The notes under the pieces were generated by a model. The model saw nothing but the letters and a program-made list of their open reading frames with translations. It had not been told where the DNA came from and made no database searches. This document shows positions 1 to 64,000 of a stretch of DNA of 64,000 nucleotides, piece after piece. The stretch comes from Verrucomicrobiia bacterium (GTDB lineage Bacteria > Verrucomicrobiota > Verrucomicrobiia > Verrucomicrobiales > Akkermansiaceae). Each line of letters begins with the position of its first letter. The stretch's first letter is position 1. The stretch spans positions 1 through 64,000 of the forward strand of contig JAUIJB010000007.1 of the NCBI GenBank assembly GCA_030430455.1, written 5' to 3'. Both the position numbers and the translations under genes were made by a program.

Positions 1-185
1 AAGACCTCCCTGCACGTTGATCCGATCAAGCCAGCCTGCACTCCGCTGCTGCCCCATCCTCGAAACACCCCGACTCCATTACCACGAGAACGTTAGAGCT
101 GTGGCGACCCGGGTCCGAATGACGGCGGGTCCGATTGCTCACCCGGATTCCTACCACCCCGACTGATCTCCAACAAGGCCGCGGT
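1..185. other. Spacer downstream of the putative cassette gene; possible truncated attC end
   Basis: No convincing gene lies here. If the minus-strand gene that ends at 186 is an integron cassette, its attC site should follow it, in this stretch. On the minus strand the octamer GCTCTAAC (plus-strand GTTAGAGC at 92-99) resembles the outer simple site (R'') of an attC, but no matching GTTRRRY partner is seen before the window edge. The site is therefore either cut by the edge or absent. Local base composition is less GC-rich than the rest of the window, as expected for acquired DNA. Confidence 0.2.
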
Positions 186-572
186 CTAGGGTCGACCACC
201 AGCGGCTTGTTGGCCGTTTTGTATTTTTGCTTCTTCGGCTTCGAGCAACGCCACCGCAGTCGAGCCGGCTGCGCTTCGTTCAATCGTCCTCTGGATGTAA
301 GCGCGCCGTTCGGATTCAGGCTTCGGTCGGCGCGGCAGCCCCCAGAAAAGTGGCCGATCGTATAGCGCCCAGGTCAGTCGCACCCTCGGCTTGACGTCAG
401 TCGCCGCTTCATGACCGATGATGTAAAGCGAGGAGTGAATGCTCGCCGGGAAGAACGCTGGTCCGTCGCGATCTCCAATCTGGAAGTATCCAGCCATCAG
501 AGGAGCCACTAGGAGGAGCATTCCAGCAATAGTTCCGAACCAGATAATCCGCGATGCCCTCCGGCTCTTCAT
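186..572 (-). CDS. Small hypothetical membrane protein, possible integron cassette gene
   Basis: I do not recognise this 128-residue protein. From the chosen ATG it begins with a short basic segment (KSRRASR), followed by a single hydrophobic helix at about residues 9-31. A soluble, charged tail of about 95 residues ends in an alanine/glutamate-rich segment. It is probably an inner-membrane-anchored protein with the tail outside. An upstream in-frame ATG would add 18 residues ahead of the anchor; the later start leaves the membrane segment close to the N-terminus. No clear ribosome binding site precedes either. The gene is transcribed away from the divergent integron integrase, which is the usual orientation of the first cassette, and its base composition is lower in GC than the lyase genes to the right. 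Confidence 0.5.
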   Translation of the reverse strand: MKSRRASRIIWFGTIAGMLLLVAPLMAGYFQIGDRDGPAFFPASIHSSLYIIGHEAATDVKPRVRLTWALYDRPLFWGLPRRPKPESERRAYIQRTIERSAAGSTAVALLEAEEAKIQNGQQAAGGRP

Positions 573-1086
573 TCTTGGGCCAACAGTGTATTGTGTCTCA
601 TGGGGGTATTCAGTGGATATCCCCATGGGAGGTATCTCGGCAGGATGAACTTTGGCCTGAGGGAATTCAATTCCGATTCTTGAGGAGGTGGTCTGGGGGG
701 TGCTGGCGGCAGTTCGGCGCTCGTGCGGTTACCGAGGGTCTGGTCCCCAGTCATTTGCACTCGTTCCGGTGCCTCGGTCCCTGGTCGGGGCGAAGCCGGG
801 AGGCGCTTGGCCAGCGCATCGGGTGGGGCCTGGGAGCTCTGGTGATACCTCCCGTGGGGGTATTAGGGGAATACGTCCAAGGGGGGTATCCAGTTACGGG
901 GATGTTCCATAACCTTCAAAAGGGAACCTCGGCGGGCCTTTCGGGGGCAGAGGGAGGGCGCATTCTGGCCAGGAAAAGGGCCGTTGGGCGGGGCGTTGAG
1001 GGTCTGGAGGGGGCCGCTTCGGGCCGGAGGAGGGCCCGAAGCGGGTGCTTGAGCCGGCATTTCCGGACTTTTCCGAACTCCTGACC
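573..1086. other. Intergenic region upstream of the integrase; candidate attI region with GGGGGTAT repeats
   Basis: No gene is supported in these 500-odd bases. The stretch holds repeated motifs: GGGGGTAT at 602-609, 856-863 and 882-889; GGGAGGTATC at 627-636; and its inverse GATACCTCCC at 844-853. The first and last GGGGGTAT copies share 12 of 13 bases over GGGGGTATYCAGT. In integrons the attI site lies directly upstream of intI, so these repeats could be integrase-binding or accessory sites. A near-consensus core, GTTGGCC on the minus strand at about 576-582, sits seven bases before the cassette ATG. No perfect attI core was found. Confidence 0.3.
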
Positions 1087-1115
1087 TTGACGTGTTCAGT
1101 TGAACACGCTTTATT
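1087..1115 (+). promoter_or_regulatory. Promoter of the integron integrase gene
   Basis: TTGACG at 1087-1092 matches five of six -35 bases. TTTATT at 1110-1115 matches four of six -10 bases. The spacer is exactly 17 bases. Transcription would start at about 1122, the first base of the integrase ATG, so the message may be leaderless. The spacer is almost filled by the LexA-type palindrome, the classic arrangement for SOS repression. Confidence 0.55.
1092..1107. promoter_or_regulatory. LexA-type SOS operator
   Basis: GTGTTCAGTTGAACAC is an inverted repeat with two perfect seven-base arms around a two-base centre. It contains TGTTC-N4-GAACA (1093-1106), the LexA-binding motif I recall being described for Verrucomicrobia. 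It lies between the -35 and -10 elements of the integrase promoter, so bound LexA would block transcription. SOS control of integron integrases is established for class 1 and Vibrio integrons. Confidence 0.75.
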
Positions 1116-1121
1116 TGGAGG

Positions 1122-2783
1122 ATGAAGCCATCGGACGGAGGCAATCGGGGAGGTCAGGAGGACGGCCCGGGGGGCGGGTTCTGGAAGGGATTTGCGGAGA
1201 CGCTGGCCGAGGAGGGGATTCCGGTTCCACGACGGACCTACTTCACCCACTGGGCCGAGCGGATGTTTCGCGAAATCGGGACCCGAAATCTTGACCGGCA
1301 GTCGGTCGAGGCGCACCTCAAACGTCTCGTGGAGAACACCCAGCTCGATGGCTGGCAAGCCCGCCAGGCGATCGATGCCATCCGCCTCGCCCTGTGCCGC
1401 GTCGGTCGCCGGAAGTGGGGAGACTGGGCACGGCAGATCGACTGGGGCGCCTGGCGCGAGCAGGTCCGCACGCTCGAAAAGAAGCACCCGACGCGAATGC
1501 GGGTCGCCATCAAGCCCGAGGAGTGGCTCCGCTACCACGAGAACTTCCGGGATCCCCACCCCGAGGAGGCGAAGGGCGTCCATTGGATCGAGAGCAAGGT
1601 CCGCATGGTCGCGCGGAGCGAATCGTACTCGCTGACCACGGAGAAGTCGTACTTGTCGTGGTCCGAGCGCTACGCGCGGTTCTGCTATCGGGTCCTCGGT
1701 GGTCCGGAGGCGATCCGGAAGGGAGAGTCGGTCGGCAAGTACCTCCAGTTCCTGGCAACCGTGCGCGACGTCTCGCCCGCGACCCAGAAGCAGGCGCTCA
1801 ACGCCTTGTCCTTCTTCTTCAAGAAGTGCCTCCGGATCACGGATGCCGACTTCGGGGATTTTGCGAAGGCGCGCGTCCGACAGCATATCCCGGTGGTGCT
1901 GAGCGAGGGGGAGGTCGGCCGGGTTCTCGAACGGCTCAGCGAACCCTGGCGTACCGCCGGCTGCCTGATGTACGGCAGCGGCCTGCGGGTCTCGGAGTGC
2001 ATGCGGCTGCGGGTGAAGGATCTCGACTTCGACCGCGGCCAGATCGTCCTGCGCGAGACCAAGGGCGGCCGGGAGAGGGTCGTTCCTCTGCCGCTCGCCG
2101 TGGCGAAGCCGCTCCGGGCTGCGGTCGATGCCGCACGGGAGATCCATCGCGAGGACCAGGTGCGCAAGCGGGCGAGCGTGACCCTGCCGCGTGCGCTCGA
2201 GAAGAAGTACGGCGCCTCGGCGCGGAGCTTTCCCTGGTTCTGGGTCTTTCCGGCGATGAAGGTGATTCGCGACGAGAGTGGAAAGCCGCGCCGCCACCAT
2301 CTCCATGAGAAGTCGATGCAGCGGTGCTTCCGACGCGCCGCCGACGCGGCCGGGATCGAGAAGCGCGCGACCTCCCACAGCCTGCGCCACTCATTCGCGA
2401 CCCATCTGCTGGAGAGGGGCACCGACATCCGCACCGTCCAGGACCTTCTCGGCCATGTGGACGTGAGCACCACCATGATCTATCTCCACGTCGTCCGTCA
2501 GGCCGGGGCCGGCGTGAGAAGCCCGTTGGACGGACTGCCTCTTCGAAGCGAGCCCCCAGGCAAGACCCAGCGACCTCCCCTCAGGGACCGGCCCGATGAT
2601 TCGCGGTTGGAGCCCAAGGACGGCTCGCAGGACGATCCCAAGCCGGACGGCAATGCCGATGGGGATGGTGGAGACGACGAGGATGACGAGGACGACGACG
2701 GCGGGGACGCTTGCGCGGCGGTGCGCGATGCGGTCGCCGTGTATCGCGTGGCTTCGCTTGATGAATCGCAGAAAGAAGGGTGA
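1122..2783 (+). CDS. intI: Integron integrase (IntI family tyrosine recombinase) with extended N- and C-termini
   Basis: Site-specific tyrosine recombinase that would insert and excise cassettes at attI/attC. All catalytic residues are visible: R289 in GSGLRVSE, K314, H419-S-L-R422, H445 and nucleophile Y454. The R-to-Y spacing (165) is almost that of IntI1. The IntI-specific insertion is present at about 353-405 (LPRALEKKYG, FPWFWVFP, RRHHLHE), and the family ending GAGVRSPLDGL is at 462-472. The protein is 553 residues against about 320-340 for typical IntI. The excess is an N-terminal extension of about 160 residues that looks like a second SAM-like core-binding domain ahead of the usual one (about 165-240), and an 80-residue tail with an acidic run of Asp/Glu near 516-529. 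GGAGG abuts the ATG with no spacer, and the predicted promoter would make the message leaderless; no other in-frame start fits. Confidence 0.9.
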   Translation: MKPSDGGNRGGQEDGPGGGFWKGFAETLAEEGIPVPRRTYFTHWAERMFREIGTRNLDRQSVEAHLKRLVENTQLDGWQARQAIDAIRLALCRVGRRKWGDWARQIDWGAWREQVRTLEKKHPTRMRVAIKPEEWLRYHENFRDPHPEEAKGVHWIESKVRMVARSESYSLTTEKSYLSWSERYARFCYRVLGGPEAIRKGESVGKYLQFLATVRDVSPATQKQALNALSFFFKKCLRITDADFGDFAKARVRQHIPVVLSEGEVGRVLERLSEPWRTAGCLMYGSGLRVSECMRLRVKDLDFDRGQIVLRETKGGRERVVPLPLAVAKPLRAAVDAAREIHREDQVRKRASVTLPRALEKKYGASARSFPWFWVFPAMKVIRDESGKPRRHHLHEKSMQRCFRRAADAAGIEKRATSHSLRHSFATHLLERGTDIRTVQDLLGHVDVSTTMIYLHVVRQAGAGVRSPLDGLPLRSEPPGKTQRPPLRDRPDDSRLEPKDGSQDDPKPDGNADGDGGDDEDDEDDDGGDACAAVRDAVAVYRVASLDESQKEG

Positions 2784-2910
2784 GAAGCGGCCATCTGGCG
2801 AGGCGGGTGGAGGATCCGCCGTCGCTCGTTGAACAATCGCGGGCAGGCGGCGCTTGGAGGTCGGTGAATGAGTGACCCCGTGAAGTGGCCTTTCCCCTCC
2901 GCTTCTCCGC

Positions 2911-2970
2911 TCGCCGCTCTTACTCGGCGCTCGCCGCTCTTACTCGGCGCTCGCCGCTCTTACTCGGCGC
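2911..2970. repeat. Three perfect 20-bp tandem repeats at the 3' end of the sulfatase-like gene
   Basis: The unit tcgccgctcttactcggcgc occurs three times back to back without a mismatch (2911-2930, 2931-2950, 2951-2970). The right-most copy covers the last codons and stop of the minus-strand sulfatase-like gene; the other two lie in its 3' flank. Because 20 is not a multiple of three, gain or loss of copies shifts the downstream frame but leaves the first stop intact. Confidence 0.95.
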
Positions 2971-4438
2971 TGGCGGCGGGGACGGGTTTCGGCTCGGGGT
3001 ATTTCGCGAGGATCGCCTTGAGCTCCTTGACCACGTCCGGCTTGTCTTCGGCGAGGTTGCGGGTCTCGAGCGGGTCCTCCTCGTAGTCGTAGAGTTCCAC
3101 GACGGCGGACTCCTCGTCCTCGCCGGGGTTGCGCCACTCGACCAGGCGGTAACGCTCGGTGCGGATCGCCCGTCCGAGGCGGTCGAGCGGTTGGGCGTGG
3201 TAGGCGTGGTCGCGGAGCCGCTTGTCCTGATCCTTGAGGACCGGCACGAGGCTGACGCCGTCGAGCGGCTGGGGAACCTTGGGCGTCGGCAGGCCGGCCA
3301 GCTCGCAGAGCGTCGGAAAGAGGTCCACCGTCTGGGCAATCTGGCGGGTCGTCGAGCTGCCCTTGGTGACGCCGGGGGCACGGATCAGCAGGGGGATGCG
3401 GTTGGCCTCCTCGTAGTTGGAGTATTTCCCCCAGAAACCGTGGTCGCCGAGGTGGTAGCCATTGTCGGACCACAGCACGACGATGGTGTTGTCGTCGAGG
3501 CCACGCTGCTCGAGCTCGGCGAGGACCTTGCCGACCTGGGCGTCCATGTAGCTTGCGCTCGCGTAGTAGCCGTGAACGAGCTGGCGCTTCAGTTCCTCGT
3601 CCTCGATCACGCCGTCCTCGGGAATCTCCTTGTAGCTGGCGATCTCGTCGTTGGGCCGGACGGCCCCGGCCGGGGCCCCGGCGGGCGGCTCCTCGATGCG
3701 GGGCCCGGGCAGCTCGCCCGGGTCGTGGCGGTCCCAGTAGCGCTTCGGCGCGTTGAAGGGCAGGTGGGGTCGCACGAAACCGCAGGCGATGAAGAAGGGC
3801 TCGCCCCCCTCGGCGGCGGCCTCCAGGCGGTCGGACACGGCCTTGGCCAGGCGGCCGTCCGCGTAGGCCGGGTCACTGACGCCCTCGGGCGCCTCCCAGG
3901 CGGCACCGCGACCGAACTCCTCGATCGGCTTCGGCAGCTTCAGGTTGCTGTAGAGGGCCTCGATCCGCGACATCCGGCGGTTGTTGCTCGCGGGCAGGAT
4001 GTAGTCGGCCATGCGGCCGCGAAACGGTGGCACGCTCCATGAGTCCGGGTCGCCCTCGTTGCCGTGCCCGACGTGGAACACCATGCCGAGCGACTCCGTC
4101 GTGTAGCCGTGCTTGCTGAAGTACTGCGGCAGGGTGATCGCACCCGGCATCACCTCGCGGAGCTTCTGTTCGCGGTGGTAGAGCCCGGTCGAGGTCGAGT
4201 GGGACCCCAGCATCAGGTTGTAGCGCGAGGGACCGTTGGCGGCCTGGTTGCAGTAGGCGAACTCGAAGCGCATCGCGGTGGCGGCGAAGGCGTCGATCTT
4301 GGGGGTGGAGGCGGCCGGATCCGCATAGCAGGCCAGCGCCGGCTTGAGGTCGTTGACCATCAGCAGGAGCACGTTCGGCTTGCCGGCGGAACTCGCCGCC
4401 AGCGCGCCACCGAGGAAGAGGACAAGCAGGGTTTTCAT
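2960..4438 (-). CDS. Secreted sulfatase-like protein (iduronate-2-sulfatase type) lacking the formylglycine cysteine
   Basis: A 492-residue member of the alkaline phosphatase/sulfatase superfamily, close in layout to iduronate-2-sulfatase-like proteins. It has a signal peptide (residues 1-19), the N-terminal metal loop VNDLKP (27-32), the sulfatase signature region at 61-78, and later WSDNGYHLGDHGFWGKYSNYEEANRIPL, which carries metal ligands and the active-site lysine. The signature reads AANGPSR where active enzymes have xxC/SxPSR. The residue that must be converted to formylglycine is N68 (codon AAC), and the first Asp of the usual DD pair is N29. As written it should not hydrolyse sulfate esters by the known mechanism; a binding role or other chemistry is possible. 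It is the last gene of the minus-strand degradative block. Confidence 0.8.
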   Translation of the reverse strand: MKTLLVLFLGGALAASSAGKPNVLLLMVNDLKPALACYADPAASTPKIDAFAATAMRFEFAYCNQAANGPSRYNLMLGSHSTSTGLYHREQKLREVMPGAITLPQYFSKHGYTTESLGMVFHVGHGNEGDPDSWSVPPFRGRMADYILPASNNRRMSRIEALYSNLKLPKPIEEFGRGAAWEAPEGVSDPAYADGRLAKAVSDRLEAAAEGGEPFFIACGFVRPHLPFNAPKRYWDRHDPGELPGPRIEEPPAGAPAGAVRPNDEIASYKEIPEDGVIEDEELKRQLVHGYYASASYMDAQVGKVLAELEQRGLDDNTIVVLWSDNGYHLGDHGFWGKYSNYEEANRIPLLIRAPGVTKGSSTTRQIAQTVDLFPTLCELAGLPTPKVPQPLDGVSLVPVLKDQDKRLRDHAYHAQPLDRLGRAIRTERYRLVEWRNPGEDEESAVVELYDYEEDPLETRNLAEDKPDVVKELKAILAKYPEPKPVPAASAE

Positions 4439-4528
4439 CGATAGATCCCAGACACTGGCAAATCGATGCTGCGACGGCCAGAGAAACCCGCTGCATCGGG
4501 GTCAGCTGCCGCTCCGAGCCGGCCCGAG

Positions 4529-4554
4529 CCGGCCCGCCCCGTGGCGCGGGCCGG
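4529..4554. terminator. GC-rich hairpin between the first pectate lyase and the sulfatase-like gene
   Basis: CCGGCCCGC (4529-4537) pairs perfectly with GCGGGCCGG (4546-4554) around an eight-base loop. There is no T-tract on either strand, so it is more likely an RNA-stabilising or attenuating hairpin than a factor-independent terminator. Confidence 0.35.
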
Positions 4555-4604
4555 ACGGCTCGCCGGCCGGGGCGAGGCCGCGTGCCCCCGGGCGGGGCCC
4601 CGGC

Positions 4605-6815
4605 TCACTCGAGCGAATTGCCCGCGGCGAGCCAGTTGAGGTAGTCCTCGAGGTGGGTGTAGCCGTCGCCGTCGGGATCGAGGGCGCCGTCGGCCGGATC
4701 TTCCGGGTCGAGCCCCTTGTCGCGCTCCCATTGGCCGGGCAGGCCGTCGCGGTCGCTGTCCCAGTCGGCCGGGCGGCGGATCTCCGGGTAGTCCTCCCAG
4801 CCGCCGACGTCCTCCTGGGAGTCGGGCAGGCCCGGCAGGCCGGTCTTGCTGCCCTTGTAGGTCGTCTCGCCCTCGCGCACCTCGCGGATGACCCGCTTGT
4901 CGTGGTCGTCGAGGGTCGGGACGTTGCAGCCGACGTCGGCGAGCACGTTGTCGTAGGCCTGCTTGGCGGTGTGGGTCTCGACGTGGGGCTCGAAGAAGGG
5001 CTCGTCAACGGTGACGGGCTCGGGCTGCTCGCCGCGAACGTTCATTCCCTTGAAGCGCCCGCGTGGGCCCTCGGGGCCGGCGATGCCCTCCATGATGTTG
5101 CCCTCGACGTAGTACTGCTGCGGGCCGAAGGCGGGGTTCTCGTAGTGGGGGTTCAGGTAGGTCTTCACCTTCGAGGCGGGACCCGGCTTGTAGTAGTTGT
5201 TGACGAAGTTGACCTCGCGCGCGCCGCCATCGGTCGTGCGGTGGTGCCAGTTGTAGACCACCATGTTGCGGATATCGAGGCGCCCGGCGTGGCGGTTCGC
5301 CTGGTCGACCGCGCCCGCCAGCGACCAGTTGCGTCCGGCGTTGTGGGCCAGGAGGCTGTGGTGGAAGCTGCCGATGTCGCCGCTGATCGAACCGGCGTAG
5401 CCGTGGCCGGTTCCCTCGCCGTACTTCTGGTGGCCGGCGACGTTGAGGGCCTCGGAGATGAGATTGCGCTGGAAGGTGATGTTCTTCGCCCCGCGCGAGC
5501 TGAAGGCCTCGTCGATGGTCCAGGAAATCGAGCAATGGTCGACGATGCAGTCGTCGCAGCTGGCCAGGCCCATGCCGTCCATGGTTTCGCCGGCGAGGTC
5601 ACCGAGCCGCAGGCGCATGAAGCGGACGATGGTGTCGCGCCCGCCGAGTCCGCCGAAGGTGTAGTTGCGCAGGCAGATCCCCTTCCCCGGCGCGGTCTGG
5701 CCGGCGATGGTGAGGAACTCGTTCTCGCTGCCGAAGACCAGCTTCGACTCGAGGCTGATGAGGCCGGAGACGTCGAACACGACCGTGCGCGGACCCGTCG
5801 CCTCGACCGCGGCGCGCAGTGATCCCGGGCCGGAGTCGTTGAGGTTGGTGACGTGCATCACCCTGCCGCCGCGGCCGCCGATGGCAAAGCGGCCCCAGCC
5901 CTCGGCGGTGGGAAAGGCGAGTTGGCGGACGCGAAACTGCCAGACGTCACCCGGGGTCACCTGGCCGGCATCATCGACCGAGTCGACCCGCCAGGCGTAG
6001 TGCATGAGCGAGTCGTTGGCCACGATGGGCACGCTGCAGCTGCTGCCCCGGACCGTTTCCTGGAACAGCGGGAAGCCGTCGTCCGCGGCGTTCAGCCGAC
6101 TCTTCGCAACCTCCGGGTCGCGGTCGTAGGCGAGGGTCACGCGGTGGGCGACCGAACTCTCCGAGGGCGTCCACGACAGCGCCACCTTGCCGCTGTCGCC
6201 ATCGGCGTGGCGCTCCATGTCCGCGGGGGACGGCACGAGCGCCTTGCGGCGCGGATCGGCGACGTCGATGGCGAAGCCGCTCAGGACCACCTGGTCGCCA
6301 CTTTCGGCGGCGATGCGAATCACGCTCGGCTCGCCCTCGCTGGCCTCGAACTCGAGGTAGGAAGTGGCGATCTCGTCGTTGTGGTGGGCCTCACGGCTCG
6401 GCTCGATGCCGGAGACCTTGCGGTCACCCGAGCTCACCGTGAGCGGCTCGCGGCCGCCCATCGAGTGGTGGTAGCCGACGAAGCGATGCGGGCCGGGCTC
6501 GAGCCCGTCGATATGGACCTCCATCACCGCGGGCTTGGCCTCCGAGACGACCGCGGCGTCGGTGCCGAGGGTCAGGCCGTGGACCACCAGCCGCTTGTTG
6601 CCGCGCAGGCCGAGCTCGCCGTCGCCGGCGGCCTTGAGGGCGACTTTCAGCCCGCCGAAGGATTCCGCGAAGCTCGCCGAGGGCTGCCAGTTCTCCCAAC
6701 CCGTCGTGCGCATGTCCTTGCGGCCCGAGGAATTGATGTCGACCTGCAGCGGCGCGGCGGCAAGGGGCAGGGCGGCCAGGATGGCGACGGAGGATTTCAG
6801 GAGTTGAGGGCGCAT
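4605..6815 (-). CDS. Secreted multidomain pectate lyase (PL1-like), copy A
   Basis: A 736-residue extracellular pectin-degrading enzyme that would cleave polygalacturonate by beta-elimination. Order: signal peptide (about 1-20); an N-terminal beta-sandwich starting with VDINSSG; a fibronectin-III-like stretch (about 195-310); then the lyase beta-helix from AFPTAEGWGRF with the GGRGG turn. Within the helix are the calcium-site segment VDHCSISWTIDEAFSS and the catalytic-arginine region LLAHNAGRNWSL. It ends in an EF-hand/dockerin-like calcium segment (DSDRDGLPGQW, DPDGDGYTHLEDYLNW), a common way for Verrucomicrobial exoenzymes to end. The neighbour on its 5' side (6927-9110) is a close paralogue in the same order and strand, with 111 bp between them. 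The exact PL subfamily cannot be fixed by eye. Confidence 0.85.
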   Translation of the reverse strand: MRPQLLKSSVAILAALPLAAAPLQVDINSSGRKDMRTTGWENWQPSASFAESFGGLKVALKAAGDGELGLRGNKRLVVHGLTLGTDAAVVSEAKPAVMEVHIDGLEPGPHRFVGYHHSMGGREPLTVSSGDRKVSGIEPSREAHHNDEIATSYLEFEASEGEPSVIRIAAESGDQVVLSGFAIDVADPRRKALVPSPADMERHADGDSGKVALSWTPSESSVAHRVTLAYDRDPEVAKSRLNAADDGFPLFQETVRGSSCSVPIVANDSLMHYAWRVDSVDDAGQVTPGDVWQFRVRQLAFPTAEGWGRFAIGGRGGRVMHVTNLNDSGPGSLRAAVEATGPRTVVFDVSGLISLESKLVFGSENEFLTIAGQTAPGKGICLRNYTFGGLGGRDTIVRFMRLRLGDLAGETMDGMGLASCDDCIVDHCSISWTIDEAFSSRGAKNITFQRNLISEALNVAGHQKYGEGTGHGYAGSISGDIGSFHHSLLAHNAGRNWSLAGAVDQANRHAGRLDIRNMVVYNWHHRTTDGGAREVNFVNNYYKPGPASKVKTYLNPHYENPAFGPQQYYVEGNIMEGIAGPEGPRGRFKGMNVRGEQPEPVTVDEPFFEPHVETHTAKQAYDNVLADVGCNVPTLDDHDKRVIREVREGETTYKGSKTGLPGLPDSQEDVGGWEDYPEIRRPADWDSDRDGLPGQWERDKGLDPEDPADGALDPDGDGYTHLEDYLNWLAAGNSLE

Positions 6816-6926
6816 GGTCGGTTTCGGGTCAATTGTTTCGCCCGCGCGGGGATTGGCCGCGCCGGGCGGCTTCGCGGTTCGGGTCGCTCGAAGGCGATGG
6901 GTTCGGAGACATCATGGAAAGGGGAT

Positions 6927-9110
6927 TCAGTCGAGGGTGTTGCCCGCGGCGAGCCAGTTGAGGTAGTCCTCGAGGTGGGTGTAGCCGTCGCCGTCGGGGT
7001 CGAGGGCACCGTCGGACGGGTCCTCCGGGTCGAGCCCCTTGTCGCGCTCCCACTTGCCGGGCAGGCCGTCGCGGTCGCTGTCCCAGTCGGCCGGGCGGCG
7101 GATCTCCGGGTAGTCCTCCCAGCCACCGACGTCGTCCTGGTGGTCGGGCAGGCCCGGCAGGCCGTTGCGGCTGCCCTTGTAGGTGAAGGTCCCCTCGCGC
7201 ACCTCGCGGATGATCCGCTGGTCGTGGTCGTCGAGGACCGGGACGTTGCAGCCGACGTCGGCGAGCACGTTGTCGTAGGCCTCCTCGGCCGTGTGGGTCG
7301 TCACGTGGGACTCGAAGAAGGGCTCGGGAACGGTGACCGGGGCCTCCTGGCTGCCCTGGGTCGCGACCCCCTTGAAGGGCCCCTCCGGGCCCTCCGGGCC
7401 GCAGACCCCTTCCATGACGTTACCAGCCACATAGTACTGCTGGGGACCGAAGTGGGGATGCTCGAACTGCGGGTTGAGGTAGGTCTTCACCTCCGAGGCC
7501 GGGCCCGGCTTGTAGTAGTTGTTGACGAAGTTGACCTCGCGCGCGCCGCCGTCGGTGGTGCGATGACCCCAGTTGTAGACGACCATGTTGCGGATATCGA
7601 GCCGGCCGGCGTGGCGGTTCGCCTGGTCGGCGCTGCCGGCCAGCGACCAGTTGCGGCCGGCGTTGTGGGCGAGCAGGTTGTGGTGGAAGCTGCCGACGTC
7701 GCCGCCGATCGAGCCGGCGAAGCCGTGGCCGGTCGGGTTGAGCGCCTCGGAGATCAGGCAGCGCTGCAGGGTGATGTTCTTCGCCTGGCGGGAGCTGAAG
7801 GCCTCGTCGATGGTCCAGGAGATCGAGCAGTGGTCGAAGATGCAGTGGTCGCTGGCGGCGAGGCCCATGCCGTCGCGGCCGCCCTCGAGGTTGCCGAGGC
7901 GCATGCGGACGAAGCGGACGATGGTGTCCTTGCCGCCGATGCCGCCGAAGGTGTGGTTGCGCAGGCAGATTCCCTTCCCCGGCGCGGTCTGCCCGGCCAC
8001 GGTGAGGAAGGCATTCTCGTCCTTGAAGATGAGCCGCGACTTCAGCGAGATCAGCCCGGAGACGTCGAACACGACCGTGCGGGGGCCCGTCGCCTCGACC
8101 GCCTCACGCAGCGAGCCCGGGCCCGAGTCGTCGAGGTTGGTGACGTGGATCACGCGCCCGCCGCGGCCGCCGATGGCGAATCGGCCCCAGCCCTCGGCGC
8201 CCGGGAAGGCGGGGTGGCGGACACGGAAGGTCCAGGTGTCGCCGCGGGTCACCTCGCCATTGGCATCGACCGAGTCGACCCGCCAGGCGTGATGGAGCAG
8301 CGAGTTGTTCTCCTCGACCGGGACCTCGAGACTGGAGCCCCCGGGCGTGCCCGCGAGCGTGCTGTCGCCGGCCTCACCGAGCAGGCGGCGGGCCTCGGCG
8401 GGCGTCGTCGCGGTGGCGAGGTGGACCCGATGGCTCACCACACCGGCTGCGGGCGTCCACGACAGCTTCACCTTGCCGGAATCGCCATCGGCGTGGCGCT
8501 CGAGGTCGGCTGGATGGGGCTTGAGCGCGGTCCTGGCGGGGTTGGCGAGGTCGATGGCGAAGCCACTGAGCCAGGCATCCTTGCCGGAGTCGGCGGCGAT
8601 GGTCACGACCACCGGCTTGCCTTCTTCGGCGACGAAGTCGATGCAGGAGCTGGCCGCCTCGTCGTCGTGGTTCACCTCGCGGGAGGGCGTGAGGCCCTCG
8701 ACCCTGTCCTCGCCGATGGAAACCGCAAAGCCCCCGGGGTCGTCATCGAGCGCGTGGTGGTAGCCGACGAAGCGGTGGGGCCCGGGGGTCAGGCCCTCGA
8801 TGACGAGCTCGATGGTGGCCGACTCGCCGCCCGTGGCGACGAGGCCATCGGCGGCGAGGGTGACGCCGCGGACGACGAGCGCCTTGTTTCCCCGGGTGGC
8901 GAGCGAACTTCCCGCGCCCGGCCGCAGGGTGACGGCGAGGTCCCCGAATCGGCTGGTCATCGCGTCATCCGACGGCTGCCAATTTTCGCAGCGTTCGGTC
9001 CGCATGTCGGCGCGGCCGTTGGCGTTGATGTCGACGCACAGGGGCGTGGCGGCGGCCGGGATGGCCATGAGAAACACGGCGGAAGCCCGGTTCAGCAGTT
9101 GAGGGTGCAT
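6927..9110 (-). CDS. Secreted multidomain pectate lyase (PL1-like), copy B
   Basis: A 727-residue paralogue of the lyase at 4605-6815 with the same architecture: signal peptide, N-terminal sandwich (VDINANGRADMR), fibronectin-like segment, lyase helix from AFPGAEGWGRF, VDH-equivalent FDHCSISWTIDEAFSS, LLAHNAGRNWSL, and a C-terminal DSDRDGLPGKW/DPDGDGYTHLEDYLNW calcium module. The start is the ATG at 9110; the frame is open further upstream but enters the preceding gene. The last 100 or so codons are nearly identical to copy A at DNA level while the N-terminal half has diverged, indicating tandem duplication with recent conversion of the 3' part. It acts outside the cell on homogalacturonan. 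Confidence 0.85.
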   Translation of the reverse strand: MHPQLLNRASAVFLMAIPAAATPLCVDINANGRADMRTERCENWQPSDDAMTSRFGDLAVTLRPGAGSSLATRGNKALVVRGVTLAADGLVATGGESATIELVIEGLTPGPHRFVGYHHALDDDPGGFAVSIGEDRVEGLTPSREVNHDDEAASSCIDFVAEEGKPVVVTIAADSGKDAWLSGFAIDLANPARTALKPHPADLERHADGDSGKVKLSWTPAAGVVSHRVHLATATTPAEARRLLGEAGDSTLAGTPGGSSLEVPVEENNSLLHHAWRVDSVDANGEVTRGDTWTFRVRHPAFPGAEGWGRFAIGGRGGRVIHVTNLDDSGPGSLREAVEATGPRTVVFDVSGLISLKSRLIFKDENAFLTVAGQTAPGKGICLRNHTFGGIGGKDTIVRFVRMRLGNLEGGRDGMGLAASDHCIFDHCSISWTIDEAFSSRQAKNITLQRCLISEALNPTGHGFAGSIGGDVGSFHHNLLAHNAGRNWSLAGSADQANRHAGRLDIRNMVVYNWGHRTTDGGAREVNFVNNYYKPGPASEVKTYLNPQFEHPHFGPQQYYVAGNVMEGVCGPEGPEGPFKGVATQGSQEAPVTVPEPFFESHVTTHTAEEAYDNVLADVGCNVPVLDDHDQRIIREVREGTFTYKGSRNGLPGLPDHQDDVGGWEDYPEIRRPADWDSDRDGLPGKWERDKGLDPEDPSDGALDPDGDGYTHLEDYLNWLAAGNTLD

Positions 9111-9157
9111 GACTCGATTGGGTTGTTTGGATTGGCGCAAGCTGGGTGGCCCGGGGA

Positions 9158-9919
9158 TCAGCCCCCTGATGCCCACTGCTTGTAGCGCTTGCGGTAGTCG
9201 TAGCCGAAGTAGTCGATCGAGAACTCGTTGCGGACCTTGTACTTCTTGAAGATCTTGATGATGCGTCCGCCGGTCCAGGCGGCCAGCGAGTCCTCGCGGG
9301 CCTGCGCGAGGCGGTCCCAGATCACCTTCTTCTCGTCCTCCTTCATCTCGGGAATCATCGCGAGGTAGGCCTTGTAGGTCCGCTCGGCGCCGGGCGAGCG
9401 GGTGTACTGGTCGAGCATCCGGTTGGTCGCCTCCTCGCCGACCTCCTCGTGGAGCTTTCGCAGCAGGCCCTGGATCTGCGGGGTGAAGGAGGCATAGATC
9501 GGGTCGATGCGCTCGGTCATGACCGCCAGCGCCTTCAGCTCGTCCTTCTCCTTGCCGTCGGCATTGCTGCGCGCCTCGTCCCAGGCCTCCCACGCCGCGT
9601 CGAGATCCTCGTCGACCTGCTGGTGCCAGGCCCAGACGCGGCCGAAGTGCTCGCTGACCAATCCGGCGACCTTGGTGGTCTTGTCCTCGTCATCGAGCTT
9701 CATGGCGGCAGCCAGCTGGTCGCCCTTGCGTACGACATCGCCGCGGACCTCGTCGGGCAGGTCGGGCGACCACCAGCCGGGATGGTCACCGCGGTCGATC
9801 GCCGCCTGGGTGTTCGCCGCGACCACCGCGGCGGATTCGGCGGGGAGGCTGGTGGTGGAGAGGAAAAGGGCGCCGAGCAGAGCGGCGGCGGATGGGATCG
9901 GATGAAATTTCGGTTTCAT
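9158..9919 (-). CDS. Secreted DUF3826-family protein
   Basis: A 253-residue protein with a signal peptide (about residues 1-27) followed by an all-helical, charge-rich domain. The segment from YLAMIPEMKEDEKKVIWDRLAQARE to IIKIFKKYKVRNEF matches what I recall of DUF3826, a family of unknown biochemical function that recurs in pectin-degradation loci of Bacteroidota and Verrucomicrobiota. It lies between a pectate lyase and a GH95 gene in a same-strand run, so a role in pectin processing, binding or inhibition is likely; no catalytic motif is visible. The assignment is from conserved spacing of tryptophan/arginine residues by eye, not from a search. Confidence 0.7.
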   Translation of the reverse strand: MKPKFHPIPSAAALLGALFLSTTSLPAESAAVVAANTQAAIDRGDHPGWWSPDLPDEVRGDVVRKGDQLAAAMKLDDEDKTTKVAGLVSEHFGRVWAWHQQVDEDLDAAWEAWDEARSNADGKEKDELKALAVMTERIDPIYASFTPQIQGLLRKLHEEVGEEATNRMLDQYTRSPGAERTYKAYLAMIPEMKEDEKKVIWDRLAQAREDSLAAWTGGRIIKIFKKYKVRNEFSIDYFGYDYRKRYKQWASGG

Positions 9920-10048
9920 GTCTTGGGTCGGCGAAGGGGTTGGAGGTCTTGGACGATACGTGGTGGGCTGGATGAATGATGCATGCTGACACGGATCATG
10001 CGATCGGCGTGGCCGGGAGCCACGGGGCGGATCCGTTTGGAGAAAGGA

Positions 10049-12505
10049 TCAATCCGCGGCGGCCGGCAGGATCTCGTACTCGGCCCCGGCCTCGGTGGCG
10101 AAGCCGTGGAGGTTCGCATCGTCGGTCCGCAGCGGGACCGGCTCGCCGTCGCGAATGACCCGCAGCGGCGCGTCGACCCGCAGCAGGCAGTCGCGCCCCT
10201 CGGCAGAGTGGATTCTTGCCCGAGTCAGGCGGCCCTCGTTCCAGTCGAGGTCGACGGTGAAGCCGCCCGGCGCCCGCAGGCCCGTCACGCTTCCCTGGGC
10301 GATGCTCTCGGGCAGCGCCGGTAGCAGGTGAATCTCGCCACGGCGGGACTGCAGGAAGAACATCGTGGTTCCCATGGCCGCGCCGAAGTTGCCGTCCACC
10401 TGGTTCTCGGCCGCCCCGCCGCCCTTGATCGAAAAGGTCAGGTTGTCCGAGTGCGAGGTGCGGAACAGGTTGGAGAGGATCATGAAGGCATGGTCGCCGT
10501 CGAACAGGGCGTTGCGCAGGCACATCTTCCAGGCCTGGCTCCACGAGGTGTTGTTGGTGGGGTCCCCCTTCCAGTCGAGGACCACGCGGCAGGCCTCGGC
10601 CAGCGTGGGCTCGTGGATCGCGCTGATCTGGTCGTCGGGGAAGAGACCGACGAGGTGCGAGAGGTGGCGGTGCTGGTTCGGCCGGTCGACATCCTCGAGC
10701 CACTCCTGCAGCTGGCCGTGGCGGCCGATCTGGTTGGGCGGCAGCTTGGCTCGCTTCGCGGCCAGCATCTCGCGCAGCTCCTCGTCCACGCCGAGGACCC
10801 GGCTCGCCTCGATGACCCGGCTGAACAAGGCGCGGATCAGCTGGCAGTCCATGGTGGTTCCGGCCACCAGCTCGCCGTCGTCGCCCAGCGCCGGGTTCGG
10901 CAGCTCGGGCGAGTGGCTCGGGTTGGTGACCAGGTAGCGGCCCCACTGCGGGTTCGCTTCAGTCGGCTCACGGGGGTCCATGACCAGGAAGTCGGCGAAG
11001 AAGCGCGCGGCCCCCTTCATCAGCGGGTAGACCTCGCGGAGGTAATCCTCGTCCTGGGTGTAGGCGTAGTGATCCCAGAGGTGCAGCGAGAGCCAGGCCC
11101 CGCCGGTGGGCCACATCCCGCCCGGGCTGTTGATCGGAGCCGCGCCGCGCCACAGGTCGGTGTTGTGGTGGACCATCCAGCCACCCGCGCCGTAGTGCTC
11201 GCGGGCGGCCGTGGCGCCCGACTTCGAGAGGTCCTTGACGAGGTCGACCATCGGCCGGAAGCACTCCGGCAGGTTGGCGACCTCGACCGCCCAGTAGTTC
11301 ATCTCCTGGTTGATGTTGAGGGTCATCTTGCTCTCCCAGGCGGGGTCGAACTCGTCGTTCCACTTGCCCTGCAGGTTGAGCGGCTGGGAGCCCGCCCGCG
11401 AACCGGCGATGTAGAGGTAGCGGGCCATCTGGAAGTTCAGCGCCACCAGCGAAAGGTCTTCGGCCAGGGCGTCCGGACCGCTCACCGCCTCGAGGCGCTG
11501 CGCGGTCTCCAGCGAGTCCCTGCCCCCGCCGAGGTCGATCTCGACGCGCTGGAACAGCGGCTGGTAGTCGGCGAGGTGGGCGGCCCGCAGGGCGGCGTGA
11601 TCCTTCGCGGCGGCGGCCTCGAGAGTGGCATCGGCAAGCTTGGCGGGATCGGCCTCCAAGCTGGCATAGTTCTCGACGTTCGAGGCGGCGGCCAGGACCA
11701 CGGTGACGGAATCAGCCCCGCGGATCGCCAGGCTGCTGCCTTCCGCCTGCAGCTTGCCACCCTCGGCAACGACCCGGGCGCGGGCGCGGAAGCGCACCCG
11801 GCTCTCGTCCTGACGGGTCGGCCGCGGGTCATCCTTCACCTTGGCGTCGAGGATGAGGTCGGCGCCGTCGACCCGCGGCTCGTTCTCCGGATGGCGGGTG
11901 TCGAGGCTGGCATCGACGTCGATCGATCCCGGCTCGCTCGCCGTCAGTCGCACCACGATCACCCGGTCCGGGTGGCTGGCGAAGCACTCGCGGGTGAAGG
12001 TCACCCCGTCGAGCTCGTAGCGCACCGTGGCAATCGCCGTCTCGAGGTCCAGCGTGCGGCGGTAGTCCTCCACCTGGTCGTGGTCGAAGCCGAGCCGCAG
12101 ATTGGCGGTCGGCTGGTACGGGCTTTGCCGTAATGGGATCGACATGAAGTGGTCGCCCGCCACCTCTTCGTAGGCGGCATGCCCCTCGCCATCCCAGATG
12201 AGCTCGCGGATCCGCGCGAGGTGGTCGGCGGCGCCGGGATGGGTGTAGTCATTCGGCTGCCCGGCCCAGACGGTGTCCTCGTTGAACTGGATGAGCTCCT
12301 CGCCGATACCGCCGAAAACCATCGCCGCCAGCTTGCCGTTGCCGATCGGGTAGGCCTCGTTCGAGGTCTGGCTGCCGTGAGGCGCCGGCGAGCTGGAGAA
12401 CAGCTCGAGGGCCGGCGGCTCGGCAGCGAGGGATCCGAGGATCCCGGCCAGGAGCACGGCGGCTCCCGGCAAGCGGATGGTTCCGGTGGTTCGACGGTCG
12501 ATCAT
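10049..12505 (-). CDS. Secreted GH95 alpha-L-fucosidase / alpha-L-galactosidase
   Basis: An 818-residue inverting exo-glycosidase for terminal alpha-linked L-fucose or L-galactose on pectic or xyloglucan side chains. It has a signal peptide (about 1-28), the N-terminal sandwich starting SSSPAPHGSQTSNEAYPIGNGKLAAMVFG with the FNEDTVWAG motif, and the (alpha/alpha)6 barrel. Family landmarks are LNINQEMNYW (around 400; the two Asn that activate water), HNTDLWRGAAPIN, LQEWLEDVD (around 600; the acid Glu) and DGNFGAA (around 703). The start at 12505 overlaps the stop of the preceding gene as ATGA, so the two GH95 genes are translationally coupled; this rules out the longer in-frame start. Fucose and galactose specificity cannot be told apart from sequence alone here. 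Confidence 0.9.
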   Translation of the reverse strand: MIDRRTTGTIRLPGAAVLLAGILGSLAAEPPALELFSSSPAPHGSQTSNEAYPIGNGKLAAMVFGGIGEELIQFNEDTVWAGQPNDYTHPGAADHLARIRELIWDGEGHAAYEEVAGDHFMSIPLRQSPYQPTANLRLGFDHDQVEDYRRTLDLETAIATVRYELDGVTFTRECFASHPDRVIVVRLTASEPGSIDVDASLDTRHPENEPRVDGADLILDAKVKDDPRPTRQDESRVRFRARARVVAEGGKLQAEGSSLAIRGADSVTVVLAAASNVENYASLEADPAKLADATLEAAAAKDHAALRAAHLADYQPLFQRVEIDLGGGRDSLETAQRLEAVSGPDALAEDLSLVALNFQMARYLYIAGSRAGSQPLNLQGKWNDEFDPAWESKMTLNINQEMNYWAVEVANLPECFRPMVDLVKDLSKSGATAAREHYGAGGWMVHHNTDLWRGAAPINSPGGMWPTGGAWLSLHLWDHYAYTQDEDYLREVYPLMKGAARFFADFLVMDPREPTEANPQWGRYLVTNPSHSPELPNPALGDDGELVAGTTMDCQLIRALFSRVIEASRVLGVDEELREMLAAKRAKLPPNQIGRHGQLQEWLEDVDRPNQHRHLSHLVGLFPDDQISAIHEPTLAEACRVVLDWKGDPTNNTSWSQAWKMCLRNALFDGDHAFMILSNLFRTSHSDNLTFSIKGGGAAENQVDGNFGAAMGTTMFFLQSRRGEIHLLPALPESIAQGSVTGLRAPGGFTVDLDWNEGRLTRARIHSAEGRDCLLRVDAPLRVIRDGEPVPLRTDDANLHGFATEAGAEYEILPAAAD

Positions 12506-15500
12506 GGTGCCTGAGGGGTCGATGGTTCGAATTTCAGCTGGTAGACCTCGACCTCGGGATTCCACGGCAGCGTGACTTGAAGTTCCTCTTCCACCACCTC
12601 GACGTCGGCAGCCTCGAAGCCGGGATCGACCCGGTTGCCGGTGCCGTCGTCGACGGCAATCACGAGGTCGAGCTCGACCTCGTCCGCGGCATCGCGGGTG
12701 AGCCCGCCGGGGCCGCTGAGTACCAGGTCCCGCAGGGCTCCCGCGGTGAACAGGCCGAGGCCCCCGGCGTTGTCGATGAGCATCTGCTGCAGGGCCGTCG
12801 AGTCGACACCGGGGTCAAAGCCCATCGACGCCAGGGCGACCTCGGTCGCGTCGGGAATCTCGTCGTTGTCGGCGTCGGTCGGGTCGACCACCGGCAGCGG
12901 CGGCCCGGCGGCGAGCGGAACATCGATGGCCTCGAAGCGCAGGAACAGGCGCTCGGCGGAGCGATTGAGCGAGAAGTCGAAGGTGTTGGCATTGCGCCCG
13001 ACCGTCGCGTCGGTCTCCAGGTCCACCCCGTCCCAGCCCATCAGGCTCTGGGTCTCGAGGAGGCCCACGCGGATCACCGGGTCGCCACCTCCGGCGGCCA
13101 GCTCGACGATCGGCTCGCCGGCGACCGACCGGCGCAGCTGCTCGGGAGTGAAGAGACCCAGCGGTGGCGCGTTTTCGACGAGCAGGGCGAGCCAAGCGGT
13201 GGAGTCGACGAGCGGGTCGAGGCCCATCGAGGCGAGGTTCTCTTCCACCTGGTCGCTGATGCCGTCGCCGTCGGTGTCGGGCTCGCCCTCGAAGGGGGTC
13301 CCGGGAGCGACCACGTACTCCGCCCCGGCGGCGCCTTCGAACTCGTAAACGTCATCGCCGGTCTCCGGTGCCGGGACGAGCGTGCCGTCGAGGCGGACAT
13401 TGACCGGAACCGCGGAGCGGACCTTGCATGCACCCCCGACCACCGGCCGGACCTTCGCCTCGGTGAGCGCGCCACCGCTCCAGCTGATGTCGACCTCATG
13501 GCCGCCGCGGGCCTTCAGGCCGGTGATGCTGCCATCCGGGACCAGCGCGGGAAGCGCGGGAAGCAGCTCGATCTCGCCGCGGTCGCTCTGCAGGAACAAC
13601 TGGGCGATGCCCATCGCCGCACCCATGTTGCCGTCGATCTGGTTCTCATTGCCCTTGCGGGAAAAGGTCATGTTGTCGGTGTGCGACTTCGCAAAGATGT
13701 TCGCGAGCACGCCGAAGGCGACGTCGCCATCGCCCAATGCGGTCCACAGGTTCATCTTCCAGGCCTGGCTCCAGGCGGTGTTGTTGGTGGCGTTGCCCTT
13801 CCAGCCGAGAACGACCTCGACGGCATCGGCCAGTGCCGGGGTGTGCTGGGGGGTGATCTCGTCACCGGGGAACATGGCCACCAGATGCGAGAGGTGGCGG
13901 TGCTGGTTGCCGGGCTCGTCGACGTCCTCGAGCCACTCCTGGAGCTGGCCGTTGCTGCCGATCTGGTTCGGCGGCAGCAGGTCGCGGTTCGTTTCCCAGG
14001 TGGCCCGGAGCCCGGCATCCACACCGCGCAGGGTGCTCGCCTCGATCACCTGGTTGTAGAGACCGCGGATCAACTGGCTGTCCATGGTGATGCCCGCGAC
14101 GATCTCGCCGTCGTCGCCGAGGTCCGGCTGCGGCTGCTCCGGCGAGTGGCTCGGGTTGGTGAGGAGATACTGCCCCCACTGCGGGTTGGTTCCGGTCGGC
14201 GCGCGCGGGTCCATGACCAGGAAGTCATCGAAGAACTCGGCGGCTCCCTTCATCAGCGGGTAGACCTCGTCGAGCACCGCGGGGTCCTGGCTGTACTGGT
14301 AGTGCCACCACAGGTGCATGCTGAGCCAGGCACCGCCCGAGGGCCACAAGCCGCCGGGGTTGTTGATCGGCGCGGCGCCGCGCCACAGGTCGGTGTTGTG
14401 GTGGACCATCCAGCCGTCGGCGCCGTAGTGCGTGGCGGCCACCGTCGCGCCGGAGTCGCTGAGGTCGTGCACCAAGTCGACCATCGGCACGTGGCACTCG
14501 CCGAGGTTGCCCACCTCGGCGATCCAGTAGTTCATCTCCTGGTTGATGTTGAGGGTCATCTTGCTCTCCCACGATGGGTTCACCTCGTTGTTCCACTTTC
14601 CCTGCAGGGTCAGCGGCTGGGACCCGGGACGCGACCCGGAGATCATCAGGTAGCGGCCCATCTGGAAGTTCAGCGCGACAAGCTGGAGGTCGTTGGCCAG
14701 GGAGGCCGCGCGGGCCTCCTGGGTGTTGGCGCCCACGTCGATCGCCTCGAGCCGCTGGTCGATGGGCAGGTTCGAGCGCGTGGTGCTGCCGAGGTCGATG
14801 GTGACCCGCTCGAAGAGTTCCTGGTAGTCCGCCAGCTGGTCGGCACGGATCTGGGCGTAGGTCTTGTCGTCAGCGGCATCGAGGGTGGCCAGCACGCGGG
14901 TCTCGGGGTCGGCCGAGAGGTCGTCAAAGCGGACGAAGTTCGACGCCACGCCGAGCAGGAGCGTCACCGAGTCGGCATTGGAGACGGTGACCGAACTGCT
15001 GCCCGGGCTCACCGTGCCGCCCTCGTTCAGAATCCGGACGCGGCTCTGGAAATGGATGTCACTCGTTTGCTGGCGGCGGGAGTCGATGTCGACGTTGACC
15101 TGGGCATCGAGCACCAGGTCGGTGCCCTCGACCGACTCCGTGCTGCGGGTGTGGACGGTGTCGAAGGAGTAGGTGAAGCTGACCGATCCGGGCTCGCTGG
15201 CGGTCAACCGGACCACGATGACCTGGTCCGGATAGCTGGCGAAGACCTCGCGGGTGTAGTCGACCCCGCCGGAGCGGTACTCGACCCGCGCGGTGGCGGT
15301 GGTGAGGTCGAGGCTGCGACGGTAGTTGCTCACCGAACCGTGGCCGGTGTCGAGCAGCAGGTTGCCGGCCGGGTTGTACGGGCTCTGGCGGAGCGGCACC
15401 GACATGAAGTTGTCCCTGGCCGCGAGGTTGTAGGCGTTCTCGCCCTCGCCGTTCCAGACGTAGCCGCGGATGTCATCGAGCCAGTCGACCGCGCCCGGGT

Positions 15501-15741
15501 GGGAGTAGTCGTTGATGGTGCCGGCCCAGACGGTGTCCTCGTTGAACTGGATGATCTCGTCCCCGGCGTCGCCGTAGACCATCGCGGCCAGCTTGCCGTT
15601 GCCGACCGGGAAGGCCTCGTTGGAGGTCTGGCTGGAGTAGCCCGCCGGCGAGTCGGAGAAGATCTCCAGCGGTCCGGGGACGGCGAAGAGGGGGGCGGCC
15701 GCCACCGACAGGACTGCAAGCGACAAGGGGGTCGGTTTCAT
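12502..15741 (-). CDS. Secreted GH95 fucosidase/galactosidase with a C-terminal repeat module
   Basis: A 1079-residue GH95 enzyme, the upstream partner of the gene at 10049-12505. It has a signal peptide (about 1-20), the sandwich domain (SDSPAGYSSQTSNEAFPVGNGKLAAMVYG, FNEDTVWAG), and the barrel with LNINQEMNYW (about 397), HNTDLWRGAAPIN, LQEWLEDVD (about 600) and DGNMGAAMG (about 702). About 265 extra residues at the C-terminus begin at DTDGDGISDQVEENLASMGLDP and contain two copies of a calcium-loop unit; the second begins DADNDEIPDATEVALASMGFDP. Each is followed by an LF-TPEQLR/LF-TAGALR helix, and the protein ends in a beta-rich segment. The module probably anchors or stabilises the enzyme outside the cell. 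Its stop overlaps the next start as ATGA. Confidence 0.9.
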   Translation of the reverse strand: MKPTPLSLAVLSVAAAPLFAVPGPLEIFSDSPAGYSSQTSNEAFPVGNGKLAAMVYGDAGDEIIQFNEDTVWAGTINDYSHPGAVDWLDDIRGYVWNGEGENAYNLAARDNFMSVPLRQSPYNPAGNLLLDTGHGSVSNYRRSLDLTTATARVEYRSGGVDYTREVFASYPDQVIVVRLTASEPGSVSFTYSFDTVHTRSTESVEGTDLVLDAQVNVDIDSRRQQTSDIHFQSRVRILNEGGTVSPGSSSVTVSNADSVTLLLGVASNFVRFDDLSADPETRVLATLDAADDKTYAQIRADQLADYQELFERVTIDLGSTTRSNLPIDQRLEAIDVGANTQEARAASLANDLQLVALNFQMGRYLMISGSRPGSQPLTLQGKWNNEVNPSWESKMTLNINQEMNYWIAEVGNLGECHVPMVDLVHDLSDSGATVAATHYGADGWMVHHNTDLWRGAAPINNPGGLWPSGGAWLSMHLWWHYQYSQDPAVLDEVYPLMKGAAEFFDDFLVMDPRAPTGTNPQWGQYLLTNPSHSPEQPQPDLGDDGEIVAGITMDSQLIRGLYNQVIEASTLRGVDAGLRATWETNRDLLPPNQIGSNGQLQEWLEDVDEPGNQHRHLSHLVAMFPGDEITPQHTPALADAVEVVLGWKGNATNNTAWSQAWKMNLWTALGDGDVAFGVLANIFAKSHTDNMTFSRKGNENQIDGNMGAAMGIAQLFLQSDRGEIELLPALPALVPDGSITGLKARGGHEVDISWSGGALTEAKVRPVVGGACKVRSAVPVNVRLDGTLVPAPETGDDVYEFEGAAGAEYVVAPGTPFEGEPDTDGDGISDQVEENLASMGLDPLVDSTAWLALLVENAPPLGLFTPEQLRRSVAGEPIVELAAGGGDPVIRVGLLETQSLMGWDGVDLETDATVGRNANTFDFSLNRSAERLFLRFEAIDVPLAAGPPLPVVDPTDADNDEIPDATEVALASMGFDPGVDSTALQQMLIDNAGGLGLFTAGALRDLVLSGPGGLTRDAADEVELDLVIAVDDGTGNRVDPGFEAADVEVVEEELQVTLPWNPEVEVYQLKFEPSTPQAP

Positions 15742-15856
15742 CGGATGGACGTGCGGATGGGTCCGCGTGTCCCGGCCCGCGGGCGGGCCCGGGAGGCGTG
15801 GTCCGCGGCGGGACACCGGGCGCTGGCGCTGCCCCGCCGGCCCGCCGCGGCGGAGC

Positions 15857-17347
15857 TCAGCCGCTGATCGTGTCGATGTTGTTGTCGAGGTCGCGGTAGT
15901 CGATGAACTCGTTCGGGTCGGTGCCGTTGAGCCACTCCTCGACGTTGGTGTAGCCATCCTCGTCGGGATCCGCGGCCCCGTCGGTGGCCTTGCCCGGATC
16001 GAGCCCGTGCTCCTTTTCCCAGGGGTCGGGCATGCCGTCGCCGTCGGTGTCGGCCGGCACCTTGGCCGGGTCGAACTTCAGCTCGGGGAAGCCGCCGACC
16101 TCCTCGGGATCGCGCAGGATCCCGTCGCCCTCTGGCTTGCCGCTGCGGACGATCCCGATGACCCGCTGGTCGACCGGGTCGCGCTTCGGCAGGGTGGCGC
16201 CGCACTTGGCGAGCACCGACTCGTAGGCCTCCTGGGCGGACTGCTGGTTCACCGGCCAGCCCTCGAAGGGGGTGTGGACGCGGGCCTTCTCGACCGGGCC
16301 GCGCATGCCCTTCCAGTTGTCCTCGGTGACCTCCGGGGAGTTCGCCATGATGTTGCCGGCGACGTACCACTTGCCCGGTCGGTCGCTCGCCTCGGGATAC
16401 CAGCTACCATTCTTGCCGTAGCCGCCGGGCGAGAACATCCGCCGCGACTCGATGCGGGCGATCACGCCCTCCATGTCGTCGTTTGTGGCGGGACCGGACT
16501 TGTAGTAGTTGCTGATCACGTTGATCATCGAGGTCTCGTCGCCGCCGTCCATGGTGCGGTGACCCCAGTTGAAGATCACGTTGTTGCGGTAGTCGAACTC
16601 GCCGGACATGCCGATCGAGGGATTCCGCCCCGTGTTGCAGGCGAACAGGTTGTGGTGGAAGGTCGCATCCTCGCCACCCCAGGTGCCGCCGAACTCGTGG
16701 CCCGGCCCGAGGGCCTCGCTCGAGATCACCCACTGGATGGTGAGGTTCTTGGCGGGAAGCTTCTCGCGCTCGTACTGCGGGGTGTCCGGCCTCATGTGGC
16801 GGTAAAGCGAGATCCCCTCGTCGCGTCCCCAGCTGACCGAGCAGTGGTCGACCACGATCTGGCTCTCGGGGTTTCCCCCGATGTTGTCGGAGCCCTGCCC
16901 GCCCTGGGGATCGCCGCGGCGCACCCGCAGGTGGCGCAGGATCACCTCGCGGGTGTTGATGTTCAGCGACCCGCCGGCGATGCAGATGCCGTCACCGGGC
17001 GCACTCTGGCCGGCGATGGTGATGTAGGGCGAATTGATGTCGAGGTTGCGCTCGAGGCGGATGGTCCCGGCGACGCGGAAGACGACGATTCTCGGGCCCT
17101 GCGCCTCGATGGCGGCGCGCAGGCTGCCCTCGCCGCTGTCGTCGAGGTTGGTGACCGCGATCACCTTCCCGCCGCGTCCGCCGACGGTGAACATGCCGCC
17201 GCCCCAGGCCCCGGGAAAGGCGGGCACGAACTTGGGCAGGGCCGGCGGCAGCGGCGGGATCTGCGGCTCGACGGGGGCGGCGGTGGCGTTTCCGGCGAGC
17301 CCGATCAGGGCGAGGGGAAGGAAATGGGCTGGGTTCTTGGGTTTCAT
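15857..17347 (-). CDS. Secreted pectate lyase (PL1-like), compact form
   Basis: A 496-residue lyase without the N-terminal sandwich of the two upstream-block paralogues. It has a signal peptide (about 1-24) and then directly the catalytic helix: VPAFPGAWGGGMFTVGGRGGK, VDHCSVSWGRDEG (calcium ligands) and NLFACNTGRNPSIG (catalytic Arg in the GRNP context). It ends in the EF-hand-like segment DTDGDGMPDPWEKEHGLDP/DPDEDGYTNVEEWLNGTDP. The ATG at 17347 puts the signal peptide at the N-terminus; the alternative four codons upstream adds nothing recognisable. It is the first gene of the minus-strand block and is divergent from the symporter operon, with a 312-base shared promoter region. Confidence 0.88.
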   Translation of the reverse strand: MKPKNPAHFLPLALIGLAGNATAAPVEPQIPPLPPALPKFVPAFPGAWGGGMFTVGGRGGKVIAVTNLDDSGEGSLRAAIEAQGPRIVVFRVAGTIRLERNLDINSPYITIAGQSAPGDGICIAGGSLNINTREVILRHLRVRRGDPQGGQGSDNIGGNPESQIVVDHCSVSWGRDEGISLYRHMRPDTPQYEREKLPAKNLTIQWVISSEALGPGHEFGGTWGGEDATFHHNLFACNTGRNPSIGMSGEFDYRNNVIFNWGHRTMDGGDETSMINVISNYYKSGPATNDDMEGVIARIESRRMFSPGGYGKNGSWYPEASDRPGKWYVAGNIMANSPEVTEDNWKGMRGPVEKARVHTPFEGWPVNQQSAQEAYESVLAKCGATLPKRDPVDQRVIGIVRSGKPEGDGILRDPEEVGGFPELKFDPAKVPADTDGDGMPDPWEKEHGLDPGKATDGAADPDEDGYTNVEEWLNGTDPNEFIDYRDLDNNIDTISG

Positions 17348-17659
17348 GGGTTCGAGCAAAAGAGCTGCAATGCTAGCAACCTAGTGACGTGAGGCAGCGC
17401 CCGGGTCTGTCAGTCCTCCCGGTGACTTATGTCATCGCGGGGCCGGCCTCCGCTTCAATCGGTGCTGACGCAGGTGGTCCTTAAAGCGCCGCCGGCCCTG
17501 GCCCATAGAATCCCCCTGGAAATGCCGCCCAGCGCCGGGCATCCCAACCAAAGCGCGCGGACTTCCGGATCAACGCCGGCGCCGGGCGCGCGGAGGGATC
17601 CGCGCCGCCGGCCACCTGGCGGAGCCGGCGAATTCCCCACAACGAACCCATCCCAGCAC
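17348..17659. promoter_or_regulatory. Divergent promoter region between the pectate lyase block and the symporter operon
   Basis: No gene is supported in these 312 bases. The region must carry the promoters of both long divergent operons. The only symmetric element noticed is TGAC-N4-GTCA at 17423-17434 (ggTGACttatGTCAtc), which could be an operator for a GntR- or CRP-like regulator. No convincing -35/-10 pair was identified. Confidence 0.35.
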
Positions 17660-19213
17660 GTGTCCCTCGGCCCCCTCGATCTCGGCATCATCCTGCTCTA
17701 CGGGCTCGTCATCGCCGGGATGAGCATCTTCGTCTCCCGCCGGCACAAGACCACGAGCGACTACTTCATCGCCGGGCGCTCGATGCCCGCCTGGGCGGTC
17801 GCCATGACCCTGATGGCGACGATCATCGGCAGCAGCACGATCGTCGGCCTGCCCGGAACGGTCTACCAGAAGGGGCTCATCCTGCTCCTCGGCCACCTCA
17901 CCCTGCCGGTGGTCCTGATCATCGTCGCCCACACCATTGTTCCCTTCTACCGCCGGGTCGTGAAGATGTCGGCCTACGAGTACCTCGCGGTCCGCTTCGG
18001 CTCCGCCGGCAAGGTCTACGCCTCCTTCGGCTTCCTCGCCGACCGCATCTTCGACCTCGGGGTCACCCTCGTCTTCACCGCCGTGGCGGTGCAGGTGATG
18101 ACCGGGTGGGAAATGCTGCCCCTGATCCTGGGGATCGGGCTGTTCACGGTGGTCTACACGATGATCGGCGGGATGACGGCGGTGGTCTGGACCAGCGTGC
18201 TGCAGGGCGGCATCTTCGTCGGCGCGGCCATCCTCATCGTCCTCAAGCTGCTCTTCGCCAGCGAGGCGGGGCCACCCGGCGCGGTGGTCTCGGCGGCCTG
18301 GGAGGGCGGCAAGTTCCAGCTGGGTGACTTCAGCCTGTCGCTCGAGTCGCTGACCTCGCCGGAGATGACGACGCAGTGGCTCTTCCTGCTGGCCTTCATC
18401 ATCAACTGGGGGCGCCGCTACGTCTCCGACCAGCACATGGTCCAGCGCTACCTCATCGCCCGGACCGACCGCCAGGCGAGCCAGGGTGCGCTGTGGAACG
18501 CGCTGCTCTGCGTTCCGGTCTGGACGGTGTTCATGTTCATCGGCGCCTGCCTGTGGGGCTACTACCAGCTGACCGGCGGCACGCCCCCGGAGAAGGCCGA
18601 CGACGTGGTCCCCTTCTTCATCGTCCAGGAAATGCCGACCGGGGTCGTCGGTCTGATCCTCGCCGCCATCCTCGCCGCCTCGATGTCCTCGATCAGCGCC
18701 GACCTCAACAGCGTGGCCACGGTGATGACCAACGACTACCTCGCCTGGTTCTTCCCGCGCATGACCGATCGCGCGAAGCTCCTGGCCGGCCGCCTGATGG
18801 TCGTCCTGGCCGGAGCCCTGGCAGCCGGGGTGGGGATCTTCATGGTCCCGGACAAGGGCATGGCGTCGGTGATGGAACGCGCGGTGACCATCGCGGCGAT
18901 CCTCTCCGCGGGAACCCTCGGGCTGTTCCTGCTGGGTTTCCTCACCCGCCGCGCCACCCGCACCGGGTGCTACGCCGGGATCGCCGCCTGCATCCTGTTC
19001 ACCGCCTGGGGGCTGCTCACCACCGGGGGCGACCAGCGCATCCTCGACCTCGGGATCAACTTCACCTGGAACCCGATCCTCATCGGCGTGCTCGGCCACG
19101 TCGTCCTCTTCGGCGTCGGCTACCTCGTCAGCCTGGCCGCCGGCGGCTACCGCCCCGACAACATCGACCAGTACACCTTCCGTCGCGCGCGGGTGGTCGA
19201 GGATGCCGACTGA
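17660..19213 (+). CDS. Sodium:solute symporter (SSS family)
   Basis: A 517-residue inner-membrane carrier with about 13 hydrophobic helices that would import a sugar or sugar acid with Na+. The N-terminal LDLGIILLYGLVIAGMSIF helix and the loop SRRHKTTSDYFIAGRSMPAWAVAMTLMATIIGSSTIVGLPG are typical SSS landmarks (YF-AGR--PWW-like region and sodium-site helix 1). The GTG at 17660 is chosen because it puts the first membrane helix at the N-terminus. An upstream in-frame ATG at 17429 would add 77 proline/arginine-rich residues with no homology visible. It heads the operon that continues with the dehydrogenase, aldolase, PdxA-like protein and DUF1537 kinase, so its substrate is probably what those enzymes use. 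Confidence 0.85.
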   Translation: MSLGPLDLGIILLYGLVIAGMSIFVSRRHKTTSDYFIAGRSMPAWAVAMTLMATIIGSSTIVGLPGTVYQKGLILLLGHLTLPVVLIIVAHTIVPFYRRVVKMSAYEYLAVRFGSAGKVYASFGFLADRIFDLGVTLVFTAVAVQVMTGWEMLPLILGIGLFTVVYTMIGGMTAVVWTSVLQGGIFVGAAILIVLKLLFASEAGPPGAVVSAAWEGGKFQLGDFSLSLESLTSPEMTTQWLFLLAFIINWGRRYVSDQHMVQRYLIARTDRQASQGALWNALLCVPVWTVFMFIGACLWGYYQLTGGTPPEKADDVVPFFIVQEMPTGVVGLILAAILAASMSSISADLNSVATVMTNDYLAWFFPRMTDRAKLLAGRLMVVLAGALAAGVGIFMVPDKGMASVMERAVTIAAILSAGTLGLFLLGFLTRRATRTGCYAGIAACILFTAWGLLTTGGDQRILDLGINFTWNPILIGVLGHVVLFGVGYLVSLAAGGYRPDNIDQYTFRRARVVEDAD

Positions 19214-19263
19214 GGCACCCCGCCGGCCCCCTCCACCACCTCCCACCCGACCTCACCCAGCCC

Positions 19264-20421
19264 ATGAGCAACGTCCTTCCGCCCCTCACCCTGCTGCAGC
19301 CGCCGACCCTTGCCTTCGGCGCCGGCGTGCGCGGCCAGTGCGCCGACTACCTCAGCCGTGTCGGCACCAAGAGCGTGCTGCTCGTCACCACCGTCTCGAT
19401 CTCCCCACTCGTCGACCCGCTGGTGGAGCAGCTGCGCGCCGCGGGGATCACGGTGGAGACCGTCGACGACGTCCCGCCCGAGCCCGCGCTGTCGTATTTC
19501 AATCCCTGCCTGGCCAGGCTCGATGCCGCCGACTTCGACACGGTGATCGGGCTCGGTGGCGGCAGCGTGCTCGACGTGGCCAAGCTGCTCGCCGCCTTCG
19601 CCGGGCGCGACCAGGCGATCGGCGCGACCTTCGGCATCGGCCTGCTCGGCGGCCGCGCCAAGCGGCTCGTCTGCCTGCCGACCACCGCGGGCACCGGCAG
19701 CGAGGTCTCGCCCAACGCGATCCTCCTCGACGACGCCGACGAACTGAAGAAGGGGGTGGTCAGCCCGTGGCTGGTGCCGGACGCCGCCTTCGTCGACCCC
19801 GAGCTCACCCTTTCCCTGCCGCCCGCGATCACCGCGGCGACGGGCATCGACGCGCTGGTCCACTGCATCGAGGCCTACGCCAACCTCCACGCCCATCCGG
19901 TCGTCGACCTCTACGCGCTCGAGGGCATCCGCCGCATCGGCGGGAGGATGCACCGCGCGGTCACCCGGGGCGACGACCTCGCGGCGCGCAGCGAGGTGAT
20001 GCTCGGCGCGCTCTACGGCGGATTCTGCCTCGGCCCGGTCAACACCGCCGCGGTGCACGCGCTGTCCTACCCGCTCGGCGGCCGCTTCCACATCGCCCAC
20101 GGCGTGGCCAACTCGCTGCTGCTGCCGCATGTCCTGCGCTTCAACGCCCCGGCGGCCCCGACGCGCTACGCCGAGGTCGCCCGTGCGCTCGGTGTCGAGG
20201 GAGCTGGCGATGATTCCGAAGTGGCGGAGCGCGGGGTCGAACTGCTCGCCCGGCTGTCGCGCGACTGCGGCATCCCGCAGACGCTCTCCGAGATCGGCAT
20301 CCCGCGCGACGCGATCCCCTCGATGGCGGCCTCCGCCATGCAGGTGACCCGGCTGCTGAAGAACAACCCCCGCGAGGTCACCGAAGAGGACGCGGTGGCG
20401 ATCTACGAGGCCGCCTACTGA
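19264..20421 (+). CDS. Iron-containing alcohol dehydrogenase (group III)
   Basis: A 385-residue NAD(P)-dependent, metal-containing dehydrogenase of the FucO/EutG type. The nucleotide-binding GGGS is at 98-101, the PTTAGTGSE motif at 139-147, and the metal ligands appear as D196, H200, H265 and H279 in the standard spacing. It is probably cytoplasmic. In this operon it could reduce an aldehyde released by the neighbouring aldolase (for example lactaldehyde from deoxy-sugars or glyceraldehyde), or oxidise an acid-sugar intermediate; the substrate cannot be read from the sequence. It begins 50 bases after the symporter gene. Confidence 0.88.
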   Translation: MSNVLPPLTLLQPPTLAFGAGVRGQCADYLSRVGTKSVLLVTTVSISPLVDPLVEQLRAAGITVETVDDVPPEPALSYFNPCLARLDAADFDTVIGLGGGSVLDVAKLLAAFAGRDQAIGATFGIGLLGGRAKRLVCLPTTAGTGSEVSPNAILLDDADELKKGVVSPWLVPDAAFVDPELTLSLPPAITAATGIDALVHCIEAYANLHAHPVVDLYALEGIRRIGGRMHRAVTRGDDLAARSEVMLGALYGGFCLGPVNTAAVHALSYPLGGRFHIAHGVANSLLLPHVLRFNAPAAPTRYAEVARALGVEGAGDDSEVAERGVELLARLSRDCGIPQTLSEIGIPRDAIPSMAASAMQVTRLLKNNPREVTEEDAVAIYEAAY

Positions 20422-20431
20422 CATGATTCAA

Positions 20432-20576
20432 AACCGCGAGTCGACGCCAATGGACGCGAATGCGAGTCTGGTAGCGATCGGCTCGGGCAGCCGGATTCGT
20501 TCTCGCGCAACCTGAGGCCATCCAATCCGCCCACAGCCCGGGAATTCGCGTCCATTCGCGTCCATTCGCGGTTCCC
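20432..20576. repeat. Inverted pair of a dispersed GCGAATGGACGC-type repeat
   Basis: The intergenic space holds a left copy (about 20432-20466, ccgcgagtcgacgccaat and tggacgcgaatgcg) and a right copy (20542-20576) in opposite orientation. The right copy contains two tandem TTCGCGTCCA units and ends in TTCGCGGTTCCC. The pair could fold into a long imperfect stem in the transcript between the dehydrogenase and aldolase genes. Related single copies lie at 43924-43948 and 55373-55407. Confidence 0.7.
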
Positions 20577-20587
20577 TTCCCCACTCC

Positions 20588-21499
20588 ATGATGAACGCAT
20601 CCACAAAACCCGGCGGCGCGGTGGTGCCGCTCGTGACCCCCTGCCTGGCGGACGGCCGGCTCGACCCCGCCGCCGTCGACCGGCTGGTCGAATCGCAGGC
20701 CTCCGGCGGCGTCGAGGGCGTCCTCGTCCTCGGCACCACCGGCGAGGGCCCGAGCGTCCCGGCCGCCCTGCACCGCCCGCTGATCGAGCGCGCCGCGGCC
20801 GCCGCGGCCGGCCGGCTGCGCGTCTACGCCAACGTCGCGGGCACCTGCCTGGCCGACGCCGTCGCCGCCGGCAACGACTACCTCGACGCGGGCGCCGACG
20901 CCGTGGCACTGCTTCCGCCGTACTACTATCCCTCGCGCGACGAGGAACTGGCCGGCTGGTTTAGCGCCCTGCTCGACGGGATCGGCGGGCCCGCGGTGAT
21001 CTACAACATCCCGGCGACCACCGGGGTCTCGATCCCGCTGGACGTGGTCGGCGGCCTGGTCGACCACCCGCGCCTCGTCGCCATCAAGGACTCGGAGAAG
21101 GACGAGGCACGGCACACCGAGCTGCTGCGGCGCTTCGGTGGGCGCGACGACTTCTCGGTCTTCATCGGGGTGGGCGCGCTGATGGCGCACGGGCTGAAGC
21201 TCGGAGCCGACGGCATCGTGCCGAGCTCCGGCAACCTGATCCCGGCCGAGTGCCAGCGGCAGGTCGAGGCGGCGCGGCGCGGCGACTGGGAGGCGGTCGA
21301 CGCCAGCGCCACACGCCAGGCCGAGGTGGCCGCGGCCTACCAGAATGGCCGTACTTTGGGCCAGTCGCTGGCCGCCCTCAAGGGGCTGGCGCAGCAGCTC
21401 GGCCTGTGCGGTCCCGATGTCTTCCCGCCGCTGCTGCGGCTGCCCGACGACGAGCTCGCCGCCCTCGGCGAGGAAGCCAAGCGCCTGAAGCTGCCATGA
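20588..21499 (+). CDS. DapA-family (dihydrodipicolinate synthase-like) aldolase/lyase
   Basis: A 303-residue TIM-barrel class I aldolase that uses a Schiff base with pyruvate. The carboxylate-binding GTTGE is at 49-53, the catalytic tyrosine Y139 in YNIPATTG, and the Schiff-base lysine K167 in AIKDSEKD. The IKDSEKD context and the operon suggest a 2-keto-3-deoxy sugar-acid aldolase rather than lysine biosynthesis. A product such as pyruvate plus an aldehyde would suit the adjacent iron alcohol dehydrogenase. The first two codons are both ATG; either could start. The stop overlaps the next ATG as ATGA. Confidence 0.85.
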   Translation: MMNASTKPGGAVVPLVTPCLADGRLDPAAVDRLVESQASGGVEGVLVLGTTGEGPSVPAALHRPLIERAAAAAAGRLRVYANVAGTCLADAVAAGNDYLDAGADAVALLPPYYYPSRDEELAGWFSALLDGIGGPAVIYNIPATTGVSIPLDVVGGLVDHPRLVAIKDSEKDEARHTELLRRFGGRDDFSVFIGVGALMAHGLKLGADGIVPSSGNLIPAECQRQVEAARRGDWEAVDASATRQAEVAAAYQNGRTLGQSLAALKGLAQQLGLCGPDVFPPLLRLPDDELAALGEEAKRLKLP

Positions 21500-22524
21500 A
21501 GCCCGTCCTCGCCCTGACCATGGGGGACCCGGCCGGCGTCGGCCCGGAGCTGTGCCTGCGCGCCCTCGCCGAACCCGCGGTGCTCGACTCCTGCGTGCCG
21601 GTCCTGTTCGGCGACGCCGGCGTGCTCGCCCGGCTCACCGGGACCGGGGGCCCCGACCTGCCGGCCGCCCGCTTCGAGCGGGTCACCCCGGAGGCCTTCC
21701 TCGCCGCGCCGCCGGCGGACCGGCCGACGCTGGTCAACTGCGCCGCGGTCGATGCCGCCGCCATCGCCCCCGGCGAGGTCTCCGCGGCCTGCGGCAAGGC
21801 CGGCTACGTCTACATCGAGAAGGCCATCGGCGCGGCCCTGGAGGGCAAGGTCGCCGGCGTGGTCACCGCGCCGATCCACAAGGAGGCGCTGCGGCTTTCC
21901 GGCGTCGACCACCCCGGCCACACCGAGATCTTCACCGCACTGACCGGGGCGCCGCGCAGCTGCATGATGCTCTACTCGGACAAGATCACGGTGAGCATGG
22001 CGACCACCCACATCGGCTTCCACGAGGTGCCCGGGCGGTTGTCGGTCGAGCGCATCCTCGACGTCACCGAGCTCACCGCGGAGGCGATGGGCCGCCTGCT
22101 CGGGCGTCCGGCCCGCATCGGCGTGCTCGGCCTGAACCCGCACGCCGGCGAGCACGGCCTGTTCGGCCAGGGCGAGGAGGAGGCGCTGGTGGCCCCGGCG
22201 GTGGCGGAGGCCCGCTCGCGCGGCATCGATGCCAGCGGCCCGCTGGTCCCGGACGCCGCCTTCACCAGCGGGGTGCGGGCGAACTTCGACGCCTTCGTCT
22301 GCCTCTACCACGACCAGGGCCACATCCCCTTCAAGATGCTCGCCTTCGACACCGGCGTGAACACCACCCTCGGCCTGCCGATCATCCGCACCTCGGTCGA
22401 CCACGGCACCGCCTTCGATATCGCTTGGCAAGGCCGGGCATCGGCGACGAGTCTCTACTCGGCCATCGAGGTCGCCGCCCGGCTCGCGTCGGGGGGCGCA
22501 CCGCCGTCGGATTCACCATCATGA
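21496..22524 (+). CDS. PdxA-family 4-phospho-acid-sugar dehydrogenase (PdxA2-like)
   Basis: A 342-residue member of the 4-hydroxythreonine-4-phosphate dehydrogenase family. Visible landmarks are TMGDPAGVGPE (8-18), TAPIHKEAL (124-132), HPGHTEIF (139-146), LNPHAGEHGLFG (213-224) and YHDQGHIPFK (271-280), which carry the metal histidines and phosphate-binding residues. Paired with a DUF1537 kinase, PdxA paralogues (PdxA2) oxidise and decarboxylate the kinase product, for example D-threonate 4-phosphate to dihydroxyacetone phosphate. The operon position overrides a vitamin B6 role. It is coupled at both ends by ATGA overlaps (start 21496, stop overlapping the kinase ATG at 22521). Confidence 0.85.
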   Translation: MKPVLALTMGDPAGVGPELCLRALAEPAVLDSCVPVLFGDAGVLARLTGTGGPDLPAARFERVTPEAFLAAPPADRPTLVNCAAVDAAAIAPGEVSAACGKAGYVYIEKAIGAALEGKVAGVVTAPIHKEALRLSGVDHPGHTEIFTALTGAPRSCMMLYSDKITVSMATTHIGFHEVPGRLSVERILDVTELTAEAMGRLLGRPARIGVLGLNPHAGEHGLFGQGEEEALVAPAVAEARSRGIDASGPLVPDAAFTSGVRANFDAFVCLYHDQGHIPFKMLAFDTGVNTTLGLPIIRTSVDHGTAFDIAWQGRASATSLYSAIEVAARLASGGAPPSDSPS

Positions 22525-23681
22525 TCGGGGTCATCGCAGACGATCTCACCGGCGCCGCCGAAATCGGCGCCGTGGGGGCACGGCTCGGCATGAGGGCCGA
22601 GCTCCTGCTCGATGGCGATCCCTCGGCCGACGCCGACCTCGTCTGCCTCGACACCGACACCCGCCTGGAGGGCGCGGACGAAGCTGCGCAGCGCACCCGG
22701 CACGCCGCCGCCCGGCTCGTGGCCTGCGGCGCCGAGTCGATCTACAAGAAGACCGACTCCCTGCTGCGCGGCAGCCCGGCCGCCGAGATTTCCGCGATGC
22801 TCGACCAGCTTGGCGCCCCGGCCGCGCTTCTGGTTCCCGCCAACCCCGCGCTCGGGCGGACGATCGTCAGTGGCCGCTACCTGGTCGGCGACCGCCCGAT
22901 CCACGAGTCCGAGTTCGCCATGGACCCGAGTCATCCCCGCGCCAGCGACGTGGTGACGGCCCTGGCGGGCGAGGGTGGCACCCAACGGGTCCACTTCCGC
23001 GCCCCCGGCGATCCCATGCCCGGATCGGGGATCATCATCGGCGGCGCCGCCGACAAGGAGGACCTCCACCACTGGGCCACGACGCATCCGGACGACTGGT
23101 TGATGGCCGGAGCCGCGGGGTTCTTCGAGGCGCTCCACTGCGGGCGATGGCAAGGGCGGCCGCAGCACGGAGAGGATTCCGCCCCGCTGCCCCCCGGCGA
23201 GCTCTTCGTCTGCGGCAGCACCAGCGACGCGGCCCACGCCTTCATCGCCGCCCAGCGCTCCGCCGGACGGCCCGTGCTGGCGCTGCCGGAAGCGCTCGCC
23301 GAGTCGGGGAAGATTTCGCCCGAGGAGTCCGCCGAGCTTGCCCGCAGGACCGCGGCTGAAATCGGGACGGGGGGTCGGGTGATCCTCCAGATCGGCTTGC
23401 CACGGGTTGCCGATCCCGCGCTTTCCGTCCGGCTTCCCGGGATCCTCGCGGCGGTGGCCGCCGAGGCGCTCGCGCTGCAGCCCGTCGGCCAGGTCTTCGC
23501 CGAGGGCGGGGCGACCGCGGTGGCGCTGGCCCGGCAAATGGGCTGGAACCGACTGCAGGTGCTGGCCGAGCGGGCCCCCGGAGTGGCCGTGCTGGCCCCC
23601 GCCGAGGACCCGAGCGTCCGCTTCACCATCAAGCCGGGGAGCTATTCCTGGCCGGAGGAGGTCATCCGCAGCCACGGCTGA
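22521..23681 (+). CDS. Four-carbon acid sugar kinase family protein (DUF1537)
   Basis: A 386-residue kinase of the DUF1537 family (OtnK/DtnK/OiaK type). The N-terminal IADDLTGAAEIGA motif binds the acid sugar. LDTDTR and YKKTDSLLRG follow at about 45-90, and the C-terminal nucleotide-binding half contains FVCGSTSDA, AEGGATAVALARQMGW and TIKPGSYSWPE. Members phosphorylate threonate, erythronate, related hydroxy-acids or 3-oxo-isoapionate; the partner PdxA-like gene points to a threonate/erythronate-type substrate. It is the last gene of the tightly coupled aldolase-PdxA-kinase set and is followed by 242 bases before the next lyase. Confidence 0.88.
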   Translation: MIGVIADDLTGAAEIGAVGARLGMRAELLLDGDPSADADLVCLDTDTRLEGADEAAQRTRHAAARLVACGAESIYKKTDSLLRGSPAAEISAMLDQLGAPAALLVPANPALGRTIVSGRYLVGDRPIHESEFAMDPSHPRASDVVTALAGEGGTQRVHFRAPGDPMPGSGIIIGGAADKEDLHHWATTHPDDWLMAGAAGFFEALHCGRWQGRPQHGEDSAPLPPGELFVCGSTSDAAHAFIAAQRSAGRPVLALPEALAESGKISPEESAELARRTAAEIGTGGRVILQIGLPRVADPALSVRLPGILAAVAAEALALQPVGQVFAEGGATAVALARQMGWNRLQVLAERAPGVAVLAPAEDPSVRFTIKPGSYSWPEEVIRSHG

Positions 23682-23923
23682 AACCGGGCGAAGCGTTCAC
23701 CCACATACCCCGGAAGTGGGAGCCCCGCGGCATGGGTCGAGGGGGCGGGGCCTGGCAGGGTCGAAGAAAATGTCGGCGTTGACGGCATCGACGCTCGCGA
23801 TCCCCGTCACGGGTGGGTTTCACGTATTGACCCGCGCTTCACCCGCGCCTCTCTTCCATCGGGGGCGGTGTTCCACCTGCCTGCTGCCGGCCCCGTTCTG
23901 CTGCCGACCCCATTCCCAAACCC

Positions 23924-26900
23924 ATGTCTCCGATCACCCTGACCACCCGTCTGCTTCCTCTCTTCGCGACCCTCGTCGCGCTCCCCGTCGCCGCCGCCGG
24001 CCTGCGGGTCGACATCAACAACAACGCCCGGCCGCTCGGCGAGGGCCAGGACCCGAGCTTCACGCCCTGGTCGGAGGACTACATCTGGTTCCCCGGCGGC
24101 GACAGCACCAGCCAGACCTTCGACGGCGTCACGGTCACCTTCACGCGGGTCGGAGGCGTCGGCAGCGCGCTGCGCCCGAGCTACTGGAAGGCGGGGGTGC
24201 AGAGCACCGAGTTCGACGTCCGGCTGACCGGCGACGGCATCATGGTCGATGACGGCGACGCCGGCGCGCAGATCGAGATGCGCATCGCCGGGCTGACCCC
24301 CGGCGAGCACAGCGTGCTGCTCTACCTCAACAACTGGGACGGCGGCACCAGCCTGCCGGCGGCGCCATTGGACATCTCGGTCGACGGATCCCCGGTGATC
24401 AACGACCTCGCCCCGAGCAACCGGGTGGAGAACAACGCCGACGCCACCACCGCCTACCTCGAGTTCACCGCCAGCTCCGGAACCGACGTCGTCATCCTGG
24501 TCGCCGCCGAGCTCGGCGGCAGCTACACCACCCGCAACGTCCGCATCAACGGCTTCGAGATCGACACCGAGAACACCGACGACCTGGCCACCAGCCCGGT
24601 GCCGGCCGACGGCGACATCCACGCCGACGTCGACACCGGCTCGACCACGCTGCAGTGGACCGCGGCGGCCTCCGGTGCCGACTCGCACGACGTCTACTTC
24701 GGCACCGACGAGGCCGCCGTCGAGGCCGCCACCCCCGCCTCGCCCGAGTTCATGGGCAACCAGGCCGGGACCAGCCACCCGGTCAGCGGGCTGGACAGCT
24801 TCCAGCCGTATTTCTGGCGCATCGACCAGGTCAGCGGCGCCACCACCACCAAGGGCAACGTGTGGTCGTTCCGGCCGCGCCGGCTCGCCTTCCCCGGCGC
24901 CGAGGGCTACGGCCGCTTCGCCCAGGGCGGCCGCGGCGGCGCCGTCGTCAAGGTGACCAACCTCAACGACAGCGGTCCGGGCAGCCTGCGCGACGCGGTC
25001 AAGGGCGACCACGGCCCGCGCACCGTCATCTTCGACGTCTCCGGGCTGATCACGCTGAACAGCGACATCATCATCAACGGCGACGACCCGCCCATCACCA
25101 TCGCGGGCCAGACCGCCCCCGGAAAGGGGATCTGCATCAAGCGCGAGCAGTTCGCCATGAGCGGCGCGGAGGACATCGTCATGCGCTTCGTCCGCGGCCT
25201 GGTCGGCAAGGAGAGCGGTGCCACCCAGAACGCCACCGGCATGGCCGGGGTGAACCACTGCATCATGGACCACTGCTCGTTCGGCTGGGGCATCGACGAG
25301 GGACTGAGCACCCGCGGCGCCTTCAACGTCACCTTCCAGCGCTGCTCGCTGTCCGAGGCACTCAACATCGCCGGGCACAGCAACTACGGTGCCGGCACCC
25401 GCCACGGCTATGCCGCCAGCGTCGGCGGCGACATCGCCAGCCTGCACCACAACCTGCTCGCCCACAACGAGGGCCGCAACTGGAGCCTGGCCGGCGGACT
25501 CGACGGCGACGGCTTCTACGCCGGCCGCCTCGATATCTTCAACAACGTCGTCTACAACTGGCGCGGCCGCACCACCGACGGCGGCGCGCACGAGGTCAAC
25601 TTCGTCAACAACTACTACAAGCGCGGCCCGGTCGGGGGCATCACCACCCTCCTCAACCCGCAGTACGGCGGATTCCCCGGCACCCAGCAGTACTACATGG
25701 CCGGCAACGTCCTCCAGGACGGCGCCAGCCTCCAGACCAACCAGTCGGCCCTGCTCGACGTCGGCACCGAGAACGGCGGCACCCTGCCGCAGGACTCCAG
25801 CCCGCCCTACAGCGCCACGGTCGGCGCGCCCTTCTTCCCCTCGCACGCCACCATCCACAGCGCCACCAACGCCTACAAGCAGGTGCTTTCCGACGTCGGC
25901 TGCAACCTGCCGATGGTCGACGACCGCGACGCCCGCATCATCGGCGAGACCCTCGCCGGAAGCCACACCCACAGCGGCAGCGTGAGCGGCGACCCGGGCC
26001 TGCCGGACACCACCGCCGACGTCGGCGGCTGGGAGGACTACGGCAACGAGGTCCGCGCCGCCAACTGGGACAGCGACGACGACGGCATGCCCGACTGGTG
26101 GGAGGTGATCCACGGCTTCAACCCGGCATCGGCCGCCGGTGACTTCTCCGAGAGCAACGGCGACCAGGACGGCGACCAGTACACCAACCTCGAGGAGTAC
26201 CTCAACTGGATGGCCGTGCCCCACGTCGACTGCAACCACGACGGCACGGTCGACGTCGACCTCAGCGCCCTGAGCCGCGGCTACACCGCCAGCCCGGGCT
26301 TCGTCGTCAACAACGTGGTCAACGGGACGGTTTCCCTGATCGGCGGCGACACCGCCCGCTTCACCCCCACGACCAGCGCCAACGCGCTCGGCAAGTTCGA
26401 GTTCACGGTCACCGACTCGGCGGGCGACTCGATGACCCGCGAGGTGGGCGTCCGGATCATCGGCTCCGGCTCGACCCCGCTGGCGCCGCCGGCCCCGGCG
26501 GACCTCGTCGCCACGCCGGGCGACGGCAGCGTGTCGCTCGTTTGGTCGCCCTCCGCCGGCGCCGACGACTACCGGGTGAAGCGCTCGACGACCGACGGCA
26601 GCGGATATGCGACCATCGCCTCGCCGGCCACGACCAGCTTTGCCGACACCACGGTGAGCAACGGCACCACCTACTACTACATCGTCACCGCGGTGAACAC
26701 CGGCGGCGAGAGCCCGGACTCGGCGCAGGCTGTTGCCACCCCCAGCGGACCGGGGTCCTCCGATCCGGTCACCCTGCAGGTGGAGGAGGCCGACTCGCTG
26801 GGTGGCGGTGTCTCGACCGAGACCGAGCACGGCGGCAATGGCAGCGGCTACGTCAACTTCCCGACCAGCGGCGGCTTCGCCGAGTTCCAGAACGTCGACG

Positions 26901-27895
26901 GCGGCCCCGGCGGCACGGGCACCCTGACCGTGCGCTTCGCCCTGGGCAACGACGCGCGCAGCGGCCTGCTGGTCGTCAATGGCAACAGCGAGCCGATCAC
27001 CTTCCCGGGCACCGGCGCGTGGAACAACTGGCAGACCCTGGACGTCCCCGTCACCCTCAACCCCGGCGCGGTCAACACGATCCGCTTCGAGACCAATGGC
27101 GAGGACCTCGCCAACCTCGACGAGATCACCATCCAGCCGGCCCTCGCCGCGGTCGAGGTGAGCATCACCGCGAGCGACGACTCGGCCGGCGAGTTCGGCG
27201 CCGACCAGGCGCTCGAGTTCAGCGTCACCCGCAGCGGCAGCACAACGGCTGCGCTGGTTGTGCCGTTGGTCGCCGGAGGCTCCGCCACGGCCGGCGAGGA
27301 CTACTCCGGCTTCACCGGCAGCGTCGAGATCCCCGCCGGCCAGGCCTCGGCCCCGGTGGCCCTGACCGTGCTGGCCGACGCGCTCGCCGAGGGCAGCGAG
27401 ACGGTCCAGCTGAGCCTCGGCGCGAGCGGCGAGTTCACCGCCGGCACGCCGTCCACCGCCAGCGCCACCATCCTCGACAAGCCCTCGCAGGACGAGTGGG
27501 CTGCCACCATCGCCGACCCGGCCAAACGGGGGGCCAATGACGACGGCGATGGTGACCTGCTGGTGAACCTGCTCGAGTACTACATGGGCACCGACGCCGG
27601 CGATGCGGGCAGCCGCGGGGTGATCCGGATCGAGTCGGTCGCCACCGGCAGCTTCACCCTGCGCTTCCCGCTTGCCGCAGGGCGCGACGACGTCAGCGGC
27701 CAGCTGCTGTGGTCGACCGACCTGGGATCGTGGCAGGCCGGTGGCGTGTCCGACGGCAGCCGCACGATCACCTTCTCGGCGCCGTCCCCGGTTGCCGGTG
27801 CCGAGGACCCGAACCTGGTGGAGGTCACCGCCACCATCACCGGCGACCCGGTGAACAGCGCGGTCTTCGTCCAGCTCGAGGTCGTGTCGCCCTGA
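23924..27895 (+). CDS. Very large secreted pectate lyase with FN3, carbohydrate-binding and Calx-beta modules
   Basis: A 1323-residue exoenzyme. In order: signal peptide (about 1-25), N-terminal sandwich (VDINNNARPL), FN3-like domain (about 220-318), lyase helix from AFPGAEGYGRF (about 321) with MDHCSFGWGIDEGLS and LLAHNEGRNWSLAGG, and an EF-hand-like module DSDDDGMPDWWE/DQDGDQYTNLEEYLNW. These are followed by a cadherin-like segment, FN3 (about 855-945), a CBM6/35-like sandwich (from about 949, VEEADSLGGG), a Calx-beta domain (about 1075-1185, ATAGEDYSGFTGSVEIPAGQ), and a tail with NDDGDGDLLVNLLEYYMG. The catalytic half is related to the two tandem lyases at 4605-9110. The extra modules should tether the enzyme to pectin or the cell surface. 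It is probably transcribed with the downstream GH79 and GH2 genes. Confidence 0.88.
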   Translation: MSPITLTTRLLPLFATLVALPVAAAGLRVDINNNARPLGEGQDPSFTPWSEDYIWFPGGDSTSQTFDGVTVTFTRVGGVGSALRPSYWKAGVQSTEFDVRLTGDGIMVDDGDAGAQIEMRIAGLTPGEHSVLLYLNNWDGGTSLPAAPLDISVDGSPVINDLAPSNRVENNADATTAYLEFTASSGTDVVILVAAELGGSYTTRNVRINGFEIDTENTDDLATSPVPADGDIHADVDTGSTTLQWTAAASGADSHDVYFGTDEAAVEAATPASPEFMGNQAGTSHPVSGLDSFQPYFWRIDQVSGATTTKGNVWSFRPRRLAFPGAEGYGRFAQGGRGGAVVKVTNLNDSGPGSLRDAVKGDHGPRTVIFDVSGLITLNSDIIINGDDPPITIAGQTAPGKGICIKREQFAMSGAEDIVMRFVRGLVGKESGATQNATGMAGVNHCIMDHCSFGWGIDEGLSTRGAFNVTFQRCSLSEALNIAGHSNYGAGTRHGYAASVGGDIASLHHNLLAHNEGRNWSLAGGLDGDGFYAGRLDIFNNVVYNWRGRTTDGGAHEVNFVNNYYKRGPVGGITTLLNPQYGGFPGTQQYYMAGNVLQDGASLQTNQSALLDVGTENGGTLPQDSSPPYSATVGAPFFPSHATIHSATNAYKQVLSDVGCNLPMVDDRDARIIGETLAGSHTHSGSVSGDPGLPDTTADVGGWEDYGNEVRAANWDSDDDGMPDWWEVIHGFNPASAAGDFSESNGDQDGDQYTNLEEYLNWMAVPHVDCNHDGTVDVDLSALSRGYTASPGFVVNNVVNGTVSLIGGDTARFTPTTSANALGKFEFTVTDSAGDSMTREVGVRIIGSGSTPLAPPAPADLVATPGDGSVSLVWSPSAGADDYRVKRSTTDGSGYATIASPATTSFADTTVSNGTTYYYIVTAVNTGGESPDSAQAVATPSGPGSSDPVTLQVEEADSLGGGVSTETEHGGNGSGYVNFPTSGGFAEFQNVDGGPGGTGTLTVRFALGNDARSGLLVVNGNSEPITFPGTGAWNNWQTLDVPVTLNPGAVNTIRFETNGEDLANLDEITIQPALAAVEVSITASDDSAGEFGADQALEFSVTRSGSTTAALVVPLVAGGSATAGEDYSGFTGSVEIPAGQASAPVALTVLADALAEGSETVQLSLGASGEFTAGTPSTASATILDKPSQDEWAATIADPAKRGANDDGDGDLLVNLLEYYMGTDAGDAGSRGVIRIESVATGSFTLRFPLAAGRDDVSGQLLWSTDLGSWQAGGVSDGSRTITFSAPSPVAGAEDPNLVEVTATITGDPVNSAVFVQLEVVSP

Positions 27896-27956
27896 GCCGG
27901 ACTCCGACACAGTGGACGGTTGCCATGACCGGGGGATCGGCGAGGATGGGGACCCC

Positions 27957-29423
27957 ATGACTCGCCAAACCCAATCGTTCCCCACGAGTTCAGCAGCGTC
28001 CCGCCTTCGGCCCGGGCTTCTCCTCGCGCTGGCGGCAGGGGCCATCGCCGCGGCCGAGCCAACCACCGTCGCGGTGAAGGCGGAGCCCGCCGGGCTGGAG
28101 ATCCCCGCGAACGCCCTCGGGCTGAGCTACGAGACCAGCATCCTGCTGCCCGACGACGAGGGCCGGCGCTATTTCCGCGCCGACAACCAGGCGCTGCTGC
28201 GGGTCTTCGAAACGCTCGGCGTCGAGAACCTGCGGATCGGCGGCAACTCGGTCGACGACCCGAAGATCCCGGTGCCCTCGGAGGCCGACGTCGACTCGCT
28301 GTTCGAGTTCGCCGCGGCGGCCGGGGTCGAGGTGAACTACTCGTTCCGGCTGCAGGACGGCGACCCGGAGGCGGCGGCGCGCATGGCCCGCCACATCGCC
28401 GACGAACATGGCGAACACCTCGAGTGCTTCGCGATCGGCAACGAGCCGGGATACTACAAGGACTACGCGGTCTACTCGGAAAGGTGGACCGCGATCCGCG
28501 ACGCGGTGCTCGAGGCGGTGCCCGACGCCACCTTTTGCGGCCCCGACCAGAATCCGGAACCGGAACTGATCAAGCGCATGGTGAAGGACTTCGGCGGCGA
28601 GGGCCGGCTGGTGATGATCACCCAGCACAACTACCCCTTCGGCTGCTCGTATGAGAACCCGAGCGACGGCATGAAGGACGTCGGCCTGCTCCGCAAGGTC
28701 GACCCCGCCGACGCGCGGCGGCGGATGCTCTCGCCCGAGGCCTACGAGACCTACTCGGAGATCCATGAGGGGATGGTCGCGGCGGTGGAGGGCACCGACA
28801 TCACCTACCGCCTGACCGAGACCAACAGCCTGTGGTTCAGCGGGCTCGAGGGCGCCAGCGACCGCCATGCCTCGTCGCTGTGGGGGCTCGACTATCTCCA
28901 CTGGTGGGTCGCGCACGGCGCCGAGGGGCTGAATTTTCACACCGGCGACCGCACCGGCGGGTCGGTCAACCTGCCGTGCCGCTACGCCGCCTTCGTCAGC
29001 GCCCCCGGCGGCTACGAGGTTCGGCCGCTGGGCTACGGGCTGAAGCTCTTCGACCTCGGTGGTCGCGGGCGCTTGTTGCCGGTGGACCTGACCGACGGTG
29101 AGGGCCTGCGGGCCTATGCCAGCACCGACGACGGCCAGCACTTCGTCACCCTGATCCACACCCGGTCCGATGCCGGGGACAAGGAGGTCCGCGTCGAGCT
29201 CCCCGCAGCGGCCGGCAAGGTCGACGCGGTGTGGCTGCAAGCCGAGGGCAACGACTTGGCGGCGACCTCCGCCGACATGCGCCTCGGTGGCGGCGCGATC
29301 CGTGCCGACGGCAGCTGGGAGGGCAGCTGGCAGCCGGTCGATGCGGGCGACGTCGCGGATCAAACGGTCACCCTCACCATGCCGCCCGCCAGCGCGGTGG
29401 TGCTGCGGGTCGGCCAGCGCTAG
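27957..29423 (+). CDS. Secreted GH79-like glycosidase (beta-glucuronidase type)
   Basis: A 488-residue protein with a signal peptide (about 1-29) and a TIM barrel preceded by LGLSYETSILLPDD and LRIGGNSVDDP, both typical of the GH79/heparanase group. The acid/base is probably E163 in AIGNEPGYY and the nucleophile E288 in YRLTETNSLWFSG. A C-terminal beta domain starts near residue 350. GH79 enzymes remove glucuronic acid or its 4-O-methyl ether from arabinogalactan or pectin side chains. The ATG at 27957 is chosen because the signal peptide follows it; the frame opens 15 codons earlier. Family placement rests on motif context and could be a neighbouring clan-A family. Confidence 0.65.
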   Translation: MTRQTQSFPTSSAASRLRPGLLLALAAGAIAAAEPTTVAVKAEPAGLEIPANALGLSYETSILLPDDEGRRYFRADNQALLRVFETLGVENLRIGGNSVDDPKIPVPSEADVDSLFEFAAAAGVEVNYSFRLQDGDPEAAARMARHIADEHGEHLECFAIGNEPGYYKDYAVYSERWTAIRDAVLEAVPDATFCGPDQNPEPELIKRMVKDFGGEGRLVMITQHNYPFGCSYENPSDGMKDVGLLRKVDPADARRRMLSPEAYETYSEIHEGMVAAVEGTDITYRLTETNSLWFSGLEGASDRHASSLWGLDYLHWWVAHGAEGLNFHTGDRTGGSVNLPCRYAAFVSAPGGYEVRPLGYGLKLFDLGGRGRLLPVDLTDGEGLRAYASTDDGQHFVTLIHTRSDAGDKEVRVELPAAAGKVDAVWLQAEGNDLAATSADMRLGGGAIRADGSWEGSWQPVDAGDVADQTVTLTMPPASAVVLRVGQR

Positions 29424-29593
29424 GCGGGGCGTCGGCCTCCGCAACCCCTTCAGGGTTGGATGCTGAGAGGGACCTCGTCCCGACCAGATCCCTTCCGCCG
29501 CCACCATCTCCCCGGTTCCGGCTCCCGATGTCGCAACCCGCGCAGCGGGGGATTGCCTTGCGCAGGTCGCCGTGCTGGCCTGATCGGCGCCCG

Positions 29594-32476
29594 ATGTTGA
29601 ATCCCACCCACCCCGCTGCCAGCCCCCTTCCTTCGGCCCGCTCGTCGGCCGGCAGGCGGGCCTGCCCGGGCGTTCTGGCCGCCCTCGCGGCGCTGGTCCT
29701 TGCCGCCGGCAGTGCCACCGCCACGGAGACCGAACGCCAGTATCTCTCCGGCCGCGACAAGGACGACACCGTCGACTGGGAATTCCAGTGCACCAGCGGC
29801 GCGAAGTCCGGCGAGTGGACCACCCTCCCCGTCCCCTCCCACTGGGACCTCCACGGCTTCGGCACGCTCAGCTACAAGAAGGACCTCGAGGAGGCCCACG
29901 ACGAGAAGGGGCTCTACCGCCACGAGTTCGAGGTCCCGGCCGAGTGGCGCGACCGCCGCGTCTTCCTCGTCTTCGAGGGCGTCATGACCGACACCGCGGC
30001 CAAGGTGAACGGCCAGCCCGCCGGCCCGGTCCACCAGGGCGGCTTCTACCGCTTCCAGTACGAAGTCACCCCGCAGCTGAATTTCGGTGAAACCAACACC
30101 CTCGAGGTCGAGGTCTCCCGCCACTCCGCCAACGACTCGGTCAACAAGGCCGAACGCCTCGCCGACTACTGGGTCTTCGCCGGCATCTACCGGCCGGTCC
30201 ACCTCGAGGCGGTGCCGCAGCAGTTCATCTCGCGGGTCGCCATCGACGCCCGCCACGACGGTGCCTTCGCCATGGAGGTCTTCCCCGACGGCGCCGCGCC
30301 GGGCGACACCGTCGAGGTCCGCATCCTCGAGCTCGACGGCAGCCCGGTGGGTGAACCCTTTTCCCAGCCGGTCGCTGCCGCCGACGACGGCATCGTCCGC
30401 CTCGAAACCATCATCGACTCGCCGCGGCCCTGGTCGGCCGAGCACCCGGACCTCTACCAGGTCGAGACCCGCCTGCTGCGCAACGGCGAATTGCTGCACC
30501 GCACGACCGAGCGCTTCGGCTTCCGGACCATCGAGGTCCGCGACGGCGACGGCATCTACGTCAACGGCCGCCGCGTCATCCTCAAGGGCATCAACCGCCA
30601 CTCGTTCTGGCCCGACTCCGGGCGCTGCCTCAGCGACGAAGTCCACCGGCTCGACATCGAGACCATCAAGGACATGAACATGAACGCCGTGCGCATGTCC
30701 CACTACCCGCCCGACTCCGGCTTCCTCGACCTCTGCGACGAGCTCGGCCTCTACGTCCTCGACGAGCTCGCCGGCTGGCACAACCACTACGACGACGAGG
30801 TCGGCCCGAAACTCGTCGAGGAAATGGTGACCCGCGACGTCAACCACCCCTGCATCCTGTTCTGGGACAACGGCAACGAGGGCGGCTCGAACCCGAACTT
30901 CGACAAGGTCTTCACCGCGCTCGACCCGCAGAAGCGCCGCGTGCTGCACCCGTGGAAGCCGCACGCCGGCATCAACACCGGGCACTACCTCGCCTACGAC
31001 ACCGCCAAGGTCGCGCTCGAGGGCAAGCCGATGTACTACCAGCCCGAGCACAACGACGAGGTGCTCAACCCGGACCTGCCCGACGGCTGGATCTACATGC
31101 CCACCGAGATGCTCCACGGGCTCTACGACGGCGGCGGCGGGGCGAGCCTGGACGACTACTGGAAGCTGATGACCGCCAGCCCGCGACTCGGCGGCGGGTT
31201 CATCTGGGTGTTCTGCGACGAGGGCGTGCGGCGCCCCGACACCGGCCAGCTCGACACCGCCGGCAACCAGGCGCCCGACGGCATGGTCGGCCCGTATCGC
31301 GAGCGCGAGGGGAGCTTCTACACCATCAAGGAAATCTGGTCGCCGATCCAGCTGGAGCGGCGGGACGACGGCACGATCCGGATCGCCAACCACTACAACT
31401 TCACGAACGCCCAGGACTGCAGCTTCACCTGGGAGTTCAGGCGGGTGAACTTCCAGTCCCTCACCGAGCCGGAACAGGCGTACATCGTTCTCGAGTCCGG
31501 CGAGCTCGAGGTGCCGTCGATCGCCCCCGGCGGCACGGCGGATGTCAAACTCAACCTGGAGGGAGCCCGCCCCGGCTCCCTGGGGACGGCCGAGGCCTTG
31601 GCGATCCGCGTGGACGACCCCGGCGGACGCGAGCTGTGGACCTGGGTCTGGCCGCTGCGCGAAATCAGCAAGCAGGGCCTCCCGGTGGAGCGCGACGAGT
31701 CCCCGGCGAGCTTCGTCGAGGACGACCACGCCATCCGGGTGACCGCCGGGGAGGTCTCGCTCGCCTTCAGCAAGGCGGACGGCACCCTGGCGGAAGTCCG
31801 CCGCGGGGGCGAACTCCTCCCGCTCAGCAAGGGCCCATGGCCGGGATCGGGCGACGCCGAGCTGACGGAACTCAAGGCCCGCCAGAACGGCCCCCGGGTG
31901 GAAGTCGAGGCCCGCTACGAGGGCGCACTGGTCGAGGTGAAGTGGGAGGTCCACGCGACTGGCCTGCTGCGCTGCGACTACCGCTACCGCGCCGAGGGCG
32001 AACTCGAGTTCCACGGCGTCACCTTGGAGCTGCCGGAGGAACGCCTGCGCTCGAAGCGCTGGCTCGGCAACGGCCCCTTCCGGGTGTGGAAGAACCGCCT
32101 GCGGGGCGGCACCTTCGGCGTCTGGGAAAACGACTTCAACCCGACCATCACCGGCCACTCGCGCTGGCAGTACCCGGAATTCGCCGGCTGCTTTTCCGAC
32201 GTCCGCTGGATGGAGCTGGAGACCGACGCGGGCCCGATCACCCTGGTGCCCCGGAGCGAAGGGGTCTTCGTCCAGGTCCTCGCCCCCAAGCAGGCGCCCG
32301 ACAGCCTCGTCGGCCAGACGAAGACCACCCTGCCCACCGCCGGCCTCGGCCTGCTCCACGCCATCCCCCCGATCGGCTCCAAGTTCAAGAAGGCGGTCCA
32401 GTGCGGCCCGCAGAGCCAGCTGAATGTCGCCGAGGGCGAGTACTCCGGTGCCTTCGAGCTCCACTTCGGGCGCTGA
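29594..32476 (+). CDS. Secreted GH2-family beta-glycosidase
   Basis: A 960-residue retaining glycosidase. After an arginine-containing signal peptide (about 1-35) come the GH2 jelly-roll (DTVDWEFQCTSG, VPSHWDLHGFG, GLYRHEFEVP), an immunoglobulin-like domain, and the TIM barrel with GFRTIEVRDGDGIYVNGRRVILKGINRHSFWPDSG. The acid/base is probably E429 in LFWDNGNEGG; the nucleophile candidate is E505 in YMPTEMLHG. A C-terminal beta-rich region covers the last 300 residues. Substrates of GH2 in pectin loci include beta-galactose, alpha-L-arabinopyranose and beta-glucuronate, and the sequence does not decide between them. The ATG at 29594 is the first that gives a signal peptide. Confidence 0.85.
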   Translation: MLNPTHPAASPLPSARSSAGRRACPGVLAALAALVLAAGSATATETERQYLSGRDKDDTVDWEFQCTSGAKSGEWTTLPVPSHWDLHGFGTLSYKKDLEEAHDEKGLYRHEFEVPAEWRDRRVFLVFEGVMTDTAAKVNGQPAGPVHQGGFYRFQYEVTPQLNFGETNTLEVEVSRHSANDSVNKAERLADYWVFAGIYRPVHLEAVPQQFISRVAIDARHDGAFAMEVFPDGAAPGDTVEVRILELDGSPVGEPFSQPVAAADDGIVRLETIIDSPRPWSAEHPDLYQVETRLLRNGELLHRTTERFGFRTIEVRDGDGIYVNGRRVILKGINRHSFWPDSGRCLSDEVHRLDIETIKDMNMNAVRMSHYPPDSGFLDLCDELGLYVLDELAGWHNHYDDEVGPKLVEEMVTRDVNHPCILFWDNGNEGGSNPNFDKVFTALDPQKRRVLHPWKPHAGINTGHYLAYDTAKVALEGKPMYYQPEHNDEVLNPDLPDGWIYMPTEMLHGLYDGGGGASLDDYWKLMTASPRLGGGFIWVFCDEGVRRPDTGQLDTAGNQAPDGMVGPYREREGSFYTIKEIWSPIQLERRDDGTIRIANHYNFTNAQDCSFTWEFRRVNFQSLTEPEQAYIVLESGELEVPSIAPGGTADVKLNLEGARPGSLGTAEALAIRVDDPGGRELWTWVWPLREISKQGLPVERDESPASFVEDDHAIRVTAGEVSLAFSKADGTLAEVRRGGELLPLSKGPWPGSGDAELTELKARQNGPRVEVEARYEGALVEVKWEVHATGLLRCDYRYRAEGELEFHGVTLELPEERLRSKRWLGNGPFRVWKNRLRGGTFGVWENDFNPTITGHSRWQYPEFAGCFSDVRWMELETDAGPITLVPRSEGVFVQVLAPKQAPDSLVGQTKTTLPTAGLGLLHAIPPIGSKFKKAVQCGPQSQLNVAEGEYSGAFELHFGR

Positions 32477-32528
32477 AGACGTGCCCGAGCCTTCCCGCCG
32501 CACCTCCAGCCGTGATTCCATTTCCACC

Positions 32529-33953
<1,425 letters not shown>

Positions 33954-33955
33954 AC

Positions 33956-34813
33956 ATGACGACGACCTCAAGCGACCTCAGCGACCAGCAGCTCGCGGCC
34001 AAGGCGGTCGCGCTGCGTCGCGAGATGCTCCAGCTCATCTTCCGCGCCGGCGCCGGCCACACCGGCGGCGGCATGTCCTGCATGGACATCCTCAACGCGC
34101 TCTACAACCGCGTGCTCCGGGTCTCGCCCGAGACCTTCGGCGACCCCGGCCGCGACCGCTACGTGCAGAGCAAGGGCCACTGCGTCGAGGCGCTCTACAC
34201 GGTCCTCGCCGACCGCGGCTTCTTCCCGAAGTCGGACCTCGAGACCGTCTGCCATTACCAGTCCCACTACGTCGGCCACCCGACGCGGCACATCGCCGGC
34301 GTCGAGATGAACACCGGCGCGCTGGGCCACGGCCTGCCGATCTGCCTGGGCATGGCGCTGGCCGCCAAGATGGACCGGAAGCCCTACCGCGTCTTCACCC
34401 TGCTCGGCGACGGCGAGCTGGCCGAGGGGTCGAACTGGGAGGCCGCCTTGGGTGCCGCCCACTACCAGTTGGACAACCTGATCGCGATCCTCGATCACAA
34501 CTCGCTGCAGATCACCGGCTACACCCGCGACGTCATGAACAGCGAGCCGCTCGACGAGAAGTGGCAGTCGTTCGGCTGGAACGTCCGCTCGGTCGACGGC
34601 CACGACTACGCCGAGCTGGGCAAGGCGCTCAGCGACCCGCCGGAGCCGGGCAAGCCGACCTTCATCATCGCCAACACCATCAAGGGCAAGGGCGTGAGCT
34701 TCATGGAGAACAACGCCAAGTGGCACCACCGGGTGCCGACCGAGGAGGAGCTGGAGCAGGCCCTCGCCGAGCTCGATGAGGCGGAGGCCAGGCTGAAGGA
34801 GGTGACCCGATGA
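33956..34813 (+). CDS. Transketolase, N-terminal (thiamine diphosphate) subunit
   Basis: A 285-residue half-transketolase. The ThDP/Mg motif GDGELAEGSNWEA followed by DHNSLQITG is clear, as are GHTGGGMSCMDIL near the N-terminus and GHGLPICLGMALAAKM. It needs the next gene's product for the pyrimidine-binding half; the pair overlap as ATGA, so equimolar synthesis is expected. Split transketolases of this kind are often specialised for peripheral sugar pathways, including apulose-4-phosphate cleavage, rather than the pentose phosphate pathway. It starts two bases after the isomerase stop. Confidence 0.9.
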   Translation: MTTTSSDLSDQQLAAKAVALRREMLQLIFRAGAGHTGGGMSCMDILNALYNRVLRVSPETFGDPGRDRYVQSKGHCVEALYTVLADRGFFPKSDLETVCHYQSHYVGHPTRHIAGVEMNTGALGHGLPICLGMALAAKMDRKPYRVFTLLGDGELAEGSNWEAALGAAHYQLDNLIAILDHNSLQITGYTRDVMNSEPLDEKWQSFGWNVRSVDGHDYAELGKALSDPPEPGKPTFIIANTIKGKGVSFMENNAKWHHRVPTEEELEQALAELDEAEARLKEVTR

Positions 34814-35832
34814 GCGCGCCCGCCCCGTCCATGTATGACGCGGCCGCCACCGCGGTGGCCGAGCGCCTCGGGCTCGCCAAGGGCAAGGCCAACCTCGAGG
34901 TCTTCGCCGCCACCCTCGAGGAGCTGGCGCGGGAGAACCCCGACATCGTCGCGGTGACCAGCGACTCGCGCGGCTCGGGCAAGCTCGCCCCATACGGGAT
35001 CGCGCTGCCCGGTCAGATCGTCGAGGTCGGTATCGCCGAGCAGAACCTGGTCGGCATCACCGCCGGGCTGGCCGCCTGCGGCAAGAAGTCCTTCGGGGTC
35101 TCGCCGAGCTGCTTTCTCACCGCGCGCTCGCTCGAGCAGATCAAGAACGACGTGTGCTACTCGGACGTGCCCGCCGTGCTGGTTGGCATCAGCGCCGGGG
35201 TCAGCTACGGCGCGCTCGGCAGCACCCACCACTCGGTCCACGACTTCGCCGTGCTGCGCGCGATCAACAACCTGATCGTGGTCGCGCCGGCCGACAACTT
35301 CGAGGCCCGTGAGGCGGTGCGCGCCGCGGCGGCCAGCGACACTCCGGTGTTCCTGCGCTTCGGCAAGGCCGCGCTCTACGACCTCGGCGACGCCCCCTTC
35401 GCCCTCGGCAAGGCGCGGGTCCTGCGCGAGGGCGATGACCTCGCCTTCATCGCCACCGGCGAAACGGTGGTCCACTGCCTGCTCGCCGCCGGGCACCTGG
35501 CGGAAACCACGGGAAGGCAGTGCCGCGTGATCAGCATGCCGACGGTCAAGCCGCTCGACACGGAAGCGGTGCTCGCCGCGGCCGCCGAGTGCGGCGCAAT
35601 CGTCACCGCCGAGGAGCACATGGTTCACGGCGGGCTCGGCGAGGCCGTCGCCGGCGTGGTCGCGCAGTCGGACTTTCACCCGGCGATGCGGATCATGGGG
35701 ATACCCGACGAGTACACCGTCACCGGCAGCCAGGCCGACATCTTCCGCCACTACGGACTGACGATGAGCGGGCTGGCCGAAGCCGCCGGCCCGCTGTTGG
35801 AGAAGCGCCGGCCCGCCCCAACCCCGGCCTGA
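34810..35832 (+). CDS. Transketolase, C-terminal (pyrimidine-binding) subunit
   Basis: A 340-residue partner of the preceding half-transketolase. IVEVGIAEQNLVGITAGLAACGKKSFGVSPSCFLTARSLEQIKNDVCY carries the conserved Glu that activates ThDP and the donor-binding loop. STHHSVHDFAVLR and VVAPADNFEA follow, and the C-terminal domain contains EEHMVHGGLGEAVAGVV. A Pro-rich tail ends the protein. It is in the same transcript as the isomerase and the FGGY kinase, which starts 40 bases downstream. Confidence 0.9.
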   Translation: MSAPAPSMYDAAATAVAERLGLAKGKANLEVFAATLEELARENPDIVAVTSDSRGSGKLAPYGIALPGQIVEVGIAEQNLVGITAGLAACGKKSFGVSPSCFLTARSLEQIKNDVCYSDVPAVLVGISAGVSYGALGSTHHSVHDFAVLRAINNLIVVAPADNFEAREAVRAAAASDTPVFLRFGKAALYDLGDAPFALGKARVLREGDDLAFIATGETVVHCLLAAGHLAETTGRQCRVISMPTVKPLDTEAVLAAAAECGAIVTAEEHMVHGGLGEAVAGVVAQSDFHPAMRIMGIPDEYTVTGSQADIFRHYGLTMSGLAEAAGPLLEKRRPAPTPA

Positions 35833-35872
35833 GCCGGCCGGCAGGCTCGCTCCAACAGCTTCCACCCGACCC

Positions 35873-37369
35873 ATGTTCCTCGCCCTCGACCAAAGCACCT
35901 CGGCCACCAAGGCGCTGCTCTTCGATGCAGCCGGCAAGGTTGTCGACCGCGAGTCGCGTGACCACGTCCAGCACACGCCGAAACCCGGCTGGGTCGAGCA
36001 CGACCTCGACGAGATCTGGGCCAACACGCTTGAGGTCGTCCGCAGCCTGCTCGACCGCCACCGCGAGCGCTGGAAAGAGATCGAGTTCCTCAGTATCAGC
36101 AACCAGCGCGAAACCGCGCTCGCCTTCGAGGCCGACGGCGGCGCGCCGATCGGCCACGCGATCGTCTGGCAGTGCCGCCGCAGCACCGCGCTCTGCGAGG
36201 CCCACATCGCCAGCGGCGCCGCCGAGACGATTCGCCACAAGACCGGCCTGCTTCTCGATGCCTACTTTTCCGGCTCGAAGTGGCAGTGGATGGTCGAAAA
36301 TGACCCGGCACTCGCCGCGCGGCTCGAGTCGGGCGAGGCACTGGTCGGCACGATCGACTCCTGGCTGGTCCACCGCCTGACCGGCGGCGAGGTCTTTGCC
36401 TGCGACTCGACCAATGCCAGCCGCACCCTGCTCTACGACATCATGGCGCTGCGCTGGGACGAGGAGCTCTGCCGCCTGTTCAAGGTCCCGCCGCGGGCCC
36501 TGCCCGAAGTCCGCGAGAGCAGCGCCGGATTCGGCTCCACCACCTTCGATGGCTTCTTTCCCCGCCCGCTGCCGATCCGCGGCATCATGGGCGACTCGCA
36601 GGGTTCGCTCTTCGCGCAGCGCTGCTTCGAGCCCGGCTCGGCCAAGGTGACCTTCGGCACCGGCTCGTCGATCCTGCTCAACCTCGGCGCCGAGGCGAAG
36701 CTCTCCGACACCGGCGTGGTCACCACCCTCGCCTGGGTCCACGACGGCGTGCCCACCTACGCTTTCGAGGGCATCATCATCAGCTCGGCCTCGACCCTCA
36801 CCTGGCTGCGCGACCAGCTCGGCCTCATCGGCGACGTCGCCGAGTGCGAGGCGCTCGCCCGCGAGCTCGAGGGCAACGACGGCGTCTATCTCGTGCCCGC
36901 CTTTTCCGGCCTCGGCCTGCCCCACTGGGACGCCGACGCCCGCGCCGCCCTCGTCGGCATGAGCGGCCAGAGCGATCGCCGCCATGTCGTGCGCGCCGCG
37001 CTCGAGTCGATCGCCTACCAGATCCGCGACGCCCTCGACGCGATGCGCGCCGAGGCCGGGCTCGAGCTGCGCCGGCTCCACGGCGATGGCGGCCCGACCG
37101 CCAACCGCTTCCTGATGCAGTTCGTCGCCGACCTCAACCAGGTCGACCTCCACGTCAACACGGTATCCGATTGCTCTCCGCTCGGTGCCGTGCTCGCCGG
37201 GCGCCTCGGCGCGGGGCACTTCAAGGACCTCGCCGCGCTGGCCGCAGAGCCCCGCGAGGACGTCGTCTACCAGCCGCAACAGCCCGTCGACTGGGCCGGG
37301 CGAAACCACGCCGGCTGGCAGACCGCGGTGAAACGCACGCTTTCCTCCACCGTAGAATCCAAGGCATGA
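35873..37369 (+). CDS. FGGY-family carbohydrate kinase
   Basis: A 498-residue cytoplasmic kinase. The N-terminal ALDQSTSATKALLFD phosphate loop, SNQRETALAFE and IVWQCRRSTAL resemble glycerol kinase and related ketose kinases. The C-terminal half has GTGSSILLN, FSGLGLPHWDADARAALVGM, and HGDGGPTANRFLMQFVADLNQV, the FGGY signature region. Between an isomerase/transketolase set and a GH127 gene, a ketose such as apulose, xylulose, ribulose or fuculose is a more likely substrate than glycerol. The stop overlaps the following ATG (ATGA at 37366-37369), tying kinase translation to that of the extracellular arabinofuranosidase-like enzyme. Confidence 0.88.
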   Translation: MFLALDQSTSATKALLFDAAGKVVDRESRDHVQHTPKPGWVEHDLDEIWANTLEVVRSLLDRHRERWKEIEFLSISNQRETALAFEADGGAPIGHAIVWQCRRSTALCEAHIASGAAETIRHKTGLLLDAYFSGSKWQWMVENDPALAARLESGEALVGTIDSWLVHRLTGGEVFACDSTNASRTLLYDIMALRWDEELCRLFKVPPRALPEVRESSAGFGSTTFDGFFPRPLPIRGIMGDSQGSLFAQRCFEPGSAKVTFGTGSSILLNLGAEAKLSDTGVVTTLAWVHDGVPTYAFEGIIISSASTLTWLRDQLGLIGDVAECEALARELEGNDGVYLVPAFSGLGLPHWDADARAALVGMSGQSDRRHVVRAALESIAYQIRDALDAMRAEAGLELRRLHGDGGPTANRFLMQFVADLNQVDLHVNTVSDCSPLGAVLAGRLGAGHFKDLAALAAEPREDVVYQPQQPVDWAGRNHAGWQTAVKRTLSSTVESKA

Positions 37370-39414
37370 CACGAACCCTCCTCACCCTGCTCGCGCTGGC
37401 AGCCGCCCCCGCGATGGCAGGCGAACGCGCCCTCGTCGACACCTCCGACTCGCCGCACGCCAAGTCCGCGATGGTCAACCTCGACGACGTCACCTGGAAC
37501 GGGGGGTTCTGGGGCGAGCGCTTCGAGGTCCTCCAGGAAAACATGATCCCCTACATGTGGGAGCTGTTCCAGGACGACCACGAGAGCCATGCCTGGTCGA
37601 ACTACCTGCTCGCCGCGGGCCTCGGCCAGGGCCGCGACGGCCACTTTCACGGTCCGCCATTCAACGACGGCGACTTCCTCAAGTGGTTCGAGGCCGTCGC
37701 CCAGGTCTACGCCGTCACCAGGGACCCCGAGCTCGACCAGCTGATGGACCGCATCATCGAGGTCGTCGGCAAGGCCCAGCGCGAGGACGGCTATCTCCAC
37801 ACCAAGACGATCATCCCGCAGCGCCAGGGCAACGCCGAGGCGAAGGAGTTCGAGGACCGCGAGCACTTCGAGACCTACAACATGGGCCACCTGATCACCG
37901 CGGCCTGCGTCCACCACCGCGCGACCGGCAAGGACAACATGCTCAAGCTGGCGATCAAGGCCGCCGACTACATCGACCGCCTGTGCGAGGAGAAGCCCGG
38001 CGAGCTCGCCCTCAACGCGATTTGTCCCTCGCACTACATGGCGGTCATCGAGCTCTACCGCCTGACCGGCGAGGAGCGCTACAAGGAGCTCGGCAAGAAG
38101 CTCATCGAGATCCGCGACCTGGTCCCGCCCGAGGTCGGCAGCGACCACAACCAGGACCGCGTCCCCTTCCGCGAGTCGGAGGAGGCCGCCGGCCACGCGG
38201 TGCGCGCCAACTACCTCTACGCCGGCGTCGCCGACGTGGTCGCCGAGCACGGCGACCCCGGCCTGCTTGCGCCGCTCGAGAAGATCGCCGACGACGTCCA
38301 GCACCACAAGCTCGCCATCACCGGGATGACCGGGGCCCTCTACGACGGCGCCTCGCCCGACGGCTCGACCGACCACCCCGCGATCAAGACCGTCCACCAG
38401 GCCTACGGCCGCGACCACCAGTTGCCGAACCTGACGGCCTACCACGAGACCTGCGCGACCATCGGCTACAACCTGTGGAACTGGCGTATGCTCACGCTCA
38501 CCAACGACGCGCGCTACGCCGACCTCCACGAGCAGGTCCTCTTCAATGGCGTGCTGCCGGGCATCAGCCTGGAGGGGACGCACTACTTCTACGTCAACCC
38601 GCTGCGCAAGTCCGACGACCTGGAGGACGACAAGTTCCGCTGGTCGCGCACCCGCACGCCGAACATCAAGTCAAGCTTCTGCTGCCCGCCGAACGTCCTG
38701 CGCACCATCGCCGAGGTCCACAACTACCTCTACACGCTCAGCGAAGACGCCCTCTGGGTGCACCTCTACGGCGCCAGCACGCTGGAGACCGCGTGGCAGG
38801 ACGGCGCGGAGGTGAAGCTGCGCCAGGAGACCGACTACCCGTGGAGCGGCACGATCCGGCTGGTGCTCGACAAGGCCCCCGCGAAGACCCTCAAGCTGCG
38901 CATCCCCGGCTGGTCGGGCGAGGCCGGCAACTCGCTGAAGGTCAACGGCGAAGCGGTCGAGACCGATCTCGCCCCCGGGACCTACGCGACGCTCGACCGC
39001 GAGTGGTCGGACGGCGACGTCATCGAGCTCTCGATCGGCTTCGAGCCGGTGCTCTACGAGTCGAACCCGCTGGTCGAGGAGACCCGCAACCAGGTCGCCG
39101 TGAAGTACGGCCCGCTGGTGTACTGCATCGAGTCGAACGACCTGCCGGAGGGGGTCGACATCGACGAGGTCGCGCTCACTCCGGACGCCTTCGCCGACGG
39201 CTACGAGACCGGCAGGATGAAGGTCTCCAACACCGAGGTGACCACCCTCTCAGTCGAGGCCCTCGACCTCGGCGGCGACGACTGGAACCGCGAGACCCTC
39301 TACCGTCCGGTGAACCGCGCCGAGCCCGACCGCTTCGAGCTCACCCTGGTCCCCTACTATGCCTGGGGCAACCGCGGCGACACCGAGATGACGGTGTGGA
39401 TCCCACTGCGCTGA
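37366..39414 (+). CDS. Secreted GH127-family (DUF1680) enzyme
   Basis: A 682-residue secreted exo-enzyme; GH127 includes beta-L-arabinofuranosidases and an aceric-acid-releasing enzyme from rhamnogalacturonan II. It has a signal peptide (1-18), an (alpha/alpha)6 barrel and a C-terminal beta-sandwich (LRIPGWSGEAGNSLKVNGEAV). The zinc ligands and cysteine nucleophile known from HypBA1 are present: E361 and C363 in YHETCATIG, and C439-C440 in SSFCCPPNVLRT. Sixteen residues before E361, where HypBA1 has its acid/base Glu322, this protein has Gln345. Translation is coupled to the upstream kinase. The unusual Gln and the context leave open a substrate other than plain arabinofuranose. Confidence 0.88.
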   Translation: MTRTLLTLLALAAAPAMAGERALVDTSDSPHAKSAMVNLDDVTWNGGFWGERFEVLQENMIPYMWELFQDDHESHAWSNYLLAAGLGQGRDGHFHGPPFNDGDFLKWFEAVAQVYAVTRDPELDQLMDRIIEVVGKAQREDGYLHTKTIIPQRQGNAEAKEFEDREHFETYNMGHLITAACVHHRATGKDNMLKLAIKAADYIDRLCEEKPGELALNAICPSHYMAVIELYRLTGEERYKELGKKLIEIRDLVPPEVGSDHNQDRVPFRESEEAAGHAVRANYLYAGVADVVAEHGDPGLLAPLEKIADDVQHHKLAITGMTGALYDGASPDGSTDHPAIKTVHQAYGRDHQLPNLTAYHETCATIGYNLWNWRMLTLTNDARYADLHEQVLFNGVLPGISLEGTHYFYVNPLRKSDDLEDDKFRWSRTRTPNIKSSFCCPPNVLRTIAEVHNYLYTLSEDALWVHLYGASTLETAWQDGAEVKLRQETDYPWSGTIRLVLDKAPAKTLKLRIPGWSGEAGNSLKVNGEAVETDLAPGTYATLDREWSDGDVIELSIGFEPVLYESNPLVEETRNQVAVKYGPLVYCIESNDLPEGVDIDEVALTPDAFADGYETGRMKVSNTEVTTLSVEALDLGGDDWNRETLYRPVNRAEPDRFELTLVPYYAWGNRGDTEMTVWIPLR

Positions 39415-39462
39415 GACCCGCGCCACCTTCCTTCCCCGCTCCTTCAAACCCCGCAGAATCCC

Positions 39463-40935
39463 ATGTCCGAACCCGACCACCCGACCCTCGTCGAGCGCCT
39501 CGACGCGCTCTACGAGTATGACCGGGAGCCCGTCGCCAAGAGCAAGCTCCACGGCGGCAAGACCTTCATCGCCATGTTTGCAAGCGAGCACACCGCGGGC
39601 ACCGAGTTCGTGCTCGGGCCGCTGCTGGTCCTGCACGGCGTGTCCGCCTTCGACGCGGTGGTCGGGCTGTTCATCGGCAACATCCTCGCGGTGCTCAGCT
39701 GGGCGCTGATCTGCGCGCCGATCGGCGTGCGCGAGCGGCTGACGGTCTACTGGCAGATCCGCAAGATGGCCGGGCCCTACCTGACGATCCTCTACTCGGC
39801 GGCCTTCGTGCTGATCTTCTGCCTGCTGGCCGGGGCGATGGTCTCGGTCTCGACCACGGCGATCACCCACCCGTTGGGGATCGAGAGCCCGAACTACGCC
39901 GCCGGAGACACCCTGCCGAGCCTGTCGTGGGCCATCGTCGCCGTGCTCATCGGCATCGTCGTCGCGCTGCTGGCGGTGCTCGGCTTCGACAAGATCGCCC
40001 ATTTCTCCAAGGTCTGCGCGCCGTGGATGCCGATCATCTTCTTCGTCGGCGGCATCTCCTGCCTGCCGATGCTCGGGGTCACCAGCCTCGGCGACTTCTG
40101 GCAGGCCGCCAACGAGAAGATCTGGACCGGCATCCCGGCGGAGGGGCAGTCGAAATACGGCTTCTGGAGCTGCGTCGGCCTGGCCTGGCTGTGCAACGCC
40201 TCGCAGCACCTCGGGATGGGCGACGTCACCATCTTCCGCTACGCCAAGAAGTGGCAGTACGGCTTCGCCTCGGCCTTCGGCATGTTCATCGGCCACTACA
40301 TGGCCTGGATCGCCTCGGGGATCATGTGCGCCGCCTACATCGCCACCCAGACGGCGGCGGGCGCCGAGGTCAACGTCACCCCCGGCAACATCGCCTGGCT
40401 CGGCGCCGGCTGGGCCGGGCTGGTCTGCGTGGTGCTGGCCGGCTGGACGACCGCCAACCCGACGCTCTACCGCGCCGGGCTGGCCTTCCAGACGGCCACG
40501 CCGAACTGGAGCCGCTGGCGGGTCACCCTGATCGCCGGCGGGATCATGATCGTCACCGCCTGCATGCCCTGGGTGAACGCCAACCTCGACCGCATCGTCG
40601 CCACCTACGGCCTGTTCTTCATGCCGCTCGGCGCGCTGGTCTTCATCGACTACTGGGTGTTCCCGCGGATGGGGCTGCGGAGCAACTTCGCCGAGCACCG
40701 CAAGCTGCTGCTCAGCTGGCCGGCGGCGGTCGGCTGGCTGGGGTCGTACGCGATCGGCTTCCTGCTCTACGCCAAGGACAACTACGCTCCCTTCGCCGGC
40801 ATCAACGACATGCTCCCCGAGCTGCTGGCGCGCTACAAGGCGGACAGCTTCATGCAGGTGCTGCCGGCCTGGTTCCTCGCCGTCGGCCTCTACATCGTCT
40901 GCAGCCTGATCCAGCAGAAGCACACCGCCAAGTAA
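39463..40935 (+). CDS. NCS1-type permease (purine-cytosine permease family) in a sugar locus
   Basis: A 490-residue inner-membrane carrier with about 12 hydrophobic helices. The overall pattern (GTEFVLGPLLVLHGVSAFDAVVGLFIGNILAVLSW at helices 1-2, LCNASQHLGMGDVTIFRYAKKW in the middle, LAGWTTANPTLYRAGLAFQ further on) is that of NCS1 transporters, which normally carry nucleobases, allantoin or hydantoins with Na+ or H+. Here it lies between a GH127 and a GH78 gene with a small membrane protein between, so a carbohydrate substrate is likely. The C-terminal half ends with two hydrophobic helices and a basic tail. Confidence 0.75.
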   Translation: MSEPDHPTLVERLDALYEYDREPVAKSKLHGGKTFIAMFASEHTAGTEFVLGPLLVLHGVSAFDAVVGLFIGNILAVLSWALICAPIGVRERLTVYWQIRKMAGPYLTILYSAAFVLIFCLLAGAMVSVSTTAITHPLGIESPNYAAGDTLPSLSWAIVAVLIGIVVALLAVLGFDKIAHFSKVCAPWMPIIFFVGGISCLPMLGVTSLGDFWQAANEKIWTGIPAEGQSKYGFWSCVGLAWLCNASQHLGMGDVTIFRYAKKWQYGFASAFGMFIGHYMAWIASGIMCAAYIATQTAAGAEVNVTPGNIAWLGAGWAGLVCVVLAGWTTANPTLYRAGLAFQTATPNWSRWRVTLIAGGIMIVTACMPWVNANLDRIVATYGLFFMPLGALVFIDYWVFPRMGLRSNFAEHRKLLLSWPAAVGWLGSYAIGFLLYAKDNYAPFAGINDMLPELLARYKADSFMQVLPAWFLAVGLYIVCSLIQQKHTAK

Positions 40936-40941
40936 GCTGCC

Positions 40942-41130
40942 ATGAAAGCGATCCTGAAAGTCATCTCCTACCTCGGCCTCGCGCTGTCGCTGATCCCCGG
41001 CCTGCTGGTCTTCGCCGGGACGATCGAGCTCGAGACCTCGAAGAACCTCCTCATCGCCGGCATGCTGCTGTGGTTCCTGACCGCCATCTTCTGGATCGAG
41101 CGGACCTCGCTGGAGGACGAGGAGTCCTGA
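40942..41130 (+). CDS. 62-residue two-helix membrane protein beside the NCS1 permease
   Basis: A tiny protein with two transmembrane helices (about 4-26 and 33-52) and an acidic end (ERTSLEDEES). It begins six bases after the permease stop and ends two bases before the rhamnosidase ATG, so it is surely co-transcribed. I recognise no family, but its size, topology and position are those of an accessory subunit of the permease, as found beside some symporters. Confidence 0.75.
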   Translation: MKAILKVISYLGLALSLIPGLLVFAGTIELETSKNLLIAGMLLWFLTAIFWIERTSLEDEES

Positions 41131-41132
41131 CG

Positions 41133-43880
41133 ATGACCACGATCACCTCGCTGCGCACCGAGTACCTCGTCGACCCGCTGGGGATCGACGAGCGCGAGCC
41201 GCGCCTGAGCTGGCGCATGGAGACCCCGCGGCGCGGCGCGCGCCAGACGGCCTACCGCATCCGCGTGGCCGGCAGCGCGTCCGGGCTCGCCGCCGGCGAT
41301 GCCGACCGCTGGGACTCCGGCCGGGTCGAGTCCGACCAGACGACCCACGTCGCCTACGCCGGCGCACCGCTCGGCTCGCGCGACGCCTGCCACTGGCAGG
41401 TCGAGGTCTGGGACGACACCGGGGCCAGCGTCGTCTCCGAGCCGGCGCGCTGGACGATGGGGCTGCTCGAGCCCGGCGACTGGCAGGCCGAATGGATCGC
41501 CGCCGACCCGGAGGTCATCGCGCGCGACCCGGAGGCGATCGAGGGCACCGCCACCGAGCCGGGCACCGCGGCGATGTTCCGCCGCGAGTTCAGCGCCCCG
41601 GCCGAGGTCGTCCGCGCCACCGTCCACGCCAGCGCCCGCGGCCTGTTCGAGCTGAGCATCAACGGCGAACGCGTCGGCGAGGACCTGCTCGCGCCCGAGT
41701 GGACCGACTACGACCGGCGGATCCACTACCGCACCTACGAGGTGACCGACTTGCTGCGCGAGGGCGCCAATGCCATCGGCGCGCTGCTCGGCGACGGCTG
41801 GTGGAGCGGCTACGTCGGCTGGCAGGAGACCCGCGGGCGCTACGGCTCGCTGGAGAACAGCCTGCTGGTCCAGCTCGAGCTGGAGACCGCCGATGGCGGG
41901 CGGGAGGTCATCGCCAGCGACGGATCGTGGCGCTGCGAGGCCTCGCCGGTCCTGTCCTCCGACTTCATGATGGGCGAGACCTACGATGCCCGCCGTGAAA
42001 GGGAGGGCTGGGACTCGCCGGGCTTCATCGAGTCCTTCTGGCTCCCGGCCCGGACGGTCGACGCGCCGGAGGTTCCGCTCGTCGCCCAGCGCTCCGAGCC
42101 GGTGCGGGTGACCGAGCGGCTCACGCCGGTGTCCCGGACCCGGATGGCGGACGGCTCGTTCATCTTCGACCTCGGCCAGAACATCGCCGGCTGGGTCCAC
42201 CTGCAGCTGGAGGCGCCACCGGGGACGCGGCTGACCCTGCGCCACGCCGAGCGCCTCAATCCGGACGGCACCCTCTACACCGAGAACCTGCGGCGGGCGA
42301 AGTGCACGGACGTGGTCATCGTCGGTCCCTCCGGTCGGGTCGACTGGCAGCCCCGCTTCACCTTCCACGGCTTCCAGTTCGTCGAGCTCAGCGGGCTCGA
42401 GGGGCTCGAGGGCCAGCCGCCCGACGGCGCCGTGACCGGCTGCATGGTCCAGTCGGCGACCCCGCCGGCGGGCCACTTCGAGTGCTCGAGCCCGGATGTC
42501 AATCGGCTCTGGCTCAACGGCCTGTGGTCGCAGAAGGACAACTTCCTCAGCGTCCCGACCGACTGCCCGCAGCGCGACGAGCGGCTCGGCTGGATGGGCG
42601 ACGCCCAGGTCTTCCTGCGCACCGCGACGTACAATGCCGACGTCGCCGCCTTCTTCACCAAGTGGATGGTCGACGTCGAGGACGCCCAGACCGACGAGGG
42701 CATCTTCCCGGACACCGCGCCGCGCCTGCGCGAGGGCGACAACTTCGTCGGCCTCGACGACCTCTGCGGCGGCGCCGCCTGGGCCGACGCCGGCGTGATC
42801 ATCCCGCACACGATCTGGCGGGTCTACGGGGACTGCCGTATCATTCGCCGCCACTGGAAGGCGATGGTCGCCTGGCTCGACTACCTCGAGCAGGCGAACC
42901 CCGGGCACCTCCGGGTCCACGAGCTGCGCAACAACTACGGCGACTGGCTGTGCATTCCCTCGGACCGCGAGTTCCGCACCCACTCGCCGATGAAGAACCT
43001 GCTGGCCACGGCGTACTGGGCGCACGACGCCAGCCTGATGGCGCGGATGGCACGCGCCATCGGCCGGCACGAGGAGTCGAGGCGCTTCGAGGCGATGTTC
43101 GAGCAGGTCCGCCGCGCCTTCCGCAACGAGTTCGTGCGTCCCGACGGCAGCCTCACGGTCGAGACCCAGACCGCCTACCTTCTGGCGCTCGCCTTCGACC
43201 TGGTTCCCGCGGACCTGCGCGAGGCGGCCGCGGCGCACCTGGTCCGCAACATCCGCGACCTCGACTGGCACCTGAGCACCGGCTTCGTCGGCATCCGCCA
43301 CCTCAACCCGGTGCTCACCGAGTGCGGCCACGCGGAGGTCGCCTACCGCCTGCTGCTGCAGGACAGCTACCCGTCCTGGCTCTATCCCGTGAAGCACGGC
43401 GCCACCACCATCTGGGAGCGCTGGAACGGCTGGACCGAGGAGGGCGGCTTCTTCGACCCGCTGATGAACTCCTTCAACCACTACTCGCTCGGCTCGGTCG
43501 GCGAGTGGTTGTTCCGCCACGTCGCCGGCATCGAGCTCGACCCCGAGGTTCCGGGCTTCAAGCGCTTCCTCCTCTATCCGTATCCGGGCGAGGGCCTCAA
43601 GCACGCCAGCGGCCGCTACCGCAGCCTCCACGGCGAAATCGGCAGCCGCTGGCAATGGGACGGCCGGCAGTTCTCCTGGAACGTGACGATCCCGCCGAAC
43701 ACCGGCGCGACGATCGCCATCCCGGCGGATCCCGGGTCGATGCCCTCGATCAACGGCAAGGCCGCCGACCAGCCGGGCGAGGGCCTGCGCTACCTCGGCC
43801 GCGACGACACGCGCGTCCGCCTGGAGGCCGTCGCTGGAACCTATGCCATCGACTCGTCCTTCCGCGGATTCGGCGGGTGA
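41133..43880 (+). CDS. Cytoplasmic GH78 alpha-L-rhamnosidase
   Basis: A 915-residue inverting alpha-L-rhamnosidase. Order: N-terminal FN3-like domain (TSLRTEYLVDPLGIDEREPRLSW), a beta-sandwich with VHASARGLFELSINGERVGEDLLAPEWTDYDRRIHY, the (alpha/alpha)6 barrel, and a C-terminal beta domain. The catalytic acid is probably E483 in DCPQRDERLGWMGDAQ and the base E762 in TTIWERWNGW, both in the standard context. No signal peptide follows the ATG at 41133, so it should act inside the cell on imported oligosaccharides, unlike the secreted GH78 at 52592-55249. It closes the long plus-strand run. Confidence 0.92.
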   Translation: MTTITSLRTEYLVDPLGIDEREPRLSWRMETPRRGARQTAYRIRVAGSASGLAAGDADRWDSGRVESDQTTHVAYAGAPLGSRDACHWQVEVWDDTGASVVSEPARWTMGLLEPGDWQAEWIAADPEVIARDPEAIEGTATEPGTAAMFRREFSAPAEVVRATVHASARGLFELSINGERVGEDLLAPEWTDYDRRIHYRTYEVTDLLREGANAIGALLGDGWWSGYVGWQETRGRYGSLENSLLVQLELETADGGREVIASDGSWRCEASPVLSSDFMMGETYDARREREGWDSPGFIESFWLPARTVDAPEVPLVAQRSEPVRVTERLTPVSRTRMADGSFIFDLGQNIAGWVHLQLEAPPGTRLTLRHAERLNPDGTLYTENLRRAKCTDVVIVGPSGRVDWQPRFTFHGFQFVELSGLEGLEGQPPDGAVTGCMVQSATPPAGHFECSSPDVNRLWLNGLWSQKDNFLSVPTDCPQRDERLGWMGDAQVFLRTATYNADVAAFFTKWMVDVEDAQTDEGIFPDTAPRLREGDNFVGLDDLCGGAAWADAGVIIPHTIWRVYGDCRIIRRHWKAMVAWLDYLEQANPGHLRVHELRNNYGDWLCIPSDREFRTHSPMKNLLATAYWAHDASLMARMARAIGRHEESRRFEAMFEQVRRAFRNEFVRPDGSLTVETQTAYLLALAFDLVPADLREAAAAHLVRNIRDLDWHLSTGFVGIRHLNPVLTECGHAEVAYRLLLQDSYPSWLYPVKHGATTIWERWNGWTEEGGFFDPLMNSFNHYSLGSVGEWLFRHVAGIELDPEVPGFKRFLLYPYPGEGLKHASGRYRSLHGEIGSRWQWDGRQFSWNVTIPPNTGATIAIPADPGSMPSINGKAADQPGEGLRYLGRDDTRVRLEAVAGTYAIDSSFRGFGG

Positions 43881-43923
43881 TGCGAACTGGGGAGAGAGGG
43901 CGGGCCCGGGGAGGTTCGGGGAT

Positions 43924-43948
43924 GGGAAACCGCGGATGAACTCAGATT
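43924..43948 (-). repeat. Single copy of the dispersed GCGGATGAAC-type repeat
   Basis: The plus strand reads gggaaaccgcggatgaac followed by tcagatt, closely matching the reverse complement of the copy at 55373-55407 and more distantly the inverted pair at 20432-20576. It sits just after the rhamnosidase gene and before the decayed propeller gene. Confidence 0.6.
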
Positions 43949-43988
43949 CCGGAGATCCACCTGCGGGAAGGCGCTTGCCGGCATCCAG

Positions 43989-44683
43989 ATGAGCTGGTGG
44001 CACCCGGCCACTTCGCGCGACGGCAGGCACGTGGCCGACCGCTCCGGCAAACAGATCCGGGTCGCCGACCTTCAAAGCGACGAAGTCCTCCGCCGCCTGC
44101 CGCTGGCCCGCGGACGGGGATTCCCGGGCGGGTGGTCACCCTGCGGACGCTACCTCTGCTACGGGGCTTATGGTGACCGTGACCCCATCAGCCTGCTGCT
44201 CGCCGACTTGAAGACGCGCCAGGTGAGCCAGCTCTCCGGGGCAGCTTCACCATGGCGGACTGGTGCCGCGACGGCACCCGGATTGTCGTCGACCACCGAA
44301 GCCCCGGAAGCCGCGGCCTCTGCCTGTTCGAATCCGCGGGACTCGGCGACCTCGTGGCGGAGCCGCCGCGGGGCAAGCCCGATCCGAACCTCGTCGCGGG
44401 CCTGGTTCGCCAGCTCGGCGACGACTCCTTCCGCATCCGCGAGGCGGCTTCGCGCATGCTCCCGGAAATCGGCCGACCCGCAGTGGATCCCCTGCGGGAG
44501 ACCCTCGAGAATCCCGATTCCGGACAGGATCTGAATCTGAGGGCACGGAAACTCCTCGACCGGATCGAAGCGGAGCCCCGCTTTGACGGCTGGACCGCGA
44601 TGCCCGGCATGCCCGGAGTCGCCTACTTGGCGTTCGGCGTCGACTCGTGCAGCCGGCAGACGTTGTTCTCGAGCTTGGTGTAA
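43989..44683 (+). pseudogene. Frameshifted remnant of a TolB/WD40-like propeller plus HEAT-repeat protein
   Basis: Two reading frames continue one protein. The first (from ATG 43989) encodes two propeller blades: HPATSRDGRHVADRSGKQIRVADLQ and WSPCGRYLCYGAY ending LLLADLKTRQVSQLSG. Near 44240 the reading must shift to another frame to continue SFTMADWCRDGTRIVVDHRS, and then LVRQLGDDSFRIREAASRMLPEIGRPAVDPLRETLENPDSG, a HEAT-type repeat common in Planctomycetes and Verrucomicrobia. The N-terminal blades expected of such proteins are missing, and the second frame runs into the end of the convergent lyase gene. A disabled, truncated gene is the simplest reading; a programmed frameshift is less likely. 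Confidence 0.6.
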
Positions 44684-46125
44684 TCGACGAACTCCCGCGG
44701 GTCGGTCCGGTTGAGGCACTCCTCGAGGTTGGTGTAGCCATCCTCGTCCGGGTCGGCCGCGTGGTCCCCGCCGTCGGCGGGATCGAGGCCATGAGCCGCC
44801 TCCCACGCGTCCGGCATCCCGTCGCGGTCGGCGTCGGCCGGGGCCTTCGCACCCTTCAGCTCGGGCCACCCGCCGACCTCCGACGGGTGGTCGATGATCC
44901 CGCCGGTCTTCTCCCGGACCGACCCGACCACGCGGCGGTCGACGGCGTCGCGCCGCGGCAGGCTGGCACCGCCGGTGGCGAGCACCCGCTCATGGGCCTC
45001 GCGCGGGGACTCGGTGAGGACCGGCCCCGCCTCGAACGGCTTGTCCTGCTTGTAGCGGCGGATCGTTTCCCGGTCCCAGTCCGGGTCGAAGCGGACCACG
45101 CTCCAGTCATCCGTGATCCGGCGTCCATCGTACATCGTGTCGTCGAAGAACGCGCGGTTGTGGGACGAGCCGGTCGAGTAGGCGATCCCGTTGTCCCTCG
45201 AGTCCGGCCCCGGCACCAGGGAGTTGCCGACGTAGTTGAGCCTGGTGACGCTCTCCTTGTCGGCGTTGTAGCCGGCATGGCCGCCGCCCCAGTTGTAGAT
45301 CACGTTGTTGCGAAAATCCAGCAGCAGGCCGTCGGGGTCCTTGTCGTGCGGGTTCGAGTCGTAGTTCCCGGGCCGCGGGTTGCGCCCGCGGTTGTGGGCA
45401 TAGAGGTTGTGGAGGAAGCTGTAGCGCGCCCCGCCCGTCCCCCGGATCAGCGACCCGTAGCCGTGGTCCTTCGGGTTCAGCGCCTCGGTGATGAAGCACC
45501 ACTGCACCGTGACGTCGGTCAGCGTCGGCAGCTTGGTCGAGGCGGAAAGGACCTCGTCCTTGCTCCAGCTCGCCGAACAGTGGTCGACGACGATGTTCCG
45601 GCCGCGGCCGATGCTGATCGCATCGCCGCCGTCGCCCTGCTCGCCGAGGCGGCAGCGCAGGTAGCGGACGACCACGTCGTGGGTCCCGATGCCGAGGGTT
45701 CCCCCGCGCAGGCAGATGCCGTCGCCCGGCGCGGTCTGGCCGGCGATGGTGATGAAGGGCTCGCGCAGGGACAGGCTGCCGGCCAGCTCGATCGTCCCGG
45801 AGACCTCGAACACCACGGTGCGCGGGCCCTCCTGGCCGACCGCCCAACGCAGGCTGCCCTCGCCCTTGTCGTTGAGGTTGGTGACGTGGAGCACCCGCCC
45901 GCCGCGGCCACCCTTGGAGTGGGCCCCGAAGCCCTCCGCGCCGGGGAACGCGGGGATGCGCTCCGCCGCGGCGGGTCCGGCTGCCAGCAGGAGGCAGGAC
46001 GCCGCGGTGACCCGGGCAAGCAGTCCCCGCAACTCATGGGAGCGGGCCGTGAGGCTCCGACGCTTCAACGGACGGGATGGGCCTTGTGGATTCGGTCGGA
46101 TGCTCATGATCGTGTCCGGGTTCAT
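44623..46125 (-). CDS. Secreted pectate lyase (PL1-like)
   Basis: A 500-residue lyase, the fifth in the window. A long basic N-region precedes the hydrophobic signal core (GLLARVTAASCLLLAAGPAAA, ending about residue 54). The helix begins IPAFPGAEGFGAHSKGGRGG, with VDHCSASWSKDEV for calcium and NLYAHNRGRNPRPGN for the catalytic Arg. The C-terminal EF-hand-like segment is DADRDGMPDAWEAAHGLDP/DPDEDGYTNLEECLNRTDP. The ATG at 46107, six codons later, is an equally good start. Lacking the added sandwich of the tandem lyases, it most resembles the compact lyase at 15857-17347. It is downstream of the transporter gene on the same strand. Confidence 0.88.
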   Translation of the reverse strand: MNPDTIMSIRPNPQGPSRPLKRRSLTARSHELRGLLARVTAASCLLLAAGPAAAERIPAFPGAEGFGAHSKGGRGGRVLHVTNLNDKGEGSLRWAVGQEGPRTVVFEVSGTIELAGSLSLREPFITIAGQTAPGDGICLRGGTLGIGTHDVVVRYLRCRLGEQGDGGDAISIGRGRNIVVDHCSASWSKDEVLSASTKLPTLTDVTVQWCFITEALNPKDHGYGSLIRGTGGARYSFLHNLYAHNRGRNPRPGNYDSNPHDKDPDGLLLDFRNNVIYNWGGGHAGYNADKESVTRLNYVGNSLVPGPDSRDNGIAYSTGSSHNRAFFDDTMYDGRRITDDWSVVRFDPDWDRETIRRYKQDKPFEAGPVLTESPREAHERVLATGGASLPRRDAVDRRVVGSVREKTGGIIDHPSEVGGWPELKGAKAPADADRDGMPDAWEAAHGLDPADGGDHAADPDEDGYTNLEECLNRTDPREFVDYTKLENNVCRLHESTPNAK

Positions 46126-46274
46126 TCCTTCCAGCGCGGCGGACCGCCACTCCCCTGGCAAGGCCGCTTCGGGCCGACACGTGCGGATACGATCCCCCCC
46201 TCCCGCTGTTTCAATCATGACAGGTGATGCCTGCTCCCGACCGTGTCGAGTCCGGTCATTCTCCGACATCCGCA

Positions 46275-47681
46275 TCAGCCCCCGGCCTGCGCCCTCCGCC
46301 TCGCCAGCTCCTCGCGGATCTCGGGCTCGAGGCGCTCGAAGCGGCCGTAGAAGAGCACCGGGATGGTCGCCAGGGCGAAGCAGATCGCCGGCAGCCAGAC
46401 GATCGACAGGCGGATTCCGGCGAGCGCCGGCTCGGCCTGCGCCACGTTCGGCACGTAGCCGGTGGCGTCGAGGATCCACAGCGGGATCGCCCCGCCGAGG
46501 CCGGCACCGGCCTTGAGGCAGAAGGCCGCGCCGACCGCGGTCAGCAGGCCCGCGGCGCGGATGCCGGTCTTCCAGTCGCCGTAGTCGACGCTCTCCGACA
46601 GCACCGAGAAGGGCATCGCCATCGCCATGCCGCTGAACAGGAAGCCAAGCGTCCAGCCGGTCATCACCACGGCCAGCGAGGGCTCGCCGCGCATGCCCAG
46701 GTGGAGGACCAGCTGGCCGACCACCATGCCGACCAGGCCGATCGCCCAGGCCGTTCGCTTCGAGGTCCAGCGGCACATCCACGGCAGCAGGAAGGCCGTG
46801 CCGAGCGAGACGAAGTCGAGCGCGAAGGCGGTCGACACCAGGTCCTTGCGGCCCAGCGAATACTCGAAAAAATACGGCACGGTGGTCACCCGCGCGATGA
46901 AGCCGATCCAGAACAACAGGCTGCTGATGAAGATGATGATCCACGGCCAGTTGCCGCGCAGCGCGCCGAAGGTGCCGAGGATCGGCTGCGGCTTGTGCTC
47001 GACCGGCACGGTCTCGCGCAGGTTGCGGAAGGCGACCAGGTAGAGCAGCACCGAGCCGACGGCGTAGATCGGCAGGGTCAGCAGGTAGCCGCGGCGCTCG
47101 TCGCCGCCACCGAGCAACTCGACGAGCGGCAGCGCCGACAGGTTCACGATCAGGACGCCGAGCTTCGACCCGAACATCCGGAAGGCGGTCAGGGTGACGC
47201 GCTCCTGCGGGTTCGGCGTGAGGGCGGAGAGGATGGAGGTGACCGGCGTGTTGATGCCGGTGTAAATGATACTACAAATTACGTAGGTAATTCCCGCGTA
47301 CCAGATCTTGCCCTGCTCGCCGATGTCGGGCACCGCGAAGACCAGCACGCCGAAGAACGCGTAGGGCAGGCACAACCACAGGAACCACGGCCGGCTCTTG
47401 CCGAAGCGGCTGCGCGTCTTGTCGAAGATGATCCCCCAGATCGGCGCGTCGATCGCGTCGATCCATCGGGCGATGCCGATGATGAAGCCCGCCGCCACCG
47501 CGCTGATGCCGGCGACGTCGGTGTAGAACTTCGGCAGGTATCCGGCGATGATGAAGGTGAAGACGAGCTGGCCGGCGACGTCGCTGGCGGCGTAGCTCAT
47601 GCGGACGGTCATCGAGGTCCGCCCGTTTCCCGCCGGATCGCCCGGCGGCTGGTCCCCCGCCTCGCTTGCTGGCTCACTCAT
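46275..47681 (-). CDS. GPH-family (MelB-like) sugar:cation symporter
   Basis: A 468-residue major-facilitator carrier with about 12 helices. GPH landmarks are visible: YAASDVAGQLVFTFIIAGYLPKFYTDVAGI in helix 1-2, ARWIDAIDAPIWGIIFDKTRSRFGKSRPWFLW (the loop with the family D-x(n)-D and R-x-G-K-x-R-P), and SVDYGDWKTGIRAAGL late in the protein. It should import a mono- or oligosaccharide with Na+ or H+. The start overlaps the oxidoreductase stop (ATGA at 47678-47681). A short patch of A/T-ending codons (47260-47300, VICSIIY) stands out from the otherwise GC-rich codon use. Confidence 0.88.
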   Translation of the reverse strand: MSEPASEAGDQPPGDPAGNGRTSMTVRMSYAASDVAGQLVFTFIIAGYLPKFYTDVAGISAVAAGFIIGIARWIDAIDAPIWGIIFDKTRSRFGKSRPWFLWLCLPYAFFGVLVFAVPDIGEQGKIWYAGITYVICSIIYTGINTPVTSILSALTPNPQERVTLTAFRMFGSKLGVLIVNLSALPLVELLGGGDERRGYLLTLPIYAVGSVLLYLVAFRNLRETVPVEHKPQPILGTFGALRGNWPWIIIFISSLLFWIGFIARVTTVPYFFEYSLGRKDLVSTAFALDFVSLGTAFLLPWMCRWTSKRTAWAIGLVGMVVGQLVLHLGMRGEPSLAVVMTGWTLGFLFSGMAMAMPFSVLSESVDYGDWKTGIRAAGLLTAVGAAFCLKAGAGLGGAIPLWILDATGYVPNVAQAEPALAGIRLSIVWLPAICFALATIPVLFYGRFERLEPEIREELARRRAQAGG

Positions 47682-48766
47682 CGCGGAAACAGGCGGCTGA
47701 GCTTGTGGCGGGCGAGCACCTCGCGGACCTTGACCGGTTGGCCGGAGGCGGCGGCCTCGTCCATCGCCTGCATCAGCGCCACGGTGACGATGCCCTCCCC
47801 GGCGTCGGGCCGGGGCTTCTCGCCGCGCCCGAGGCAGCGGGCGAAGTAGTCGATGTAGTTCTGGTACTCGCCGGCGTGGTGCGAGTGGCCGCCGAAGCGG
47901 AAGTAGTGGTCGTCCTGGTCCTCGAAGGTCTCGACCGCCGAGCGGCCGCCGGCCTTGTAGGCGTAGCGGAGGTCGTAGTAGTCGCCCTGGCTGACCCCCT
48001 CGGTGCCGCGCAGCACGCAACTCATGTTGCTGTCGCGGGCGGTCGGCACGACCGGGCCCGAGTAGGCCCCGCTGACCCGCGCGACGCGGCCGTCGGCGTC
48101 CTTCATCACGAACTGGAAGGTGTCGGCGTGGACCAGGCCGTGCTTTTTGCCGTTCGGGCTGCGCATGGCATAGCCGCTGACCTCGGTGATGCGGGGGAGG
48201 TACCAGCGGATGAAGTCGACCGGGTGGCTGAGCCCGCCGTAGAGCCACTTGAAGCCGGCCTCGCGCGCCCAGGGCTTGTCGAGGAACCAGCGGTGGTCGG
48301 CGTTGTAGCAGGCCTCGACGCAGTAGAGCTCGCCGAGGATGCCCTGCTCGAAGTGCTCGCGCTGGCGCGTGAAGGGGGCGAAGAAGCGCGAGCTCTGGCC
48401 GACCATCACCTCGCGACCGCTCTTCTTGACGGCGTCGAGGACCTTGCGCGCCGAGTCGAGGCAGTCGATGAAGGGCTTGGTGCAGATGACGTGCTTGCCG
48501 GCGGAAAGCGCGCGGATGACGTGCTCGGCGTGGAGGTGGTCGGGCGTGTAGATCCCGACCACGTCGACCTTCGGGTCGGCCAGCAGGGCGTCGTAGTCGG
48601 TGGTGAAGGCCTTCGTCGGCAGGCCGAACTCGGCGAGCCGCTCGCGGCCAAGGGCCTCGTTGACGTCGCAGAGCCCGGCGACCCGCCAGCGCGGGCTGCC
48701 GAGACCGGCGGAAATGATGCTGCGCCCCTCGCCGAGGCCGAGGACACCGAGACCGAGTTTTTTCAT
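47678..48766 (-). CDS. Gfo/Idh/MocA-family oxidoreductase
   Basis: A 362-residue cytoplasmic NAD(P)-dependent dehydrogenase. The N-terminal Rossmann fold has GVLGLGEGRSII and VDVVGIYTPDHLHAEHVIRALSAGKHVICTKPF (the family EKP-like motif reads TKP). The C-terminal alpha/beta domain contains YGGLSHPVDFIRWY with the catalytic-type histidine. No signal peptide is present. It probably oxidises or epimerises an imported sugar or uronate derivative. The gene is divergent from the beta-helix gene across 153 bases and is translationally coupled to the transporter that follows it. Confidence 0.88.
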   Translation of the reverse strand: MKKLGLGVLGLGEGRSIISAGLGSPRWRVAGLCDVNEALGRERLAEFGLPTKAFTTDYDALLADPKVDVVGIYTPDHLHAEHVIRALSAGKHVICTKPFIDCLDSARKVLDAVKKSGREVMVGQSSRFFAPFTRQREHFEQGILGELYCVEACYNADHRWFLDKPWAREAGFKWLYGGLSHPVDFIRWYLPRITEVSGYAMRSPNGKKHGLVHADTFQFVMKDADGRVARVSGAYSGPVVPTARDSNMSCVLRGTEGVSQGDYYDLRYAYKAGGRSAVETFEDQDDHYFRFGGHSHHAGEYQNYIDYFARCLGRGEKPRPDAGEGIVTVALMQAMDEAAASGQPVKVREVLARHKLSRLFPR

Positions 48767-48919
48767 GAAGCTTGGGTTTGGGGACCCGCCGCGAGCGGGG
48801 CTGCCGGACGGGGCTTCATCCACTGCCATCTGGGCACGGCCGAATCCAGACCAATCCGGGACACCGCGAGACATGAATTCCCCTTTTCCTGCAGCGGCGC
48901 AGCCTTCATCAATCTTCCC

Positions 48920-50794
48920 ATGATGCCCCGACTGCTGCCCATGACCCTGCTGAGCGGCCTGCTTGCCGCCGCCAACCCGGCTGGTGCCGTCGAGTTCCAC
49001 GCCGCACCTGACGGATCGCGGACCGGGGAAGGCACCGCCGCCGACCCGCTGACGCTGATGGACGCCCAGCGCAAGGCGCGCGAGTTCCGCCGGCTGTCGG
49101 AGGAGGTCCTCGACGAGCCGGTGAAGATCGTTCTCCACGGCGGCCGCTACGCCCTCGACCAGCCGTGGTATGTGCGGCCGGAGGATTCGGGCAGCGAGGC
49201 CAGCCCGACGGTCTTCGAGCCCGCCGGCGGCGAGCCGGTGGTGTTCTGCGGCGGGGTGGCGGTCGACGGCTGGAGCCAGCTCCGGGAGCCGGTCCCCGGC
49301 CTGCCCGAGGCCGCGCTCGGCAAGGTTTTCGTCGCCGACGCGCCCTTCGTCGGCGGGCGGCCGCGCGAGTTCCGCCAGCTGTGGGTCGGCGACGCCAAGG
49401 CGGTGCGCGCCCGCACGCCGAACGCCGGCGAGCTCGATCGCGTGCTGACCTGGAACGTGGACGAGGAAGTCACCACCATCCCGGCGCGGGAGGGGATCGA
49501 CGGCGACCTGCGCGCGCTCGAGTTCGTGATCTACCAGCAGTGGGAGATCGCCGTGCTGAGGGTCAGCGAGTTCGAGCCCGAGGGCGACCACTTCCGGGTC
49601 CGCTTCCACCAGCCGGAGAGCCGCATCCAGTTCGAGCACCCCTGGCCGGCGCCGATCATGACCGACGAGCACCGCGCGCCCTACTACCTGCAGAACGCGC
49701 TGTGCCTGCTCGACTCGCCGGGCGAGTGGTTCCACGACCAGGTCGCCCACAAGATCTACTACTGGCCCCGCGAGGGCGAGGACCTCGGGACCGCCGTCGT
49801 GCCGGTCCAGGAGACCCTCCTCGACGTTGCCGGCACGCTCGACCGGCCGGTCGAGCACGTCCACTTCAAGGGCCTGCATTTCAAGCACACGGCGTGGATG
49901 CGGCCGGCGCTGTTCGGCCACGTCCCGCACCAGGCCGGCATGCAGATGACCGAGGCCTACAAGATGCTGCCGCCCGGGACGCCCGAGAAGGCGGCCCTCG
50001 AGAACCAGGCCTGGGTCGAGCGCCCGCCGGGGGCGGCGCGGGTCTGGGCCGGGCACGACATCCGCTTCGAGCGCTGCCGCTTCGAGCACCTCGCCTCCGC
50101 CGGGCTCGATGCCGAGCACGGCCTGCGCCGGCTCGAGGTCGAGGGCTGCGTGTTCCGCGACATCGCCGGCAGCGGACTGCAGCTCGGCCGCTTCCAGGAC
50201 GGCGGCATCGAGACCCACATGCCCTACCAGCCGGCCGACGACCGCGAGGTGTCCGCCGGCCTGCGCATCGCCAACAACCTGATCCACGACTGCGCCAACG
50301 AGGACTGGGGCTGCATCGGCATCGCCGCCGGCTACGTCCGCGAGTCGCTGATCGAGCACAACCACATCGACGACCTGCCCTACTCCGGCATCAGCCTCGG
50401 CTGGGGCTGGACCCGGCTGACCACCGCCCAGCGCGACAACCGGGTGCGCGCCAACCGCATCACCCGCATCGGCCGGATCCTCTACGACTGCGCCGGCGTC
50501 TACCACCTGTCGGCCTCGCCCGGCACCTGGATCACCGAGAACCACGTCGGCGAGGTCATCATGAGCCCGTGGATCGCCCGCCCCCACTGGGGCCACCTCT
50601 ACCTCGACGAGGGCTCGTCCTACGTCACCGTGAAGGACAACTGGACCGCCACGGAGAAGAAGATCCTCAACAACAACGGCCCGGCCAACACCTACGAGAA
50701 CAACGGCCCGCACGTCTCGGAGGAAATCCGTGACGGCGCCGGTTTGCAGGAGCCGTTCCGCGACCTGCTCGAGCTGTTGCCGGAGTCCGACTGA
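48920..50794 (+). CDS. Secreted right-handed parallel beta-helix protein (GH141-like)
   Basis: A 624-residue secreted protein. After a signal peptide (about 1-23), VEFHAAPDGSRTGEGTAADPLTLMDAQRKARE and VKIVLHGGRYALDQPWYVRPEDSG form the typical entry to beta-helix enzymes. The helix coils include VHFKGLHFKHTAWM, IRFERCRFEHLASAGLDAEHG, LRIANNLIHDCANEDWGCIGIAAG and LIEHNHIDDLPYSGISLGWGW. This general layout is that of GH141, whose founder removes alpha-L-fucose from rhamnogalacturonan II; other beta-helix families share the fold, so the activity is uncertain. It is followed 48 bases later by the DUF5060 gene, presumably in one transcript. Confidence 0.7.
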   Translation: MMPRLLPMTLLSGLLAAANPAGAVEFHAAPDGSRTGEGTAADPLTLMDAQRKAREFRRLSEEVLDEPVKIVLHGGRYALDQPWYVRPEDSGSEASPTVFEPAGGEPVVFCGGVAVDGWSQLREPVPGLPEAALGKVFVADAPFVGGRPREFRQLWVGDAKAVRARTPNAGELDRVLTWNVDEEVTTIPAREGIDGDLRALEFVIYQQWEIAVLRVSEFEPEGDHFRVRFHQPESRIQFEHPWPAPIMTDEHRAPYYLQNALCLLDSPGEWFHDQVAHKIYYWPREGEDLGTAVVPVQETLLDVAGTLDRPVEHVHFKGLHFKHTAWMRPALFGHVPHQAGMQMTEAYKMLPPGTPEKAALENQAWVERPPGAARVWAGHDIRFERCRFEHLASAGLDAEHGLRRLEVEGCVFRDIAGSGLQLGRFQDGGIETHMPYQPADDREVSAGLRIANNLIHDCANEDWGCIGIAAGYVRESLIEHNHIDDLPYSGISLGWGWTRLTTAQRDNRVRANRITRIGRILYDCAGVYHLSASPGTWITENHVGEVIMSPWIARPHWGHLYLDEGSSYVTVKDNWTATEKKILNNNGPANTYENNGPHVSEEIRDGAGLQEPFRDLLELLPESD

Positions 50795-50842
50795 CGCCGC
50801 CCGCCGCCGCGAACCCAACCCGATCACCCGAACCCAACGACC

Positions 50843-52465
50843 ATGACCTTCCGCCTTCTCGCCACCCTGGGCACGCTCGCCCTCGCCGCCAGCCCGCTCC
50901 ACGCCGCCGAGGCCGAGGCGGTCGACGCGCCCGCCTCCGTCGAGCAATGGGGCGTCTTCGAGCTTGCACTCGACGGCCCCAGCGACGGCAACCCCTTCAC
51001 CGAGGTGCGCCTCAGCGCGGTGTTCAGCGACGGCACCAGCACCGTCGAGGTCCCCGGCTTCTACGACGGCGACGGCAGTTACAAGATCCGCTTCAGCCCG
51101 GACACGACCGGGCGCTGGAGCTACGAGACGAAGTCGAACCGCTGGGACCTGACCGGCAGGATCGGCAGCTTCACCGCGACCGCGCCCGGCCCGGACAACC
51201 ACGGCCCGGTGCGGGTCCACAACACCTACCATTTCGCCCATGCCGACGGCACTCCCTACAAGCAGGTCGGCACCACGATCTACAACTGGACCGACACCCC
51301 GGAGGCGGTCCAGCAACAGACGCTGGAGACCCTGGCGGCGGCCCCCTTCAACAAGGTGCGCATGCTGCTCACCCCGCAGCCGACCAGCTACCGCAAGGAG
51401 TTCGCCCCGCCGCGCTTCCCCTACGCCGGGGAGCCGCCGACCGACTGGGACTTCACCCGCTTCAACCCGGAGTACTTCCGCCACTACGAAAAGCGCGTCG
51501 CCCAGCTGCTCGAGCTCGGCATCCAGGCCGACATCATCCTCTTCAACCCCTACGGCCGATTTGGCTTCGGGACGATGGACGACGAGTCCGACGACCGCCT
51601 GGTGCGCTACACCGTGGCGCGACTCGGCGCCTACCGCAACGTCTGGTGGTCGCTGGCGAACGAGTACGACTTCCTGCGCACCAAGACCGAGGACGACTGG
51701 GACCGCCTCGGTGAGCTGGTCCAGGCCTGCGACCCGCACCAGCGGCTGCGCTCGATCCACAACGGCACCCGGATCTACAACCACAACCGGGACTGGGTGA
51801 CCCACGCCTCGATCCAGAACGGCGCCGCGGTCCGGGAGCCCGGCCGGGCCCAGATGTACCGCGACGTGTGGACCAAGCCGGTGGTCTACGACGAGGTGAA
51901 CTACGAGGGCGACGGCCGCTACCGCTGGGCCGCGCTGAGCGGGCGTGACATGGTCCACGCCTTCTGGTGCGGCACGGTCGCCGGCACCTACGTCGGCCAC
52001 GGCGACTACTTCGACACCGAGGTCGAGGACACCTGGACCTCCTTCGGCGGCACGATGAGCGGCGAGAGTTGGAAGCGCCTCGCCTTCCTCCGCAAGGTCC
52101 TCGAGGAGGGCCCGCCGGGCGGCATCGACCCGATCGACAAGTGGCGCGACGTGCGCACCGCCGGGGTTCCCGGGCAGTACTACCTGACCTACTACGGAAA
52201 TCATACACCCGCTGAGTGGTCGCTGGAGCTCTACAGGAACGGCGTGACCGAGGGCCAGCGCTACCGCGCCGAGATCCTCGACACCTGGGACATGACCGTC
52301 ACGCCGGTGGAGGGTGAGCTCGTCACCAAGCAGAAGGACCGCTACCACTTCGTCGATGCCGCCGGCCGCACGGTGAAGCTGCCCGACAAGCCGGGCATCG
52401 CCGTCCGCGTTCGCCGCCTCGGCGACGACGGCAAGCCGACCGAGCTGAGCCTGCCGACGGACTGA
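50843..52465 (+). CDS. Secreted DUF5060 / TIM-barrel glycosidase-like protein
   Basis: A 540-residue protein with a signal peptide (about 1-22) and an N-terminal beta-sandwich of the DUF5060 type (VEQWGVFELALDGPSDGNPFTEVRLSAVF, VPGFYDGDGSYKIRFSPDTTGRWSYETKS). A TIM barrel follows, with YKQVGTTIYNWTDTP, WWSLANEYDF (candidate acid/base Glu) and KPVVYDEVNYEG (candidate nucleophile Glu). DUF5060 plus this barrel is shared with DUF4038/GH140-like proteins, a group that includes an apiosidase acting on rhamnogalacturonan II. The C-terminal beta domain is about 100 residues. The activity is inferred, not proven. A patch of A/T-rich codons (about 52193-52210) is out of character with the rest. Confidence 0.7.
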   Translation: MTFRLLATLGTLALAASPLHAAEAEAVDAPASVEQWGVFELALDGPSDGNPFTEVRLSAVFSDGTSTVEVPGFYDGDGSYKIRFSPDTTGRWSYETKSNRWDLTGRIGSFTATAPGPDNHGPVRVHNTYHFAHADGTPYKQVGTTIYNWTDTPEAVQQQTLETLAAAPFNKVRMLLTPQPTSYRKEFAPPRFPYAGEPPTDWDFTRFNPEYFRHYEKRVAQLLELGIQADIILFNPYGRFGFGTMDDESDDRLVRYTVARLGAYRNVWWSLANEYDFLRTKTEDDWDRLGELVQACDPHQRLRSIHNGTRIYNHNRDWVTHASIQNGAAVREPGRAQMYRDVWTKPVVYDEVNYEGDGRYRWAALSGRDMVHAFWCGTVAGTYVGHGDYFDTEVEDTWTSFGGTMSGESWKRLAFLRKVLEEGPPGGIDPIDKWRDVRTAGVPGQYYLTYYGNHTPAEWSLELYRNGVTEGQRYRAEILDTWDMTVTPVEGELVTKQKDRYHFVDAAGRTVKLPDKPGIAVRVRRLGDDGKPTELSLPTD

Positions 52466-52509
52466 GCGGGTCCGCCTCCAAGTCCGGATCCTGCCGGACT
52501 GATCGCAAC

Positions 52510-52577
52510 GCCGACTTCAGTCGGCCGAGTGGTCCCGGCGGCGCGCTGCGGTGCTTCGGCTGCGGGCTGAAGCCCGC
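52510..52577. terminator. Two short perfect hairpins between convergent genes
   Basis: GCCGACT-tc-AGTCGGC (52510-52525) and GCGGGCT-ga-AGCCCGC (52562-52577) each form a perfect seven-base stem with a minimal loop. They lie in the 126-base gap between the convergent DUF5060 and GH78 genes, where a bidirectional transcription stop is needed. No T-tract is present, so they may instead be copies of a palindromic intergenic repeat. Confidence 0.45.
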
Positions 52578-52591
52578 GGTCCGATGGAGTC

Positions 52592-55249
52592 CTAGCGCTT
52601 CGCGCCGAGGTGGTACTCGCCGGGCTTCAGCTCGACGACTTCCCCGCCCCAGTCCTGCGGCCACTCGAGCGTCGCGGTGGTGTTCGGCGGCACGATGACG
52701 TGGAGGTTGAGCTGCTCGCCGGTCCTTTCCCAGTGGAGGAAAAGCCGCCCGTGCGGTGTCTCGTGGCCGGCCTCGGCCCACGCCAGGTCGCCGACCGGCG
52801 TGGGACGCAGGAAGGCGTGCTTCCAGCCCGGCGCGGCGGGGTCCGGCTGCAGGCCGACGAGGTCGTGGTAGAACCACTCGATGATCTGGCCGAGCATGAA
52901 GTGGTTGTGCGAGGCGCCGAGGTTGGCGTCCCAGGCCTCGGTCAGCGCGGTCGCGCCCTGCTTGATCTGGTAGCCGTAGCCGGGTTTCTCGTCCTGGTTG
53001 ATCAGCGCGTAGACGACGTCCGAGCGGCCGCCGTCGGCCAGCGCGCGGAGCAGGAAGCGGAAGCCGACGTCGCCCGCCGTGGCGTAGCCGCGCTCCTCGA
53101 CGTCGGCCACCAGCCGCTCGAGCACGGCCTCGCGGTCGTCCTCCTCGGCGAGCCCAAGCGCCAGCGCCAGGGCCATCGAGGCCTGGTGGTCGGTGCCGTA
53201 GGTCAGCGGGTCGGTCTTGCGGAAGGCCTCGATCCAGCGCTCGCGCACGGCCGCCGCCTTGGCGGCGTAGGTTTCGGCCTCGGCGTCCTTGCCGAGCGCC
53301 TTGGCCAGCTCCGACAGCACCCGCGCGTCCTCGGCGAGGAAGGCGGTGGCGGTGATGCGCGAGGGCGTCAGGTTGGCGCGACCCTTCTTGCCGAGCAGCA
53401 GGTCATACCAGTCGCCCAAGCCGTCCTCGAGCAGGCCGTCCTCGCCGACCCGGCCCTCGAGGTAGGCGTAGTAGCGGGTCATCGCATCCCAGTATTCGCG
53501 CGCCAGCGAGAGGTCGCCCTCGAAGACATACTGCTGCCAGGGGACCAAAATGAAGGCGGCGCCCCACTCCGCGGCCGAGCGGAAGGCGCCGTCGAAGCGG
53601 ACGTATTCGGGCGCGATGTTCGGCACCATGCCCTCGGCGGTCTGCGCCTCGGCCATGTCGCGCATCCCCTTGGCGTAGATGCGGGCGACGTCGAACTCGT
53701 AGCGGATCGACGGCCCGTTGAGGTGGTACTGCTCGATCCAGCCGAGCTTCTCGCGGTGCGGGCAGTCGGTCAGCACCGACACCATGTTGCTGCGCTGGGC
53801 CCAGCGGACGAGCTGGTGGATCCGGTTCAGCAGCGGGTTCGAGCAGGCGAAGGACCCGCGCGGGCGGGCGGTCGAGTGGACGATCACCATGCTCAGCTCG
53901 TCGACCGTGGGCCGCTCGCCGCCCTCGACCGCCGGCTCGAGGGTCGCGCGGACGAAGCGCGAGCCGATGTAGTGGAACTGCGGGAACCAGGTCTCCGGCC
54001 CGTCGGTCGCCTTGGTGTATTGCCACCACGAGCTGCCACGGTTCCCGCCCATCGTGCCGCGGTGGATGGTGCCGTCGTCGTTGGCCGTCTCGCCCGGCTC
54101 GAGCCGCACCGTGCTGCCGGCCGGCCCGCTGACGGTGAGCCGTGGCATGAACGAGGTATTCTGGCCGAAGTCGTAGAGGATGGCGTCGCGGCCCAGCTCA
54201 CGCACCTCGACCGGCTCGCGCTCCTCGATCGCGCCGAGCGGCTCGGCGGCGTGGGACAAGCCGCGCAGGGTGCCGGTCGGGCGGACCAGCGGCACGGCCG
54301 TCGCCCAGGCCGAGTCATCGAATCCGGCGCGGTTCCAGCCCGGCTTGGCCCGGCGGGCATCGAAGTCCTCGCCGCCGTAGATGTTGGTGTAGGTCACGGG
54401 GCCGGGGTCGACGCGCCAGGACGGGTCGGTGCCGACGGTCTCGACCGAGCCGTCCGCGTACTCGAGCCGGAGGTGGGCGACCGCCCGCAGCGGCCCGAAG
54501 CTGCCCTTGAACTTGGCGAAGCGGTTGCGCCGCTGGACGTGGTAGATGCCGTTGCCGAGGGCCATGCCGATCGCATTGGCACCCTCGGCGAGGAGCCCGG
54601 TCACCTCGCGGGTGTCGTAGAGCACCGTGCGGTCGTAGTTCGTCCAGCCGGGGGAAAGCAGATCGCTGCCGAGGCGCTCGCCATTCATCCAGGCCTCATA
54701 CTGGCCGACCCCGGTAAGGTGCAGGATCGCCCGCTCGAGCCCCGGCCCGACCTCGAACTCCCTGCGCAGCAGCAGCGACTCGCTGACCCACGGCGCCACG
54801 ATCCAGCCGCCCTTCCATTCAGCGGGGTCGAGCAGGCCCATCGTCCAGCTCGCCGGCTCGCTCCAGCTGCTCGCGATGCCCGCGCCATCCCAGGCGCGGA
54901 CCTGCCACCACAGCGACTGCGACGACTTCAGCGCCTCGCCGGCGTAGGCCACGCGGGTCTCGCCGCCCGCCTGCCGCCCGCTGTTCCACAAGCCGGCCGA
55001 CTCGAGGCCCTCGCGGGTCGCCGCGACACGGACCTGCCAGGCGGTCTGCTGCAGTCCGGCGATCGGTGGCTCGCCTTCCGCCGCCGCGAGCCGCCAGCTG
55101 AGCGTGGGCTCGGCACGGTCGACCCCGAGCGGGTTGGCCGCATTCTCGCAGCGCAGGTCGGTGACGACGAACTCGGCGGCCGAAAGCAGGGAGCCGAGGG
55201 CGAGGAACAGGGAGCAAAGAACCGGGAGCGGCGAACAATGGCGATTCAT
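52592..55249 (-). CDS. Secreted GH78 alpha-L-rhamnosidase
   Basis: An 885-residue rhamnosidase with a signal peptide (about 1-25), then the N-terminal FN3-like domain (VTDLRCENAANPLGVDRAEPTLSW), the carbohydrate-binding sandwich (HLTGVGQYEAWMNGERLGSDLLSPGWTNYDRT), the barrel and the C-terminal beta domain. The catalytic acid is probably E500 in DCPHREKLGWIEQ; the base lies in ALTEAWDANLGASHNHFM. Rhamnose in rhamnogalacturonan I and II is the likely target. It differs in architecture and location from the cytoplasmic GH78 at 41133-43880, suggesting one trims the polymer outside and the other finishes oligosaccharides inside. Confidence 0.92.
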   Translation of the reverse strand: MNRHCSPLPVLCSLFLALGSLLSAAEFVVTDLRCENAANPLGVDRAEPTLSWRLAAAEGEPPIAGLQQTAWQVRVAATREGLESAGLWNSGRQAGGETRVAYAGEALKSSQSLWWQVRAWDGAGIASSWSEPASWTMGLLDPAEWKGGWIVAPWVSESLLLRREFEVGPGLERAILHLTGVGQYEAWMNGERLGSDLLSPGWTNYDRTVLYDTREVTGLLAEGANAIGMALGNGIYHVQRRNRFAKFKGSFGPLRAVAHLRLEYADGSVETVGTDPSWRVDPGPVTYTNIYGGEDFDARRAKPGWNRAGFDDSAWATAVPLVRPTGTLRGLSHAAEPLGAIEEREPVEVRELGRDAILYDFGQNTSFMPRLTVSGPAGSTVRLEPGETANDDGTIHRGTMGGNRGSSWWQYTKATDGPETWFPQFHYIGSRFVRATLEPAVEGGERPTVDELSMVIVHSTARPRGSFACSNPLLNRIHQLVRWAQRSNMVSVLTDCPHREKLGWIEQYHLNGPSIRYEFDVARIYAKGMRDMAEAQTAEGMVPNIAPEYVRFDGAFRSAAEWGAAFILVPWQQYVFEGDLSLAREYWDAMTRYYAYLEGRVGEDGLLEDGLGDWYDLLLGKKGRANLTPSRITATAFLAEDARVLSELAKALGKDAEAETYAAKAAAVRERWIEAFRKTDPLTYGTDHQASMALALALGLAEEDDREAVLERLVADVEERGYATAGDVGFRFLLRALADGGRSDVVYALINQDEKPGYGYQIKQGATALTEAWDANLGASHNHFMLGQIIEWFYHDLVGLQPDPAAPGWKHAFLRPTPVGDLAWAEAGHETPHGRLFLHWERTGEQLNLHVIVPPNTTATLEWPQDWGGEVVELKPGEYHLGAKR

Positions 55250-55372
55250 GGAAATGCGGGGGAACGGGTCACGAGTGAAGAAGCGGCGACGACGGACCGG
55301 CGCCGGCTCAGTCGACATCCCGGGCGCCGTGAGCTTGGTGCAAGGGGCGGCGGGGAACGCGGCGCCGAGAAT

Positions 55373-55407
55373 CATCTGCGTCCATCCGCGTTCATCTGCG
55401 GTTTCCC
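55373..55407 (+). repeat. Single copy of the dispersed repeat, GCGTCCATCCGCGTTCATCTGCGG form
   Basis: The stretch reads atctgcgtccatccgcg followed by ttcatctgcggtttccc. It is the same type of sequence as the right half of 20542-20576 (TTCGCGTCCA units ending GCGGTTCCC) and the reverse complement of 43924-43948. It lies between the sialidase-fold gene and the secreted rhamnosidase, both on the minus strand. Confidence 0.65.
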
Positions 55408-55437
55408 TTTCAACTTGTGGGGCCACCTGATCCGCGC

Positions 55438-56472
55438 TCAGAGCTCGGCGGGATCGACGACCACGTGGTGGATCTTCTTGCGGTCCCAGGTGTAGCTGAT
55501 GTGGACCTTGCCGTCGGAGGCCTGGATCACCGCCGGGTAGGCGTAGCCGGCCGGACAGGGCTCGGTCTCGAGGGTCAGCGCGTCGCGCCACTCGAGGCCG
55601 TCGTCGGAAACCGCGACCCCGATCGGGTAGCGGTTGCCCTTGCCGGAGCGCTCGGGGCGGTGCGCCGAGTGGTTGTAGACGATCAGCTGGCGGCCGTCGG
55701 CCAGGGTCACCGCGTCGGTCCCCGAGTTCGGGTTCGGCAGCAGGGTGGCGGCGAGGTCGCTCCAGCTTTCACCGCCGTCCTCCGACCAGGTCATCGCCAC
55801 GACGCCCTGCTTGGTGCGGCACAGCGCCTGCAGCCTGCCCTCCGGGTGAAACAGGATGCTCGGCTGGATGGCATCGAAGCCGACGCCCTTCGACGGTTGC
55901 TTGGAGCGCTTCCAGGTCTTGCCCTGGTCCTTGGAGATCTCCATGTGGACCCGCCAGCCGTCCGGGTTGCCCTCGCTGCTCGAGGGCGCCAGCCAGGTGC
56001 CGTCCTCGAGAACCTCCGGCTTGTTCTTGATCGGCCCCAGGATGCCCTCGGGGAGCCGGCGCGCCTCGCTCCAGGTCTCGCCGCCATCCTCGGAGGTCTT
56101 CAGCTCGCCCCACCACTCGCGCGGGTTCGGGCCGACCTTGTAGAACAGGTGGAGCGCCCCGCCGGGCGGCTGGAACAGCACCGGGTTCCAGGTCGGCTCG
56201 CGGCTGCCGTCGGGCTGGACGCCATCCGCCACCTGCACCGGCTCCGACCACTTGCCGTCGCGATGGTGGGCGAACCAGATGCAGACGTCCGGGTGACGCT
56301 CGTGAGTGCCGCCGAACCAGGCGCCCGCGATGTGGCCGGGGGCCACCTCGACCAGGGTCGAGGCGTGGCAGGACGGATAGGGCGCCGACTCGTAGATGAA
56401 GCCGCGGGAAAGGATCGGATCGGCAGCGCCGAGCGGGCCGGCCATGAGGAGCAGGGAAGTGAGGAGTCGCAT
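55438..56472 (-). CDS. Secreted sialidase-fold (BNR-repeat, GH33-like) protein
   Basis: A 344-residue protein with a signal peptide (about 1-17) and a six-bladed propeller. The Asp-box motifs are visible: SEDGGETWSEA, SKDQGKTWKRS and SEDGGESWSDL, with the arginine-rich blade starts HERHPDVCIWFAHHRDGKWSEPV and AHRPERSGKGNRYP. Such proteins in pectin loci are unlikely to cleave sialic acid; a GH33 enzyme of rhamnogalacturonan II systems releases the related acid Dha. Many members are uncharacterised, so this is only a pointer. The ATG at 56472 gives the signal peptide; an upstream start would add 19 residues. It is transcribed toward the GH78 gene. Confidence 0.75.
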   Translation of the reverse strand: MRLLTSLLLMAGPLGAADPILSRGFIYESAPYPSCHASTLVEVAPGHIAGAWFGGTHERHPDVCIWFAHHRDGKWSEPVQVADGVQPDGSREPTWNPVLFQPPGGALHLFYKVGPNPREWWGELKTSEDGGETWSEARRLPEGILGPIKNKPEVLEDGTWLAPSSSEGNPDGWRVHMEISKDQGKTWKRSKQPSKGVGFDAIQPSILFHPEGRLQALCRTKQGVVAMTWSEDGGESWSDLAATLLPNPNSGTDAVTLADGRQLIVYNHSAHRPERSGKGNRYPIGVAVSDDGLEWRDALTLETEPCPAGYAYPAVIQASDGKVHISYTWDRKKIHHVVVDPAEL

Positions 56473-56817
56473 GGGTTTGAGTGGAAACGCCGCGGACGCG
56501 GGCCCCTTATCAATGACCGGATCCGGCAATTCTCAAGCGCGGAGGGTGGCAGTTCCGCGGCAGCCGCCGCGGGCGGCCGCGGGGTCGCCTCCCGGCAGGT
56601 TAGCCGCCCTCGGCTTTCCCATCCTGCCTGCCGGCGAGCTCGTCCTCACCCTGCTCCGCTCGGTCCGCAACGGCGTCGCGCTGCCACCGTCCCGGGGACG
56701 TCCTCCCCGGGTTCACGCTCCCCGATTTTACCACTTCCCGGCGACCTCCTTCCGATGGGATGCCCATCCTCTTCCGCCTTGACGACGACAAGTTGATTGA
56801 TTATCCAACTTTCCGAA
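56473..56817. other. Divergent intergenic region with a perfect GC hairpin
   Basis: No gene is supported in these 345 bases between the sialidase-fold gene (minus) and the XRE regulator (plus). The notable element is CCCGGGGA-cgtcc-TCCCCGGG at 56691-56711, an exact eight-base stem with a five-base loop. The last 50 bases before the regulator are relatively A/T-rich (ttgattgattatccaac) and probably hold its promoter. Confidence 0.4.
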
Positions 56818-57063
56818 ATGCCGCGCCTCCCGATTCGCCACGACTGGCCCCAGGTGGTCCTGCTGCTGCGCGAGCATCGGCTGGAGAGCCAGGCCGAACT
56901 GGCGGAGGCCCTCGGCAGTTCGCTGTCGAGCATCTCGAAGTGGGAGCGCGGCGAGGCGGTCCCCGGGCCGCGCTACCGTCGCAAGATGGAGCAGCTCGCC
57001 CGGGCGGCCGGCTTCCCGGTCAGCGACTGGCCCGAGCGGCGAACCCGCCTGAGCTTCGGCTAG
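56818..57063 (+). CDS. Small XRE-type helix-turn-helix regulator
   Basis: An 81-residue DNA-binding protein. The domain runs LREHRLESQAELAEALGSSLSSISKWERGEAVPGPRYRRKMEQLARAAG, the canonical Cro/CI five-helix fold with the recognition helix at SLSSISKWERG. There is no effector domain, so it may act as a simple switch for neighbours or as part of a larger circuit. The ATG at 56818 begins the conserved MPRLPIRHDWPQ stretch; a TTG seven codons earlier is possible. Confidence 0.85.
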   Translation: MPRLPIRHDWPQVVLLLREHRLESQAELAEALGSSLSSISKWERGEAVPGPRYRRKMEQLARAAGFPVSDWPERRTRLSFG

Positions 57064-57073
57064 CCGCGCCTGG

Positions 57074-57125
57074 CATGGCAGGCGCTTGGCGGGCGCATGG
57101 CAGGCTCTTGGCGGGCGCATGGCAG
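57074..57125. repeat. 22-bp tandem repeat after the XRE gene
   Basis: Two units of catggcaggcKcttggcgggcg (57074-57095, 57096-57117; one mismatch, K = g then t) are followed by a partial third, catggcag (57118-57125). The array lies in the gap between the regulator and the convergent GH105-like gene. The rest of this 220-base gap shows no gene that I can support. Confidence 0.85.
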
Positions 57126-57283
57126 CGTGGTCGAGGATGAGCCTGAAAGGCCCGACCCGGCGGTCGGCGAGCTTCTGCTGGATCTCCGCCGGCAATCACC
57201 CCCGCGGTCGGGATCGAGCCGGTCCAGTTCGGCGGCCTCCATTTCCCGGCCAGCCGGGTTCCGGACCTTTGCCGGTGTCGCTG

Positions 57284-58369
57284 TCACCCGTCCTTCGGCT
57301 CCGGCGCGGCGCCCTCTTCGAGGATCGCCGCGGCCAGCCACAGAAAGGGTGCCTGCCCGTGGCAGTCGCCCGCATGGCGGGGACGGTCGAGGTAATACTG
57401 CAGGTCCTTGCTTTGTCCGGTGCCGATGCAGATGTCCTGCAGGTTCGCCTTGGCGTCGAGTCTCGCCACCAGCGCCTCCCAGGCCTTGTCGACCGCGGGC
57501 TCGTAGCGCTCGCGGTCGAGCCAGCCCTGGTCGACGCCGGTCTCGATGGCGAAGGCGAACATCGCCGTCGCGGAGCTCTCCTCCCAGGACTCCTCGCGGT
57601 CGACCAGCTGGCGCCACATGCCCGACTCCGCCTGCAACGGGAGCAGGGCCTCCATCATCTTGCGGTAGCCGGCGAGGATCTCGGCATGCTGCGGGTGGTC
57701 GCGGGGGAAGGAGCGCAGGGTCTCGGCCAGCGCCGCGGCGACCCAGCCGTTGCCTCGGCCCCAGAAGAACGGGGCGTCGGGACCGTGGTGAAACAGGCCG
57801 TTGTCCTGCTGCAGCTTGCGCAGGTAGGCCACCAGGAAGCGACCGGCCCAGTCGACGTGCTGCTTGTCGCCGCTGACCCGGTAGGCCTGGATCTGGAGCG
57901 CACCGACCATGTACATGTCGTCGATCCACCAGCGGGTCTGCCGGGTCAGGCCATCCTCGCGCGTTTCGCTCCATTGCTCGCGGGCCATGCGGAGCCCCAG
58001 CTCCCGGCAGTCGGCGTTGCCCTTCGCCAGGGCGATCTCGAGTGGAATGATCCCGACCACGCTGAAATCGACGTGGGACTTCGGGCTGATCAGGTCGGTC
58101 CCCGGCTCCAGCAGCTCGTCGTAGCGCTCGACCAGGCGCTTGAACTGGCCTTCGTTGTCACTGTGCCGGGCGACCCGCAGCGCGCCCATGGCCGCGCAGG
58201 CTTCGGCGTAGTGGAGGCCATCCTCGCCGTAGCGCATGTAGCCCCTGCGATCGAGGAGGTTCTCGACCACCCGCGAGGACTGCCGGCGGATCTCGTCAGC
58301 GGCCGGACGGGCGGTCACGGCAGGAGCCGCCACCAGGACGGCCAGGATGGGGAGTGCGAAGCGCTTCAT
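57284..58369 (-). CDS. GH105/GH88-like unsaturated uronyl hydrolase
   Basis: A 361-residue (alpha/alpha)6-barrel hydrolase that would hydrate the 4,5-unsaturated uronic acid left by pectate or rhamnogalacturonan lyases and so release it. A signal peptide (about 1-21) suggests a periplasmic or secreted location. Landmarks are WWIDDMYMVGALQI with D150/D151 (the catalytic Asp of the family), FFWGRGNGWVAAAL, and HGQAPFLWLAAAIL near the end. The ATG at 58369 is preferred over an in-frame start 36 codons earlier because it puts the signal peptide at the N-terminus. It links the many lyases of the window with downstream metabolism. Confidence 0.85.
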   Translation of the reverse strand: MKRFALPILAVLVAAPAVTARPAADEIRRQSSRVVENLLDRRGYMRYGEDGLHYAEACAAMGALRVARHSDNEGQFKRLVERYDELLEPGTDLISPKSHVDFSVVGIIPLEIALAKGNADCRELGLRMAREQWSETREDGLTRQTRWWIDDMYMVGALQIQAYRVSGDKQHVDWAGRFLVAYLRKLQQDNGLFHHGPDAPFFWGRGNGWVAAALAETLRSFPRDHPQHAEILAGYRKMMEALLPLQAESGMWRQLVDREESWEESSATAMFAFAIETGVDQGWLDRERYEPAVDKAWEALVARLDAKANLQDICIGTGQSKDLQYYLDRPRHAGDCHGQAPFLWLAAAILEEGAAPEPKDG

Positions 58370-58736
58370 GGGGTCGGATTTGGCTGGGTCGCGGGGCCCC
58401 GGCGGGACGGCGGCGGCGCCGAGTGCCGGAGGGCCCGAGGCGGGAACCTCGCAACCTGCTCGGGTTCCCTCAGCCATCCACGGTGCCGGAGCGGTGCGGA
58501 CGGCGGAAACAGGACGGATGCTGCGAGCGGGGCTGCCTTGAGGTCGGAATGGGTGAGTGAATGCGGAGGAAATCGGCCCGCAGCGGGCGGGCCGCGATGA
58601 GGACGACTTGTGACGATGGGAGCTTGAATCTCAGGACCCGCCGAGGCCGCGACAGGAACGGTCGGGAGTTCCGGACCGAGCCGGCAGGCGCGCGCCATCC
58701 GAGCGGTCCGATGCAGAGAATTTCACGGAAGCATCG
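58370..58736. other. Intergenic region upstream of the GH105-like gene and LacI gene
   Basis: No gene is supported in this divergent spacer. A 15-base string GCGAGCGGGGCTGCC at 58523-58537 also occurs upstream of the oxidoreductase gene at 48791-48805; its role is unknown. The promoter and operator for the LacI gene lie just to the right. Confidence 0.4.
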
Positions 58737-58737
58737 C

Positions 58738-58766
58738 CTGACAAGGACAAAATGAAACGTTTTATT
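58738..58766 (+). promoter_or_regulatory. Promoter and LacI-type operator of the lacI-family gene
   Basis: CTGACA (58738-58743), a 17-base spacer and TTTATT (58761-58766) form a -35/-10 pair like that of the integrase. The spacer/-10 junction carries TGAAACGTTTTA (58753-58764) centred on the palindrome AAACGTTT (58755-58762), the kind of half-site symmetric about CG that LacI-family repressors bind. Autoregulation of the repressor gene 125 bases downstream is likely. Confidence 0.65.
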
Positions 58767-58890
58767 CCATCCCAAACGCGGCCTTTCCGGACCCGGCCAT
58801 TCTGAACCGTGCTGGACCGTCCTCCGGGCGCTCCCTATCCTTGGGCTCCGAGCCCAGCGGCCCGGCGGCAAGCCCCCCTTCCTCCCGAGC

Positions 58891-59934
58891 ATGAGCAAGA
58901 ACAGCCGCGTCACCATCAAGGACATCGCCCGCGTTGCCGGCTTGAGCACCGCCGCGGTTTCCCAAGCGCTGCGGCCGCACCCTGGCTCGAACATCAAGCT
59001 CAACCCCGACACGGTGAAGCGGGTCCGCAAGGTGGCCAAGGAGCTCAACTACCAGCCCCATGCCGGGGCCCGCTCGATCCGCTCCAACCGCTTCCACAAC
59101 ATCGGCTACTTCATGGCCAAGAGCGGCCTGCTCACGCCGACCCCGGCCGGCTACCTCGCCGGGGTCCACGACGCGGCCGAGCAGGCCGGCTACCGGATCA
59201 CCCTGATCCGCCTGCCCGTCACCCTCGAGGACATCAGCCAGGCCATGCTCGGCGCACTCAGCGAGCGCAACCTCGATGCCATCGTCATCGAGAGCTACAG
59301 CGAGCTCGCCCAGCGGATCTACGCGCAGATCGCCGCCACCAACATGCCGATCCTTTTCATCAACGACCGCCACGAGTCCAACTCGGTCTACGTCGACGAC
59401 GTCCTCGCCGCGCGCGAGCTGACCCAGCACCTGATCGACCGCGGCTATCGCAGGATCGGCTTCCTTCATCGCGAGATCGAGGGCGGCCCGGCGGTTTCGC
59501 GCATGCACCACAGCGCCCGCGACCGCGCCGCCGGCCACCGCGCGGCCATGGAGAAGGCGCGCCGCAAGCCCGCCTTCCACACCGTCGTCACCTCCGGCGT
59601 GGTCGGCGACGACGTGATGCTTCGCGAGGAGGACTGGCGGGCGATTTCGAAGTTCGACGCGGTCATCGCCTACGACGACGACCTCGCCAACCTGGTCGCC
59701 CGGGCGGCCTACGACCGCGGCCTGTGGATTCCCGACTCGCTGGCGATCGCCGGCTTCAACGGCGACTACGCCTCGCTCGGCGCCTGGCAGCGCCTGACCA
59801 CCGTCCGCATCCCCTCCTACGAGATGGGTCGCAAGGCGGGGGAAATGGCCATCGAGATGATCCACCAGGGCCCCGACACGGTGCTGCCGTCGTCGGTCCA
59901 CCGCGCCAGCCTGATTCGCGGACAGACGACCTAA
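58891..59934 (+). CDS. LacI-family transcriptional regulator
   Basis: A 347-residue repressor. The N-terminal helix-turn-helix reads VTIKDIARVAGLSTAAVSQALRPHPGSNIKLNPDTVKRVRKVAKELNYQPHAGARSIRS; the hinge helix follows. The effector-binding periplasmic-protein-like domain spans about 65-347, with DAIVIESYSE, DVLAARELTQHLIDRGYRRIGFLHRE, and a C-terminal RIPSYEMGRKAGEMAIEMI. The inducer is unknown. It is followed 39 bases later by a GH43 gene, and both genes have the AAACGTTT operator, so the GH43 enzyme is the obvious target and a xylose- or arabinose-type sugar a plausible effector. Confidence 0.9.
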   Translation: MSKNSRVTIKDIARVAGLSTAAVSQALRPHPGSNIKLNPDTVKRVRKVAKELNYQPHAGARSIRSNRFHNIGYFMAKSGLLTPTPAGYLAGVHDAAEQAGYRITLIRLPVTLEDISQAMLGALSERNLDAIVIESYSELAQRIYAQIAATNMPILFINDRHESNSVYVDDVLAARELTQHLIDRGYRRIGFLHREIEGGPAVSRMHHSARDRAAGHRAAMEKARRKPAFHTVVTSGVVGDDVMLREEDWRAISKFDAVIAYDDDLANLVARAAYDRGLWIPDSLAIAGFNGDYASLGAWQRLTTVRIPSYEMGRKAGEMAIEMIHQGPDTVLPSSVHRASLIRGQTT

Positions 59935-59953
59935 ATCCTTGCATTGGCACGGA

Positions 59954-59970
59954 TAAAATTAAACGTTTCA
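59954..59970 (+). promoter_or_regulatory. -10 element and LacI-type operator before the GH43 gene
   Basis: TAAAAT at 59954-59959 is a good -10 candidate. TTAAACGTTTCA at 59959-59970 is the reverse complement of TGAAACGTTTAA and matches the operator at 58753-58764 in 11 of 12 positions, centred on AAACGTTT (59961-59968). Its position, four bases before the GTG start, shows that the coding region begins at 59974 rather than at the in-frame TTG at 59944. Confidence 0.65.
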
Positions 59971-59973
59971 GTC

Positions 59974-61641
59974 GTGACAACTGCGGCACATTCTCCCGCG
60001 ACGATCCGCAATCCGGTGCTGCGGGGATTTCACCCGGACCCCTCGATTCTGCGGGTCGGCGGGGACTACTACATTGCCAACTCGACCTTCGAGTGGTTTC
60101 CGGGGGTGCGGATCCATCACTCGCGCGACCTGGCCAACTGGCGCCTGGTTCCCGCGCCTCTCAACCGCCGCAGCCAGCTCGATATGCTGGGAAATCCGGA
60201 CTCGGGGGGCGTGTGGGCGCCCGGTCTGTCGCACGACGGCGAGCGCTTCCACCTCGTCTTCACCGACATGAAGTCGTGGACGGGCAACGCCTACAAGGTG
60301 GGCCGCAACTACCTGGTCACCGCGGACTCGATCGAGGGCCCCTGGTCGGAGCCGGTGTTCCTCAACGGCAGCGGCTTCGACCCCTCGCTGTTCCACGACG
60401 ACGACGGCCGCAAGTGGTTGCTGAACATGCTCTGGGACCACCGTCGCGGTCGCAACCGTTTCGCCGGCATCCTGCTGCAGGAGTACTGCGCGGAGACCCG
60501 CCGGCTGGTCGGCCCGGTGCGGCGGATCTTCGCCGGCACCGACCGCGCGCTGGTCGAGGGCCCCCACCTCTACAAGCGCAATGGCTGGTACTACCTGCTG
60601 ACCGCCGAGGGCGGGACCGAGTATGCCCATGCCTGCACGCTGGCCCGCTCGCGCCGGATCGACGGCCCCTACGAGCTGCACCCCGACAAGCACCTGCTGA
60701 GCTCCCACGGCCACCCGGAGCTCGCCCTGCAGAAGGCCGGTCACGGCGCCCTGGTCGACACCCCGGAAGGTGAGTGGTACCTCGCCCACCTCTGCGGCCG
60801 GCCGGTCGATGGCAAGCACTGCATCCTCGGCCGCGAGACCGCGCTGCAGCGCTGCCGCTGGGGCGACGACGACTGGCCCTACCTCGAGCAGGGCGGCATG
60901 CTTCCGGCCGAGGTCGTCGCGGCCCCGCGCGGCGCCCCGCCGGCACCGCCGGCGGATCCGCCGTGGGACGGCCGCTTCGACTCGGCGCAGCTCGATCCCG
61001 CCTTCCAGAGCCTGCGCCAGCCGTTCGACGACGACTGGCTGAGCCTCACCGAGCGTCCCGGTTTCCTGCGCCTGCGGGGGATGGAGCCGACCGTCAGCAG
61101 CTTCCGCCAGAGTCTCGTCGCGCGACGGGTGCAGTCGCTGCACGCCAGCGCCGAGACATCCCTCGAGTTCGCCCCCGCGACCTTCCAGCAGATGGCCGGG
61201 CTGATCGCCTACTACGACACCGCCAACCACTACTACCTCCGCCTGAGCCACGACGAGGAGCTCGGCCGCTGCCTCAACATCATCGCCACCGATGGCGGTC
61301 ACAGCGGCGAGGTCCTCGACGAGGAGGTCCCGGTTCCCGCCTCCGGCGCCGTCGGCATGCGACTGCGCCTCGCGGGCAGCGAGTTGCGCTTCGAATACGC
61401 CGTGAACGGGGGCGGGTGGCAGTCGATCGGACCCGCCCTCGACGCGCGGATCCTTTCCGACGACCACTACCACCTCGGCTTCACCGGCGCCTTCGTCGGG
61501 CTGTGCTGCCAGGACCTCGACGGCTACGGACATCCCGCCGACTTCTCCTGCTTCCACTACCTCGAGCACGACTCCGGGGGGAAAGCCGCCGCGGACGGCG
61601 CCGTGCGACGACCCGCCGCCCGATCCCCGCTCGCGGGGTAG
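59974..61641 (+). CDS. GH43 beta-xylosidase / alpha-L-arabinofuranosidase
   Basis: A 555-residue inverting glycosidase with a five-bladed propeller and C-terminal beta-sandwich (from about 325). Catalytic residues are D22 in RGFHPDPSIL, the pKa-modulating D136 in GFDPSLFHDDDG and the acid E195 in ALVEGPHLYKRNGWYYLL. This N-terminus (NPVLRGFHPDPSILRVGGDYYIANSTFEWFPGV) is typical of GH43 xylosidases of the two-domain type. There is no signal peptide after the GTG, so it should be cytoplasmic and act on small imported xylo- or arabino-oligosaccharides. The predicted operator lies immediately upstream, indicating repression by the adjacent LacI protein. Confidence 0.9.
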   Translation: MTTAAHSPATIRNPVLRGFHPDPSILRVGGDYYIANSTFEWFPGVRIHHSRDLANWRLVPAPLNRRSQLDMLGNPDSGGVWAPGLSHDGERFHLVFTDMKSWTGNAYKVGRNYLVTADSIEGPWSEPVFLNGSGFDPSLFHDDDGRKWLLNMLWDHRRGRNRFAGILLQEYCAETRRLVGPVRRIFAGTDRALVEGPHLYKRNGWYYLLTAEGGTEYAHACTLARSRRIDGPYELHPDKHLLSSHGHPELALQKAGHGALVDTPEGEWYLAHLCGRPVDGKHCILGRETALQRCRWGDDDWPYLEQGGMLPAEVVAAPRGAPPAPPADPPWDGRFDSAQLDPAFQSLRQPFDDDWLSLTERPGFLRLRGMEPTVSSFRQSLVARRVQSLHASAETSLEFAPATFQQMAGLIAYYDTANHYYLRLSHDEELGRCLNIIATDGGHSGEVLDEEVPVPASGAVGMRLRLAGSELRFEYAVNGGGWQSIGPALDARILSDDHYHLGFTGAFVGLCCQDLDGYGHPADFSCFHYLEHDSGGKAAADGAVRRPAARSPLAG

Positions 61642-61793
61642 CCGGAAGGCCGAGGCGCGGTCGGTCCCGTTCTGCATGCCGCTGCACGACACGCCGACGG
61701 GCTTGCGAATCCGGGAGCGGCCTCGAACCCTTCGGCGGACGCTCCACCGTCCAGCCCGGCGGCGGGCACGGCCGGGGAGGATCCCGGCCCCGT

Positions 61794-64000
61794 TCACGGC
61801 TCGACCAGCCGGTAGAAGCGGGCCGGCACCTCGAGTCCGGGCTCGTCGAACACGATGGTCCCGCTGGCATCGGCCGAGGCCATCAGCAGGTCGTCCCAAA
61901 TGGCCAGGTCGCCGGTGACCTGCACGAGGTAGGAGCCGAACGGCGCGCCACGGCCGATGAAGGTGGCGTCGATCGTGCCGTCGGGATTGCCATCCAGTTC
62001 GATGCGCGCCGACAGCGGGAAGGGGATCCGGAAGACGGTGCCCGTCGTGCCGGGGCCACCGCCGAAGGTGGTCCCGTAGAGCGCGGGGCCGAGCGGCAGC
62101 AGCGGCGCGACGGGATGGGCGCCGAAGCGGTTGGTGCCGTCCTCGCCGAGCGGTTCGAACCGGTGCAGGACATCGACCTCGGAGGTTTCGAGGTCGAGCG
62201 CGAACACCGTGCCCGTCCCCGCCCCGCCAGCGGCCGCGACGCCGAACAGCCGCTGGCCGGAGAGCACCAGGCGGGCCGCCGGACGCGCCCCGGCGGCATT
62301 GGTCCCGGCGACCCCGGAGTCGAACGCGGGAAAGGCGAAGCGGGTGGTGAAGCCGGTGCCGTCAGTGGCGATGGAGAAGATCGTTCCGTTGCCGCCGTCC
62401 CCGCCGGCGAGGCAGCTGCCGTAAAGGATTCCGTCGCCATGGGTCAACGCGGCACACGGCAGGGCGCCGTCCGGGTTGGTCCCGCTGGCCGGGTCGAGTG
62501 CGGAGAAGTGGTGGAGCACCGTGAAGTCGCTGCCGTCGTCGGCCAGCGAGAACACCACGCCGCTGCCGCCGCTGCCCCCCGCGGTGGTGGTGCCGAAGAG
62601 CCGTCCATCGTGGTGGATCAGCCCCGCCTCGGGACGCGCGCCGTCGCCATTGGTGCCGCTCGCCGGGTCGAGATCGCTGAACTCGTGCAGCACCGTGAAG
62701 TCGCTGCCGTCCTCGCCGATCGAGAATAGGGTGCCCTGCGAGAAGGCTCCCCCGGCACTGGCCGCGCCAAAGCGGGTGGTGCCATCCACGGCGAGCGGTC
62801 CCACCGGCACCGCCCCGCCGAGGTTCGCGCCGGTGTGCTCGTCGAGCGCGGCGAAGCTGTGCAGCAGGGGGCCCGCGCTGCCGTCGGCTCCCAGCTCGAC
62901 GATCGCCCCGCTGGCGTTGGCGCCCCCGCCGGAGGTGACGGCAAGGAAGCCGCCGGCGGTCACGTCCAGCGCGCCGCGCGGGTGGGCGCCGCTCAGCGGG
63001 CCGAGGAAGCGGGTGAGGACCTCGAATTCGCCGCCATCGGGGCTGACGCGAAAGGTCGCGCCCGCCGCCGTGATGCCACCGGCGAGGGTGCTGCCGACCA
63101 GCTGGCCATCGACCGGCACCAGCGCGCCGGCGGGATGCGCGCCATCGGCGGTGCGGGCGCCGCTGGGCGCGCCGAAGCGATGGATCGCGATGCCGTCGGG
63201 GCCCGGGAAACTTTCCGGCTGGTCGATCACGCCGGTCTCGAGTTCGGCGACGCTGAGACTCAGCTCGGCGGGCGCGAAGACCAGGCGGTCGATGTGGAGG
63301 CCGTCCTCGCGACCGGCCAGCTGGTAGCCCTGCTCCAGCGCCCCCTCGGGCACATTCAAGGGCCCGCCGAGTCGGATCCACTTCCACTCCCCGCTGCCCG
63401 CCGATCCGCCGCCATCGACGATGTCGCCCGGCGCGCTGTAACCGGCCGCAGCCAGGCCGTTGGTCATCGCCCAGTCGGCAGCCGCATCCGGCTGTTTGGC
63501 ACCGAAGCCGGTGGCGTGAAACAGGCTGTCGTCGTTGAAGCCGTTGGCGCCCACCCAGATCCGCGCGTAGAGGCTGTAGCTTCCGGCCGCGGGAAACTGG
63601 AGTTCGTAGCCCGCCACCCGGGCCGGGTCGCCGGGGGCGTCGAGCGCGGCGGTGGTGGTGGTCACGCCCGCCGCGGTGCTCCCACCGACCGTCGCGACCG
63701 CAAAGTCGCCGCCCAGCGTGCCGTCCTCCGCCTCGACCTCGACCAGCGCCGATGCCCCGCCTTCCGAGACGCGCAGCCCGTTGACGAAGATGTCGGGGAG
63801 CCCGCCGCCGCCGCTGGCCACGAGGGTGAGCACGCCGGTGCCATCCGAGCGGGCGGCGATGACCGCCACGCTGTCCGCCAGCGACGCCGGCACGCTGCCC
63901 GCCACGCCGCCATCGAAGGCGAGGGTCGCGCTGTTGCCGGTGACGGCATCGCTCCACACCGCGGAGCGCGGCGAGGTCGAGGCGAGGTCGTAGCCCCAGA
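61794..64000 (-). CDS. Partial GloVer-repeat (TIGR03803-type) secreted protein
   Basis: At least 735 residues; the reading frame is open to the right edge, so the N-terminus lies outside the window. The visible N-terminal part is a beta-sandwich/carbohydrate-binding-like region (SRSAVWSDAVTGNS to VEAEDGTLGGDF). The C-terminal 400 residues are about ten repeats of about 40-55 residues, each with a GTLFSIGEDGSDFTVLHEFS-type core followed by G-x-P-x-A-x-L and LFGTTxxGG, the Gloeo_Verruco repeat that forms a propeller-like array. The protein ends in a short sandwich with RFYRLVEP. It is convergent with the GH43 gene across 152 bases. The repeats support a Verrucomicrobial origin; the function is unknown but probably adhesion or surface display. 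Confidence 0.85.
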   Translation of the reverse strand, partial: WGYDLASTSPRSAVWSDAVTGNSATLAFDGGVAGSVPASLADSVAVIAARSDGTGVLTLVASGGGGLPDIFVNGLRVSEGGASALVEVEAEDGTLGGDFAVATVGGSTAAGVTTTTAALDAPGDPARVAGYELQFPAAGSYSLYARIWVGANGFNDDSLFHATGFGAKQPDAAADWAMTNGLAAAGYSAPGDIVDGGGSAGSGEWKWIRLGGPLNVPEGALEQGYQLAGREDGLHIDRLVFAPAELSLSVAELETGVIDQPESFPGPDGIAIHRFGAPSGARTADGAHPAGALVPVDGQLVGSTLAGGITAAGATFRVSPDGGEFEVLTRFLGPLSGAHPRGALDVTAGGFLAVTSGGGANASGAIVELGADGSAGPLLHSFAALDEHTGANLGGAVPVGPLAVDGTTRFGAASAGGAFSQGTLFSIGEDGSDFTVLHEFSDLDPASGTNGDGARPEAGLIHHDGRLFGTTTAGGSGGSGVVFSLADDGSDFTVLHHFSALDPASGTNPDGALPCAALTHGDGILYGSCLAGGDGGNGTIFSIATDGTGFTTRFAFPAFDSGVAGTNAAGARPAARLVLSGQRLFGVAAAGGAGTGTVFALDLETSEVDVLHRFEPLGEDGTNRFGAHPVAPLLPLGPALYGTTFGGGPGTTGTVFRIPFPLSARIELDGNPDGTIDATFIGRGAPFGSYLVQVTGDLAIWDDLLMASADASGTIVFDEPGLEVPARFYRLVEP

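Follow-up and report, generated by a model that had tools for sequence, protein, structure and literature searches.

Introduction

Control of the integron integrase gene intI by the SOS response is known in Proteobacteria, where the operator is CTGT-N8-ACAG. LexA control of intI was found only by means of the beta/gamma-proteobacterial motif, and its absence elsewhere was ascribed to a lack of evolutionary time or to an incompatible LexA (Cambray et al. 2011; PMC3108266). Sedentary chromosomal integrons have already been recorded in Verrucomicrobiota, among other phyla (PMC8618304). The window, i.e. the whole 64-kb stretch of DNA that was analysed, comes from a member of this phylum (family Akkermansiaceae, "the family" below) and bears an intI gene directly preceded by a different putative operator, TGTTC-N4-GAACA. 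This is reportedly the LexA motif of Verrucomicrobia. A passage of PMC8565304, citing Erill et al. 2016, places a uracil-DNA-glycosylase-based repair system of Verrucomicrobia under SOS regulation. No report of integron integrases as members of the Verrucomicrobia LexA regulon, or of LexA control of intI in Verrucomicrobiota, was found in the openly accessible journal literature that was searched.

The integron of the window

The features of the locus are listed in Table 1. The intI product matches TIGR02249 at model positions 4-315 with 355.6 bits (cut-off 265), and the catalytic residues R289, K314, H419, R422, H445 and Y454 are invariant across its IntI clade. The protein has an N-terminal extension (residues ~1-155), the IntI core (~159-472) and an acidic C-terminal tail. 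The ~155-aa extension (window 1122-1586) is conserved within the clade. Its predicted helices at 18-103 mirror the core-binding domain at 149-236, and hhalign gave a weak match between the two (E 1.5e-4, probability 51%), which would fit a duplication of the SAM-like domain. Downstream of intI there is a sulfatase-like gene with a short tandem repeat at its 3' end, about three copies of GCTCGCCGCTCTTACTCGGC (window 2905-2970).

The covariance model used to search for attC sites was built from the dense array of a complete relative (G320). This array (L281, G320:C1:3257400-3272000) contains 25 attC-like sites in 14.6 kb, nine of which formed the training set. The sites are mostly about 125-133 nt long, some 59 nt, and their ends are like AGCGAACAAG...GACGTTCGCT. 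In the genome of the window the model detected six sites. Besides the one in Table 1 there are five, on contigs C1, C13, C58 and C104; they include one on the contig of a second intI (62.4 bits) and fragments on three contigs other than the two with intI. Rfam gave no match in the integron region.

The first cassette ORF of the window points away from intI, and its 128-aa product has no Pfam or NCBIfam match. A conserved AACAGTGT(T)ATT is located at the start of the cassette (579-592), and relatives have it in the equivalent position; the attI-position sequences matching the candidate are CCCAACAGTGTATT, CAGAACAGTGTTTATT and CACAACAGTGTTATT. Judged from its parts, a genuine integron integrase with an attC, a cassette ORF and a candidate attI beside it, the locus is a real integron. 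The genome is a fragmented metagenome-assembled one, in which the contig of the window extends about 1.1 kb beyond intI on the upstream side. Both contigs that carry an intI break ~1 kb from it on that side, as the repeats of an array would lead one to expect.

The second integron (L016, G000:C1:24949-27223) encodes an IntI of 445 aa (310 bits) and has its own perfect LexA box. Its first cassette ORF is of 188 aa, and it has an attC at 27073-27198, with the contig end just beyond. In the window, the interval between the attI candidate and intI (596-905) contains several repeats like GGGGGTATTC, GGGAGGTATC, GATACCTCCC and GGGGGGTATCC in both orientations, and relatives have GATATC-centred repeats in the corresponding interval. 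These could be sites for a further regulator or for IntI.

Table 1. Features of the window integron, and genes of the same genome directly preceded by a perfect TGTTC-N4-GAACA box
Feature	Position	Strand	Evidence or remark
attC of first cassette	85..215	-	covariance model, 69.8 bits, E 6.6e-17 without filters
First cassette ORF, 128 aa, ATG at 572	186..572	-	between attI candidate and attC
Candidate attI core, GCCAACAGTGTATT (intI orientation)	579..592	no strand	matches attI-position sequences of relatives
-35 element TTGACG of PintI	1087..1092	+	sequence; abuts operator
Putative LexA operator TGTTC-N4-GAACA, TGTTCAGTTGAACA	1093..1106	no strand	identical in motif to lexA and recA sites
-10 element TTTATT	1110..1115	+	sequence; homologues T/A/T-rich in same register
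intI, integron integrase, 553 aa	1122..2783	+	TIGR02249; Pfam PF00589 and PF13495
Box before lexA			TIGR00498; TGTTCTGGCGAACA ends 14 nt before lexA ATG
Box before recA			TIGR02012; TGTTCAAGCGAACA
Box before ssb			TIGR00621
Box before radC
Box before DNA-repair radical SAM gene			TIGR03916
Box before imuA, then imuB-like Y-family polymerase			imuA a weak match
Box before REP-associated tyrosine transposase (RAYT)	G000:C25:50615-50628 (L005:852-1487, minus)		NF047646
Box before each of the two integron integrases

The box and promoter of intI

On the plus strand, intI is preceded by TTGACG, TGTTCAGTTGAACA, CGC, TTTATT and TGGAGG, in this order, and its ATG at 1122 is 15 nt downstream of the box. 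A perfect TGTTC-N4-GAACA between TTGACG and TTTATT at 17-nt spacing, right before intI, was the core of the original prediction, and the sequence reads exactly so. The spacer is filled by the full palindrome CGTGTTCAGTTGAACACG (1091-1108), with the perfect box inside, a position suited to blocking the promoter PintI. The arms had been given as seven bases long; the dyad really has 8-bp arms and a 2-nt centre (CGTGTTCA-GT-TGAACACG). As a mere palindrome it is unremarkable, because five perfect 8+8 dyads of the same span occur in the window, versus 3.0 expected. With up to one mismatch, TGTTC-N4-GAACA has a single site in the window, the one before intI (0.78 expected).

The TTTATT hexamer is weak relative to the -10 consensus and was not among the calls of a mechanical promoter scan. 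Even so, the promoter as first read is supported by comparison, since its register is shared by 19 homologous promoters. In these, the -35 element abuts the box (T 95%, T 95%, G 89%, A 63%), a T/A/T-rich -10 begins at box +17 and the ATG is ~15 nt past the box, as in the window. The -10 element of the window ends just 6 nt before the ATG, and the intI transcript would therefore be leaderless or nearly so.

The palindrome might also be taken for the hairpin of an intrinsic terminator or attenuator upstream of intI rather than for a protein operator. Its 7-bp stem and 4-nt loop are followed by CTTTATTTGG, which yields a weak terminator-like score, although hairpins of this kind are about as numerous in shuffled sequences (mean 1.0). 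What is conserved, moreover, is the letters TGTTC and GAACA and not the stem extension or the T run, lexA and recA have this site in front of them too, and a hairpin between -35 and -10 is upstream of any transcript from PintI. A terminator is thus a highly improbable explanation.

The same motif in the predicted SOS regulon of the genome

Read as a LexA operator, the intI box belongs to a set of nine perfect TGTTC-N4-GAACA sites in the 4.22-Mb genome, versus 0.78 expected at the 69% GC of the window. The reversed pattern, searched as a control in the same 4.22 Mb, gave no site. As dinucleotide shuffles of intI upstream regions also came out near zero (see below), a chance origin of the motif is excluded. 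All nine sites are directly upstream of genes, which were identified by Pfam and NCBIfam (Table 1). The genome has two TIGR02249 proteins above the cut-off, and both are the boxed integron integrases.

The operator before intI is identical in motif to those before the genome's own lexA and recA. The original prediction had proposed that these two genes should carry the same motif, and both have TGTTC-N4-GAACA, which excludes the refuting case it had named, another motif at these promoters. Its further claim that the site equals the LexA motif of Verrucomicrobia agrees with the motif reportedly described for that phylum. Among nine genomes of the family or its order, all nine lexA promoters have the motif, six in perfect form and three with one mismatch, and the motif outnumbered the reversed pattern in all 13 genomes compared.

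These operators could in principle serve a repressor other than LexA, such as a second S24-type protein or a phage repressor. Elsewhere in the genome, the profile of the LexA DNA-binding domain does give weak HTH matches, the best with 17 bits against 78 for LexA, and two genomes elsewhere in the phylum have lexA adjoining intI. The genome encodes one profile-grade LexA, however, and the gene of that protein has the motif 14 nt before its own ATG. It is very unlikely that another repressor is the cognate protein, and LexA is the favoured one.

The RAYT gene (NF047646) has its perfect LexA box just before the start codon. This arrangement was seen in one genome only and suggests that the transposase is under SOS control.

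Conservation and placement of the box in the family

One genus of the family (g2) has genomes of 2.1-3.3 Mb. The four complete or nearly complete ones examined each match the target of the Verrucomicrobia 16S probe Ver47 three times, as would be expected of Akkermansia, and this points to Akkermansiaceae as the family; the genus of the window itself has no exact match at the probe site. IntI proteins above the cut-off were found in 82 of 260 genomes of the family. The 87 intI upstream regions of adequate length formed the base of the box counts. A perfect box is present in 30 of the 87, and a box with at most one mismatch in 54, a count in which about five attI-type look-alikes (TTTTC...GAACA, one mismatch) remain. 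Dinucleotide shuffles of these regions gave 0.0 perfect sites and 1.7 with at most one mismatch. Five other palindromes, searched in the same regions, gave no perfect sites and 1-4 with at most one mismatch, while intI coding sequences gave none and 1 of 96, respectively. The perfect boxes are spread over 19 clusters at 80% identity.

Clades were assigned on a FastTree tree of IntI cores, on which the attI-type look-alikes were left out of the box states. The box is present in all 17 assessable members of the window's IntI clade and in 16 of 18 members of the clade of the second intI. No box within one mismatch was found before 37 of 88 assessable family intI. G320 has three intI genes, two with perfect boxes and the third with a tandem pair of degraded boxes at its ATG.

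The architecture of the window is not the only one. In the second clade, what comes after the box is a T-rich stretch, with TTGAC about 8 nt further on, which places the box upstream of the presumed -35, and a few other family intI have a box overlapping the ATG (TGTTCNNATGAAC). Because the same operator is kept in different placements, this pattern argues for selection for LexA control and not for one inherited promoter.

The look-alikes point to another reading, in which the box is an IntI-binding or attI-type element used in integrase autoregulation. The attI cores of the family also contain GAACA, and attI-position sequences of relatives such as TTTTC-N4-GAACA-AGTTATT can be one mismatch from the box. 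The attI candidate of the window is, however, ~500 bp away, at 579-592, and both arms of the box are perfect and in fixed register with the promoter. In addition, lexA, recA, ssb and radC have the box and are all without attI. There is thus little chance indeed that the box is such an element.

Integrons outside the family

In the phylum sample, 109 of 388 genomes encode an IntI above the cut-off. Before 98 intI of other families there was no perfect box and one with a single mismatch, which rules out a phylum-wide box before intI. Several of these families use the same motif before lexA, and many of their genomes have no LexA match at all. Predicted LexA-box control of intI is thus lineage-specific, since 37 of 88 family intI are without a box and other families share the LexA motif without having it before intI. 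The expectation that SOS control of cassette shuffling extends to the phylum held in one part: predicted control reaches beyond the proteobacterial motif, but only in the family, as the 98 other-family intI are without the box.

Four other LexA motifs, CTGT-N8-ACAG, TATAC-N4-GTATA, CGAAC-N4-GTTCG and GTTC-N7-GTTC, gave no comparable signal before intI outside the family. A conserved TCTTCCGCCGATCA before several intI of one family (f5) was considered as a LexA site and dropped, most such genomes being without a LexA match.

At two of 112 intI loci examined, both of them outside the family, a complete lexA is directly upstream of intI and co-directional with it. In the first (L289, G217:C14:15807-17687), lexA is followed by a 9-nt gap with GGAGGTG and then by intI; a TATAC-N4-GTATA dyad covers the presumed lexA -10, and this lexA is the only LexA match of its genome. 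In the second (L290, G325:C2:832-2828, minus strand), intI starts 2 nt past the lexA stop. In each pair, the integron seems to carry an SOS repressor of its own or to share one.

Proposed mechanism

From the operator, its placement and its recurrence before SOS genes, we infer LexA binding, repression, induction by damage and recombination activity. LexA would occupy TGTTCAGTTGAACA, in the spacer of PintI, and so exclude RNA polymerase. DNA damage or incoming single-stranded DNA would activate RecA and lead to self-cleavage of LexA, after which transcription of intI would begin at its ATG or right beside it. IntI would then excise attC cassettes and insert them at attI, and shuffling would be coupled to genotoxic stress. 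In all probability, intI is under LexA repression, and DNA damage sets off cassette shuffling by way of the verrucomicrobial operator. It is also very likely, as far as sequence comparison can tell, that stress-triggered gene shuffling works in Akkermansia-type bacteria via a switch sequence of their own.

Comparison with known systems

The locus shares with sedentary chromosomal integrons (PMC8618304) an intI, an attI (here a candidate), an attC and cassettes pointing away from intI. It differs from them in its IntI, whose 553 aa include an N-terminal extension similar to a second core-binding (SAM-like) domain, and the attC ends of the family are like AGCGAAC...GTTCGCT and not the classical RYYYAAC...GTTRRRY. 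The putative operator before the window intI is the same as that reported for the Verrucomicrobia LexA regulon. In that regulon, according to the passage in PMC8565304, a uracil-DNA-glycosylase-based repair system is SOS-controlled; here, the TIGR03916 gene has a box.

In Vibrio cholerae and in class 1 integrons, intI is under SOS control and the LexA operator overlaps PintI (Guerin 2009; PMC3108266), as is predicted here. Cassette recombination is SOS-induced in those integrons, and the same logic is proposed for the family. The proteobacterial CTGT-N8-ACAG overlaps the -10, whereas TGTTC-N4-GAACA occupies the -35/-10 spacer in the window's clade; unlike the proteobacterial operator, the box is upstream of the presumed -35 in the second clade and over the ATG in a few other intI. 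Read as GTGT-N8-ACAC, the window site is two mismatches from CTGT-N8-ACAG and does not qualify as a beta/gamma-type operator. The two motifs have TGT-N8-ACA in common, and in a few relatives a box with C and G at its flanks agrees with both, so the shift from one operator to the other may have been gradual.

A verrucomicrobial operator before intI would contradict the published claim that this control exists only with the beta/gamma-proteobacterial motif. The chances are about even that SOS control of shuffling arose more than once, each time with the LexA motif of the host lineage, given at least three placements in Akkermansiaceae IntI clades and the lexA-intI pairs on G217:C14 and G325:C2. 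If this is true, the coupling of cassette shuffling to damage would have been selected for convergently, instead of being left over from beta/gamma-proteobacterial ancestry. A natural comparison for the idea that an uncontrolled integrase is costly is offered by the families that have the LexA motif but no box before intI. Compared with the proteobacterial systems, the family belongs to a distant phylum, uses another LexA motif and keeps a perfect operator in fixed promoter register, which suggests that SOS control of intI can persist or re-arise as the motif changes.
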